Assembly: GCA_016875095.1 (NCBI GenBank)
Contig: VGSG01000021.1
Span: 1-49,305, forward strand
DNA: 49,305 nucleotides
Direction: 5' to 3'
Source: Deltaproteobacteria bacterium
Lineage (GTDB): Bacteria; Desulfobacterota; Desulfomonilia; Desulfomonilales; Desulfomonilaceae
The position numbers and the translations under genes are program-made. Shown here piece after piece: positions 1 through 49,305 of this stretch. Below the pieces are notes generated by a model. The model ran no database searches. It was not told the DNA's origin and saw nothing but the letters and a program-made list of their open reading frames with translations. The stretch's first letter is position 1. Each line of letters starts with the position of its first letter.

Positions 1-219
1 CAATGCCTTCCCAAGCGAGGGTCTAGGCTTCGTCATCAGCTAGCAGACTCGCCGAAACCACCCGGCCGAAACGGGTTCGTTAACCTACGGACTGGTCGTT
101 CACCTCCTGTTGCTCTCCACCCCGCCTCACGGCGACGCAGTGACAGTCGGTTACAGGCCGGAGAAGGTATACCTGGAGAGGACTTTCACCTCTCTGATTA
201 AGTACGCTCACAGGCGCAC
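1..219 (-). mobile_element. Probable 5' end of a group II intron, cut by the window edge
   Basis: Read on the minus strand from 219, the sequence opens with GTGCGCC, which fits the GUGYG 5' end of group II introns. About 25 nt later comes a stem-loop of the form AGAGAGGTGAAAGTCCTCT, a pattern I associate with bacterial group II intron domain I. The rest is GC-rich with many short stems and no convincing reading frame. A perfect 9-bp hairpin lies just upstream of this end (223-243), which recalls class C introns that insert beside terminator hairpins. The maturase gene and domains V/VI would lie outside the window. The call comes from pattern memory, not alignment. Confidence 0.5.
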
Positions 220-222
220 TGG

Positions 223-243
223 CCCCGACGTTATACGTCGGGG
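223..243. repeat. Perfect hairpin flanking the putative intron
   Basis: CCCCGACGT and ACGTCGGGG pair over 9 bp around a 3-nt loop. Only three bases separate the stem from the proposed intron 5' end at 219. It could be the insertion target (a terminator-like stem), but there is no T-run on either side. Confidence 0.55.
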
Positions 244-532
244 TCGCGGAGCGACAGGAGGCGATGACCATAAGACATTGAAGTGACTGACGATATACCC
301 GACCAGGCACTTCACAACAAGAACGCTTCTTGTGCCTTCGGCACCGGGACGTGTGACGTCCCGGCCACCCATTGTGGCACGATCTGCTCTGTTCCAAGAC
401 TTTTGAGACAGTTTCTCCCTGCCGACTACTATCTCGGCCTCATTTGCGCGGTTGGTCTCGCGTACACTTCGGTCTGCACTGCGGTACGTTGAACTCGAAT
501 CTCTTCTGTCCGCCCTACGCCCCCTCCCCCAA

Positions 533-729
533 CCCCTCCCGCCAGGGGAGGGGAATGCACCGGCAGGGACGCCGGCGCCTACCAAAGCCCTAACCCCTCC
601 CTTGATGGGAGGGGACAGGGGCATAGGCGTTAAAATAGGATTAGCCCCTGGCGCTGGTCATTCCTCCTCACCCTGCCCTCTCCCGCCAGGGGAGAGGGTT
701 TCACAGTTCCCCTCCCTCGATGGGAGGGG
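533..729. repeat. Cluster of four GC-rich palindromic repeats
   Basis: Four short palindromes of the type CCCTCCC-spacer-GGGAGGG lie at 533-553, 594-614, 676-698 and 709-729. Spacers are either GCCA/CGCCAG-like or TTGAT/TCGAT-like, so two alternating units are visible. The last pair, with its trailing run of G-rich sequence and GGTGA, recurs almost unchanged at 45651-45720. The stretch from 244 to 772 otherwise shows no gene I can support. Confidence 0.75.
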
Positions 730-772
730 GAAGGGGGAGGGTGAGATCAGGTCTGTTTCAACGCGCGGCACT

Positions 773-1306
773 TTACTTGGCCGCTTCCTCCAGCAGTTTC
801 CTTTTCAGTTCTTCGAGTTGGGTCAGATGCTCCGCGTCTTCTTCTGTCTCCGAAGGCATTTTGGGGACCACGGCGGCGCCTGAAATCCCTAATGCAGCGA
901 GCTTCTTCTTCTCGTGCGCCAGAATCTTATGCTTATCCTTTTTCTGATCCTTGGAAAATCGTTTGGCGAGCTCTCTGAATCGCCCGAGCAGTTCCGATTT
1001 CGCTGCCGCCTGCGGCAGTTTCTCCATGATATCCAGGTGCTTCTGGGCATGGTGGTCGGCAGGAATGCCGTCGGCCATCTCGTTCCACAGATAGGAGAAG
1101 AGGAGCTTCCTATCCGCTTCGGGCTCGTTCGCGAGTGAACCGAGGATGTCGTCCGCTTGCGACGCCGCATCCAGGAGCTTGATTCTGAAACCCTTGGCTC
1201 TCTTGGTCAATTCTTCTCTGCGGAGAGAGTCCTTCTCTTCTTCGGAGAGCGACATGCCCCGCGTGCGTTCCATCATGAGGTCTATGGTGCTGCGGATTTC
1301 CGTCAC
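773..1306 (-). CDS. Hypothetical charged, mostly helical protein (177 aa)
   Basis: A 177-residue protein rich in Lys, Glu and Leu, with no signal peptide, membrane segment or catalytic motif that I recognise. It looks mainly alpha-helical, and the last 25 residues (EELKRKLLEE-like) could form a coiled coil. Translation probably starts at a GTG at 1306, because AGGAG sits about seven bases upstream. It lies 104 bp downstream of proA on the same strand and may be co-transcribed, but its composition does not suggest a role in proline synthesis. The downstream side runs straight into the palindromic repeat cluster. Confidence 0.7.
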   Translation of the reverse strand: MTEIRSTIDLMMERTRGMSLSEEEKDSLRREELTKRAKGFRIKLLDAASQADDILGSLANEPEADRKLLFSYLWNEMADGIPADHHAQKHLDIMEKLPQAAAKSELLGRFRELAKRFSKDQKKDKHKILAHEKKKLAALGISGAAVVPKMPSETEEDAEHLTQLEELKRKLLEEAAK

Positions 1307-1410
1307 AGGAATCTCCTTAGGCGGACGCGACCGTCTGAGATGGGTAGCAAGGAGAATGAGGTGTTGAAAAAGCGGCCGGACCGGCCCTTATCTTCAGCCT
1401 CCCTGCTCTG

Positions 1411-2667
1411 CTACTGTCGTATCTGCCCCTCCCCCAGGACGATGAACTTTGTAGTGGTGAGATCCTCAACTCCCATGGGACCGAACGAGTGGAGCTTGGT
1501 CGTGCTGATCCCGATTTCTGCCCCAAGACCGTACACGTATCCGTCACTCATTCTGGTGGCGGCGTTCACGATGACGGACGATGAGTTGACTTCTCTGAGG
1601 AATTTCTGCGCGGCATCGTAATTCCGCGTCACAATGGTTTCCGTGTGCAGGGAACCATAGCGATCAATGTGGTCTATGGCCTCATCGATGCCGGACACTA
1701 CCTTCACTGCGAGGATCAGGTCCAGGTATTCCGCATACCAGTCCTCCTCGGTCGCGGGTCTCATGGACGGGACCACGCTGCGCGATCGCTCACAGCCTCG
1801 CAACTCCACACCCTCGGCTTCCAGCTTTTGCGCGACCCTCGGGAGGAACACGTCCGCGATGGACTGGTGCACGAGAAGCGTTTCCAGCGCGTTGCACACA
1901 CCGGGCCTCTGAACTTTGGAATTGACTGCAAGATTCTCCGCCATGTCCAAGTCCGCAGCTTCATCAGCGTAAAGGTGGCAGACACCCTTGTAGTGCTTGA
2001 TGACCGGAATCTTTGAATTTTCAGCCACGAAGCGAATCAGATCTTCTCCGCCCCGAGGGATGATAAGGTCGATCTGATCCTCCAGTTTCAGCATATGCAG
2101 GATCGCTTCCCGGTCCGTCATGGGAACCAGATTCACCACGTCTTGGCTCACTTTGTTTTCCCAGAGAGCCTCCTTGAAGAGAGCTGTGATGGCTTTGTTG
2201 GAGTTGATCGCTTCGGAGCCGCCCCGCAGAATAACCGCGTTCCCCGCCTTGAGACAGAGCGCGGCCGCATCCGCGGTCACGTTCGGCCTGGATTCATAAA
2301 TGATCCCGATCACTCCCAACGGTATGCGCATCTTGCCCACTCGCATCCCGTTCGGGCGGGGCCACATACGGACGATTTCTCCGACCGGATCAGGGAACTC
2401 CGCGATTTCTTTCAGTCCATCCGCAGTCTGATCAATTACCTTGTCCGAAAGAGTGAGGCGATCCAGCATGGCTGCGGAAAGGCCTTTGGCCTTGGCGTCA
2501 TCCAGGTCCTTTCGGTTTTCCTCATGAAGGCGCGCGCGACTCTCCTTTAGCTTTGCGGCCACATCCGTGAGGATCTTGGCCTTAACGGGAATTGAAAGCT
2601 TCGCGGCTTCTCGAGACGCTTCTCGGCCGGCTTTCGCTATTTCCAGGATCTCTTCCTGAATTGACAT
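1411..2667 (-). CDS. proA: Gamma-glutamyl phosphate reductase (ProA)
   Basis: Cytosolic enzyme of proline synthesis. It reduces L-glutamyl-5-phosphate with NADPH to glutamate-5-semialdehyde. The 418-residue length is typical of the family. Visible signatures are the [11 protein letters not shown] segment (about 125-136), the glycine-rich [11 protein letters not shown] loop (147-157) and [16 protein letters not shown], where Cys258 is the expected catalytic thiol that forms the thiohemiacetal. The start at 2667 has AGGGAG a few bases upstream. proB, which usually accompanies it, is not in the window. The gene ends 104 bp before the hypothetical gene that follows it. Confidence 0.95.
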
Positions 2668-3058
2668 CGATTACTCCCTACGGCGCGAGCATCATACAGA
2701 GGCTACCGGCTTGTCAAACCCGATGGGTTCGTCCGAACGAAAAAAGGATTCCCGGCCCACTGCGCGCCGTTTGCCCTTTGGGCGCTCATAGGAACGAATA
2801 CTACGAATGCGGTCGAACGCGAGGGGGCGCCTTATGCCGGGCAGCGCTCAGGCGCTTGCGAAAAAATCTAGCATCCTGTTCGCGACGCGTCAACGTCAGG
2901 GAAGACACAGAAGCTCAGTAATTCGCTTGAGCCCTCTTCACGACCTCGGCGCCGATCTCGGGATGTATTTCCGCGAGGACTTCTCGTAAACGGTGGAGGA
3001 TGGCGTTCGAACTGTATTATACTTTGCAGAGAAGCGTTCCGTTTCGAGAGGATTGTTT
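2668..3058. other. Intergenic region between proA and mobB
   Basis: This 391-bp divergent spacer shows no gene I can support. It must hold the promoters of proA (minus) and mobB (plus). An AT-rich stretch with TATTAT/TATACT (3015-3023) is a possible -10 element for mobB, but no good -35 box is spaced to it. Confidence 0.5.
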
Positions 3059-3586
3059 ATGATACCGATTCTATCGATTGTGGGAAAATCCGACGTGGGC
3101 AAGACCACACTGCTGGAGAAGCTCGTCACCGGATTGACCTCCCGCGGCTACCGCATAGGCACGATTAAACATGACGCGCATCACTTCGACATAGACCGCG
3201 AAGGGAAGGACTCCTGGCGACACAAACAAGCGGGCAGCAGGATCACCGTGATTTCTTCTCCTCAGAAACTGGCGCTGGTTACGGACGCGGACCACGACCA
3301 TACCCTTGTGGAAATACGGGACAAGTTTATCCGGGACGTGGACCTAATCATTACCGAAGGGTACAAGCGGGAAAAGCACCCGAAGATCGAGGTCTTCAGA
3401 GCGGAGCATTACCCGGAGCTCCTTTGTGACGGAGACGACAATCTGGTTGCGATTGCAGGCAATCCCACCGACCCTCCCGCGGGCGTGCCCGTGTTTGACC
3501 TGAACGACTGGGAAGCGTTGTGCGATTTCATTGAGGAGCGTTTTTTGGAGAAAGGAGGCGGCCCGAACCAGGTTTCGCCCCGCTGA
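3059..3586 (+). CDS. mobB: Molybdopterin-guanine dinucleotide biosynthesis adaptor MobB
   Basis: A small P-loop GTPase (about 175 aa) linked to insertion of guanine dinucleotide into molybdenum or tungsten pterin cofactors. It opens MIPILSIVGKSDVGKTTLLEKL, in which GKSDVGKTT is the Walker A loop. It continues with the family-typical GTIKHDAHHFDIDREGKDSW segment and the ITEGYKREKHPKIEV motif. I chose the ATG at 3059 because it starts at the beta strand before the P-loop and follows GAGAGGAT. A reading frame runs further upstream, but it adds residues unlike the family. The gene fits an organism with tungsten BamB and formate dehydrogenases (fdhD at 16312). Confidence 0.9.
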   Translation: MIPILSIVGKSDVGKTTLLEKLVTGLTSRGYRIGTIKHDAHHFDIDREGKDSWRHKQAGSRITVISSPQKLALVTDADHDHTLVEIRDKFIRDVDLIITEGYKREKHPKIEVFRAEHYPELLCDGDDNLVAIAGNPTDPPAGVPVFDLNDWEALCDFIEERFLEKGGGPNQVSPR

Positions 3587-3723
3587 ACAACATGGTCCAT
3601 ATCCAGGCGTCGAATCGGCGCCCGGGTGGTCGAGAAACACTATATTATGTATTGACAATGGCGTATGGGATCGCCATCATAAACAGAGCGAACCGCGTGG
3701 TCGTTACTTCTTCCGAGTGAACC

Positions 3724-4086
3724 ATGCTCCGCATTCCGTTCAATGATATTCTCAGGGCAACCATGTCTTCGCACTGCGGAAATCTGGGGTGGATCGGCGT
3801 ATCCCCACGCGGAGATCAATATCATGTGGTGGTTCCTGTGGACGCGCAGATAGCTCGCGGGGTCATGGCCTGCAATCGTCCAACGGACGGCACGCCGTTT
3901 GGAGGTTATACCGGGTGGCTCTACTTCATGTGCCCCCCGTACGAATGCCAAGAAGCGGATTCGGATCACGAGACGGACCTGCGCCACGGCAGGGCCTATG
4001 AGACATGCCGCGAACTTGTCCGGTGGCTCGCTTCATACGGCATCCAAGCAGAGGTGAGCCCCGGACCGCCGATCGAAGCGGGATAG
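3724..4086 (+). CDS. Hypothetical protein between mobB and a ThiS/MoaD-like gene
   Basis: A 120-residue protein I do not recognise. It contains SSHCGNLGWIGVSPRGDQYHVV, a GGYTGWLYF segment and a helical C-terminus (YETCRELVRWLASYGIQAEV). There is no signal peptide or membrane span. The start is uncertain: ATG at 3724 gives 120 aa, and ATG at 3763 gives a product beginning MSSHCGNLGW. It lies 137 bp after mobB and 45 bp before the ThiS/MoaD-like gene on the same strand, so a shared role with metal-pterin or sulfur-carrier chemistry is possible from position only. Confidence 0.55.
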   Translation: MLRIPFNDILRATMSSHCGNLGWIGVSPRGDQYHVVVPVDAQIARGVMACNRPTDGTPFGGYTGWLYFMCPPYECQEADSDHETDLRHGRAYETCRELVRWLASYGIQAEVSPGPPIEAG

Positions 4087-4131
4087 AGAAGAAGGTAACC
4101 GGTTGGGGTTTCCAGAGAGAAGGCTTGCTGA

Positions 4132-4335
4132 TTGAAATTTATGCTCAATGGTTTTTCCGAACAGATCGAGGGATGCGCGGTCACCATCCAGGAGCTGCTG
4201 GATAGAGCCCAGGAAGATGATCCCGCCGTCATTGTGGAAGTAAACGGTCGGTTCGTCTACCGCAAGGACTTTCAGACCGTGACGGTCCAGGAAGGAGACC
4301 GGGTGGAGTTCATCCATCCATCTTTCGGCGGATAG
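4132..4335 (+). CDS. ThiS/MoaD-like sulfur carrier protein
   Basis: A 64-67 residue beta-grasp protein ending in Gly-Gly (EFIHPSFGG at the C-terminus), the tail that ThiS and MoaD proteins use to carry sulfur as a thiocarboxylate. The sequence AVIVEVNGRFVYRKDF...VQEGDRVEFIHPSFGG follows the usual ThiS pattern. Translation may start at TTG 4132, which has the better-spaced AGAGAAGG upstream, or at ATG 4141. ThiS (thiazole) and MoaD (molybdopterin) cannot be told apart here. Proximity to mobB favours a cofactor role but does not prove it. No thi or moa gene is adjacent. Confidence 0.8.
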   Translation: MKFMLNGFSEQIEGCAVTIQELLDRAQEDDPAVIVEVNGRFVYRKDFQTVTVQEGDRVEFIHPSFGG

Positions 4336-4415
4336 GATTTGTTTTCATCGGCCTTCCTACCGGCAGGGGCCTCTGTAGCTTGTTCTACCGAAGCCTGCGC
4401 CGGCCGAGCGCCTAT

Positions 4416-5096
4416 TTATCCTACCAGAGGATCTCTTGCTCCCGCTTCTTCAAACCCTTTCGCCCTCAGCAAGCAGGAATCGCACGCGCGGCAGGGCTTT
4501 CCGTCGGGGGCGGGATCGTAACAACTGTGGGTGAGCGAATAGTCCACCCCCAGTTCCAGCCCCTTTCGGACAATTTCGGCTTTGCTCAAGGATATGAGGG
4601 GGGTGTGGATTCTGAAGGCGCGCCCCTCCACGCCCGCTTTGGTGCCAAGGTTGGCCATCTTGGTGAACGCTTCGATGTATTCGGGCCGACAATCCGGATA
4701 CCCTGAATAATCCAAAGCATTCACACCGATGAAGATGTCCTGCGCTCCCAGGGCTTCGGCCCATGCGAGCCCCAGGGACAGGAACACGGTATTTCTTGCG
4801 GGCACGTACGTGACGGGAATCTCGCGGGCCATCTCTTCCACGGTGCGTCCTTTTGGGACCGGGTCTTCCGACGTGAGCGCGGATGCGCCGATTGTGCGCA
4901 GGTTCACCTTCACGATGAGATGTTCGACTGCGCCCATATGATCGGCCACTCGTCTTGCGGCCTCAAGCTCCACTTTGTGGCGTTGACCGTAGTCGAAACT
5001 GATAGCGTAAACCTGAAAACCCAGCGCCTGCGCGACAGCCAGGGTCGTGGTCGAATCAAGGCCGCCGCTCAGGAGAACTACCGCCTTCGGAGCCAT
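4416..5096 (-). CDS. queC: 7-cyano-7-deazaguanine synthase QueC
   Basis: ATP-dependent enzyme converting 7-carboxy-7-deazaguanine to preQ0 in queuosine synthesis. The N-terminal [13 protein letters not shown] (6-18) is the PP-loop that binds ATP. The C-terminal [19 protein letters not shown] cluster (Cys-x9-CxxCxxC) is the family's zinc site. The 226-aa length is normal. The start at 5096 has AGGTGA upstream. queE follows on the same strand 332 bp upstream, so the two pathway genes are neighbours but separated by a repeat-like element. Confidence 0.95.
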
Positions 5097-5233
5097 TTCT
5101 TGGTCACCTGGAAAACGGGAACAGTCTGCAACATCCGGACGCCCTTGAATCGGCGCCTAGAACCGTTGCCGGAGATCTTGTGCGCCTAGCCACGAGATGA
5201 GTGGTCCCAAAGGACGGCCTCAAAGCGTTGTTT

Positions 5234-5336
5234 CGTCATTTCCGCGTAAGCGAGAATCGAGGAACGTAAAGCGCCGATAATGGCAAGCCTTTTTCTACGC
5301 TTCCGGAACCGGATTCCTGGTTCCGCAGGAATGACG
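5234..5336. repeat. Small inverted-repeat element (MITE/REP-like)
   Basis: The ends CGTCATTTCCGCG (5234-5246) and CGCAGGAATGACG (5324-5336) are inverted copies matching at 11 of 13 positions, enclosing about 75 bp with no reading frame. It fills the 332-bp gap between queE and queC. The shape fits a non-autonomous element or a REP-type intergenic repeat. No second copy was found in this window. Confidence 0.5.
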
Positions 5337-5428
5337 GGATGTTGGCTCACCGAATGCGGCCAAGAGCTTTTACGTTGCCCATTGCAGGTGTCCCCCGAAA
5401 GCGCTTTTTCTTAAAGACCCCAGCGCTC

Positions 5429-6070
5429 TCACACTCCTTTGGTTCCCGGCGGCCAGATGAACTTGTGCATCTGGAGCTGGAGTCTGGCCTGGATCTTGTC
5501 TGCAAGCATCCATTCGGCCAGGACGCGCGGCGGGAGTTCGCCGAAGACCGCGGAAAAGAGGATTTTGCTTTGATTCGCGGCAAACCGTTCCCGCAGGATG
5601 CCCTTGGTCCATTCGTAGTCATGGCGATTGGCCATGACAAACTTTACTTCATCGTGGGGCTCGAGCTTCCAGAGGTTTTGCCATAGGACCCGTTCACTCT
5701 CCCCGCTGGACGGGCACTTAATGTCTATAACACGGATGATCCCCTGGGGAAGCAGAGATATGTCCAGCGATCCGTTCGTTTCGACCAGCACCGTGCATCC
5801 TTCGGATTGCAACGATCGAGCCAGGTCCGGGGTTTTTTCTTGCATGAGGGGTTCGCCGCCGGTGATCTCCACCAGTTTCCAGCCGTGTTCGTGGACTCGT
5901 TGGACCACCTCATCCAGGCGCATCTCTTCGCCGCCTTCCTGGGCGTAAGGAGTATCGCAGTACCGGCATCGGAGATTACACCCGCCAAGCCTCACAAAAG
6001 TCATGGGGAGGCCTGCGAAGGAGGACTCACCCTGGATACTGGCAAATATTTCGCAAACTTTCAGCGACAT
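5429..6070 (-). CDS. queE: 7-carboxy-7-deazaguanine synthase QueE
   Basis: Radical SAM enzyme that contracts 6-carboxytetrahydropterin to 7-carboxy-7-deazaguanine, the step before QueC. The start at 6070 gives MSLKVCEIFASIQGESSFAGLPMTFVRLGGCNLRCRYCDT, with the QGES motif, and GCNLRCRYC as the CxxxCxxC site for the [4Fe-4S] cluster. ITGGEPLMQ is the SAM-binding GGE motif. AGGAG lies about eight bases before this ATG. A longer frame to 6139 adds residues unlike the family. The length (213 aa) is normal. It is divergent from the RACo gene. Confidence 0.93.
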   Translation of the reverse strand: MSLKVCEIFASIQGESSFAGLPMTFVRLGGCNLRCRYCDTPYAQEGGEEMRLDEVVQRVHEHGWKLVEITGGEPLMQEKTPDLARSLQSEGCTVLVETNGSLDISLLPQGIIRVIDIKCPSSGESERVLWQNLWKLEPHDEVKFVMANRHDYEWTKGILRERFAANQSKILFSAVFGELPPRVLAEWMLADKIQARLQLQMHKFIWPPGTKGV

Positions 6071-6186
6071 TTCCCAGTCTCCTCTCTCGCTCGGGGCGCA
6101 AGCGTGCGCCGGACAATTTCTTGATTTGATCGCGAGCAATCATTATAAGGGAGTTTGACCATCGTGCATGTAAACCACATCTAGTA

Positions 6187-6192
6187 TATAAT
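6187..6192 (+). promoter_or_regulatory. Candidate -10 box for the RACo-like gene
   Basis: A perfect TATAAT lies about 70 bp before the GTG start in the queE/RACo divergent spacer. TTGACC at 6155-6160 is 26 bp away, too far for a normal sigma-70 pair, so only the -10 is proposed. Confidence 0.35.
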
Positions 6193-6260
6193 CTTTCCGT
6201 GTCCGTGGCCAGTGAGTGCGGTCGGCGCCTGACTTTGCGCCGCAGTTTGGAGGAGACATC

Positions 6261-8177
6261 GTGGAAAAGGCCCTGATTCGGTTCTTGCCCGATGACGTGA
6301 CGGTCGAGGCTCGCGCAGGCGAGCTTCTCCTTGACCTGGCCTTGGACGCGGGTGTTTTCATTCCGGCCGCGTGTGGCGGTTCCGGCGCTTGTGGCCAATG
6401 CAAGGTAAAAATCGCCGAAGGCGCGGTGGAGACGCTCGAGATCGATAAACTTGACCGCAAGTTGCAGGCCGAAGGCTATGTGCTCGCATGTCAGACAAAG
6501 GTAACCGGAAACATCACGGTCGAGGCGCCGGAAGCCAAAGTCGGCCGCAAAATGATTCCGCGAGACGAGGCCGAGCGCATGCGGCTGACCGCCCGGCCTA
6601 TGGAATCGCCCCTGGCGCCTGAAATCAATCCGGTGTCTGTGAGGGTCCTCATGGAATTGGATCCTCCGCGGCCGCTGGATAATCTAAGCGATTACGAGCG
6701 GTTGATCCGCACACTAAAAGTCAATCACGACATCAGTCCTGTAGCCGCGGATCTGGACCTGGTCAAACAGCTCCCCAGCGCGCTCAGACAAGGCGATTGG
6801 AAGCTCACCGCGAGCTTGCAGGTTGAAGACATCCCGGGGTGCGACAAGCCTGTCTATAGACTCCGCGGTGTCCTGCCCGGACATTTGAATCAGAGCCAGA
6901 CCGCCCTCGCAGTCGATATCGGGACCACCTCCCTGTGGGGTGAACTCATTGATCTGACGAGCGGGGAAGCGCTGGCCAAAGCCTCCCGATACAACCCCCA
7001 GATCTCTATGGGCGACGACGTGATCAGCCGGATCGTCTTTGCCCTGAAAAAAGATGGCCTCCAAAAGCTTCAGGCCGAGGTGGTCAAGGGAATCAACGAG
7101 ATAATCGAGGAGACTCTCAAGGTGAGCGGTGTCCCCCGGGAATCCTTGGGTTACCTGGTTGCCGCGGGAAACACGGTAATGACCCATTTTCTTCTTGGGC
7201 TGAACCCTCGATTCCTCCGAGAGAGCCCGTATGTGCCGGTAGCGCTGAACCTGGAACCCGTGCCCGCATCCACGATCGGCCTTCAGTTACCCCAATATGG
7301 ATTGGTGCAAGCTTTTCCGTGTGTGGCCTCGTACGTGGGAGGCGATATCGTAAGCGGGGTGCTGGCCACAGGCATGTGGGACTCGGACCTGATGACGCTC
7401 TTCATTGACATCGGAACCAACGGCGAGATCGTGGTTGGCAACCGGGACCTCCTCATGACCGCATCGTGCTCCGCGGGCCCCGCGTTCGAAGGCGGCGGTC
7501 TGGAACATGGGATGAGAGCGGCTCCAGGCGCGATTGAAGGCATACTCATCGATCCTGACACCTTTGAACCGATGATCAGAACCATCGATGCTAAACCCGC
7601 TCTCGGCATCTGCGGCTCAGGGATCATCAACATCGTCTCCCAGATGCTCAAGACCGGAATCCTCAACCGCAACGGCAAGTACTCCACCGACCTCAAAACC
7701 GACCGGATACGGAACGGGCGAAGCGGCCATGAGTACGTGATCTGCCGGGCGGGGGAATCGGGAATCAAGCAGGACATTGTCCTGAGTGAAGTTGACCTGG
7801 ACAATCTCATCCGGGCCAAGGGCGCTATGTTTTCGGGCTATACGTGCGTGTTAGATAAGATCGGCGTGAGCGTGGACGCTCTCGATCGGGTGATCATTGC
7901 GGGAGCTTTCGGGAGTTTCATCAACCTGGAGCACGCGATCACCATTGGCCTGCTCCCTGACATCGACCGGGACAAGTTTGCGTTCATCGGGAATTCATCG
8001 CTTAAGGGCGCCAGGCTCGCGGCCCTCGATCGGAACCTCTTTCAAACCGCAAGGGCCGTCTCGCGGACCATGACCAACGTTGAGCTCTCAGAGGACGCCT
8101 CGTACATGGACAATTTCATGGCCGCGCTCTTTTTTCCCCATACCCGAGATGAGCTTTTCCCGTCCGTGAAGCTGTAG
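6261..8177 (+). CDS. RACo-like ferredoxin/ASKHA ATPase (corrinoid activation protein)
   Basis: RACo-type proteins use ATP to drive an electron onto the inactive Co(II) form of corrinoid proteins. The N-terminal domain is a plant-type [2Fe-2S] ferredoxin: Cys38, Cys44 and Cys47 in AACGGSGACGQCKV, with a fourth Cys in VLACQTK. From about residue 215 the ASKHA-fold part begins with AVDIGTTSLWGELIDL, followed by IDIGTNGEIV and GICGSGIINI. The start is GTG at 6261, directly after GGAGGAG. The product is about 638 aa, the usual size. No corrinoid protein or methyltransferase lies nearby, so the partner cannot be named. Confidence 0.88.
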   Translation: MEKALIRFLPDDVTVEARAGELLLDLALDAGVFIPAACGGSGACGQCKVKIAEGAVETLEIDKLDRKLQAEGYVLACQTKVTGNITVEAPEAKVGRKMIPRDEAERMRLTARPMESPLAPEINPVSVRVLMELDPPRPLDNLSDYERLIRTLKVNHDISPVAADLDLVKQLPSALRQGDWKLTASLQVEDIPGCDKPVYRLRGVLPGHLNQSQTALAVDIGTTSLWGELIDLTSGEALAKASRYNPQISMGDDVISRIVFALKKDGLQKLQAEVVKGINEIIEETLKVSGVPRESLGYLVAAGNTVMTHFLLGLNPRFLRESPYVPVALNLEPVPASTIGLQLPQYGLVQAFPCVASYVGGDIVSGVLATGMWDSDLMTLFIDIGTNGEIVVGNRDLLMTASCSAGPAFEGGGLEHGMRAAPGAIEGILIDPDTFEPMIRTIDAKPALGICGSGIINIVSQMLKTGILNRNGKYSTDLKTDRIRNGRSGHEYVICRAGESGIKQDIVLSEVDLDNLIRAKGAMFSGYTCVLDKIGVSVDALDRVIIAGAFGSFINLEHAITIGLLPDIDRDKFAFIGNSSLKGARLAALDRNLFQTARAVSRTMTNVELSEDASYMDNFMAALFFPHTRDELFPSVKL

Positions 8178-8389
8178 CAGCGCTCACCTGACGTCTTTCC
8201 CCCTTTCCTGGAAGGGAATACAGGGGGATTGTCGGAGATGCGGACTCTCCCATCCAGAAATAGAGAATTTGCTCGGAATTATCCGGCCGCTCCCCGGCGC
8301 GCGCGGCTCCCGCAGAACCGCCCGGACATTGCGAGGGCTTCGGCGCTTGCGATCACGATCCGAACGTTTTTTCATACGGAAGCAGCGTA

Positions 8390-8599
8390 CTAGGTGACCC
8401 TGATCCGTCCGTTCATTACGCCGTCATAGTATTCGCAGATCTCGCGACAATTGCGGATTTTGTCACCATATTTCCCTTGGCGCTCACCTCGACACAAGGT
8501 GGCTTCCACGTTCCAGCAGTCGAAGCCCCGGTCAGGGTAAGCCGGGCAATTGATTTCTCGCCCGCATTTCATGTGCTGCCAGCATAGAGTTCCCGCCAT
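8390..8599 (-). CDS. Two-CW domain mini-protein
   Basis: A 69-residue Cys-rich protein beginning MAGTLCWQHMKCGREINCPAYP, then DCWNVEATLC and ending with a NCREICEYYDG segment. The paired Cys-Trp motifs and six or more other Cys match what I know as the two-CW pattern of small proteins in anaerobes; its function is unknown. A longer frame reaches 8731, but the conserved part starts at this ATG, which has GGGGAG just before it. It is on the opposite strand to the RACo gene and stands alone. Confidence 0.65.
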   Translation of the reverse strand: MAGTLCWQHMKCGREINCPAYPDRGFDCWNVEATLCRGERQGKYGDKIRNCREICEYYDGVMNGRIRVT

Positions 8600-9001
8600 C
8601 TCCCCACTCCCCCTTTTCGCGAAATGAGAACCTGCCCTCCGGGGCCCCATGAGGCCCTCTATTTGGTGAACGCAAAACCTTAGGCCGAAGCCAAGAACGG
8701 AGAAACACGACTGGGGAAAGGACGGTATCAAATACGACTTTTCTTGTCAAGAATTCTGAAAGTGAGAGTATCGGGAGAGCGCGACGAAAGCCGATGGAAG
8801 GCCGAAAATCCCGGCAGAACCTAATACGAAGTTGCGTTCGAAGAAACAATATGGCATGGGTGGCGGGTAGTGGGTCAGGTCAACGGAGATCTGACGGGTC
8901 TGCGGCGTTCGTTATGAACCGGGCCCCCCAACCTCAGCCGCTCACAAGTCACTAGTTTGAAAGCAAATTCCCATGAAATGTCCCGGGGAGGAATCACCGC
9001 T
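8600..9001. other. Intergenic region between the two-CW gene and lepB
   Basis: About 400 bp on the 3' side of lepB and the 5' side of the two-CW gene. I see no gene, clear promoter or terminator here. Confidence 0.45.
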
Positions 9002-9631
9002 TTATCGGATGATAGAGAAGAGGCGCTTCCACCTGATCCCCGGGAATGACCCGGCGGAATAGTAGATCATGAACGCTTCCCCCTTGACGTCCTCCACCGA
9101 GACAAAACCCCAAAATCTACTGTCGTGGCTGTAGTCGCGGTTGTCTCCCATTACGAAGAGGGCCCCGTCAGGCACTTTGACCTGGGCCAAATTGTCGCGC
9201 GGATTCATATTGCCGGGAATCACAGCGTTGTCCAAATGACGCACTTTGGGATCGCGGACTAATTTACCATTCACTAAAACATTCTTGTCTCTGATCTCGA
9301 TCGTGTCGCCTCCGACCGCCACCACTCGCTTGATGAAATCCTTGGCGCGGTCTTCGGGGTATACAAAAACAATGACGTCACCTCGTTGGGGAGTCTTGAA
9401 TTCAGGCCATCTCATGTCGGTGAAAGGAACCCGGACACCATAGATAAATTTATTGACCAGGATGTGGTCACCGACCAAGAGCGTTGGCTCCATAGAACTG
9501 GACGGGATCTTGAATGCTTGCACCAGGAAGGCCCGAATGATGATGGCCAGGATCACCGCGACCACAAAGGCTTCCGAGTATTCCTGAAAGATGGTGCGGC
9601 GGGATTTTTCAACCTTTGTGTGTTCCGTCAT
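9002..9631 (-). CDS. lepB: Signal peptidase I
   Basis: Membrane-bound serine protease that removes signal peptides from exported proteins. A short cytosolic N-terminus leads into one transmembrane helix (about 20-40, FVVAVILAIIIRAFLVQAF). The catalytic segment IPSSSMEPTL follows, with Ser46 before Met as nucleophile. The general-base Lys is in FIKRVVAVGGD, and MGDNRDYSHDSR is the conserved box E. I favour the ATG at 9631 (209 aa). A frame continues to 9706 with residues that do not look like the family, although GGAGG lies about 17 bases before 9631, so the exact start is uncertain. Confidence 0.93.
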   Translation of the reverse strand: MTEHTKVEKSRRTIFQEYSEAFVVAVILAIIIRAFLVQAFKIPSSSMEPTLLVGDHILVNKFIYGVRVPFTDMRWPEFKTPQRGDVIVFVYPEDRAKDFIKRVVAVGGDTIEIRDKNVLVNGKLVRDPKVRHLDNAVIPGNMNPRDNLAQVKVPDGALFVMGDNRDYSHDSRFWGFVSVEDVKGEAFMIYYSAGSFPGIRWKRLFSIIR

Positions 9632-9904
9632 CGGCGTATTCGATTTATTACCTCCATCCTGCTTGGCGGTGACAGAAAATCTCATCGTGTTTAGCGTGTG
9701 CGCCAAACCTGGGAATATCCCAAGCCTAGCGCGGAGACCTCAGCTCACAGCCATAAAAGGAACTTATAGACTATCGGCGGCCCTGTGTAAAGCTCCTTCT
9801 CGGAAGAGGGGCAACCAGTGACTTGAGCGGGGCAATGGCGCCATGCCCGCTTGTCCGGCAGCGCTTTTCCGGCCACGCGCCGCGAGACAAGTCGGCGCGT
9901 GGAG

Positions 9905-9933
9905 TTGAGCATCACGCAATCCGACAGTATAAT
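9905..9933 (+). promoter_or_regulatory. Sigma-70-type promoter for the beta-CASP nuclease gene
   Basis: TTGAGC (9905-9910) and TATAAT (9928-9933) are separated by 17 bp, with the gene's ATG at 10024. The 392-bp divergent spacer (9632-10023) holds no other supported feature. Confidence 0.6.
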
Positions 9934-10023
9934 GCCTCACGTTCGCCGGAACGCACACCCAAGCGGAACGGCATTCGTCCAGCGCAGGGCTCCTCATGCG
10001 GGCTCTGTAGGAAGGAAAAACTG

Positions 10024-11643
10024 ATGATCAGAGTTACTTGTTTCGGAGGCGCGGGGTCGGTGACCGGCTCCAATTACCTGATTGAAACTTCGGACGGAAA
10101 AAGGCTCATAGTAGATTGCGGGCTCTTTCAGGGCGGCAAAGAGGAAGAAAGCCGCAATTGGGAGGATTGGGGCTATGAACCCAGCCGAATTAAGAACCTC
10201 ATCCTGACGCATGCTCACATAGACCACAGCGGACGTATTCCCAAATTTGTGAAAGACGGTTTCCGCGGAACAATCATCGCTTCACCTCCGACGATTGAAT
10301 TGAGCGAAATCATGCTCCTCGATTCCGCACATGTGCAGGAGATGGAAGCCGAGTGGCGCACAAAGAGAAATCGGCGGCAGGCTCGTCCGCGCATAGAGCC
10401 GCTATACACCACGGAGGATGCCCGGGAGAGCCTCAAGTATCTGTCAGCTACGGAACTCGACCGAGTCATTGATCTTGATTCCGGCATGAGAGCGCGCCTT
10501 CGGACATCAGGACACATCCTGGGGTCATCCATCGCGGAATTGTGGATCGAGGATGAAGGGAAGGTCGCGAAGATTGTCTTTTCCGGCGACCTGGGAAGGC
10601 AGGATCCGCTCATCGTGAAGGAGCCGTTCGAGGTTGCGGAAGCGGACTACTTGTTTATCGAATCCACCTACGGTGACCGCCTGCACCGTCCGTTGGAAGA
10701 AAGTAAAGCGGAACTGCTCGAAGCCATCCGGTATGCCGTTTCTCGTCACGAAAAGGCGCTGATTCCGGCATTCGCGGTTGAGAGAACACAAGAAATACTT
10801 TATCTCCTCGGGGAGTTTTCTCGCGAAGGAAAACTTCCCGATATTCCCGTGTGCCTGGACAGCCCTCTTGCGATCAAGGCCACGGAGATCTTTCGTAACA
10901 ATCGAAAGTATTATGATGAACCTGCCCGCGCGTTGGTCCGCCAAGGATTAGATCCATTCGATGTGCCCAATCTGAGGATGACTTCCACGGCGCAGGAATC
11001 CATGGAGATCAACCAACTTCACGGGTCGGCGATTATCATCGCAGGTAACGGCATGTGCACTGCGGGCCGTATCAAGCATCATCTGAAACATAACTTGTGG
11101 CGCGCCGGAGCGAGCATTGTTATCGTAGGATTCCAGGGTCGGGGAACGATTGGGCGACAGATCGTGGACCGCGCGAAGTCGGTTAGAATTCTGGGGGAAA
11201 AAATTGCGGTCAGGGCAAAGGTGTTCACGATAGGTGGGCTCTCCGCCCATGCCGATCAGAGAGACCTCCTTGCATGGGTGGCGCCTTTTGCGGAAAAGGC
11301 CAAGCCTCGGATCTTCGTGGTTCACGGAGAGCCGATCGCGAGCCGGGCATTGGCGGCTGAAATCAAGAAACGATATGGCCTCGAAGTATACGTGCCTCGC
11401 TCAAGAGAGACACTGAATCTCGGTCCGCGCAAAGGCGAGGTCGAGGTCCTGCCTTGCGCAACTCCCGTGGATCCACGACAGGCCATGCTTCGTGTCGCGG
11501 GGGATCTCCAGCGCGAGATTGCAGCGTTGAAGGAGCAGCTCGCAACAGGTGAGAAAGAGTTTTCCCAGCACGACATGGAAAAACTCCAGGACATTCAGGA
11601 AGAACTGCGTGTCATGGTAAACACGAGCCGCTTGACCATATAG
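10024..11643 (+). CDS. Metallo-beta-lactamase / beta-CASP RNA-processing exonuclease family protein
   Basis: A 539-residue member of the beta-CASP branch of metallo-beta-lactamase nucleases, which act on RNA. The zinc-binding HAHIDH motif has His63, His65, Asp67 and His68. Later motifs in order are SGHILGSS, FSGDLG, PAFAVERTQEILYLL, GGLSAHADQRDLL and VVHGEP, which match the beta-CASP layout. The last 50 residues are charged and probably coiled coil. The start at 10024 opens MIRVTCFGGAGSVTGSN, where the fold begins, after GGAAGGA. The frame is open for another 200 bp upstream, without family-like sequence. It is probably monocistronic. Confidence 0.9.
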   Translation: MIRVTCFGGAGSVTGSNYLIETSDGKRLIVDCGLFQGGKEEESRNWEDWGYEPSRIKNLILTHAHIDHSGRIPKFVKDGFRGTIIASPPTIELSEIMLLDSAHVQEMEAEWRTKRNRRQARPRIEPLYTTEDARESLKYLSATELDRVIDLDSGMRARLRTSGHILGSSIAELWIEDEGKVAKIVFSGDLGRQDPLIVKEPFEVAEADYLFIESTYGDRLHRPLEESKAELLEAIRYAVSRHEKALIPAFAVERTQEILYLLGEFSREGKLPDIPVCLDSPLAIKATEIFRNNRKYYDEPARALVRQGLDPFDVPNLRMTSTAQESMEINQLHGSAIIIAGNGMCTAGRIKHHLKHNLWRAGASIVIVGFQGRGTIGRQIVDRAKSVRILGEKIAVRAKVFTIGGLSAHADQRDLLAWVAPFAEKAKPRIFVVHGEPIASRALAAEIKKRYGLEVYVPRSRETLNLGPRKGEVEVLPCATPVDPRQAMLRVAGDLQREIAALKEQLATGEKEFSQHDMEKLQDIQEELRVMVNTSRLTI

Positions 11644-12008
11644 TGAACGACAGCGCCTCCCCGCGGGCCATCGGGATCGGGAACATTGGGATCATGATGC
11701 AGGTAAACGGACGCGCGCAGTTCAATAATCATTTGGAAGTTATCGTGCGCGGCCTCGTATCATTCCGGAGCAACAGCGAGGCGCAGTCAAGTGTGACCGC
11801 GTCTCCTGCTGAGGCGCTTGTCATAATGTAATAGAAGCCGACCGCTCCTGTTGCTCTTGGCCCAAAGCGATCCGCGAAAACTGACATTGACCGACCGGCC
11901 GAAGGTGAAGTATGTTGAACTCCCGGCCGTAGAAAGCCACATTCGTCGTGGATGAGGCTTGCCGTCGGCGCTGTAGGCATGAATTTCGATTAATATCGCG
12001 GAGGCATC
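11644..12008. other. Intergenic region before the cyclase gene
   Basis: About 365 bp without a supported gene. No obvious terminator with a T-run follows the nuclease gene. GGAGG just before 12009 is the ribosome binding site of the next gene. Confidence 0.45.
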
Positions 12009-12794
12009 ATGGGTCGTAGGCGTTTTGTGGATCTCAGTATCAGCATTGAGTCCGGGCTTCCCAGCGATCCGCCCATAATGATCCCGAACATAGAATACAT
12101 GGACCACTCCCGGGGAGCGGAGCAGATGAAGGATTTCTTCCCAGGGGTCCACAAAGAGGAGTTGCCGGGCGGGTTAGGTTGGGCCGTGGAGTTCTTGACC
12201 CTGACCACTCACAGCGGAACGCATCTGGATGCCCCGTACCATTATCACCCTACAATGGACCGAGGTAGGCCGGCCTTGACGATCGATCGGATTCCTCTGG
12301 AATGGTGTTTCAGCGAAGGTGTGCTCCTCGATTTTCGTCACAAAGCTGATGGAGATAGGATTACCGTCAAAGACCTCGAAGAAGCGCTGGATCGCATTGG
12401 ATACGAACTCAAACCCCTTGATATTGTGTTGATTCAGACCGGCGCGGACGCCGCGTGGGGGACGCCGGAATACCTGCTGAAAGGCGCGGGCATGGATAGG
12501 GAAAGCACGCTGTTCTTAACCGAAAAGGGCGTAAAGGTTACAGGGATCGATGCGTGGAGCTGGGACAGGCCCCTGCCGTATATTGCCCGCGAATTTGCGG
12601 AGACGCGCAATCCGAAAGTTATATGGGAAGCTCACTTTGCCGGCATCGAAATCGGGTACTGTCATATGGAGAAGATGGCAAATCTCTCTCAAATAGGGCG
12701 GCCCACAGGATTTACCGTTTGTTGCTTTCCGACCAACATCAAGAAAGCGAGCGCGGGATGGGTCCGACCTGTAGCAATTGTAGATGAGCCTTGA
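12009..12794 (+). CDS. Cyclase family protein (kynurenine formamidase-like metal hydrolase)
   Basis: A 261-residue protein of the cyclase/KynB family, metal-dependent amidohydrolases that open cyclic amides or formamides. The defining HSGTHLDAPYH motif is complete, with His68, His72, Asp74 and His78 expected to bind metal. Other family features are the VDLS start, DIVLIQTGAD and the GIDAWSWD segment. The start has GGAGG five bases upstream. The substrate cannot be told. Tryptophan catabolism is not indicated by the neighbours, and many relatives in anaerobes have unknown substrates. It converges on the minus-strand cupin gene. Confidence 0.85.
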   Translation: MGRRRFVDLSISIESGLPSDPPIMIPNIEYMDHSRGAEQMKDFFPGVHKEELPGGLGWAVEFLTLTTHSGTHLDAPYHYHPTMDRGRPALTIDRIPLEWCFSEGVLLDFRHKADGDRITVKDLEEALDRIGYELKPLDIVLIQTGADAAWGTPEYLLKGAGMDRESTLFLTEKGVKVTGIDAWSWDRPLPYIAREFAETRNPKVIWEAHFAGIEIGYCHMEKMANLSQIGRPTGFTVCCFPTNIKKASAGWVRPVAIVDEP

Positions 12795-12820
12795 TTAGGT
12801 CCACAAGCACGCAGGGCGCC

Positions 12821-13168
12821 TCATGCCAGGAACGGGTAAAACACATCGTACGCGACAAAATCCTCCTCTATGCTGTGAGGTTGATGTCTTACGCCCTTTG
12901 GAATCCTCACGAATGCGCCTTCGACCATGGGGACGTCGCCCACTCCGTCGATCCAGAGCTTAGCTTTTCCCTTGAGCACGTAAATGATATCGTCGCATTC
13001 GTGAGTATGCTTCTCAACATGGGTACCGCGCGGAAGACTCACCAGCAAGCACGTGAGATCCATTTTGTCGTCACGATTGGATAACAAGTAAGCGACCTTC
13101 GCGTTGGCAAGTTGAGGATGCGGCTCCCACTTTATGTCCTCTTTCTGTAGGATTTTAGGATCTTCCAC
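12821..13168 (-). CDS. Cupin domain protein
   Basis: A 115-residue single-domain cupin. The first motif is seen as G-THVEKHTHECDDIIYVLKGKAKLWI and the second as PKGVRHQPHSI, so the metal-binding His/Glu set is largely present (His in THVEKHTH, Glu replaced by Asp/Cys nearby, His in RHQPH). It may be an enzyme or a small-molecule sensor. It starts 34 bp after the selenocysteine peroxiredoxin on the same strand, with AGGAGG upstream, so the two are probably co-transcribed. Confidence 0.82.
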   Translation of the reverse strand: MEDPKILQKEDIKWEPHPQLANAKVAYLLSNRDDKMDLTCLLVSLPRGTHVEKHTHECDDIIYVLKGKAKLWIDGVGDVPMVEGAFVRIPKGVRHQPHSIEEDFVAYDVFYPFLA

Positions 13169-13202
13169 TTTCCGTTCCTCCTTTACGGAATTGCATTTCG
13201 CG

Positions 13203-13868
13203 TCATGGGGTCTCTCTTCTTGACGCTATGTCTTTGAGCGCGCGAATAATATCCTCGGGATCGAGTCGCTTGGTATAATCTGCGTCAATAAACGCCTTTC
13301 TTATCTTTCCATCCCTTTCTATAATGTAGGTCGCGGGGAGCGGCAGTTCAAAGGTGTCGTCCGCGTTTGATTTGGGCAGATCGATCCCAAACCCGGCGTA
13401 GATGGGCCTCAAGTCCAATGGAAGTTGAAAAACAATTCCGAACCGCCGTGCGACCCGGTTGCCCAAATCGCTGAGGACTTCGAAGCTCAGCTCGTTCTTT
13501 TCGGTCGTGGACAAGGAGTTGTCCGGAGCTTCGGGCGAGATCGCCACGAGCGATGCGCCAAGTTCCTTGATACGATTCAAGTTAAGCTGCAATGACCGCA
13601 GCTCAAGATTGCAGTACGGTCACCAGCCTCCTCGATAGAACGAAAGCGCCACAGGCCCTTCTTTTAACTTCTCCGCTAAGGAGATTGGTTTTCCCAGGGC
13701 GTTGGGTAGGACAAAGTCAGGGGCATAGTCCCCTTCCTTCAGGCATGACGCGGTAATGCCTGACTTCTCAAGATCCTCGGTCGCTCGGTCCATGACTGAG
13801 AGTTTTTCCGGTGGGATATGCTTGCGCGCGGCCTCTCGACGCGCAGCAAGGTCTTCAGTGAGAGACAT
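13203..13868 (-). CDS. Selenocysteine-containing peroxiredoxin-like (AhpC/TSA) protein
   Basis: Read through one in-frame TGA, this is a 221-residue thioredoxin-fold protein. Residues 1-82 end ...VALSFYRGGW, the TGA (13622-13620) is residue 83, and translation resumes PYCNLELRSLQ. Relatives have GGWCPYCN at this point, so the product reads GGW-U-PYC, a UxxC redox pair. The downstream part (DLGNRVARRFGIVFQLP, PATYIIERDGKIRKAF) is typical of the AhpC/TSA family. A 9-bp hairpin with GGUC in its loop begins 13 nt after the TGA. A nonsense mutation is the alternative, but conservation on both sides and the hairpin argue against it. AAAGGAG precedes the start. Confidence 0.88.
13582..13606 (-). promoter_or_regulatory. 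Bacterial SECIS hairpin of the peroxiredoxin-like gene
   Basis: On the minus strand, TTGAGCTGC pairs with GCAGCTTAA over 9 bp (one G-U) around the 7-nt loop GGTCATT. The stem starts 13 nt after the TGA. The GGU in the apical loop resembles the SelB-binding loop of E. coli fdhF. Confidence 0.8.
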
Positions 13869-13887
13869 GGGCGCTCCTTTCTTTGGT

Positions 13888-13908
13888 CCCCCCTTTACTA
13901 AAGGGGGG
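13888..13908. repeat. CCCCCCTTT/AAAGGGGGG hairpin
   Basis: A perfect 9-10 bp palindrome followed by a G-run, lying in the 102-bp gap between the enoyl-CoA hydratase gene and the peroxiredoxin gene. It is of the intergenic GC-hairpin type and has no T-run, so it is not a standard terminator. Confidence 0.55.
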
Positions 13909-13970
13909 CGGGGGGGATTTGAAGGGCCTCCCCGGCCACTTCTTCAAAAGCTCCTAAGTTTTGCAACCGA

Positions 13971-14654
13971 TCACGGCGCATTCGTGACGCCCGCTTCCAA
14001 TAAAGCCACGGCCTCAGCGTACATTCCTCTCTTAAGCGCTTGAAAGGTGTATCGATTCTTGCCGGCCAAGGGCGCAACACAGGCAATGGCCCGTGCCAGC
14101 ACGTCATCAGCAGGGACCGCTTCATCGACAATGCCCAGTTCTTTTGCTTGCACGCCTCCTATCCGCACGCCGGTGAGAATTACGTCACGAAACACGGTTG
14201 GTGTGAGCCGGCTCTTTATCAAGGCAGTCATGCCCGGGGCAAACGGAATATTAATGTCCACTTCAGGCAAACAGAAGAATCCCCGGTCGGCCCGCATGAC
14301 CCTGAAATCGTGCGCAAGAGCCAGCAAGGCGCCGGCTGCAAACGAGTGCCCGTTCATCGCGGCTGCGGTCGGGACCGGAAAGGCCATCACTCGTCCGAGG
14401 AACTTCAGCGCTGATTTGATGAATTCCGGGGCCTGAGCCATGCCGTCGCCCATCATCCAGTCCAAGTCCAACCCATTGGAATAATATTTGTCCTCGGCGC
14501 CGATTGTCACCAGCGCGGCCGGGCCTTCAGACTTTTCCACCGTATCCAGCGCGTCATTCATCGCGTCAATAAAGGTTCGGTTAAACCGATTTTCCCCGCT
14601 CCGCATTGTGAGAATGAAAACATCACCCTCCTTCTTGAGATCCACAATACTCAT
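13971..14654 (-). CDS. Enoyl-CoA hydratase/isomerase family protein
   Basis: A 227-residue crotonase-fold protein acting on CoA thioesters. The oxyanion-hole segments are visible as DKYYSNGLDLDWM (about 56-67) and AAAMNGHSFAAGALLALAHDFRV (97-119). FCLPEVDINIPFAPGM holds Glu131, the likely catalytic acid of enoyl-CoA isomerases. The short length and single glutamate fit a delta3-delta2-enoyl-CoA isomerase better than a hydratase. I start at ATG 14654 (MSIVDLKKEGDVFIL), because the open frame further upstream to 14903 does not resemble the family. It may precede the peroxiredoxin-cupin pair in one transcript. Confidence 0.88.
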   Translation of the reverse strand: MSIVDLKKEGDVFILTMRSGENRFNRTFIDAMNDALDTVEKSEGPAALVTIGAEDKYYSNGLDLDWMMGDGMAQAPEFIKSALKFLGRVMAFPVPTAAAMNGHSFAAGALLALAHDFRVMRADRGFFCLPEVDINIPFAPGMTALIKSRLTPTVFRDVILTGVRIGGVQAKELGIVDEAVPADDVLARAIACVAPLAGKNRYTFQALKRGMYAEAVALLEAGVTNAP

Positions 14655-15240
14655 GAACCATACGCCTCTCTGTACTTCATGCGGCAACTCCTGTTCAAAG
14701 GACCGATTGGGAATCAGGCCACAGCAACCACTTTCCGACTCTTGCGTGTGACCCCCCATCCCGAAGATCGCTCCGCCTGCGCGCAAAAAATTGCCGCGAG
14801 AATTTTCATAAGACCCTGCAGCGCCAAAACCGTTGCACAGATTGGCGAAAAGCACTATTTCCGCCGGTCCATGAAGGTACCGCACCGCGTGGCGCCCGGT
14901 CAATCAGAATCTTCAAATCGGTGTAACTGAATGGCGCCGGGGTTCAATGAGTCGAGCACGACGATGACGCCTTTGGCGCTCGACCTTTTGCTAACTCTGC
15001 GGTCATCCCGCCCACGCGCGTTTTCGAGTTGACCGTGCAGGCCGATCTGTTATGATGAAATTGTACGGTTCGACGCCGTACTTGAGAAGCTCGCGAAGGC
15101 AAAGCTGGGGAATCTCTTCCTGCGAGAGGCTTCTTCCACGCCCAGCCCTTCCTTTGGAAAACCACCCGAATCTTTGCGAGCGCGTTCGGAAGTCCCGGTT
15201 CTCAGTCGAAAAACGCAACACCAACCATGAGGGGGAAACC
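14655..15240. other. Intergenic region between the enoyl-CoA hydratase and the 56-aa ORF
   Basis: About 590 bp of divergent spacer. I see no conserved frame, RNA gene or clear promoter in it. Confidence 0.4.
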
Positions 15241-15411
15241 ATGACTGAAAAAGGGTCTTACGACAGGACAAAGTTCGTGGAAGACGCGCGCCAGTATGAA
15301 TTAAAACGGCTGGCCAAGGACCAGGAGTGGAACAAGGTTAACGAAGTCTGGATCCAACAGCACGGACCTATTCCTTTCCAGGAGCCCCAGTTGCTCTTTG
15401 ACGGAAAATAG
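15241..15411 (+). CDS. Small hypothetical protein (56 aa)
   Basis: ATG at 15241 follows GAGGGGGAAACC, a strong ribosome binding site, and gives a 56-residue charged protein: MTEKGSYDRTKFVEDARQYE..., a WNKVNEVWIQQHGPIPFQEP segment and the end LLFDGK. There is no Cys, signal peptide or known motif. The start signal and soluble, even composition support a real gene of unknown role. It stands alone on the plus strand. Confidence 0.55.
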   Translation: MTEKGSYDRTKFVEDARQYELKRLAKDQEWNKVNEVWIQQHGPIPFQEPQLLFDGK

Positions 15412-15628
15412 GATTCTGCGCTTCGTATCGCGGAGCTATGCAGGGAGCCTGTCCCGACTGGGGGGGAAACGCGCGCCTAAACATGCGCGGCCCGCGATGC
15501 CTTATTTCCGCGTTCCACCGATGCTCGTTTCGTCGCTGAGATCTGACCGTTGGCTCATCACCCCGACGCGGCTCGGCGAGGCCTTATGCCTGCGCTAATC
15601 GTACCGCCTCTTGAGCGTCGGATCACGG

Positions 15629-16063
15629 CTATTTCTTCAATTCGTCCCACCGGTAATCGATCAATTCCGTCAGGACACCGTTGAGCGCCTTCGGGTGGAT
15701 GAACGCGAACTCACAGTCGCGGAAGGGCCGCGCTTTCTCTCCTCGCGCGTCAGGGATGAAGGGATATCCCTTGGCCTCCAACTCAGTTATGGCTTCACGC
15801 GTGCTGTCCACGTTGAAGCTGATGAGCATCACACCCTCGCCGCGTTTCTCGATGAACTTTGCGACATCGCCCTCGGGCGCGGTGGATTCCATCAGCTCGA
15901 AGCCGACCCCGCCGATCAAGTACCGGGCTACTCGGATCTTTTCCGATTCGTCCACATATGTGTCGTCAGGGCCCTCTTTTCCCAGAAGAACTTCCCATTT
16001 CTCGCGAGCCTTGTCGAGGTTCCTCACCGCGATACAGATGTGGTCAACTTTATTCACCTTCAT
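15629..16063 (-). CDS. VOC family protein, probably methylmalonyl-CoA epimerase-like
   Basis: A 144-residue glyoxalase-fold protein with two beta-alpha-beta-beta-beta modules. It begins MKVNKVDHICIAVRNLDKA, where the first metal-binding His follows VD. GVGFELMES gives the first Glu, and the second half ends HPKALNGVLTELIDY with a further His and Glu. This set, and especially the HP-x-GVLxEL ending, is what methylmalonyl-CoA epimerases show. Propionate metabolism would fit a sulfate reducer or syntroph, but no mutase gene is adjacent. The ATG at 16063 was chosen over a longer frame to 16126, since it begins the first strand and has AGGGGA upstream. Confidence 0.82.
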   Translation of the reverse strand: MKVNKVDHICIAVRNLDKAREKWEVLLGKEGPDDTYVDESEKIRVARYLIGGVGFELMESTAPEGDVAKFIEKRGEGVMLISFNVDSTREAITELEAKGYPFIPDARGEKARPFRDCEFAFIHPKALNGVLTELIDYRWDELKK

Positions 16064-16311
16064 TTCACGTCCCCTACCATTCTTACATAACGTCCACCCG
16101 AAGGCGCCGGGCCGGTTTCCGAACAATCGCGTCTTGTCCTTCTCGTCTCGCTACCGGCCTCCAACAAGGAATGCCGCTTCCGATGAACATTGGCGGTGAT
16201 CCGGGTGACCGGGAACAGCCTCGTCGGGATTTCTACCAACTCTCAGGAGAAGGAAAGAAATAATCCACTTGCAGGAAAGTTCCCCCCATGCGCCTTCTCT
16301 TCCCTCTTCCC

Positions 16312-17184
16312 CTACCCTTCGACCAGATCCGCGCCGCCGTGCGCAAAGTAGTTGAAACGACCGGCCCTGACATACGTTGCAACATCTATTTCTTGCTGTT
16401 TTGCCATCGCAATAGCCACAGAACTCGCGCTGGAACGGGAAATGATAATGGGAAAGTTGCCGCGTGCCGCTTTGATAAGCACTTCCGAGGTGATTCTACC
16501 CGTGGACAGGAGCAATTTGTCGCTTGTTTCTATATGATTGAGAAAGCAGTGGCCCACAATCTTGTCCACAGCATTGTGGCGCCCGAGATCTTCCAGAATC
16601 ACAAGAGTTTGGTCCGCATCCGCCAGCGAGGCGGAGTGAACTCCGCGCGTCACGCTGTAAATGCCCGGGTGCCGGTCAAGTTCTTTCATCCTCTGTATGA
16701 TTGTCGAGCCGGAGACTTTGAGGCGCTTGCGGAATCTTTGGCCTCGAGTGATTGCGGCCTCCACTGAAAAAATGAGCCCGCCGGCGCAGCCCGACGTCAG
16801 CATGCCCTTACTTTCCATTCCCTCCAATCTATCTTCCGGCACATCGAGTTCGACACGCAGGAGGCGGGCGGCGTGATCGACCGCGCATTCGAGGATTTCT
16901 TCCGGACGCAACAGGACCCCTTCAGACACCAGAAAGCCGACAAAAAGCTCTTTGAGGTGTGTTGGGAGTGTGGCGATGGACAGGATTTCGCGGTCGTTCA
17001 CGAAGAGAGTGTAAGGGCATTCCCTGGCCAACGAGATGACCGCGGCCTCCAGTTTGTCTTTGGAATAGCGTTGCGCCGCAATCTCGACCGTAAGCTTTGG
17101 GATAGGTTCTTCGTCGCGGAAGGCCAACAATTTCCCCTTTTTCGTTTTCGGGCGATCAACGGCGCACGGGACTTCAAGCGCCAT
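16312..17184 (-). CDS. fdhD: Formate dehydrogenase accessory sulfurtransferase FdhD
   Basis: FdhD passes sulfur from a cysteine desulfurase to the molybdenum or tungsten bis-MGD cofactor of formate dehydrogenase. Features are ECPYTLFVNDREI, LPTHLKELFVGFLVSEGVL, the TSGCAGGL loop that places the catalytic Cys, and LEDLGRHNAVDKIVGHC followed by LLLSTGRITSEVLIKAARGNFPIIISRSSAS. The start at 17184 gives 290 aa, the usual size. An upstream extension to 17439 looks unlike the family. It lies on the same strand as the double-TetR gene but 370 bp downstream of it. It implies formate dehydrogenases elsewhere in the genome. Confidence 0.9.
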   Translation of the reverse strand: MALEVPCAVDRPKTKKGKLLAFRDEEPIPKLTVEIAAQRYSKDKLEAAVISLARECPYTLFVNDREILSIATLPTHLKELFVGFLVSEGVLLRPEEILECAVDHAARLLRVELDVPEDRLEGMESKGMLTSGCAGGLIFSVEAAITRGQRFRKRLKVSGSTIIQRMKELDRHPGIYSVTRGVHSASLADADQTLVILEDLGRHNAVDKIVGHCFLNHIETSDKLLLSTGRITSEVLIKAARGNFPIIISRSSASSVAIAMAKQQEIDVATYVRAGRFNYFAHGGADLVEG

Positions 17185-17554
17185 ATTGATGAAAAAGCCT
17201 CTCGTGTCCTCTTGTCGAGCATACCCGTCCGCACTGGCCCCGGTCAAGCTCAATCCTTCCGATTGCGCCTTACCCGAACGCCGCGCTGTAGTATGGCGGC
17301 GCGGGGAAACGCCGACACCACCTGAGCAGATGACCTCCAACCGTGATACCCGACCTTCGTTCATAGCGTTCCGGATCCAGGGTTTCGCGGGGAGCGCGGG
17401 GTCGTAAATAGGCCATCGCTTTCGCCGTGCGTCTAACAAGCCTACAGTGTTGAGCTTTAAGGATAGTTAGAGTAGGCTGAGATCGGTGAATCGAAGACCT
17501 GGAGTAACGCGGAACGCATGCGAAAAAACCTTGTGGGCTCCGCATTCGGCCGAA

Positions 17555-18811
17555 TCACGCCTTGATGGCCCGGAGCAAAAGGTTGATCATCTGTTCCGTG
17601 CTCGCGATTGTGGGCTGTTTCTTCGAGAGCATCATGCGCGCGAGCGCCTCATGCTCGAACGCGCCTTGGACGAGATGAAGATAATAGCTGATTTCGAAAT
17701 CCTTTCGGAAATGGCCGCTTTGCCGCCCAGCCTCGACAATGGATCGTATCAGTTTCGTAAAGCGCCGGGTATTCTGGTATTCTTGAGATTCATAAAACTT
17801 GGGATTTCTGTACAGCTCAAGTATTAAAACTCTGGTCTCCGATTCTCGGATCTGAAAATCCAGCGCCCACCGCCTGAGCAAATATAAGAGCTGTTCATAA
17901 GGATTCAACGCGCCCGAGAAGACACGCTCCAACTCGTCAGCCAATTCGATGAACCAGGTGCCCAGCACTGAGAGAAGAAGCTGTTCCTTGCTCTTGAAGT
18001 ATTGATAGATGGAAGCTTCAGCTATGCCTGCTTTTCCGGCTATTTCGGAGATCGTGGCCCCGCCGTAACCCTTCTTGCCGAATACTTCCGAGGCAACTTC
18101 CACGATGGAGCGCCGCCTAAGCTCCCCGCGGGTCGGCTCATCGCCATTCTCACTTCCAGTCGGCTGTTCACGCCTCCATATAGCTGCCTTTACGAGCGAG
18201 CACAGAGCATCCGCGGCCTCATTGGGGTCATAGGGATCGCCGAAGAACAGCCATCGCAACACAATGCTGTCGATCGCGCCGAAAATCATCTCCAGAACGA
18301 GAATAACCTCTACGTCAGGGTCCACTTCCCGGTCTCGTATGCCTTCTCGGATCGCCTCTACCGCGAAGGCGCTGTATTCTCTTATCATTTCATAAGCCGG
18401 GGACTGGTAGAAAGCAGGTAAGGTGCGGAGCTCGCTGAGCAAAATTGACGTGTAGCTCTTATTAACAGAGAGATCTCTGAGCTGATGCCAAAGTAACTTC
18501 CTAATCTTGGGCTCAGCCCCCTTCATTCCTTGAAGATGCTCGGTGATACCTGCCAGAGTCTCCCTCAGATGTCTTTCCGGGACGGTAACGATCAAGTTTT
18601 CTTTTGTTTTGAAATATTGAAAGATGGACGCCTCATGAACCCCGGAATCATGAGAGATATCAGCGATGGCCGTATCGTGAAAACCGCGGGCCGCGAAGAT
18701 GCGCTCCGCGGATTCTATGATAAGCTGGCGCTTCTTATCTGCCGAAGAGCTTCTTCGTTTCGTGGAGGACCCCGTTTTGACAGCGCTTCCGGGCAATCCG
18801 GTATAATCCAT
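17555..18811 (-). CDS. Tandem TetR-family regulator (two complete TetR modules)
   Basis: A 418-residue protein made of two TetR repressors in line. Module 1 spans about 27-212, with the DNA-binding part RIFAARGFHDTAIADISHDS...SIFQYFKTKENL. Module 2 spans about 231-418, with EVFGKKGYGGATISEIAGKA...SIYQYFKSKEQLL. Both end in helical ligand-binding and dimerisation regions. Most TetR proteins have a single module and about 200 residues, so this is a duplication-fusion. CGGGAG precedes the ATG. It is divergent from the bam operon, so it is the leading candidate for its regulator, perhaps sensing an aromatic acyl-CoA; that is inference from position. Confidence 0.9.
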   Translation of the reverse strand: MDYTGLPGSAVKTGSSTKRRSSSADKKRQLIIESAERIFAARGFHDTAIADISHDSGVHEASIFQYFKTKENLIVTVPERHLRETLAGITEHLQGMKGAEPKIRKLLWHQLRDLSVNKSYTSILLSELRTLPAFYQSPAYEMIREYSAFAVEAIREGIRDREVDPDVEVILVLEMIFGAIDSIVLRWLFFGDPYDPNEAADALCSLVKAAIWRREQPTGSENGDEPTRGELRRRSIVEVASEVFGKKGYGGATISEIAGKAGIAEASIYQYFKSKEQLLLSVLGTWFIELADELERVFSGALNPYEQLLYLLRRWALDFQIRESETRVLILELYRNPKFYESQEYQNTRRFTKLIRSIVEAGRQSGHFRKDFEISYYLHLVQGAFEHEALARMMLSKKQPTIASTEQMINLLLRAIKA

Positions 18812-19509
18812 AATATAAGCTCCCGGGACTCGGGTACAATGATCGGCATATTTTCGTCAGAAACCGAGTAACACTCATATGGCGAAGAGTCAAGAACTTT
18901 CTTCTGCGCATGGGGTACATAACGCGCGAGTGTGCTCTTGTACCAGTAATTACTGCTGCTTAGTCGTTCTCCCAATGACCTTGCTTGCGTTTCGCGCTTC
19001 ATCGCGCATGTTTCCGGGACCTTCTCTCGTCTCGGACGGTTATGGATTTGGTTGGCGAACGGGGGAGTGATAACATAGCGAAATCACAAGCTGACACCGT
19101 CATACGTTGGCCCCTATGGACGGGCTCCTCCCCCGCCGGCCAGACCGCGTTGCCCGACCTCCCATGCGCATTGGGCCGAAGCGGAACAAGCGAGAGGAAT
19201 TTCATCCTCCCCATGAGAGGCGCGGCGCCGGATGAAGGCTTCTCGTGGCGCAGCGTGATCTTTGAGCCGCGCTCGCGAAGCGATGTGCGCATGGCTCTGT
19301 CCGTCAGACGCCGGGCCAGCAACGCGGGCCCCGGGATTAAACCGGTCTTGAACGAACGGCAGAGTGGGGAAACAGAGCGTCTACGGTCGCGGTATCCTTG
19401 AGGAACCAGGACCATCACTCGATGGAGCGCCGGTTCTTAGGCCGCTGCGGAAGCTCCGCAGAGTTCATCCGGCTGTGCTTTATTTTTTTTGGAAAAGAGC
19501 AAAAAGGTC
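18812..19509. other. Non-coding stretch upstream of the bam promoter
   Basis: About 700 bp between the TetR gene and the bam promoter. Frames here are open by chance on both strands, with no ribosome site or family-like sequence. Confidence 0.45.
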
Positions 19510-19537
19510 TTGACACGGTTTTTATATAAGTTATATT
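19510..19537 (+). promoter_or_regulatory. Sigma-70-type promoter of the bam operon
   Basis: TTGACA (19510-19515) and TATATT (19532-19537) are 16 bp apart in an AT-rich patch unlike its GC-rich surroundings. Transcription would start near 19545, about 340 nt before bamB. Confidence 0.7.
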
Positions 19538-19557
19538 CATGTCAATGATGTTGCCAA

Positions 19558-19607
19558 GTCTCGGTCAACACACCCCCCGGAGCCGAGACGAAGGTTTAAC
19601 CGGCTCC
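19558..19607 (+). promoter_or_regulatory. Structured leader: two mutually exclusive stem-loops or operator
   Basis: GTCTCGG (19558-19564) pairs with CCGAGAC (19583-19589). GGAGCCG (19579-19585) pairs with CGGCTCC (19601-19607). The two 7-bp stems share 19583-19585, so only one can form at a time. Just downstream of the promoter, the element could also be a TetR operator. Confidence 0.45.
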
Positions 19608-19660
19608 ATCAGACTACTGAGTTCCGGGGCCCCGAGGCCATTCGGCAAAGGCGTGCCGGC

Positions 19661-19888
19661 GTGAGGAAAAAGGATGTTCACCCGGCGAATGATCAGATCC
19701 GTCCCATGAAAGAAGAAGACCTCGATGCCGGCGCCGTAATCAATAGCATGCCCTTCGGAGCCTCTCGAACGGAATATTGTCGTGAAAAGCCCGGTTGGGT
19801 TGCCAAGGGCTTAAGAAATGCCATGTTTTGGGTTACAGGAGCGCGGACGGCCATATTGCCAGGCAAGTGTAAGAGGTTAGGAGCATGA
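19661..19888 (+). CDS. Possible leader ORF overlapping the bamB start
   Basis: A GTG at 19661 opens a 75-codon frame whose TGA stop overlaps the bamB ATG as ATGA (19885-19888), the layout of translational coupling. The product has no recognised motif and no convincing ribosome binding site, so it may simply be a chance frame in the long leader. Confidence 0.25.
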   Translation: MRKKDVHPANDQIRPMKEEDLDAGAVINSMPFGASRTEYCREKPGWVAKGLRNAMFWVTGARTAILPGKCKRLGA

Positions 19889-21891
19889 GGTACGCAGAAA
19901 CAGGGTTCAATTTAGAGGTTGATTTAACCCGAGGAAACATTGAGAGGGTAGAAACGGACCCAAGAGACACCGAGCTTTATCTGGGAGGGCTGGGCACGAA
20001 CGCCAAGATATTATGGGAGAGGGTGCCCCCCGAAGTCGAACCCTTTTCCCCCGAAAATCTCTTAATATTCGGCGCCGGTCTCTTGTGTGGCACACCTGCC
20101 ATCGGTTGCAATCGTACCATCGTTTCCACGATTTCGCCCCAAACATTGCTCATGGCGTTTTCAATGATGGGCGGATTCTGGGCCCCGGAATTGAAGTACG
20201 CAGGCTACGACAAGGTGATCCTTCGCGGCAAGTCCCCCAACCTGGTCTATTTGTGGATAAACAATGACAAGGTGGAGATCCGGGACGCCACTCATTTGAA
20301 GGGCAGAGGCGCTGTTGAAACTGCGGAACTTATTCGACAGGAATTGAAAGAACCGAGAGCCCAGGTGGCTGCTATCGGGCTGGCGGGTGAAAACAGGGTC
20401 TATTTTGCCTCCATCGAACAGGGCAGGTCCAGCGCCAGTAGAGGCGGAATAGGCGCGGTTATGGGAGACAAAGGGGTAAAGGCGATCGTCGTTCGTGGAA
20501 CAAAGGACATTAATGTCGCCCGACCGGCCGAGTTCTTGGCGCTTTGCAACGAAGTGATGAGCTATATAAAATTTCGCAATGAGAATCCCATTCCGGGCGT
20601 TATGCCTATTCTAGCGGGGCTTGGCTCGCCCCAAGAGATGAAGGTCCATGATGAAAAGTGGCACACTGAAAATTTCATGTGGGGAAATTCACGGGTGCGC
20701 CAGAAAGATTTCTGGAATGAAGAGGTCGCAAGGCAATGGGCTGAGACTCTGGATAGTATGCGGACGCGGTTGATCAGTTGCTACAACTGTCCGATGACAT
20801 GCGGGGCGACTATCTCTCCTCCCGGACTTCCGACCTACATGATGAAATGCTTTTCGAAGCTTACTTATACCATGGCGGCCTTTGCAGACCTTGAATTCGG
20901 TTTGGGTATCGCCCAAAGCGCTACGGAGTATGGGGTGGACGGATTCTCAACCCCTCAAGTTATGGCCTTTGCCCTTGAGCTTTACGAAAACGGCATATTA
21001 ACAGACGATGACTTCCCGGGAATGCCGTCAGACAATGAGGGGAGATTTTACTGGTTACTTGACAAAATTGTTCGGCGGGAAGGCATTGGAGACGTTCTAG
21101 CCAATGGCACCTATTGGGCGGCCAGGCAGATTGGCAAGGGCGCGGAGGCCTATGCTCATAACAATATTAAGAAGCATGAACAACTGCCTCTCAAGCTATC
21201 AATGTTGAATCCCATTTATTTCCTCATGTACGCTACCGGCGAGAAGATAAACATCACTCAGATTGAAGGGCAGTTCCCCCAGGCGCCCTGGCCCACGAGA
21301 GAAGAGAGAGAAGAGTTTGTAAAGGATTGGTTCCAAGTTCCCGATGAAAAGTTTAAGCAATATCTCCTGGACTGGGAGCCGCGTGGAGAAAAGTCGATGC
21401 CCTTTTACCCGACCGTTGAAATGTGTTGTGATATCGTCGACTGGCAGGAGAAGATGCACTACATTGATGACGGTCTCGGGATGTGCTCAGGTTTGTCATC
21501 ATTTCCCCTGAAGCCCCCATACCATATGCATAATTACCCGGCGTTTATCTCATCGGGCGCGGGGATTGATATGGATGAAGCCAAATTAACGCAAGCGGCG
21601 AAGAGATACCGGACGTTAGTGAGGGCCATCAATATAAGAAGAGGCATGAGGAGGAAGGACGACAAGCCCCCGGAGAACCATTGGAAGAAGAGATTTCCCG
21701 AACTCGAAAAGGAACTCTTGGATACGTATTACAAATTCAAAGGATGGAACGATCAGGGTATTCCCACCAAGGAATCTCTGCATGAATTAGGTTTGGATTA
21801 CGTGTCCGAAGACTTCGAAAAGAGAGGGATCTATTCGGATAACGATGGCGCTTCCTCCAAAGAGACCTCGCCGGAAACGGAGAAGAACTAA
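19885..21891 (+). CDS. bamB: Class II benzoyl-CoA reductase catalytic subunit BamB (AOR-family tungsten enzyme)
   Basis: Catalytic subunit that reduces the aromatic ring of benzoyl-CoA to cyclohexa-1,5-diene-1-carbonyl-CoA, using tungsten bis-pterin and a [4Fe-4S] cluster. The 668 residues follow the aldehyde:ferredoxin oxidoreductase fold. The N-terminal pterin domain has the YLGGLGTNAKILW and GGFWAPELKYAGYD segments. Cys299, Cys302 and Cys306 (CYNCPMTC) plus Cys534 in DGLGMCSG match the cluster ligands of AOR. AGGAG precedes the ATG. The gene order bamB-C-D-(DUF3795)-E-F-G-H-I supports BamB over a simple aldehyde oxidoreductase, which would not need the Hdr and Nuo partners. The charged C-terminal tail (about 25 residues) looks disordered. 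Confidence 0.85.
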   Translation: MRYAETGFNLEVDLTRGNIERVETDPRDTELYLGGLGTNAKILWERVPPEVEPFSPENLLIFGAGLLCGTPAIGCNRTIVSTISPQTLLMAFSMMGGFWAPELKYAGYDKVILRGKSPNLVYLWINNDKVEIRDATHLKGRGAVETAELIRQELKEPRAQVAAIGLAGENRVYFASIEQGRSSASRGGIGAVMGDKGVKAIVVRGTKDINVARPAEFLALCNEVMSYIKFRNENPIPGVMPILAGLGSPQEMKVHDEKWHTENFMWGNSRVRQKDFWNEEVARQWAETLDSMRTRLISCYNCPMTCGATISPPGLPTYMMKCFSKLTYTMAAFADLEFGLGIAQSATEYGVDGFSTPQVMAFALELYENGILTDDDFPGMPSDNEGRFYWLLDKIVRREGIGDVLANGTYWAARQIGKGAEAYAHNNIKKHEQLPLKLSMLNPIYFLMYATGEKINITQIEGQFPQAPWPTREEREEFVKDWFQVPDEKFKQYLLDWEPRGEKSMPFYPTVEMCCDIVDWQEKMHYIDDGLGMCSGLSSFPLKPPYHMHNYPAFISSGAGIDMDEAKLTQAAKRYRTLVRAINIRRGMRRKDDKPPENHWKKRFPELEKELLDTYYKFKGWNDQGIPTKESLHELGLDYVSEDFEKRGIYSDNDGASSKETSPETEKN

Positions 21892-21911
21892 TTGAAGAGG
21901 TGGTATCGGGC

Positions 21912-22460
21912 ATGGGCGAAAAAAAGAAGAAGATTATCAAGTCCATAAAGATCGATGTGGAAAAATGCAACGGGTGCAGGTCATGTGAGATGATCTGCTC
22001 CGCGTTCCATGCTACGCCGAAATACAGCAGCAATAATCCGGCAAGGTCACGCATTCGGCTGATTCGCGACCCACTGAGAGATATATACCTTCCTGTGTAT
22101 GCCGGTGAGTATGCTCCAGCCGAGTGCATGGGCAGAGACAAATACGTGATTGCCGGGAAAGAATACGAGGAGTGCGGTTTCTGCAGGGCTTCCTGCCCGT
22201 CCAGGGACGTTTTCAAGGAACCCGATTCCGGCCTCCCATTGAAGTGTGACATGTGCGAGGACGACCCGCCCCAGGAAAAGCCCTTGTGTGTTCAGTGGTG
22301 CATTCATGATGCGCTGATCTACGAAGAAAGGGAAGAAGAAGTTGAAGAAGAAGTGAAATTGGAAGACGTGGAGGTCGGACTGGAATCCATGATCGACAAG
22401 TACGGTTTGGAGAAGGTCATGGATACGGTTACGCGGATTTCGGCCTCAAAGAAGAGCTGA
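21912..22460 (+). CDS. bamC: BamC-like ferredoxin subunit of benzoyl-CoA reductase
   Basis: A 182-residue iron-sulfur protein that, in the characterised BamBC core, carries electrons to BamB. Cys groups are CNGCRSCEMIC (CxxCxxCxxxC), CGFCRASC, and CDMCEDDPPQEKPLCVQWC, enough for about three [4Fe-4S] clusters. The last 45 residues are acidic and helical (EEREEEVEEEVKLEDV). The ATG at 21912 was preferred to the GTG at 21900, since GAAGAGG lies at better distance. It starts about 20 bp after bamB, so translation is probably coupled. Confidence 0.82.
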   Translation: MGEKKKKIIKSIKIDVEKCNGCRSCEMICSAFHATPKYSSNNPARSRIRLIRDPLRDIYLPVYAGEYAPAECMGRDKYVIAGKEYEECGFCRASCPSRDVFKEPDSGLPLKCDMCEDDPPQEKPLCVQWCIHDALIYEEREEEVEEEVKLEDVEVGLESMIDKYGLEKVMDTVTRISASKKS

Positions 22461-22492
22461 AACGTTCGGTCGAAAGAAGAGGGAAGAACACG

Positions 22493-23644
22493 GTGGAAAC
22501 TGTAACCCCTTATAAAGAGATCATCGATGTCATCAAAGCCAGCGGCGGAGAAGCATTCAAGAGGTGCTTCCAATGCGGACTATGCGATACTGTTTGCCCG
22601 TGGAACAGAGTCAGGGCTTTCAGCATGCGCAAGCTGGTCCGAGAGGCGACGTTTGGTTTGACGGAAATCGAAAGTGAAGATATCTGGCGCTGTACGACCT
22701 GCGGACGATGTCCCCAGCAATGCCCCCGGGACGTAAGACAGATAGAATCCGGCGTCTCCTTGCGCAGGATTGCCAATGAATATGGGGTGTTTCCCGCTCC
22801 TGTCAAGACTGTCCGCACCATAAACGCAGGCCTGGTCGGTCAAGGAAACCCTTTCGGTGAAGATCGCGAAAAGAGAGCTGCTTGGGCCGAAGGCCTTTCC
22901 GTGAAACCGTTCACCGAAGGAATGGACATTCTTTATTTTCCCGGTTGTTATCTTAGCTATGACCCCAGGCTGAAAAAGGTGGCTCGAGCCACAGCCAACA
23001 TTCTCAACGCGGCGGAAGTCGACTTCGGCATACTCGGCCCCAAGGAGAATTGCTGCGGAGAAAGCATCCGTAAGACGGGCGATGAGGAATTATTCAAGCG
23101 CCTGGCCAAAGAAAACATCAAAACCTTCATCGATAACGGGGTCAAGAAAATCCTCGTCTCTTCACCTCATTGTTACCATACCTTCACGAACGAGTATCCC
23201 GAATTTAGGGTGAACTTTGAAGTAGTTCATATCTCGCAATATTTGTGCGAGTTAGTGAACGCGGGAAGGCTTCAGGTCAAAAAGGATTATGGAAAGAAAG
23301 TAACGTATCACGACCCTTGTTACCTGGGTCGACATAACGGAATATATGACGAGCCGCGGGAGGTTCTAGAGAAGATCCCGGGCTTAGAGCTGAATGAGAT
23401 GCTTGAGTCCCGCTCGGATAGCCTCTGCTGTGGAGGGGGAGGCGGCAGAGTTTGGATGGAGACCCAAAAGGGTGAGAGGTTCTGCGATCTCAGGATAGAA
23501 CAGGCTCTTGGGCTTGGCGCCGAAGTGCTGGCTACTTCCTGCCCCTATTGCATTACCATGCTTGAGGACAGCAGAGTAACCATGGATCTTGCGGAAAAGA
23601 TCGAGGTGAAGGACCTCACGGAGATCATCCAGGAATCGATTTAG
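22493..23644 (+). CDS. bamD: BamD-like HdrD-type subunit
   Basis: A 383-residue fusion of two [4Fe-4S] ferredoxin motifs and two CCG domains, as in heterodisulfide reductase HdrD. Cys25, 28, 31 and 35, then Cys67, 70, 73 and 77, are ferredoxin ligands. PGCYLSYDPR, NCCGESIRKTGDEE, CYLGRHNGIYDEPRE and LCCGGGGGRVW are the CCG-domain motifs that bind the unusual [4Fe-4S] cluster in Hdr. In the Bam complex this subunit is thought to pass electrons between the Hdr-like part and the core. It starts at GTG 22493 after GAGGGA, 32 bp beyond bamC. Confidence 0.85.
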   Translation: METVTPYKEIIDVIKASGGEAFKRCFQCGLCDTVCPWNRVRAFSMRKLVREATFGLTEIESEDIWRCTTCGRCPQQCPRDVRQIESGVSLRRIANEYGVFPAPVKTVRTINAGLVGQGNPFGEDREKRAAWAEGLSVKPFTEGMDILYFPGCYLSYDPRLKKVARATANILNAAEVDFGILGPKENCCGESIRKTGDEELFKRLAKENIKTFIDNGVKKILVSSPHCYHTFTNEYPEFRVNFEVVHISQYLCELVNAGRLQVKKDYGKKVTYHDPCYLGRHNGIYDEPREVLEKIPGLELNEMLESRSDSLCCGGGGGRVWMETQKGERFCDLRIEQALGLGAEVLATSCPYCITMLEDSRVTMDLAEKIEVKDLTEIIQESI

Positions 23645-23660
23645 GGGACAAGGGATCCCT

Positions 23661-24203
23661 ATGTTGCGCCTGTCAAAATACGACATCGATCCGTCGGAAG
23701 AGGCGAAAGCCATGGCGATAAATCCCGATTTCCTTGCTCCTTGCAGTCTTTATTGCGGCGTCTGCGCCATTTACATTGCACACCGCGACAACAACATTAA
23801 ACTGAAGGAGCGGCTGATAAGTCTCTACAAAGGCGGAACTCCCGGCAAGGGCACGCTTCCTAATAGTGAAAATCTCGCCATAGAAGATATTAAGTGCCGC
23901 GGCTGCTTATCGGATGAACGGTTTATGCATTGTCGCCAGTGCGAGATCAGGAACTGCACAAGGGAGAAAGGATTCGCCGGGTGTCATGAATGCAATGACT
24001 TTCCTTGTCACTACATTGACGATTTTTCCATGGCGGTAGGTAAGAAGGTTATCCTTCGAGCCGTCCCATATCGACGACAGTTCGGCGCCGAGAAATGGAT
24101 TCGAGACGAAGAGGCCCGTTATATATGTCCCGAATGCGGCAACAAAGTTTTTCGTGGCGCGATGAAATGTAATCAATGCAAGACGCAACTGGATCTGGAC
24201 TAA
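23661..24203 (+). CDS. DUF3795-type Cys-rich protein inserted in the bam operon
   Basis: A 180-residue protein with a Cys-rich N-terminal region (LAPCSLYCGVCAIYIAHRDN, KCRGC, HCRQCEIRNC, GCHECNDFPC) that looks like DUF3795. It ends in a zinc-ribbon-like module (YICPECGNKVFRGAMKCNQCKTQ). DUF3795 proteins have no assigned biochemical role. It sits 17 bp after bamD and 97 bp before bamE on the same strand, so it is part of the transcription unit, although it is not one of the eight standard bam subunits. The 15 or so Cys could hold metal or Fe-S clusters. GGGGACAAGGG precedes the ATG. Confidence 0.8.
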   Translation: MLRLSKYDIDPSEEAKAMAINPDFLAPCSLYCGVCAIYIAHRDNNIKLKERLISLYKGGTPGKGTLPNSENLAIEDIKCRGCLSDERFMHCRQCEIRNCTREKGFAGCHECNDFPCHYIDDFSMAVGKKVILRAVPYRRQFGAEKWIRDEEARYICPECGNKVFRGAMKCNQCKTQLDLD

Positions 24204-24300
24204 CCTATTTCACTTACGTGCGGATAACAACGCTGTAGTTCGGATTGTTTCCAGCTTTGCTTGGGGCGACCGTGCATGCAGGCCGATGAGGTGATAGAAA

Positions 24301-27300
24301 ATGGCAGAAGTCTTGATGCTCAATGAGGAAAGCCGGCAACTCCGCGGAACCCTTACAGACGCCGATCTTGGAGACGTCTTGGTTGTGGGTGGAGGGATCA
24401 GCGGCATACAGGCCTCGCTTGATCTGGCCACCGCCGGATTCAAGGTCTACCTGGTCGAAAAAGCGCCAAGCATTGGCGGCCATATGGCGCAGTTGGACAA
24501 GACCTTCCCCACCAACGACTGTTCCATGTGAATACTCGCTCCCAAGCTGGTCGAGGTCGGCCGGCATCCCAATATAGAGGTCCTCACCTATACGGAAGTA
24601 GACCGTGTGGAGGGGGAGGTAGGAGATTTTCACGTAACCCTGACTAGGAAGCCCCGATACGTTCTTGAGAACAAATGCACGGGTTGCACTACTTGTGTAG
24701 AATATTGTCCCGCCAAATATCCCGACCAGTATAATCAGGACATATCTAAGAACAAGGCGGTCCATATATACTTCGCCCAGGCAATTCCCCTTATTACGTA
24801 TATTGATGAGAGCTGTCTTTACCTCAAGGAGAATAAATGCCGCATATGCGAAGCAGTGTGCAAGAATAACGCAATAGATTTGAAACAAACGGCGGAGAAA
24901 AGGGAAATACAGGTAGGCGCGATCCTTCTTTCCGCCGGCCTTGAGCCCTTTGATCCAAAGGTGAAGAAGGAATATCATTACGAGGAGTTTGCGAACGTCG
25001 TGACCAGCATGGACTATGAGCGCCTGTTATCCTCAACGGGTCCGTACCAAGGGGAGATACTGCGTGCTTCCGACCAAAAGCATCCCCGTAAGATAGCGTG
25101 GATTCAATGCATCGGTTCGAGACGGGTTACACCCGGCGAAAACAGCTATTGTTCAGCCGTATGCTGCACGTATGCGCAGAAACAGGCGATTGTAACCAAA
25201 GATCATGACGCCGCAGCCGAGTGCGTAATATTTCATAACGATGTCCGTTCATATGGGAAAGACTTTGAGCGATACTTTGAGCGGACGGAGAAACTTCCCG
25301 GGGTTCGATTTATCAGAAGCTACGCATCAATAGTGAGGGAAGATACCGAAACCAAGAACGTCACCGTGCGATATTCTACAAACGAAGACGGTGTAAAGGA
25401 AGAAGAGTTCGACATGGTGGTGTTGTCCGTCGGATTGAATCCTCCTGTTGATATGAAGTCTATTGCCGATAAATTCGGCATAGAGCTCAATCCTCACCAA
25501 TTTTGCAGGGTCGACGCCGTCAATCCAATGGCTACGAGCAGGCCGGGGATTTTTGTAAGCGGGGGCTTCCAGGGCCCGCTAGATATCCCCGAGTCGGTCT
25601 TCAGCGCCAGTGGGGCTGGATCCCAAATCGGAGAGCTCCTTGATTACAGACGAGGGAATCTTGCCAAAGAAAGGATATATCCGCCGGAAAGGGATGTGTC
25701 CCAGGAAGAGCCAAGGATAGGAGTATTTGTATGTCATTGCGGGGCCAATATCGGAAGGATAGTGAATGTTCCTGAAACGGTCGAATACTGCAAAACTCTC
25801 CCGAACGTTGTCTATGCTCAAGAGCAACTGTTTTCATGCGCCACGAACTCCGCCAAAGGCATAACGGATGTAACGAAAGAAAAAGGGCTCAATCGAGTAA
25901 TTGTCGCCGCATGCAGTCCCAGGACCCTCGAACCGCTTTTCCGGGATACACTTCGGGAGGCGGGAATTAATCAATACTACTTTGAAATGGCTAACATCAG
26001 GGAGCACAACTCCTGGGTCCACTCGAAAGAAAAGGACGAGGCCACGCAGAAGGCAAAGGATATCATCCGGATGTCGGTAGCGCGAGCCGGTCGGTTGGAG
26101 CCGTTACGAGAATTTGACCTGCCGGTCAACAAGGCCGCGCTGGTGATCGGTGGAGGCATTGCCGGCATGAATTGCGCGCTTTCCATAGCCAACCAAGAAC
26201 ATGAAGTTCACCTGGTGGAAAAGAATGCGGAGCTGGGGGGAATGGCGCGAAAGATTCATTCCACGCTGGACGGGCTTGATGTTCAGGAGTACTTGCGCGA
26301 TCTCATAGCAAAGGTATATCGACATCCCTTGATACATGTCTATCACGGCGCGACGATCACGGGCGCCACAGGTTATGTGGGCAATTTCGAGACCTCAGTG
26401 AAGTATGAAAACGGATACGCCAAGATAAAACACGGCGCAGCGGTTCTTGCCATAGGCGCGGATCTTCATAGACCCGTGGAATACCTTTATGGAGAGGATG
26501 AGAGGGTATTGACCCACCTTGAGCTGGAGGAGCGGATCGCCCAAGGAGACGAAAGGGTAATTAACGCAAAAAGTCTTGTGATGATACAATGCGTGGGCTG
26601 CAGAAATGAAGAGAGGAATTACTGCAGCCGGTTGTGTTGCAGCGAGTCTGTGAAGAACGCGTTGAAACTGAAAGAGATAAATCCCCAGATGGACATCTAC
26701 GTCCTCTTTCGAGATATGAGAACCTATGGGTTCAACGAGGATTACTACCGCGAGGCTTCTAACAAGGACATAAAGTTCATCCGTTATGAGCCGCAGGATA
26801 AGCCACATGTGGCGCCCGGTCAATCTGAAGACGGCCGGTCCGTGCTGAAGGTCACGGCGGCCGATTATATCTTAGGGAAAAAGCTTGAATTGGACGCCGA
26901 CATAATTGCGCTGGCCGCGGCTGTTGTTCCGGCTACAGCGACCAAGGAAATGGCGGGACTATTCAAGGTAACATTGAACCCCGACGGCTTCTTCAAAGAA
27001 GCCCATGTGAAATTGCGGCCCGTTGAGTTTGCCACGGAAGGGGTATATGTGTGCGGGTTGGCTCACTATCCCAAGTTCATACAGGAAACGATCAACCAAG
27101 CTTATGGAGCTGCGGGCCGGACCTTAACGCTTCTCTCACATGATATAGTTGTAGCCTCCGGCTCTGTTTGCACCGTGAATGAGGATAAATGCGTTTCGTG
27201 CGGAGCATGTATAACGGTGTGCAACTATGGCGCCATAGAGTTTGTGGAAACACCCCGCGGCCGAAAGGCCAGGGTCAATCCTGTCCTCTGTAAAGGAGAC

Positions 27301-27441
27301 GGTGTCTGCAACACGGTGTGCGCCACGTCTGCCATCGTGCTGAAGCACTTCACCGACGAAGAGCTATTGAGCGCAATCGACGCGGCGTTTCCGAAGGAAG
27401 AGGTCGTGCAGCGAATGGACGTTGCGGTTGGAGACGTGTAG
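24301..27441 (+). CDS. bamE: BamE: HdrA-like selenocysteine flavoprotein
   Basis: A 1046-residue protein if the TGA at 24529-24531 is read as selenocysteine 77 ([15 protein letters not shown]; HdrA has Cys there). Order of domains: FAD site GGGISG at 30-35; U77; ferredoxin Cys126/129/132/136 and a second Cys set 172/180/183/187; an HdrA-type FAD region; a second HdrA-like module with [14 protein letters not shown] near 613 and a CVGC pair; and two C-terminal ferredoxin motifs ([11 protein letters not shown], then [11 protein letters not shown]). HdrA flavins are sites of electron bifurcation in methanogens, and a similar role is proposed for BamE. GAGGTGA precedes the ATG. A hairpin follows the TGA. 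Confidence 0.88.
24546..24565 (+). promoter_or_regulatory. Bacterial SECIS hairpin of bamE
   Basis: GCTGGTC (24546-24552) pairs with GGCCGGC (24559-24565) over 7 bp, two of them G-U, around the 6-nt loop GAGGTC. It begins 14 nt after the TGA. GGU in the loop resembles the SelB-binding site of E. coli fdhF. The matching stretch of the Cys-type HdrA at 49205 has lost this pairing. Confidence 0.78.
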
Positions 27442-27491
27442 AAACATCGGAACGAGTAAACCTTGGATTACCAAGCACGAGGTGAGAAGAT

Positions 27492-28259
27492 ATGAGCGCG
27501 GGAGTTAAATTTAGGCCGAAAATCTTAGGGTTTGTATGTCATTGGTGAGCATACGGCGCAGCCGACTTAGCTGGAGTTTCCAGAAGTCAATATACAACCG
27601 AAATGAGACTGATTCGCGTCATGTGTTCCGGACGGGTGGATCTGGCGCATGTATTCCGGGCTTTCTCAAAGGGAGTGGATGGGGTGTTCATCGGCGCGTG
27701 CCACCTAAATGAATGTAACTATATTACTCACGGGAATTACCACGCCTTAACTATGGTGAACTTGGCCAAGAAATTGCTGGAGCACATAGGGCTGAAGCCG
27801 GAAAGGTTGACTATCGAATTTATGTCCGGCAGTGAAGCCAACCTTTTTGTGGAAGGGGTCAATGGTTTCGTCAAGAAGGTGAAGGCGCTGGGACCCATCG
27901 GCCAAGCTGAAGGCTTGGACGAAAAGGAATTGCAATTTAAGCTGGAAGCGGTCACGCGGCTTATCCCTTACATCAGACTGGTGGAGAGGGAAAGACTGAG
28001 GCTGCCTGCTATGCCGGAAGAGGAATATAGCAAATTTTTCGCCAGTGACGAGCTGAAGCGGTTGTTCGATGAAACCATCGCCGATAAATTGGCCGTGAGC
28101 CAAATTGTGTCACTGCTGCGGGAAGGACCTCTTCCAACGGCGGAAATGGCTAAGAGGTTGGGCCTAACCCCGTCAGAGGTGTCCAGGCATTTGAGCGTTT
28201 CATCGAGGCAAGGCCTGGTCCGATACGATGAAACCCGGAAGTGCTTTGCTCTCGCATGA
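27492..28259 (+). CDS. bamF: BamF: MvhD-like selenoprotein with a C-terminal winged-helix-like tail
   Basis: Starting at ATG 27492 (GAGGTGAGAAG just upstream) and reading the TGA at 27546-27548 as selenocysteine 19, this is 255 residues. The N-terminal part is MvhD-like: FVCHW-U-AYGAADLAG, then Cys45, and Cys70/Cys75 in GACHLNECNY. Together they give the four to five ligands of the [2Fe-2S] cluster that feeds electrons to HdrA. Residues of about 205-255 (GPLPTAEMAKRLGLTPSEVSRHL...LVRYDETRKCFAL) resemble an ArsR-type winged helix. Calling the gene from its first downstream ATG (27603) would lose the active-site end. A SECIS-like hairpin follows the TGA. Confidence 0.85.
27564..27588 (+). promoter_or_regulatory. 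SECIS-like hairpin of bamF
   Basis: GACTT (27564-27568) pairs with AAGTC (27584-27588), and CTGGA (27571-27575) pairs with TCCAG (27579-27583), with an AG bulge and a GTT loop. It starts 15 nt after the TGA, in the range of bacterial SECIS elements. Confidence 0.65.
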
Positions 28260-28306
28260 GACGAAGAAGCAGGCGATGGATCGGGAGAAGGAATAGGACA
28301 GAGGCT

Positions 28307-28759
28307 ATGGACAAAGACAGAATCGACCGGATAATTGACAAACACGGCTGCGAGCCCAGTTATCTCATTCAGGTGTTACTGGACATTCAGGCGGAAAACA
28401 ACTGGCTTCCCAGGGAGGCATTGGAGAGGGTCGCTGAAAGATTGCAAGTTTCTATGACCCGGATTCAACATATCGCCACCTTCTACAAAGCCTTCAGTTT
28501 GGTTCCTAAGGGGCGCCATCAAATTCACATCTGCGTGGGAACCGCGTGCCATGTTCGAGGCGCCTCGCGTGTGCTCGACACAGTGGAAGGCCTGACGGGA
28601 ATTAAGCCGGGCGAAACGGACCTGGACTTAAAGTTCAGTCTGGAGACCGTTAACTGCCTCGGCTGCTGTGCTTTAGGACCGGTGGTGGAGATCGATGGAA
28701 AGACTCACGGTAAGATGTCGCCGGCAGAGACAGCGGACGTGGTAAAGAATTATGAGTAA
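28307..28759 (+). CDS. bamG: BamG: NuoE-like [2Fe-2S] subunit
   Basis: A 150-residue thioredoxin-like ferredoxin of the NuoE/HoxE family, which works with a NuoF-type flavoprotein to exchange electrons with NAD(H). The [2Fe-2S] ligands are in CVGTAC (Cys-x4-Cys) and CLGCC (Cys-x3-Cys). Preceding helices (LIQVLLDIQAENNWLPREALERVAERL, split by family-typical residues) match the N-terminal domain. The frame is open to 28241 inside bamF, but ATG 28307 after GGACAGAGG gives the normal length. It is followed 9 bp later by bamH. Confidence 0.87.
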   Translation: MDKDRIDRIIDKHGCEPSYLIQVLLDIQAENNWLPREALERVAERLQVSMTRIQHIATFYKAFSLVPKGRHQIHICVGTACHVRGASRVLDTVEGLTGIKPGETDLDLKFSLETVNCLGCCALGPVVEIDGKTHGKMSPAETADVVKNYE

Positions 28760-28768
28760 GGGACGATT

Positions 28769-30697
28769 ATGGCAAGGATAAACTCCCCTGACGATTTGGA
28801 GAGAATCAGACAAGAAATACGATCCCGGAGAGACCCAAACGAGCCCTGCGTCTCAATATGCGTGGGCGCCGGTTGTCTTGCCTCTGGCGCAGGCGAGGTC
28901 TTATCTGCCTTTGAAGCGGAGATTGAAAAACAGGGATTAAAGGCAGAGGTGGATACCAAAGGAACCGGGTGCCCCGGATTTTGTGAGAGAGGGCCCGTTG
29001 TGGTTATTTATCCTGAGGAGATTTGCTATCTACAGGTAAAGCCTGAAGACGTTCCCGAGATTGTCTCTCAGACCCTAGAGGAGAAGAAGCTTGTTGATCG
29101 TCTGCTCTATGTTGACCCATCCACAGGCGAAAAGGCAACCCATGAATACGATATCCCTTTCTACAAGAATCAAGAACGAATCATAATCGGCAGTAACATT
29201 AAAATTGATCCCAAGAGCATCGATGACTACCTGGCCATTGGTGGATATTCCGCGTTAGCCAAAGCGCTATTGCAGATGACCTCCGACCAGGTGTTGGAGG
29301 AAGTCAAGAAATCCAATCTGCGGGGAAGAGGAGGCGGAGGCTTTCCTGCGGGGAGGAAGTGGGAAGGATCGCGTAACGCTCCGGAGCCGATAAAGTATGT
29401 AATTGTCAACGCGGATGAGGGTGATCCGGGAGCATTCATGGATAGGGCCCTCCTTGAGGGAAACCCTCACTCGATCCTCGAGGGGTTGACTATTGGCGCC
29501 TATGCCGTCGGATCCCACGAGGGCTACATTTACGTCAGACAGGAATATCCCTTGGCGGTAGAAAACGTGACCATCGCCATCAAGCAGGCCGAGGAGTATG
29601 GCCTTCTCGGGAAAGATATCCTCGGCTCAGGCTTTGATTTCGTCGTTAAGGTGCACAAGGGAGCGGGCGCTTTCGTCTGTGGTGAATCAACCGCTCTGAT
29701 GACGGCGTTGGAAGGTAGGGCGGGAGAGCCGAGACCCAAGTACATCCGCTCCAACGTCGTGGGCCTCTGGGGTAGACCCAGCGTTCTGAACAACGTCGAG
29801 ACATGGGCCAATGTGCCGCTCATCATCAACAACGGGGCAGACTGGTTTACTCAGTTTGGAACTGATGGCAGCAAGGGCACGAAGATATTTTCCCTGGTCG
29901 GAAAGATAAACAACACGGGCCTCGTAGAAGTGCCCATGGGTGGTACCCTAAGACACATTATTTACCAGATCGGCGGTGGAATCCCCGGAGGCAAGAAGTT
30001 CAAAGCAGTGCAGACCGGCGGACCGTCCGGCGGATGCCTCCCTGAGGAACTGTTGGATTTGCCGGTTGGTTTTGATGAACTGACCAAGGCCGGGTCTATG
30101 ATGGGATCCGGTGGGATGATCGTTATGGACGAAGATACCTGCATGGTTGATGTGGCCAGGTACTTCCTTAACTTCCTTACGGATGAATCCTGCGGCAAAT
30201 GCGTCCCCTGCCGCGAAGGCATCCGGCAGATGCTCAAGACTCTGACAAATATCACTCAAGGAAAGGGAAGAGAGGGGGATATCGAACTCTTGGAGCAGTT
30301 AGCCGAGGTAGCCGGCGAGGCTTCCCTTTGCGCCTTAGGTAAGAGCGCCCCTAACCCTTTTCTCAGCACGCTGAAGTATTTTAGAGATGAGTATGAGGCC
30401 CACATAAAGGAGAAGCGATGCCCGGCTCTATCCTGTAAGGAGCTGATCGCCTTCCATATTGACCCGGAGAAGTGCCGAGCCTGCACGATTTGTGATAGGA
30501 AATGCCCGTCCGACGCGATCAAAGGCGGCAAGAGCCTGATTCATATCATTGACCAGGAGAAATGCACAAAGTGCGGAACCTGCTTTGAAGTGTGCCCTCC
30601 CCGTTATGATGCGGTGAGGAAGATCTCAGGCGAACCTGTTCCGCCTCCTATTCCTGAAGAAGCCAGGACTATCGTCAGAAAGAGAAAGCAAAAATGA
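28769..30697 (+). CDS. bamH: BamH: NuoF-like FMN/NADH subunit with C-terminal ferredoxin
   Basis: A 642-residue NADH-binding flavoprotein. An N-terminal thioredoxin-like [2Fe-2S] region (CVSICVGAGCLASG, GTGCPGFCERGPVV) is fused to the NuoF core. There RGRGGGGFPAGRKW binds NADH and FMN, NADEGDPGAFMDR is the FMN loop, and ESCGKCVPCREG with a later Cys (SLCALG) binds a [4Fe-4S] cluster. Two more ferredoxin motifs are at the end (CRACTICDRKC and CTKCGTCFEVC). It is the site where electrons leave to, or enter from, NAD(H) in the Bam complex model. ATGA overlap (30694-30697) couples it to bamI. Confidence 0.88.
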   Translation: MARINSPDDLERIRQEIRSRRDPNEPCVSICVGAGCLASGAGEVLSAFEAEIEKQGLKAEVDTKGTGCPGFCERGPVVVIYPEEICYLQVKPEDVPEIVSQTLEEKKLVDRLLYVDPSTGEKATHEYDIPFYKNQERIIIGSNIKIDPKSIDDYLAIGGYSALAKALLQMTSDQVLEEVKKSNLRGRGGGGFPAGRKWEGSRNAPEPIKYVIVNADEGDPGAFMDRALLEGNPHSILEGLTIGAYAVGSHEGYIYVRQEYPLAVENVTIAIKQAEEYGLLGKDILGSGFDFVVKVHKGAGAFVCGESTALMTALEGRAGEPRPKYIRSNVVGLWGRPSVLNNVETWANVPLIINNGADWFTQFGTDGSKGTKIFSLVGKINNTGLVEVPMGGTLRHIIYQIGGGIPGGKKFKAVQTGGPSGGCLPEELLDLPVGFDELTKAGSMMGSGGMIVMDEDTCMVDVARYFLNFLTDESCGKCVPCREGIRQMLKTLTNITQGKGREGDIELLEQLAEVAGEASLCALGKSAPNPFLSTLKYFRDEYEAHIKEKRCPALSCKELIAFHIDPEKCRACTICDRKCPSDAIKGGKSLIHIIDQEKCTKCGTCFEVCPPRYDAVRKISGEPVPPPIPEEARTIVRKRKQK

Positions 30698-31308
30698 GCG
30701 AAATCCTTCTTCGGATTGACGGAATAGAAGTGAAAGCAAAAGAAGGGATGACCGTCCTGGACGCGGCGCGCAGCGCGGGGATATCTATTCCAACACTGTG
30801 CCACCACGAGAAATTGGAGCCCTATGGGGCTTGTCGGCTTTGCCTGGTGGAATTGGATATGCGCGGCTGGACAAGACTAGTGGTTTCCTGCCTTTACCCG
30901 GTAGCCAAGGATTTGGTTGTAACCACCCGGTCGGAGAAGATAGATCGAATTCGCAAAACGATCTTGGAGCTGCTGCTGGCTCACGCTCCCGATGCCTTTG
31001 ACTTGCAGGAGTTGGCTCAAGAGTATGGCGCAGACCGGGACCGTTTTGAAAAAGAGGCTTCCTTCTGCATTCATTGTGGTCTTTGCGTAAGATACTGCGC
31101 TGAAGTTAAGAAGAAGCACGCAGTTGGATTCGTTAACCGAGGCGCAAGTCGAGAGATCAGCTTCATTCCTGAGGTGGCCGCTCAGGAGTGCTGGAACTGC
31201 AAAGAATGTTTTCCGCTTTGCCCTACAGAGGCGCTCCAAGCCGCCTATGTTCTGACCGAGGCGCTCCTATCCCCCCACCTTCATTCACAATCGAGCCAGA
31301 CAAGATAA
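30694..31308 (+). CDS. bamI: BamI: NuoG/HoxU-like iron-sulfur subunit
   Basis: A 204-residue protein that corresponds to the N-terminal electron-wiring part of NuoG. The [2Fe-2S] site is PTLCHHEKLEPYGACRLCLVEL with a later Cys in VSCLYP. FCIHCGLCVRYC and ECWNCKECFPLCP give two [4Fe-4S] clusters. It lacks the large molybdopterin domain of NuoG, as HoxU-type subunits do. It overlaps bamH by four bases and closes the operon. Confidence 0.85.
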   Translation: MSEILLRIDGIEVKAKEGMTVLDAARSAGISIPTLCHHEKLEPYGACRLCLVELDMRGWTRLVVSCLYPVAKDLVVTTRSEKIDRIRKTILELLLAHAPDAFDLQELAQEYGADRDRFEKEASFCIHCGLCVRYCAEVKKKHAVGFVNRGASREISFIPEVAAQECWNCKECFPLCPTEALQAAYVLTEALLSPHLHSQSSQTR

Positions 31309-31351
31309 GCGGCGTTCAAACCGGTGACGTTGTCCCAATCAAAACGCCGGT

Positions 31352-31374
31352 GGGCCCTCTTCCGCGGAGGGCCC
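31352..31374 (+). terminator. Hairpin closing the bam operon
   Basis: GGGCCCTC (31352-31359) pairs with GAGGGCCC (31367-31374) over 8 bp around a 7-nt loop, 44 bp after the bamI stop. There is no T-run, so termination may rely on Rho or the stem may protect the 3' end. Confidence 0.5.
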
Positions 31375-31502
31375 CTCCAAGACGGAAGGGCCCTCATCTC
31401 CAAGCTTTCGAATTGTTAGGGCGAAGATGCGTCTCTCCCTCTAAACCTCGCCCATCGCGGCTCAGAGGGCGCGCCTTCTTTCCAATATGAATGCGCATCA
31501 GT

Positions 31503-33287
31503 TCACATGATGGCCCTGATCTTGTTATGGAAACCGCCTTGGAGTTCGTTCGCCGCGGTGTCGAGCACTTGTCCCCTGTCAATTGTCACGATCCGATCCG
31601 CGCAGCGCGCCGCGGAAAGCCGATGTGAGATGAAGATTACCGTCATTTTTCCACGAAGTCCTTCCAGCGCATCCAGGATTCGTCTCTCGTTTTCAGGATC
31701 AAGCTGGTTTGTGGCTTCGTCGAGCAACAAGACCGTGGGCTTGCGCAATAACGCCCTGGCTAGAGCGATCCTCTGACGTTCGCCTCCGGAAATCCTTACC
31801 CCTCGATCCCCCACCGGCGTGTCCAGGCCGTGGGGCAGTCGGGCAATGAACTCATCCGCGGCCGCGAGCTTCAGAACCTCCTTGAGGTCCTCCTCTGTCG
31901 CGGTCGGATCGGCCCAAAGCAGATTCTCTCGAATGGTCATGTGAAAGAGGAGACTCTCCTGAGGCACATACCCAACCGATCTGCGCCAAGCATGGATCAG
32001 ATCGCCTTCAAGCCGTTTCCCGTCGATGAGGATCTCCCCCTCATCGGGCTCCAATAGTCCGATGAGCAGATCCGCAAGTGTGCTCTTCCCTCCACCGGAA
32101 GGGCCAAGGATTACCGTGGTGTTAAGCGCGGGGAAAAACAGGTCTATCTTTTCCAGCACGGAACGCGTCTCGCTCTTATCGTACCGGAAAGAGATCCCTC
32201 GGAACTCTATTCCCTTGTTCAGCTCAAGCGGACGCACAGGGCCCGAGGGCCGGGGTTCCTCCGCGTCGCCGAAGCTCTCCAACAATTTGAGCACGGCCGC
32301 ATATGCGGGCAGCGTATTGAGAAGCGTCTGCCAAGTGCGCTGCATCCACGAGAATTGGGGCACGATCCGCGCAAAGAGATAGACCAGGATGAGCAAGGTC
32401 GCGGCTGGAATCTTAAGCCATTCCACCGCAACGTAGAAAAACAACCCAAGCACTCCTACGCTGCCGATCTCGTGCCACATGTGCGTAGACGCAAGAACGC
32501 CGGCAAAACGGTTCGCCTGACCCTCCAGGTCGCAACTCAAGACGGTGAAACTTTTGATGTGGCGCTCTTCAGCCCCGAAACTCTTCGCCAGCTTCATCCC
32601 GCTGAGGTGGTCCATGAGCAGGCCGTACAAGTCGCTCATGGTTCTGCGCCAATCCTCCCCCAACCGATATGATTGACGGTTGAGCGGCCGTAGGATCAAT
32701 AATAGGACTGCTGACCCCCCCAGCGCGACACACGTCATAGGGACTGACAGGCTGAACGCGATCACAATGTGGACTCCCACCACTAGGGACGTGCTGATCA
32801 CAACAAACAACCCGTACGTGCCGGTTTCGACCGAACTCAGGTTCGCGGTGGCAACGTGGTTGATCTCAGACTGTTTCTCACGCGTGAAGCGCAGCCACTG
32901 CACACGAGCCATGCGCTCGCACAATTCGTTGCGCAGCCCGCGAGTAAACGCATGGGACACCCTTGAGTTGAGCAGGGTGGACCACCGTTGCATCACCGCG
33001 CACAGTGAAACGATTGCCGCCCACACGCACAGGACCGCGGGCAGGCTCAGCGGAAGCCCCGTATCCTGCCACACTCGGCTCACAACAAGGGCAATGCCTG
33101 TCGGAGCCGAATCGGTGATACCGATCAATTGCAGGAAGGGTATCAGCAACAACAGACCCACGCCCTCTGCAAAGCCCAGCGCGATCAAGAGTCCCACAGC
33201 CGCAAAGGACCGAAGGCCCGCGTAGTGAAAAAACGACTTCAGATACTCGCGCAGCGCCATGCTCCTCATCTGCGTCGGATTTTTCAT
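31503..33287 (-). CDS. ABC exporter, fused membrane and ATPase domains
   Basis: A 594-residue half-transporter with an N-terminal six-helix membrane domain and a C-terminal ATPase, which would work as a homodimer in the inner membrane. The ATPase has Walker A GPSGGGKST, Q-loop VPQESLLF, signature ISGGERQRIALARAL, Walker B VLLLDEATNQLD and the switch His in FISHRLSA. The signature begins with Ile where LSGGQ is usual, a tolerated variant. Length and layout fit the MsbA/LmrA type; the substrate (lipid, peptide or other) is not shown by context. It converges on the bam operon. Confidence 0.88.
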   Translation of the reverse strand: MKNPTQMRSMALREYLKSFFHYAGLRSFAAVGLLIALGFAEGVGLLLLIPFLQLIGITDSAPTGIALVVSRVWQDTGLPLSLPAVLCVWAAIVSLCAVMQRWSTLLNSRVSHAFTRGLRNELCERMARVQWLRFTREKQSEINHVATANLSSVETGTYGLFVVISTSLVVGVHIVIAFSLSVPMTCVALGGSAVLLLILRPLNRQSYRLGEDWRRTMSDLYGLLMDHLSGMKLAKSFGAEERHIKSFTVLSCDLEGQANRFAGVLASTHMWHEIGSVGVLGLFFYVAVEWLKIPAATLLILVYLFARIVPQFSWMQRTWQTLLNTLPAYAAVLKLLESFGDAEEPRPSGPVRPLELNKGIEFRGISFRYDKSETRSVLEKIDLFFPALNTTVILGPSGGGKSTLADLLIGLLEPDEGEILIDGKRLEGDLIHAWRRSVGYVPQESLLFHMTIRENLLWADPTATEEDLKEVLKLAAADEFIARLPHGLDTPVGDRGVRISGGERQRIALARALLRKPTVLLLDEATNQLDPENERRILDALEGLRGKMTVIFISHRLSAARCADRIVTIDRGQVLDTAANELQGGFHNKIRAIM

Positions 33288-33375
33288 CTCATGCCACCAT
33301 TGTTCCCTTTTCGTTGATTTCCATGACCGTGAGCCTATTTGCCTAATCCGTCAAAATTCCAAGACCGGCCGAGTG

Positions 33376-33879
33376 TCAGAGCCTTTCTTCGACTTGGGCC
33401 CAGAAATCCTTCACGGCCTCCAGCCATCCCTGGAGCCATCGCTTGGCGAACTCGTTAAGCTCATCCTCGTCCCATTCAGGATTCGTAAACGGATCGGCTT
33501 CCAGCGCATCGATGAAATAATGCCCGAGGAGATCGTCGTGAAGAGGTATGGCAGGATCGTAGAGCCCCTCCTCATCGGTCGGGTCAAACCTGCGAGCATA
33601 TTCCAGCTCGTTGTACGATGCGGCCTTTGCCCATCGGAGCCCCTCTTCCGCGCCTTTTTTGCGGTAGTCTGTCTGCAACCCGGCCTTCTCTCTCTTCAAT
33701 CGCTCGATGATCTTTTCCATGTCCTCGTCTCCTTTCAGTCGTTCCTCGAATTCTTCCTTTCGCCTAATCCTTGCCGCGACGGCTTGTTGAAAGATTGCGG
33801 AAAGACTCCCGAGCTGTTCTCGCCGTTGCTCGATCTTTTCCGCGAGATGATCCGGGACGGAGAGGTTGAACTTCTTCAT
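33376..33879 (-). CDS. Ribbon-helix-helix-like hypothetical protein
   Basis: A 167-residue protein whose first 40 residues (MKKFNLSVPDHLAEKIEQRREQLGSLSAIFQQAVAARI) resemble a CopG/ribbon-helix-helix DNA-binding unit: a beta strand, then two helices. A charged helical linker rich in Lys and Glu follows, then an acidic, aromatic C-terminal region (FTNPEWDEDELNEFAKRWLQGWLEAVKDFWAQVEERL) that I do not recognise. A perfect palindrome lies 20 bp upstream, which fits autorepression. No toxin gene accompanies it, so it is not an obvious toxin-antitoxin pair. Confidence 0.65.
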   Translation of the reverse strand: MKKFNLSVPDHLAEKIEQRREQLGSLSAIFQQAVAARIRRKEEFEERLKGDEDMEKIIERLKREKAGLQTDYRKKGAEEGLRWAKAASYNELEYARRFDPTDEEGLYDPAIPLHDDLLGHYFIDALEADPFTNPEWDEDELNEFAKRWLQGWLEAVKDFWAQVEERL

Positions 33880-33898
33880 GATGCGCCTCTTCTCTGTG

Positions 33899-33908
33899 TA
33901 TACGTATA
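33899..33908. promoter_or_regulatory. Palindromic operator candidate TATACGTATA
   Basis: A perfect 10-bp palindrome in an AT-rich patch 20 bp before the ribbon-helix-helix-like gene. Such proteins often repress their own promoters at short palindromes. Confidence 0.45.
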
Positions 33909-34798
33909 TATCATAATAATCCGCCTAAGCCCCCATGTCAACCCCCCCGAAAACGGCGCCATTCGTTAGAGACAGGCCCACCACAGGCAGACCCTGCAGT
34001 CGCGAAGCAATGGACTCCTCTTCACGAAGCAACGCACGCGCTCCTTCTCATTTTGCGTCACGGATGACATGGGCGTAAGATACTTTTTAGGGCGTATCCT
34101 TAATATATGGGAAGACCTTGTCGATTGAGGAAGCCTCGACAGCGCTAGGGAATATTCTGCCCCTCGATTCGTGGGAGAAGTGTAAGGGAATTCCAGTGGA
34201 TCGAAAAACGAAACCGCGCGCGGGAACTGGGGAGTCTCGCTCTTGGTGAAACGACCATCCCGGCGTCAGGCGCAATAACCTCGTGTGGGCAATTACGTAG
34301 GCAAACCTTGCCGCTCAAGAGAAAAGGTCAGGCAGGGGCCTGACCTAAGCCTTTGATTTTTTGGTCGGGACCCTGGGGGCCTATGGATTGGACGAACTCA
34401 TAGACCGCTGCGCCTTACTCATCAATGGTGAAATCACGAGCCGCCCCCCCCGAAATGTCCGGGCAGACAACCAACACCACCGAGCCGAAACAGATTGCGC
34501 CGATGAAGGTGAATCTGAAGACGGACCACAAGGTCTTGTTGTTCGTTGCCGAGCGCAACAACGACGAACGCGACTACGCGCGCCACCGTATCCGGCTACT
34601 GATCCTGGAGGATTGAGCGTCGTAAAGAGCCTTCTTTACCTTCGGATTCACACGCGTCTCGGCCATGTCCTCTGACGGATAGGGTTACAGTAGAGGTTCC
34701 GATAACTCCGGACTCTTGATGAAGTGGTCAAGTCGTGAGGCCGCAAGGGGCGCGATAATTAAGTTTGGTCTCGGCCATAGCATCAGCCTGACTGGCGA
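33909..34798. other. Long intergenic region with one terminator-like hairpin
   Basis: About 890 bp between two minus-strand genes. Apart from the hairpin at 34325-34346 I see no supported feature. A short plus-strand frame at 34455-34616 has protein-like sequence but no ribosome site, and I do not call it. Confidence 0.4.
34325..34362 (+). terminator. Terminator-like hairpin in the intergenic region
   Basis: AGGTCAGGC (34325-34333) and GCCTGACCT (34338-34346) form a perfect 9-bp stem with a 4-nt loop. A T-run (34357-34362) follows after about 10 nt. No plus-strand gene clearly ends here. Confidence 0.45.
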
Positions 34799-36652
34799 TT
34801 ACCTATATACGTTGAGTGACCGTAACCGGATACGTCGTTCCTCGAATTTGACCGGCCTGTACTTAAGGTAGCGAGCCCGGACAGGCGTTGCGGCAAAATA
34901 ATCGTACCCGGGCCATAGTGAGTAATGATCCACGCTCTTGTTCGTTCCGGAAGCCCACTCCTTCCACTCTTTGCCGTCCATTGACACATCCACGGCCCAT
35001 TCTTCAGGGACGGAAGCGTCATCCGCCCAGAATACCCGTAAACGGCTCAGGGTGAAATCATGCGTCAGGTCGAGTATCACTTCCAGCGGCTCATGAAGAG
35101 AGACTTCTCTTGACTCATATACCGGCGGCGCCGGGTATCCGCCCAAAATGTTTTTCGATTCATTATCCTGTCGGTCTGCAGGCGGAGCGTGCTGGATTCG
35201 GGCCGTAAGCGCGGAATTCCAGAAGAAGCTATTTTTGGCTTCAACCGCGTCACCTTCACTCAGAGACCTCTTGAAGAACTGCTCCTTAACAAGATTTGCA
35301 AGCTCTTTTGCAATCAGGTAGTTCGCTCCCGCGGTCAAGTGACACCAATCCGTGAACACCCATTCCGAAACGTCGTCGAAATAATCGGAGAAGTCGGCCA
35401 CAAAGTACCCTTTGGTTGCCGCGCTGTGCGCGATTCGGTCAACAATGTATTTGTAGCCGTGAGCGGCGGGGACATCATAGGATTGTTGGTGTTCCGCGAC
35501 CGCCTCAACTTTTTTCTCCACTTCGTGCCGTGGCTTCTGGCTTAGGTAAAGAAGAGGCTGAAGCGCAAAAATGTGCGGAACGCCGTCGTTTTCCAAAACG
35601 CTATGGTAGTTCTCGACCATGCGAACCACCGTGGAGACATTCTCCGTCAGCATCTTGGACCGTTCATCCCGGCTCATGCTCTGCGCCAGTTTGAACTCCT
35701 CGCTGTCCTGAGGCGCGCCTCTGTTCGGGTGCGCTTTGTGGGAAAAGTTTTGAAACAGATCGTTTCCGGACCAGAAAAGAGTCATGAGGTAAGAGTTATT
35801 CTTGAGCCACAAAGTGAGGTACGACGAAAGCCCCGGCGCGTCATATGAAAAGATCTGTCCAATTATGTTGTTGTACTGTCCCTCTTTGAAGTAATTCCAG
35901 TCCTTTGCCGGCCTGCTGACTTGGGCTATTTCATTCACACCATCGAGTGATACAATAAGATCGGGGCTAAATTGGCGCAGTTTTACAAGATACCGCGTTA
36001 ACAAGTGTTGATACGAGTGGCCCCAGACTGCTGTATTGTAAACTCTTATGGTCTTGCCCTGAATCGGCGCGCTCGCGTTCAGGATTCTCTCCATAAAGTA
36101 AGAGATTGTTTCGCGATATTCCACCTCATAATAGTCCGTGAGAGCGGCCGCTTGCCCTGAAGACCCGAGCCCGAACGCCGTGGACCCGCCGGTAAGAAAA
36201 ATTCTAAATTCATCGTCCGGCTTGTCCGGCATAATGGGCCTGGGTTCTCTAAATCCCGCATTGTTGGCGTACTCCAGCCGGTTTCCACGTTGTTGATTGT
36301 AAATAAGACACACACCGGGCGACAAATCGTAATCATAGTAAGACACCGGTCTTGTGAAATCGAGACGGACCTTTGAAAAATCATCCGGGTAAGCCTGGCC
36401 GAAATGAGACCTCTTGAGCGCGTATTTGGCCGTTTGTTCTAAACCCATTAGAATGAGAGCTACGGCGATGAAAAGAAAAAGCATATAGCCGGTCGCTTTC
36501 AAAAATGGTCGGATGTATCTTGCTGCAAAGCCCCTCTTTGATGGCGCAGGGTCATCAGCGCTGACGTCGGTTCTCTCGATCTGATGATCCTGGGGTGCGG
36601 GAAACGAAACAATTCGAGTATGTTTTCGTTCGGCTCCGGTTTGGTCGCTCAC
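34799..36652 (-). CDS. Membrane-anchored SGNH hydrolase-like protein with discoidin-like C-terminus
   Basis: A 617-residue protein. After a cytosolic N-terminus there is one transmembrane helix at about 53-70, so the rest is probably outside the inner membrane. RIFLTGGSTAFGLGSS holds a block I Ser (about 157) of the SGNH hydrolase family. SLDGVNEI is block III-like, and DWCHLTAGAN supplies the Asp-x-x-His pair. The last 120 residues (VILDLTHDFTLSRLRVFWADD..., VRARYLKYRPVK) resemble an F5/8 type C (discoidin) carbohydrate-binding fold. It may act on polysaccharide acyl groups; the substrate is not known. The start is GTG 36652 after GAGGAG. Confidence 0.75.
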   Translation of the reverse strand: MSDQTGAERKHTRIVSFPAPQDHQIERTDVSADDPAPSKRGFAARYIRPFLKATGYMLFLFIAVALILMGLEQTAKYALKRSHFGQAYPDDFSKVRLDFTRPVSYYDYDLSPGVCLIYNQQRGNRLEYANNAGFREPRPIMPDKPDDEFRIFLTGGSTAFGLGSSGQAAALTDYYEVEYRETISYFMERILNASAPIQGKTIRVYNTAVWGHSYQHLLTRYLVKLRQFSPDLIVSLDGVNEIAQVSRPAKDWNYFKEGQYNNIIGQIFSYDAPGLSSYLTLWLKNNSYLMTLFWSGNDLFQNFSHKAHPNRGAPQDSEEFKLAQSMSRDERSKMLTENVSTVVRMVENYHSVLENDGVPHIFALQPLLYLSQKPRHEVEKKVEAVAEHQQSYDVPAAHGYKYIVDRIAHSAATKGYFVADFSDYFDDVSEWVFTDWCHLTAGANYLIAKELANLVKEQFFKRSLSEGDAVEAKNSFFWNSALTARIQHAPPADRQDNESKNILGGYPAPPVYESREVSLHEPLEVILDLTHDFTLSRLRVFWADDASVPEEWAVDVSMDGKEWKEWASGTNKSVDHYSLWPGYDYFAATPVRARYLKYRPVKFEERRIRLRSLNVYR

Positions 36653-37538
36653 CTTTCATTCTCCTCTTCGACGATTGCATGGGCAAGCTCCGCCTTTTTC
36701 GTGGCGGAACATCTTCATGCAACGGACTATGTCGCATGTGCGGGTTGTCCGCGCGGCAATTCCGCGGTACTGCCCGATGACCGAATACTTGTTCGGGCTA
36801 AGTGGCGCAATTCCAGTCGGGAAGGGCCTCTCAAATCAACAGGATCGCCGTTCTGAGGCTTGCGTGGAGAAAAGAGACATCCGGAGAGATCACGGGAGGC
36901 TTGGCAGTAGTGAATATTCCGTCAGGCACGGAACCATTAAGTCCCGTGCAGTCCGATGCGCGTTGAGAATCCTGAGCGTGCCAGATCCTGGCCGAAGCAA
37001 TCATTGGCGGCAACTTCCGGGCGCACGGCATCGCGTGTCGACAACAACACGGACGATGCTTGCCGAACCGCGAAGACGAGTTGTTGTAATTGTCGGTGAC
37101 CACGACTGCCTGCGAAGCCGCTCGAACATGATCGGAGAGCGCGGCTTTCACAGCAGCGCTTGGCTGCCTCTTCGGACAAGGAGCCCAGCCGCCCCAAGCA
37201 AAGAGGATCACCAAAAAGACAATGAGGCATTTCACAGGCTTCTTATGGCCCATACCGTAACCTATACTCAGCCCCAATCTCAAAACATCCCGCCAAACCG
37301 GCTTCTTGCATCCGTCCGACCTATCGGAGCCCGCAAGCTACCTCAGCCGACGTGATAAGTCAAGTCAGCCCGCCCGTAGGATGCGGTGAATGAAATGAAC
37401 CGCATGGGTCGCGGTATTTGGAGCGCTTCGGAGGATTGGGTGTGGTGTCCTCACGCAACTCGGAGTAGCCGGATCAATCAGAAAAAAACCTCGATCCGTG
37501 CGGTTCCCCCGCGGGGCGGGGGCGCCGCATCCTCTCCT
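36653..37538. other. Intergenic region with a possible decayed exported-protein fragment
   Basis: About 885 bp. On the minus strand from ATG 37253, a frame begins with a signal-peptide-like stretch (MGHKKPVKCLIVFLVILFAW), then VKAALSDHVRAASQAVVV, and soon becomes low in protein character (Cys, Arg, Pro-rich) down to 36831. This could be a frameshifted remnant of an exported protein, or chance. Nothing else is supported. Confidence 0.3.
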
Positions 37539-38579
37539 TCATCCGAAGTATCGCTTTTTGAACGCGAAAGCCACATTCACCAGGCTGATGAGCACGGGGA
37601 CTTCGATAAGAGGTCCGATAACCGTGGCAAAAGCTTGATTGGAGGTTATTCCGAAGATTGCGACCGCCACCGCTATTGCCAGCTCGAAGTCGTTGCTGGC
37701 GGCAGTGAAGGAAACCGCTGTGGTCTGACCGTAATCCGCACCCACCTTCCTCGCGAAGAAGAATGTTGCGAACCACATGATGAAAAAGTAGCAGGCCATC
37801 GGCAGCGCAACCAAGAGCACGTGCAACGGCAGCTCGATGATCACCTCGCCTTTCAGGGAAAACATGACTACGATGGTGAACAGGAGCGCAACGAGGGTAA
37901 CGGGGCTGATTTTCGGAATAAAGATATTCTCGTACCAGTCTTTTCCTTTCGCGGCAATCAGACTAAATCGAGTGGCGATCCCACCTAGGAACGGAATCCC
38001 TAGGTATATGAAGACGGTAATTGCCGCGTCCCACATGGAAATCTCAACATTGAGACCTTTCACCAGTCCGAGCCAGTTCAGCAGCACCGTGACAAAAATG
38101 TAAATGTATACTGCATAAAAGAGCACCTGAAAAACCGCATTGAAGGCCACAAGCCCTACCGCAAGCTCTCGGTCGCCTTCCGCCAATTCGTTCCATACGA
38201 TCACCATCGCTATGCAGCGGGCCAGGCCCACGAGTATGACTCCGATCATGTATTCGGGGTAATTGTGCAGGAACAGAATAGCCAAGATGAACATGACCAC
38301 CGGGCCGACAATCCAATTCTGAACCAGAGAAAGAACAAGAAGCTTGGTGTTGCGAAAGACCTTGCCCATCTCCTCGTACTTCACCTTCGCCAACGGCGGG
38401 TACATCATCAGGATGAGCCCGACTGCGATTGGGATAGACGTCACGCCGACCTGCAGCCCGGCGATAAACTGCGTAACCGCCGGAGCCGCGTAACCGATCC
38501 CTATTCCCAATGCCATAGCAAGGAAGATAACGAGCGTCAGATATCTATCCAGTAACGATAGGCGTTTCTCAGTTTTCAT
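37539..38579 (-). CDS. acr3: ACR3-family arsenite efflux permease
   Basis: An inner-membrane exporter of arsenite, of about 10 helices and 346 residues. Family motifs are [17 protein letters not shown], then [19 protein letters not shown], in which Cys122 is the conserved thiol needed for transport, and [19 protein letters not shown] near the C-terminus. It is the last gene of a minus-strand run that starts with arsP, 37 bp after ccdA. No ArsR or ArsC is present in the window. Confidence 0.92.
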
Positions 38580-38615
38580 GTTTCCCTCGCTTTCGAAACA
38601 CCCTTGCCTCCGGCC

Positions 38616-39326
38616 CTAGAGGCCAAAGCCCAGGCTGGGAAAGAGCGCGCCCACACCGATATAGACGCCGACTCCGGCTAAAAGGGCGCCGGCCGCTCGT
38701 TTGACAAACAAATTGGCCGAATGCATCTTCCGAGATCCGATGAGATGCCGCGCCGCGCCCGCTGAAGTCCCCACCGCAAGAATCAGGAGACAATGACCTA
38801 TGCCGTAGAAAAGCATCATAACGCCGCCGAACAGAGGACCCTTGACCGGAATAACACTTACGATTAGCAACAACGCGGGCCCGGTGCACGGTAGCGACAC
38901 GAGCCCGAACATGAAGCCGAAGAGCGCCGCGCCCAAGACGCCCGTGTATTTTGGGAGCTTATCCTGGGAAAGAGGGAGCTGGATATGAAATAGGTCCATA
39001 AAATGCAATCCGAGCAGCACGCATATAATCGCGATCACGTAAACCATATACTCGGACTGAAGAAACGGAGCTGCGGCCAATCCCACGGTGAACAGAACCG
39101 CCAGCTCAACACTGAAACCCAAAATGAATACCAGCGTGAATAGAAAGGACCTCCACGCGGTCATATTCTCGTCCATGCCCCCGATAAAGCCGATCAGCAG
39201 CGGCACCATGACCAACACACATGGATTCATGGCTGTCAAAGCTCCGCCGATGAACGATCCCCCGGCTGCAAGCCAGATACTTCCGGAAGATACCCACTGT
39301 TGAACCACGGCAAAAATCGACTCCAT
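38616..39326 (-). CDS. CcdA/DsbD-type thiol-disulfide membrane transporter
   Basis: A 236-residue six-helix protein of the CcdA family, which moves reducing equivalents across the membrane to periplasmic thiol proteins. The two redox Cys are in TAMNPCVLVMVPLL (Cys36) and VSLPCTGPALLL (Cys147). The start at 39326 has AGGCGGAAG before it; a frame extends to 39473 but overlaps the thioredoxin gene. It is placed between a periplasmic thioredoxin and Acr3, so it probably feeds that thioredoxin. Confidence 0.87.
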   Translation of the reverse strand: MESIFAVVQQWVSSGSIWLAAGGSFIGGALTAMNPCVLVMVPLLIGFIGGMDENMTAWRSFLFTLVFILGFSVELAVLFTVGLAAAPFLQSEYMVYVIAIICVLLGLHFMDLFHIQLPLSQDKLPKYTGVLGAALFGFMFGLVSLPCTGPALLLIVSVIPVKGPLFGGVMMLFYGIGHCLLILAVGTSAGAARHLIGSRKMHSANLFVKRAAGALLAGVGVYIGVGALFPSLGFGL

Positions 39327-39390
39327 CTTCCGCCTCCTTAGCTCAAATCCACGCTGCCCGATCAAATCATCCGGGCTACCGGTTGCGCTC

Positions 39391-39843
39391 TTACTGGCGC
39401 ACAGGCGTCTGTGGCGGGGCGGCAGCCCTCGTGGGTCCCTGGGCGCCGGGGGCAGGTAGACCCATTTGCGCAAAGATTTTCATTATCTGCTCGCGCTCAA
39501 GAGTTCCCTCGTTTCTGAGGAACTCCTTGCCGTCCGGCGTGAGAAAGACCTGGGTCGGCATCATCCGAATCCTGAACTGCCGCACCAGATCTTTGTTCGC
39601 GTCCATGTCAACCGTCGTGACAATGGCTCGGCCCCCGTAAACCTTGGCCATGTCTTCCAAGATCGGCTTCATATATTTACAGGGAATGCACCAGCCCCTG
39701 CCGAACTCCAAGAGAACCGGCATCTTCTTGGCAGCGAGAGCTTGTAAGTTGATTTGCGGCTCCGCGGCGTCGACAAACGCGCCACTTGCTCCGAGAACAA
39801 TCATCAGGGCGCAACTAACTAAACATACAGTCGTTTTCGTCAT
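39391..39843 (-). CDS. Exported thioredoxin-like protein
   Basis: A 150-residue thioredoxin-fold protein. Residues 1-27 look like a cleavable signal peptide (MTKTTVCLVSCALMIVLGASGAFVDAAEP). The active site is WCIPC (Cys52, Cys55), close to WCGPC, and the cis-Pro is in RMMPTQVF. The Pro/Ala-rich tail appears flexible. A Cys in the signal region could allow a lipoprotein reading, but there is no good lipobox. It would act in the periplasm, reduced by the neighbouring CcdA. Confidence 0.85.
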   Translation of the reverse strand: MTKTTVCLVSCALMIVLGASGAFVDAAEPQINLQALAAKKMPVLLEFGRGWCIPCKYMKPILEDMAKVYGGRAIVTTVDMDANKDLVRQFRIRMMPTQVFLTPDGKEFLRNEGTLEREQIMKIFAQMGLPAPGAQGPTRAAAPPQTPVRQ

Positions 39844-39898
39844 TCAGCTCAACCTCCTCTTCAGTTACAAACATCAATGGCTGGGCGCTCTGTACAAC

Positions 39899-40132
39899 TC
39901 AAGCCGAGAGCCACGCGAGAATCTCCGATTCTTTAGGCGTCTTGCCCGCTACCTTCACCTCGCCGTTGATCACCAACGCGGGTGTCATGAAGACCCCATA
40001 CTGCGAAAAGACTTTCAGGTCTTCCACCTTCGCAACTTCAGCGTCTATTCCTCTCTTTTTCACAATGTCGGTCACAAGATCGTAGAGCTTGTCGCATTTT
40101 GCGCAACCGACACCCAAGATTTCCACTTTCAT
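39899..40132 (-). CDS. Small thioredoxin-like redox-active disulfide protein
   Basis: A 77-residue glutaredoxin/thioredoxin-fold protein with the CAKC active site (Cys10, Cys13) directly after the first strand (MKVEILGVGCAKCDKLYDLV). The cis-Pro is in FMTPALVINGEVKVAGK. Such mini-thioredoxins commonly accompany ArsP-type permeases. ATG 40132 was preferred over a longer frame to 40204, since the fold starts here. It stays in the cytosol, lacking a signal peptide. Confidence 0.85.
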   Translation of the reverse strand: MKVEILGVGCAKCDKLYDLVTDIVKKRGIDAEVAKVEDLKVFSQYGVFMTPALVINGEVKVAGKTPKESEILAWLSA

Positions 40133-40261
40133 TCTTCCCTCCGTTGCTCGGTATTCCCGCGGCGGGCCCCGCAAGTTGTTACACAAGATCCGCCGGAAGT
40201 CCACTGCCGCTGAAGTATTCTCCCTTTAAGACAATTCGCGCGTCCTAAGACCCGCTTTCGA

Positions 40262-41704
40262 TCAATCTACAACTGCTCCGAAAATCATCCCTGAGATCGT
40301 GGCCATAACGCACACCAGCGCGATGAATACCACGGTTTTCTTCGTACCCATCACGCTGCGGATCACCAACATGCTCGGCAACGAGAGCGCCGGCCCGGCC
40401 AAGAGTAAAGCAAGCGCCGGACCTTTGCCCATGCCGCTCCCTATCAAGCCTTCAACGATCGGGACCTCCGTTAGAGTGGCGAAATACATGAACGCGCCGA
40501 AGATCGAAGCAAACACGTTGGCCCCAAGCGAGTTCCCGCCGACCAGCCCTGCCACCCAAACATTGGGAATCATCCCTTCCTTATCCGGCCGACCCAGGAG
40601 AAATCCTGCAACCAGAACGCCGATCAGGAGAAGAGGGATGATCTGCTTGGCAAACTGCCATGACTCGTTGAACCATTCTTCAGTCTCACCGTTGGAGGTG
40701 GTCGTCACCAGAGAGAGCAAGACCGCACCTGCGGTGTAAGGAATCAGAGGCTCGGACGGAAACGCGAGAGCGAGCGCTCCCACGATCGCTCCGGAGATTG
40801 ACACTTTCAACGCGGACACATCGAACCAAGCCACAAGAGCAACAGCAAACAGAGCTGCAAGCGCCGCGGTGACAAACCACTTTGAAGAATAGATCGCATA
40901 CCAAAGGCCGATTGTTTCCGTGGGCTTACCCCAATTCGCGAAAACGAGGATCCCCACCATGAGCGCGAAATAGACCGCTGTTTTCCAGAGAGGACGCGCC
41001 TCATCGGCCTGAGGCATTATGACGGCCGCGGCAGCGTCGGCTCGCTCCTGCTCTTCTTTTCTGAAGATCAAGCGCATCAGCAAGCCGATCACCACGCTGA
41101 ATGCTACCGCTCCCACGGCGCGCGCTATGCCCAATTCAATGCCAAGGATGCGCGCGGTGAGTATGATCGCCAGCACATTGATCGCAGGCCCTGAGTAGAG
41201 AAAAGCGGTCGCGGGCCCCAACCCGGCGCCCCGCATCCAGATTCCCGCAAACAGGGGGAGCACGGTGCAGGAACATACCGCAAGCACCGTCCCTGAAACC
41301 GATGCAACCGGATAGGAAATATACTTTGGGGCGGTCGGGCCCAGGTATTTCATTACCCCTTCCTGGCTCACAAAGACCGCAATCGCGCCGGCAATGAAGA
41401 ATGCGGGAACAAGGCACAGAAGCACGTGTTCCTGCGCGTACCATTTGACCAGATGGAACGCTTCCATGACCGCGTTATCGAACCGCGCATTCCCCACCGG
41501 CAAGTAATAACAGATGAGAAATATTGTCGTTATCCAGGCAAGGGGCTTCCATTCCGCCTTCCAGTATGCGATCGCCACCCACTCCCTGAGCATTCCGGCC
41601 AGGCCGTTCGTTCGCGAGGCAGCACAGGACTCGGAAGCATCCATACTTAGCGGTTGTCCTCCAACGCGAGTTCCTGCCACAGGGGCCTTCTCTTCAGGAG
41701 CCAT
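40262..41704 (-). CDS. arsP: ArsP-type (DUF318) permease
   Basis: A 480-residue membrane protein with about ten helices in two halves. SVSGTVLAVCSCTVLPLFAGIWMRGAGLG holds the CSC motif of DUF318 permeases; related ArsP proteins export trivalent organoarsenicals. FLYSGPAINVLAI is repeated in the second half as LLLAGPALSLPSMLVI. The N-terminal 40 residues are hydrophilic. Here it is followed by redox proteins and Acr3, so an arsenic or other thiol-reactive metalloid substrate is likely. GGAG precedes the ATG. It is preceded by an attenuator-like leader (41868-41980). Confidence 0.85.
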   Translation of the reverse strand: MAPEEKAPVAGTRVGGQPLSMDASESCAASRTNGLAGMLREWVAIAYWKAEWKPLAWITTIFLICYYLPVGNARFDNAVMEAFHLVKWYAQEHVLLCLVPAFFIAGAIAVFVSQEGVMKYLGPTAPKYISYPVASVSGTVLAVCSCTVLPLFAGIWMRGAGLGPATAFLYSGPAINVLAIILTARILGIELGIARAVGAVAFSVVIGLLMRLIFRKEEQERADAAAAVIMPQADEARPLWKTAVYFALMVGILVFANWGKPTETIGLWYAIYSSKWFVTAALAALFAVALVAWFDVSALKVSISGAIVGALALAFPSEPLIPYTAGAVLLSLVTTTSNGETEEWFNESWQFAKQIIPLLLIGVLVAGFLLGRPDKEGMIPNVWVAGLVGGNSLGANVFASIFGAFMYFATLTEVPIVEGLIGSGMGKGPALALLLAGPALSLPSMLVIRSVMGTKKTVVFIALVCVMATISGMIFGAVVD

Positions 41705-41826
41705 TGCTTGTTCTCCGTCACCTTTCGCTTTTCCGCCGCCCGATCTCCATCCCGCGTCCGCGGGGTTCGACCGCCTTGGTGGCCACCGGCGGCCCTCGGA
41801 TCGAGTCCGGGGCAGGCTCTGCCGGT

Positions 41827-41847
41827 CCTCTACCGCTCCGGTAGAGG
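41827..41847. repeat. Second hairpin in the arsP leader
   Basis: CCTCTACCG (41827-41835) pairs with CGGTAGAGG (41839-41847), a perfect 9-bp stem with a 3-nt loop. On the plus strand it is followed by GTTTT, so it could also be a weak terminator in that direction. Confidence 0.45.
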
Positions 41848-41867
41848 GTTTTGATCGATCACAAGAG

Positions 41868-41893
41868 AAAAGGGCAACCGTTCCCGATTGCCC
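41868..41893 (-). terminator. Intrinsic terminator in the arsP leader (candidate attenuator)
   Basis: On the minus strand GGGCAATC pairs with GGTTGCCC over 8 bp (one U-G) around GGGAAC, followed at once by TTTT. It lies about 165 nt before arsP and 10 nt after the stop of a tiny Cys-Cys ORF. Confidence 0.6.
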
Positions 41894-41902
41894 GGCTGAC
41901 GA

Positions 41903-41935
41903 TCAGGAGTCACAGCAGCGCGGCCGCGATTCCAT
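41903..41935 (-). CDS. Possible Cys-Cys leader peptide of the arsP operon
   Basis: ATG at 41935 gives ten codons, M-E-S-R-P-R-C-C-D-S, then TGA. Adjacent Cys codons (41912-41917) just ahead of an intrinsic terminator are the layout of translation-attenuated leaders. There is no clear ribosome binding site, and the ATG lies about 10 nt after the expected transcription start, so it may be leaderless or chance. Confidence 0.35.
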   Translation of the reverse strand: MESRPRCCDS

Positions 41936-41951
41936 TTCGGCAATTAGCAAA

Positions 41952-41980
41952 ACAGTAAATGATGCCCGACGCGCTGTCAA
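41952..41980 (-). promoter_or_regulatory. Promoter of the arsP-acr3 operon
   Basis: On the minus strand TTGACA (41980-41975), 17 bp, then TACTGT (41957-41952). The -35 box is perfect and the -10 keeps the key T, A and final T. The start would be near 41945. Confidence 0.5.
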
Positions 41981-42139
41981 GACCTTTTTCCACGCACCGC
42001 GCCTGCCATCCTTTGAAAGGCCGAGGAACACTACATTCATGAAATGGAGCGCTTTGGGCAGCCCCGCGATAGTGAGACTCGCGAGGAGAGCTTACCGGGC
42101 AAGCATCAGCCCCACCCCGAGACAGACGTGGGGCCGTTT

Positions 42140-42847
42140 CTACGTGTCGACCCTGGCGGGTATGGTCGGAGGGTCTCCCGGCCTCGGACCAGGACGAAAC
42201 GAGGAGTCCTCTATCTTGAATAGAAACTGACTGGCCCGCTTGAAGTCATTGATGACGTGGCTGCCCAAGTATTTGGCCCAGGACGGCTTGCGCCGGCCTT
42301 GGAACCATGCCAGGTGCCCCAATGCGTAGCCATACATTGGCGCAGTCATGTATTCAGGCTTGTTGACCCGCGTTCGAGGCCACTTGGTAAACTGGCTAAC
42401 CCAGACGCGGGGCGAATTGGCAACAAAGATCGCGAACCCGAGGAAAAACGCTGTCAGATCCGTGAGCAGCTCATCGTCATGGTGGCGACCTCTCAACCTG
42501 CCTTCTCCGAGGAGCCGCGCGTGGGCAAGTTCGTGAGCGAGGGTCGCGACCAAGCCGGTGGGCTCGCAGAGTTCATCGGTGTCCAGGGTAATAATATATC
42601 GGCCGCGGGACTGAGCGTACGTGCCGGCAGGGCCGGGCAGCCACTGGCCCTTTTCATTCACCAACCAGAGCTTGTTGGGTTCGTGGCGCAACTTCAGAGT
42701 AACACCAGCCTCCGTCACTCCCATGAAATGACAGATTCGGACGAGTAGCGCTTCGGTGCGCTCTTGTGTGGGCTCGTACCGTTCGGGAAAGAACTCGTCA
42801 GTGGGAAGGGGATCACAGGGACAGGACGGCCTGGACCACAGGAACAT
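42140..42847 (-). CDS. Zinc-metalloprotease-like hypothetical protein (HExxH)
   Basis: A 235-residue protein with TLAHELAHARLLGEG, a HExxH zinc motif (His105, Glu106, His109). The following DDELLTDLTAFFLGFAIFVANS may give the third ligand (Asp or Glu). There is no signal peptide, and the hydrophobic AFFLGFAIF stretch is short. I do not recognise the family; it is not a known M48 or ImmA form. It is followed by the arsP leader, and is on the same strand as the QueG-like gene 150 bp upstream. Proteolytic activity is inferred from the motif only. Confidence 0.65.
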   Translation of the reverse strand: MFLWSRPSCPCDPLPTDEFFPERYEPTQERTEALLVRICHFMGVTEAGVTLKLRHEPNKLWLVNEKGQWLPGPAGTYAQSRGRYIITLDTDELCEPTGLVATLAHELAHARLLGEGRLRGRHHDDELLTDLTAFFLGFAIFVANSPRVWVSQFTKWPRTRVNKPEYMTAPMYGYALGHLAWFQGRRKPSWAKYLGSHVINDFKRASQFLFKIEDSSFRPGPRPGDPPTIPARVDT

Positions 42848-42999
42848 TCACCGTGCCTCAGCTCACGCTAAGTGATTTGGCTACGGCGGTCCGATACTCC
42901 ACAGGAGAGGATCTTGCAGACCGCCAAGCCAAACAAGTGGCGTTGGTTCCCGGTCAGAGCCTCGAAGTTTACGGATCCGGATTCAGCCTTCCCTTGGCG

Positions 43000-44121
43000 C
43001 TAATCGCACAAGTCGAGCGCGTAATCGATTTCCTCAGCCACTATGCCTTCGCTTCTGGGCCGGATGGCTTCGAGCGCTCGTCGAGCCGCGCTGCCGCCGA
43101 TTCGGCCCAGCGCCCAGGCGCACATTGCCCGCACCCGCTCGTCCCCATTTTCTTCAAACGCCCTGGCCAGCTCCGGCACGTACTCCGTGTCCCGCGTGTT
43201 CCCCATGCAGCGGGCAACATTCATCTTCCAGCGCCAGATATCGTTCGCGGACATATAGAACATGTGCGGCCAGATGCGCTGCTCAAAATAAGGCCGATCC
43301 ATGTGAAGCAGCTTCTCTAAGTGGAAGTCGGAGCTTTTCTTGGCCACTCGTTCGTTCTCCGGCAGATTTGCGGCAAGCCAGGGGGCGTTCCGAGGGCACA
43401 CGTTCTGGCAGCGGTCGCACCCGTATACGCACAGCCCCATTGGTTCCCTGAATTCCCGCGGGGTGAGGCCGGAGCCGAAATAAGTGAGATACGACACGCA
43501 GCGTCGGGGATCGATCTTACGTGGCCCTTTCAGCGCGCCTGTGGGACAAGAGACGATGCACGCGTTCTTGCACCAGTCAGGACAGCCCACTTCCAGAGTC
43601 GGCCGGCCGGGTTCATATTCCGCATCCACGACCACTGCGATGGGCAAAACCCAGGAGCTTTGTCGCGCCACAGAATTTGAATAGAAGAGGCAGTTCTTCC
43701 CGAACGTGCCCAAGCCCGCACGCGCCGCGGCCAGTCGGTGAGGAACGTGAAAAGGCACCTTCGATTCAAGGCCATGCTCGCTCAAAAAAGAGCGAAAAGC
43801 TTTGACGCGCACAGCCAGCCCGTCTTTGGTGACTCGATCGTCATCGAGGTAACACCGACCGAAGAAAGGTTCCAGATGCCGAGGATAAGCTTTGCGAAAG
43901 TACACCTCCAAAAGCACGATAATGGTTCGCGCCTGGGGCAGTACGTTCTTGGGATCCGTGCCGGCCATGAGATCTAGGCCGCTTGCAGTGGCCCAGGCGT
44001 ACTCCGCTTCACGTTCCTTGAGTAATTCCCTTTGTGATTCAAACGGCTCCGCGGTGGTGAAACCGATATCTTCGAAATCCAACTCATGCGCCTTCTCTAT
44101 GATTTCATCGCGAGACAGCAT
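43000..44121 (-). CDS. QueG-like iron-sulfur protein with HEAT-like C-terminus
   Basis: A 373-residue relative of epoxyqueuosine reductase QueG, a cobalamin and double-[4Fe-4S] enzyme of queuosine synthesis. The first cluster set is Cys180, 184, 188 and 192 (CPDWCKNACIVSCP), where QueG normally has CxxCxxCxxxCP, so the spacing differs. Cys208 is in RRCVSYLTYFG. The second set is Cys231, 235, 238 and 242 (CVYGCDRCQNVC). The end (VARCMGNTRDTEYVPELARAF..., ALGRIGGSAARRAL) is a HEAT-like repeat, as in longer QueG. It could be QueG or a paralog with other chemistry. ATG 44121 follows GGAG. Confidence 0.78.
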   Translation of the reverse strand: MLSRDEIIEKAHELDFEDIGFTTAEPFESQRELLKEREAEYAWATASGLDLMAGTDPKNVLPQARTIIVLLEVYFRKAYPRHLEPFFGRCYLDDDRVTKDGLAVRVKAFRSFLSEHGLESKVPFHVPHRLAAARAGLGTFGKNCLFYSNSVARQSSWVLPIAVVVDAEYEPGRPTLEVGCPDWCKNACIVSCPTGALKGPRKIDPRRCVSYLTYFGSGLTPREFREPMGLCVYGCDRCQNVCPRNAPWLAANLPENERVAKKSSDFHLEKLLHMDRPYFEQRIWPHMFYMSANDIWRWKMNVARCMGNTRDTEYVPELARAFEENGDERVRAMCAWALGRIGGSAARRALEAIRPRSEGIVAEEIDYALDLCD

Positions 44122-44327
44122 GGAATGCTCCGTTGGTGAGATATAATAACCCGTCTGTAAGCTCCAAAGACGGGGGACAAACCACATTTATACCCCAGAG
44201 TCGTGAGGATATCACACTTATTTCCGGCTGACCCGTGGTTCGATGTGGGATTCCGTGGTATGGCGGCACGAAATCTTCAGCCTACAAAATGAGTCAAGGG
44301 CAGACTGGCCCCCTCGCTCCCACGCGG

Positions 44328-45365
44328 CTACCAGGAGATCAGGGTCGCGCTATCTCCGACAATTTCCACGTAACTCGGCTTTGCGTCGCTGTGGCCCAAT
44401 GCGCTGGGAATGCACCAACAGCCGTCGTTCTTATACTCACTTTCGGATACGGAATTATGAGTGTGGCCCATCACCACGACTTTCCGCGCAGCGTTTTCCG
44501 AGATCAGCTTCTTCGCATACCAATCGAGTCCGTTGGAATCTACACTCACCAACACGGTTCGCAGAAATTCTTCAAAATCAGGGTATTGTCGACCCCATCT
44601 GTCGTATAGACTCCCATAGTAATTCCTAATGTCACCAACCGTATACTTGTTGTCCAACGCCGGTTCGGAAAATCGAATCGGTTCGCCGTCATCAACTTCG
44701 GCGAGTATCCGGAGCAAACGCATGATCGCCCGCACCATACGAACACCTATAGGAATGCGAGCAATCTCCTCCGGTTCAATGGCCATGTGGAAGGTCGCCA
44801 GTCCACGGTACAATTCTTTTAGCTTACGCCAAACTTCGCTCTGATCTTCGGCTGTCGCCGTCAAGCGCGTGATGAAGAATCCTAAGGGATAACCTCCGAT
44901 TGTGTCATCCGAGTCATCCGGCGCATTGAACATATCGACCGCATGCCCGTGCTCAAGGTATCGCACACCCTGATACTTTTCGCTGTACCACTTGGGACTC
45001 ACCAACCGAATCTGCTTGTCTCCCGCGCCAAACGGCTGCAGATCGTTCTCCGCAACACCCATATCGTGATTCCCGGGTATGTAATACACCTTCGGTATCT
45101 TCTGCACGCACTGTCTAAGCGCATTGGTTACATCAGGATTCGCTTGAAGGATTTGACTGACGGTCCAGGGGACTACGTTAACCGGATAAAGCCAGAGGTC
45201 GAATAGATCTCCCAAGAGCACGAGTTCCTTTACGCTTGAGTCGTCCAGGACACGCTCGAGCATATTGACAAAATCCCTTGCATTGGACTGCAAGAACCAA
45301 CTGTATTTCGCGCCGTTACTGATGTGGACGTCGCTGAGGACTACCGTCTTGGGGTCTGTTGCCAT
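44328..45365 (-). CDS. Calcineurin-like metallophosphoesterase
   Basis: A 345-residue binuclear metal phosphoesterase. All motifs are present: VLSDVHISN (Asp12, His14), LLGDLFDLW, YYIPGNHDMG, YLEHGHAVD and VVMGHTHNS. Residues between the fourth and fifth motif form a large helical insert (WRKLKELYRGLATFHMAIEP...RMVRAIMRLLRIL). The layout recalls LpxH-like enzymes but is longer, and the C-terminal half does not match LpxH, so the substrate is open. AGGAGG precedes the ATG, and a palindrome lies 23 bp upstream. Confidence 0.85.
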   Translation of the reverse strand: MATDPKTVVLSDVHISNGAKYSWFLQSNARDFVNMLERVLDDSSVKELVLLGDLFDLWLYPVNVVPWTVSQILQANPDVTNALRQCVQKIPKVYYIPGNHDMGVAENDLQPFGAGDKQIRLVSPKWYSEKYQGVRYLEHGHAVDMFNAPDDSDDTIGGYPLGFFITRLTATAEDQSEVWRKLKELYRGLATFHMAIEPEEIARIPIGVRMVRAIMRLLRILAEVDDGEPIRFSEPALDNKYTVGDIRNYYGSLYDRWGRQYPDFEEFLRTVLVSVDSNGLDWYAKKLISENAARKVVVMGHTHNSVSESEYKNDGCWCIPSALGHSDAKPSYVEIVGDSATLISW

Positions 45366-45387
45366 CCTGTTCCTCCTTTCCGTCGAA

Positions 45388-45406
45388 ATACGGAATCAAT
45401 CCGTAT
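45388..45406. promoter_or_regulatory. Palindrome upstream of the metallophosphoesterase gene
   Basis: ATACGGA and TCCGTAT are perfect inverted 7-mers separated by 5 bp. The position, just before the ribosome site, fits an operator or a 5'-UTR stem. Confidence 0.4.
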
Positions 45407-45650
45407 CAGGTTAGGATGAAGGAGTTTGGAAAGGTCGCGCCGCGGCTCCCGAGCAACCAACACCACGGACAACGAAGACGCATCGAAAAACACGCCGCGT
45501 ACGCAGCCTCCATTGCGCCTGCTCCGAGGACCGCTCTGTTCTTAGTTTCCTTCACGCCACCTCCGATCCGAGTAACCTATCTGTGGCTAACTATAGAAGG
45601 CTGCGTTGAGATCTGCGCCTTTGGCTAAGGCTAGAATCCCCCTCTCCCTT

Positions 45651-45720
45651 CCCTCTCCCGCCAGGGGAGAGGGTTTTATGACCCCTCCCTTGATGGGAGG
45701 GGGAAGGGGGAGGGTGACCT
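45651..45720. repeat. Second copy of the composite two-hairpin repeat
   Basis: Palindromes at 45651-45673 and 45682-45702, then a G-rich tail ending GGTGA, match the pair at 676-729 nearly base for base apart from the short joint between the hairpins. Confidence 0.75.
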
Positions 45721-45835
45721 TTCGCGCAAATCTCAATGCCGTTCACTATAGTTCTTCTTGGACCTATCTTGGAGATACGCTGTGACGAGGCCCAAGGTCA
45801 ATCGTGAAGACAGCCTTCCCCTTGGGACCGGCGCC

Positions 45836-45887
45836 TTGCCCGTGGTTCTCGGGCCGGCAGAGACGCCGGCCCGAGAACTACGGGCAA
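45836..45887. repeat. Very long hairpin (23-bp stem, 6-nt loop)
   Basis: Bases 45836-45858 pair with 45865-45887 with only one G-U pair, and the loop is AGAGAC. The core 14 bp (45845-45858 with 45865-45878) is perfect. The 850-bp region 45366-46215 that holds it shows no gene. A second hairpin lies at 46003-46032 (12 bp with one mismatch). Confidence 0.65.
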
Positions 45888-46002
45888 TCGCGCGCATCCC
45901 GGGACAGTGTCGCCAAGAATCAGGATAGTACCTGTCTGAAAGCTAATTCCTATGAAGGCGCTCGGCATAAGACGCCCCTGCTCGGCCCCACGTATGGGGT
46001 GG

Positions 46003-46032
46003 TTTGGAGGGGAGATGAGTCTCCACTCCAAA
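46003..46032. repeat. Hairpin TTTGGAG...CTCCAAA
   Basis: TTTGGAG and GGAGA pair with TCTCC and CTCCAAA, with one G-A mismatch between the two helices and the loop TGAG. It lies in the gene-free stretch after recR. Confidence 0.5.
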
Positions 46033-46215
46033 TTATTGCGCACCGATGCGCTCTTGCCGCCCCTCTCCGAGGCCAAGCCCCGGAGCGCTCGCCGAAGCCT
46101 GGGACTTTCATGATTCGTTGCAACTCTCTGGCTATGGCAGTTGGTATCGGTCGCGTCCCCATCCTGTCGCGGCATCATGGCTACTGGTGAAAGCAATTCG
46201 ATTCTGAAGGCATTT

Positions 46216-46815
46216 CTACAACTTGATCCGATTTTCCAAAGCGCGGCCCAGGGTAAGGGGATCGGTGTATTCGAGTGAGCTTCCCACCGGTATCCCGTAC
46301 GCGATGCGGGAAACGGTCACCCCCGTGCCCTTTAATTGATCTCGAATGAATCCCGCGGTCGATTCTCCTTCCACCGTTGGATTCAACGCCAGGATTACTT
46401 CTTCCACCCCACCTTTCTTGACTCGCTCGACCAGTTCCGGGAGGCGGATGTCGTCAGGACCAATGGCCTCCAGCGGCACAAGCACTCCGTGGAGCACATG
46501 ATACAACCCGCGAAAAATGCCTGATTTCTCAATGGTGAGCACGTCCAGAGGCGTTTCCACCACACAGAGTCGTGTTGAATCCCGTCTTGAATTCGAGCAG
46601 ATTTCGCAGGGGTCCACATCGGTCAGATGGAAGCAGACAGAGCAAAGCTTTAGTTCGGCTTTTACGGCCTTGATGGACTCGATGAGGCTCTGGACATCGT
46701 CCGAGCCCGCATTGAGGATATAGAAAGCGTACCGGGTTGCCGTCTTCTCTCCGACCCCGGGAAGTCTTTTCAATGCCTTAATCAAGGTATCAAGCGGTCC
46801 GAGCACTGGAGCCAC
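46216..46815 (-). CDS. recR: Recombination mediator RecR
   Basis: RecR works with RecO/RecF to load RecA at single-strand gaps. The 199 residues show the helix-hairpin-helix (LKRLPGVGEKTATRYAFYIL), the zinc finger Cys58, 61, 70 and 73 (CSVCFHLTDVDPCEIC), and the Toprim domain (LCVVETPLDVLTIEKSGIFRGLYHVLHG, with Glu and Asp as metal ligands). The start is probably GTG 46815. It lies 30 bp after ybaB, the normal gene order. Confidence 0.95.
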   Translation of the reverse strand: MAPVLGPLDTLIKALKRLPGVGEKTATRYAFYILNAGSDDVQSLIESIKAVKAELKLCSVCFHLTDVDPCEICSNSRRDSTRLCVVETPLDVLTIEKSGIFRGLYHVLHGVLVPLEAIGPDDIRLPELVERVKKGGVEEVILALNPTVEGESTAGFIRDQLKGTGVTVSRIAYGIPVGSSLEYTDPLTLGRALENRIKL

Positions 46816-46845
46816 CCCAATCCATGTAGTCTGAGCACGGATATA

Positions 46846-47157
46846 TCACGTGAGGCCCGGTAATTTGATGCCGCCCGTCAGCTTGGCGACCTCTTCCGTA
46901 ACCATCTCTTTGGACTTCCTCAGCGCATCGTTCACCGCGGCAGCCACCAGTTCCTCCAGCATTTCGATATCGTCCGCGGACATCAATTCTCTTTCTATCT
47001 GCACCGAGATTATTTCCTGTGCGCCGCTGGCTTCCACCTTCACCATACCGCCGCCGGCTTCGCCGATAACGCTTCTCTGGGCCAGCTCTTCTTGGAGCGC
47101 AGTGATCTTGGCTTGCAGGCCGGCGGCTTGCTGCATCAGATCCTTAATTCCAAACAC
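46846..47157 (-). CDS. YbaB/EbfC nucleoid-associated protein
   Basis: A 103-residue DNA-binding protein that forms a tweezer-like dimer. It has the family sequence MFGIKDLMQQAAGLQAKITALQEELAQR, GGGMVKVEASGAQEIISVQI and the helical end LEELVAAAVNDALRKSKEMVTEEVAKLTGGI. Its GTG start at 47157 has GGAGG upstream. It is followed by recR; dnaX, which often precedes it, is not seen. Confidence 0.93.
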   Translation of the reverse strand: MFGIKDLMQQAAGLQAKITALQEELAQRSVIGEAGGGMVKVEASGAQEIISVQIERELMSADDIEMLEELVAAAVNDALRKSKEMVTEEVAKLTGGIKLPGLT

Positions 47158-47419
47158 TGGGGAGCCCTCCGGGTGTATTGACTTTCCTGTGAGATATTGT
47201 GTTCCTCGGCTTCACACGGGTCGACTCCGGTCGCGGAATCGCGTACACAGAGAACGGCCGCGCCGCAGCCTACGCTCTATCAGCCTATCCGAGGTTTTCC
47301 CTATGATGCCCGAATTGCATGATCACTTCTAGCAGATACTACCCAGCGAGGCAATTTGGTCGAATGGATACACGGCCGCTTCAAAAAAAAGATCGGTCGG
47401 GATTGGAGCCCGAGGCAAG

Positions 47420-48787
47420 ATGACCAGACCCATCGCGCTTCTTTTCAATCCATGGATCTATGATTTTGCCGCCTACGATCTGTGGGCCCGGCCGCTGGGC
47501 TTGCTCGTGCTCGGCGCAAGACTGCGAAAGCTCGGATGGGAGCCCATGCTCCTGGATTGCCTTGACCGAGACCATACTTCCATGGGCTCCCTCAAGATAA
47601 AACCCACTGGACAGGGCCGATTTCCTAAGACTCACATCCCGAAGCCGGAGGCCCTCCGGCACGTGCCGCGACGCTACAGCAGGTACGGACTGGATTGGGA
47701 AGAGGTCAAGCGTGAACTCCAATCTCTGCCTAGACCCAGAGCCGTCTTGGTTACAAGCCTCATGACCTACTGGTACCCTGCGGTCCATGACGCGGTTCGG
47801 CTCCTCAAAGAGGTCTTTCCTGATGCGCCGGCGCTCCTGGGTGGCGTGTACGCCACATTACTGAGCGACCATGCCCGAAAGCTTTGCCCGGCGGACGCGA
47901 TCATTCCCGGCCCGGGCGAACCCACCCTATCCCAAGCACTGTACGAGCATACGGGTCTGAAACCGCAAAATGAAGTCGAGACGAGCGCGCTGGAATTCAG
48001 TCCAGCTCTGGACCTCATGCGAAGCGTCCGCTTCTTGCCGTTGCTCACCTCCCGAGGCTGCCCCTTTCGGTGCGCATACTGCGCGTCGGCAAAGTTGGTC
48101 GATCGTTTCGTGCGCCGCCCGCCCGATCGCGTGGTAGCGGAAATCGAGCAAGCATGGCTAAGCTATGGTGTCACCGATATCGCGCTCTACGATGACGCGT
48201 TCCTCGTGGACCCGCACCGTCATGCTCTGCCGATCCTCCGTATGGTCGCACAAAAAGTCCCGGGCATGAGATGGCATGCCCCCAACGGGCTGCATTGCTC
48301 GGGGATTGACGCGAAGATAGCCCGCGCAATGAGAGAGGCCGGTTTCACAACCATTCGGATCGGGTTTGAATCTTCATCCGACCCCTTCCATCAACGCACG
48401 GGCGGTAAAACGAGCAGGCAGAGCTTCCTTGCCGCAGTGAAGCATCTGCAGGAAGCCGGCTTTGACGCGCGCAGCATCGGAGCGTACCTCATGGTCGGTC
48501 TGCCCGGGCAGACCCGCGATCAGATCGAAGAAGACGTTGAATTCGTCCTCCAAGCAGGGGCTCTGCCAAAGCTAGCCGAGTATTCGCCTATTCCAGGGAC
48601 CGCCTTGTGGGAGTCGGCCCTCAAACATAGCCCTTACCCAATCGAGAGGGAGCCCCTCTTCCATAACTGCTCGCTTCTCCCAACCGCGGGGTCCGATGTG
48701 GACTTGGGGTTCCTGCAACGCACACGGACGCGCATCAGCGACCACATGGGAATGAGGCATAGCGCGGATTCATTATCCGAAGCATGA
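47420..48787 (+). CDS. Radical SAM protein with B12-binding-like N-terminus
   Basis: A 455-residue enzyme of the B12-dependent radical SAM layout. Residues 1-190 form a cobalamin-binding-like domain (LGLLVLGARLRKLGWEPMLLDC, AVLVTSLMTYWYPAV, LLGGVYATLLSDHARKLC, GPGEPTL), although the DxHxxG motif of base-off B12 binders is not seen. The core follows with LLTSRGCPFRCAYCASAKLV, where CxxxCxxC binds the [4Fe-4S] cluster. The rest has the TIM-barrel segments IRIGFESS and GAYLMVGLPGQT. The substrate is unknown. It stands alone between ybaB and the second HdrA. Confidence 0.85.
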   Translation: MTRPIALLFNPWIYDFAAYDLWARPLGLLVLGARLRKLGWEPMLLDCLDRDHTSMGSLKIKPTGQGRFPKTHIPKPEALRHVPRRYSRYGLDWEEVKRELQSLPRPRAVLVTSLMTYWYPAVHDAVRLLKEVFPDAPALLGGVYATLLSDHARKLCPADAIIPGPGEPTLSQALYEHTGLKPQNEVETSALEFSPALDLMRSVRFLPLLTSRGCPFRCAYCASAKLVDRFVRRPPDRVVAEIEQAWLSYGVTDIALYDDAFLVDPHRHALPILRMVAQKVPGMRWHAPNGLHCSGIDAKIARAMREAGFTTIRIGFESSSDPFHQRTGGKTSRQSFLAAVKHLQEAGFDARSIGAYLMVGLPGQTRDQIEEDVEFVLQAGALPKLAEYSPIPGTALWESALKHSPYPIEREPLFHNCSLLPTAGSDVDLGFLQRTRTRISDHMGMRHSADSLSEA

Positions 48788-49009
48788 CCGAGGATGGAGC
48801 ACGGCCCTGTTGCCGAAACCATCATTATGAGCCAAGCTTGGTGGCGCATAATGCATCAGGGCATAGGTAATGTGTTGATATTTATAACTTTCACTGGCGC
48901 CTACCCTCTCCAGGCGAGTGTTGACAGGCATGAGCTGAGCTGGTAGATTAGATGCGTCCATCGCAGACTATCCCATCGCTGCAAAATTATCGGAAAAGGT
49001 GTATCGCTT

Positions 49010-49305
49010 ATGGCCCAGCCTAAGGACGTGGTCGGTGCGGCTCTTGTTGTGGGCGGAGGTATAGCTGGAGTTCAGGCGTCTTTGGATCTTGCCGAATCAG
49101 GCTACAAGGTCTACCTGGTGGAAAGTCAAACCGGAATCGGTGGGCGTATGGCCCAGCTCGATAAGACTTTTCCAACCAATGACTGCTCGACGTGCATTTT
49201 CTCTCCCAAGTTGGTCAGTGTCGGACAAAATCCCAACATCGAACTGCTCTCATACAGCGAAGTGGACGATGTCGCGGGCGACGAGGGACACTTCAAGGTC
49301 AGGAT
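49010..49305 (+). CDS. HdrA-like protein, partial, Cys form
   Basis: N-terminus of a second HdrA-like flavoprotein, cut by the window edge. [24 protein letters not shown] is the FAD site, and [18 protein letters not shown] holds Cys62 (TGC at 49193) where BamE has selenocysteine 77. Over about 95 residues it is clearly similar to BamE. GGAAAAGG precedes the ATG. The remainder of the gene and any partner genes lie beyond 49305. Confidence 0.85.

Follow-up and report, generated by a model that had tools for sequence, protein, structure and literature searches.

The window, by which we mean the whole analysed stretch of 49,305 nucleotides, carries a gene cluster in the order bamB-C-D-(DUF3795)-E-F-G-H-I, that is, of the bamBCDEFGHI type. 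BamF is a small electron-carrying subunit of the tungsten complex that opens benzene rings without oxygen. The genes and signals considered here are the following:

19885..21891, forward strand: bamB, tungsten aldehyde-oxidoreductase-type catalytic subunit, matching 4z3w
21900..22460, forward strand: bamC, iron-sulfur subunit
22493..23644, forward strand: bamD, HdrB/C-like CCG-domain subunit
24301..27441, forward strand: bamE (HdrA-like) with corrected start; Sec in PTNDCSMU
24529..24531, forward strand: UGA read as Sec in BamE (CSMU), followed by a frozen hairpin
27475..27491, forward strand: Shine-Dalgarno-like gaggtgag region before ATG 27492; similar stretches precede nearly all Sec-type orthologues
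27492..28259, forward strand: bamF, 255-residue selenoprotein with an FlpD/MvhD domain (11-134), then a helical linker and, at about 203-254, a C-terminal winged-helix domain
27546..27548, forward strand: UGA read as selenocysteine 19 of BamF (C16-H-W-U19)
27564..27588, forward strand: extended hairpin with lower stem GACUU/AAGUC, lineage-specific
27571..27583, forward strand: core SECIS hairpin CUGGA-GUU-UCCAG, conserved across Sec-type BamF and lost in Cys-type genes
28307..28759, forward strand: bamG, NuoE-like subunit (2Fe-2S thioredoxin-like); start 28307 placed by eye from the sequence
28769..30697, forward strand: bamH, NuoF-like subunit
30694..31308, forward strand: bamI, NuoG-N-like ferredoxin subunit

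The product of bamB matches Geobacter metallireducens BamB (PDB 4z3w) over its full length with 1267 bits; the next oxidoreductase reaches 220. The identification of the gene at 27492 as bamF, made in a preliminary description of this DNA, is borne out by its match to the FlpD family (see below) and by its place in a bam cluster with a genuine BamB; these observations support a predicted role of BamF as a subunit of a class II (W/Se) benzoyl-CoA reductase complex. Among known systems the Bam complex of G. metallireducens shares the operon position and companions of BamF as well as the full-length BamB, though the organism is a different one and the likeness rests on operon and BamB. Huwiler and colleagues (PNAS, 2019) reportedly found tungsten and selenocysteine in the purified Geobacter complex. 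The DUF3795 gene lies at 23661-24203, between bamD and bamE.

The bamF frame runs from ATG 27492 to the TGA at 28257-28259 and is interrupted by a single internal TGA at 27546 (codon 19). When this codon is read as Sec the N-terminus becomes MSAGVKFRPKILGFVCHWUAYGAADLAG, and the read-through protein matches Pfam FlpD (PF02662; methyl-viologen-reducing hydrogenase delta subunit) over residues 11-134, unbroken across the UGA, with an E-value of 6.4e-46 and 155.8 bits (curated cut-off 22.3). MvhD in the PDB is matched at 1.1e-39, and in all five PDB alignments shown the UGA falls on the second Cys of a CNWC motif, so that the alignment with MvhD that had been proposed as a check places residue 19 on a known cysteine of the solved structures. 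An AlphaFold2 model (mean pLDDT 86.8) has the MvhD fold: the best Foldseek hit is 5odh_D (MvhD in the HdrABC-MvhAGD complex), with an E-value of 9.3e-14 and a TM-score of 0.86 by target length. BamF therefore resembles MvhD/VhuD/FrhD (FlpD; F420-non-reducing hydrogenase delta subunit) in domain, fold and five Cys columns, but it adds the helical linker and the C-terminal winged helix, for which the structure search returned nothing closer than generic winged helices.

Default ORF calling selects ATG 27603, the first ATG past the internal TGA and 111 bases 3' of 27492, and so yields a frame of 27603-28259. This call is what favours taking UGA 27546 as a true stop, with translation from 27603 giving a truncated FlpD protein; yet a protein begun there would lack the domain's first strand and two conserved Cys/Sec. 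Of 130 distinct Sec-type loci, almost all have an upstream start from which the UGA is codon 15-19; this start is nearly always an ATG with a purine-rich Shine-Dalgarno-like stretch, and in 102 of the loci an ATG precedes the UGA by exactly 18 codons, the distance seen in the window. Among 21 near orthologues, codons 2-18 show 51, 41 and 174 differences at the first, second and third position, matching the pattern of codons 33-135. Because differences concentrate at third positions, the stretch from ATG to UGA is taken to be translated. On these comparisons we place the start of BamF at ATG 27492, not at 27603, in agreement with the earlier proposal of a start 111 bases upstream of the obvious one: the gaggtgag stretch, the conserved start and the coding-type substitutions before the UGA all point to it.

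To compare codon 19 we gathered BamF relatives from one GTDB genome scan, from the window's order (18 genomes) and from its phylum (395 genomes), after which the DNA was compared. The 155 distinct BamF-like frames span Desulfobacterota lineages, Firmicutes (e.g. Sporotomaculum syntrophicum) and one spirochaete bin. S. syntrophicum, a cultured relative, carries BamF of the Sec type (L094/L095). Codon 19 is covered in 150, with TGA in 138, TGC or TGT in 12 and any other codon in none; sense codons other than Cys in close relatives, which would have spoken against Sec, are thus absent from this set. One apparent case without TGA (L137) has undetermined bases at the site. The in-frame UGA hence aligns with Cys of homologues, as in bacterial selenoproteins, and the window's genome encodes SelA, SelB, SelD and a tRNA-Sec with anticodon UCA. 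The selD gene of the same genome (G000:C7:103502-104416, L272) itself has an in-frame TGA and its product is probably a selenoprotein.

Further evidence comes from the hairpin just 3' of the UGA. The core starts 22 nt past the UGA, whereas the extended form including the lower stem starts at 15 nt. Among 122 distinct Sec-type genes, each pair of the upper stem (27571-27575/27579-27583) is preserved 118-122 times; three inner pairs of the five in the lower stem form in just 6-12 of these genes. The lower stem was therefore rejected as a general part of the BamF hairpin. Of the two-step hairpin after 15 nt that had been described, the spacing and the upper stem hold, while the second step is, by pair conservation, restricted to close relatives of the window.

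Selection on the hairpin is visible at synonymous sites. We compared, across 134 genes, 21 fourfold-degenerate codons whose first two bases are conserved: at hairpin codons 27-30 a single third base accounts for 94-100%, while at the remaining 17 codons, which serve as internal control, no third base exceeds 59%. As an external control, the 12 Cys-type genes show no greater conservation at codons 27-30 than at other codons. Single-sequence folding is modest (z about -2, moderately better than shuffles), and an Rfam search of the hairpin returned no SECIS match; bacterial SECIS are too variable for good Rfam coverage, so we do not count the latter against it. The case for a bamF SECIS rests on the frozen synonymous sites, its strongest evidence, together with the Cys-type control.

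These patterns bear on both alternatives to selenocysteine. Synonymous sites downstream are frozen solely in TGA-bearing genes, relatives have TGA in 138 of 150 cases and Cys in the remainder, and codons 1-18 evolve as coding sequence, which leaves termination at 27546 with virtually no probability. Readthrough as another residue (e.g. Trp) or through a general code change would open the frame equally well, but we found no positive support for it: relatives show nothing but Cys at codon 19, the genome has a dedicated tRNA-Sec(UCA) with selA/B/D, and a codon-specific hairpin is under selection. We consider this option extremely improbable. Taking FlpD homology across the UGA, the codon tally, the frozen hairpin codons and the sel genes together, we conclude from comparative data that UGA 27546 encodes Sec19 of BamF, as had been suggested for the segment FVCHW-U-AYGAADLAG. 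The motif named there as UxxA is to be corrected, however: it is CxxU (C16-H-W-U19).

The 12 Cys19 genes also have Cys20 (CNWCC). Cys-type BamF (L131-L136, L138-L142) often has an extra Cys in ADLCGVS and is found in SelB-positive genomes, frequently with a separate Sec-type copy. Loss of SelB as a cause of the Cys type is ruled out, since SelB is present in 15 of 15 genomes checked. In a tree of longer BamF sequences the Cys-type genes fall in at least two regions, but a tree of the FlpD domain alone does not reject a single Cys-type group (AU p 0.66); with this domain, two independent Sec/Cys switches would thus not be separable from one.

A second selenocysteine was found in the neighbouring gene. 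Default calling begins BamE at GTG 24607, but its true start is ATG 24301, and the frame from there includes UGA 24529, which is followed by a strongly conserved SECIS-like hairpin (GCUGGUCGAGGUCGGCCGGC). Counted from the UGA, codons +6 to +11 each have the same third base in 70-71 of 71 Sec-type BamE genes, while in 21 Cys-type genes these codons vary at the third base. We conclude, again by comparison of codons, that BamE carries Sec at UGA 24529, which was overlooked earlier. Where both genes are readable, Sec in both partners occurs at 61 loci (not all independent), BamF-Sec with BamE-Cys at 10 and Cys in both at 12; BamF-Cys with BamE-Sec was not seen among these loci, a pattern resting on few lineages. 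Strict co-change of the two genes fitted the first 44 loci, of which 32 were Sec-Sec and 12 Cys-Cys, and was dropped because of the 10 BamF-Sec/BamE-Cys loci. In solved homologues N-terminal HdrA clusters hand electrons to the [2Fe-2S] cluster of MvhD, from which they reach the bifurcating flavin in a way not yet understood (PMC12350162). The presence of Sec in both BamE and BamF suggests that selenium may tune this segment of the path.

FlpD domains have five Cys columns, which in BamF numbering are 16, 19, 45, 70 and 75, and a [2Fe-2S] cluster needs four ligands. Every frame of the collected loci that covers them has Cys at positions 16, 45 and 75 and either Cys or Sec at 70. Position 19 alone varies further: besides Cys and Sec it is Asp (3), Ser (3) or Thr (1), these seven cases being distant FlpD domains. 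With the four invariant Cys positions present, BamF is predicted to carry a [2Fe-2S] cluster. The preliminary description had residue 19 as a ligand or neighbour of this cluster and raised the possibility of a seleno-ligated site. Because 16, 45, 70 and 75 are invariantly Cys (or Sec) whereas 19 tolerates Asp, Ser and Thr, it is more likely that Sec19 sits beside the cluster, in the second sphere, than that it is a ligand; conservation of the Cys columns thus favours the neighbour, and ligation in BamF becomes the less likely part of that proposal. Direct ligation through selenium would agree with the CxxC/CxxU motif, in which every BamF-like gene has Cys or Sec at this position, and with the conservation of five Cys/Sec in most FlpD proteins; Asp or Ser can also serve at times as a [2Fe-2S] ligand. 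Nonetheless, the four other positions are Cys/Sec without exception and stay intact where 19 is Asp, Ser or Thr, and we regard ligation by Sec19 as rather unlikely, if well short of negligible.

A more suitable candidate is found among the MvhD paralogues of the window's genome (C44, two copies) and its family, which differ from BamF in having Cys19 and Sec70 and show their own frozen synonymous sites after the TGA. The Sec70 motif is GUH (G000:C44: L001, L004, L251, and relatives), and position 70 is one of the four invariant cluster-Cys positions. Since Sec70 falls on such a position, the idea of a seleno-ligated cluster moves from BamF to these paralogues, which are the likelier candidates for a seleno-ligated [2Fe-2S] site.

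The following scheme would account for these observations. SelB with Sec-tRNA would decode UGA 27546 at the SECIS hairpin. The BamF cluster would be held by C16, C45, C70 and C75 and BamF would carry electrons between BamE, the HdrA-like subunit, and the remainder of the complex (both by analogy with solved MvhD/Hdr complexes). U19 would lie in the second sphere, where its selenol may shift the cluster potential or act as a redox or proton relay, and the partner subunit, BamE, would hold a second Sec (CSMU) along this electron path. We consider this explanation as a whole (Sec19 decoded at a SECIS, BamF as [2Fe-2S] electron carrier, U19 in the second sphere) highly probable. A more specific version is that Sec19 is a non-ligating selenol relay (redox or proton) paired with the BamE Sec on the neighbouring electron step, and that FlpD branches place Sec differently around one kind of cluster (19 in BamF, 70 in MvhD). 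This version is tentative, a serious possibility that we would not yet call probable; if true, ligand and second-sphere selenium would both be offered on one FlpD scaffold.

Parts of this picture are already known, namely Sec in MvhD/VhuD and selenium in this class of benzoyl-CoA reductase. A 2026 review gives CxxU and two Sec for archaeal FrhD/MvhD/VhuD (PMC13188914), so position 19 is an established Sec site there. MvhD selenoproteins are described for Desulfobacterium and Desulfococcus in passages of PMC2702500 and PMC5109826. For Desulfococcus multivorans, BamE is given as Sec-containing, as in the window; the selenoprotein list in that passage of PMC5109826 names BamE and mvhD, not BamF. 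New, though modest, are the frozen-codon evidence, the BamE Sec in this cluster, the reassignment of the likely seleno-ligated site from BamF to MvhD and two forms of the BamF C-terminus.

As for practical consequences, gene callers trim 37 residues from the N-terminus of BamF and 102 from that of BamE, and with them a conserved Cys/Sec site in each. This class of reductase operates close to the bottom of the biological redox range, and the corrected models put two selenocysteines in partner subunits along its electron path. Sec and Cys versions of BamF in SelB-positive genomes offer a clean natural comparison, and Sec at two positions around one kind of cluster (BamF, MvhD) allows the part played by selenium at [2Fe-2S] sites to be tested.

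The two C-terminal forms of BamF (examples: the window, L070, L081) were each seen at 45 loci. One has a two-[4Fe-4S] ferredoxin domain and about 280 residues, with bamG not found; the other, present in the window at 28090-28256, is the winged helix of the 255-residue protein, with bamG nearby. Elsewhere in the window, the right end of the contig (49030-49300) holds another HdrA-like fragment, which matches BamE with 125 bits, a 418-residue protein with two TetR_N matches (17555-18811, reverse strand) is a tandem TetR-type regulator, and 6216-8177 encodes a RACo-type corrinoid protein reductive activator.
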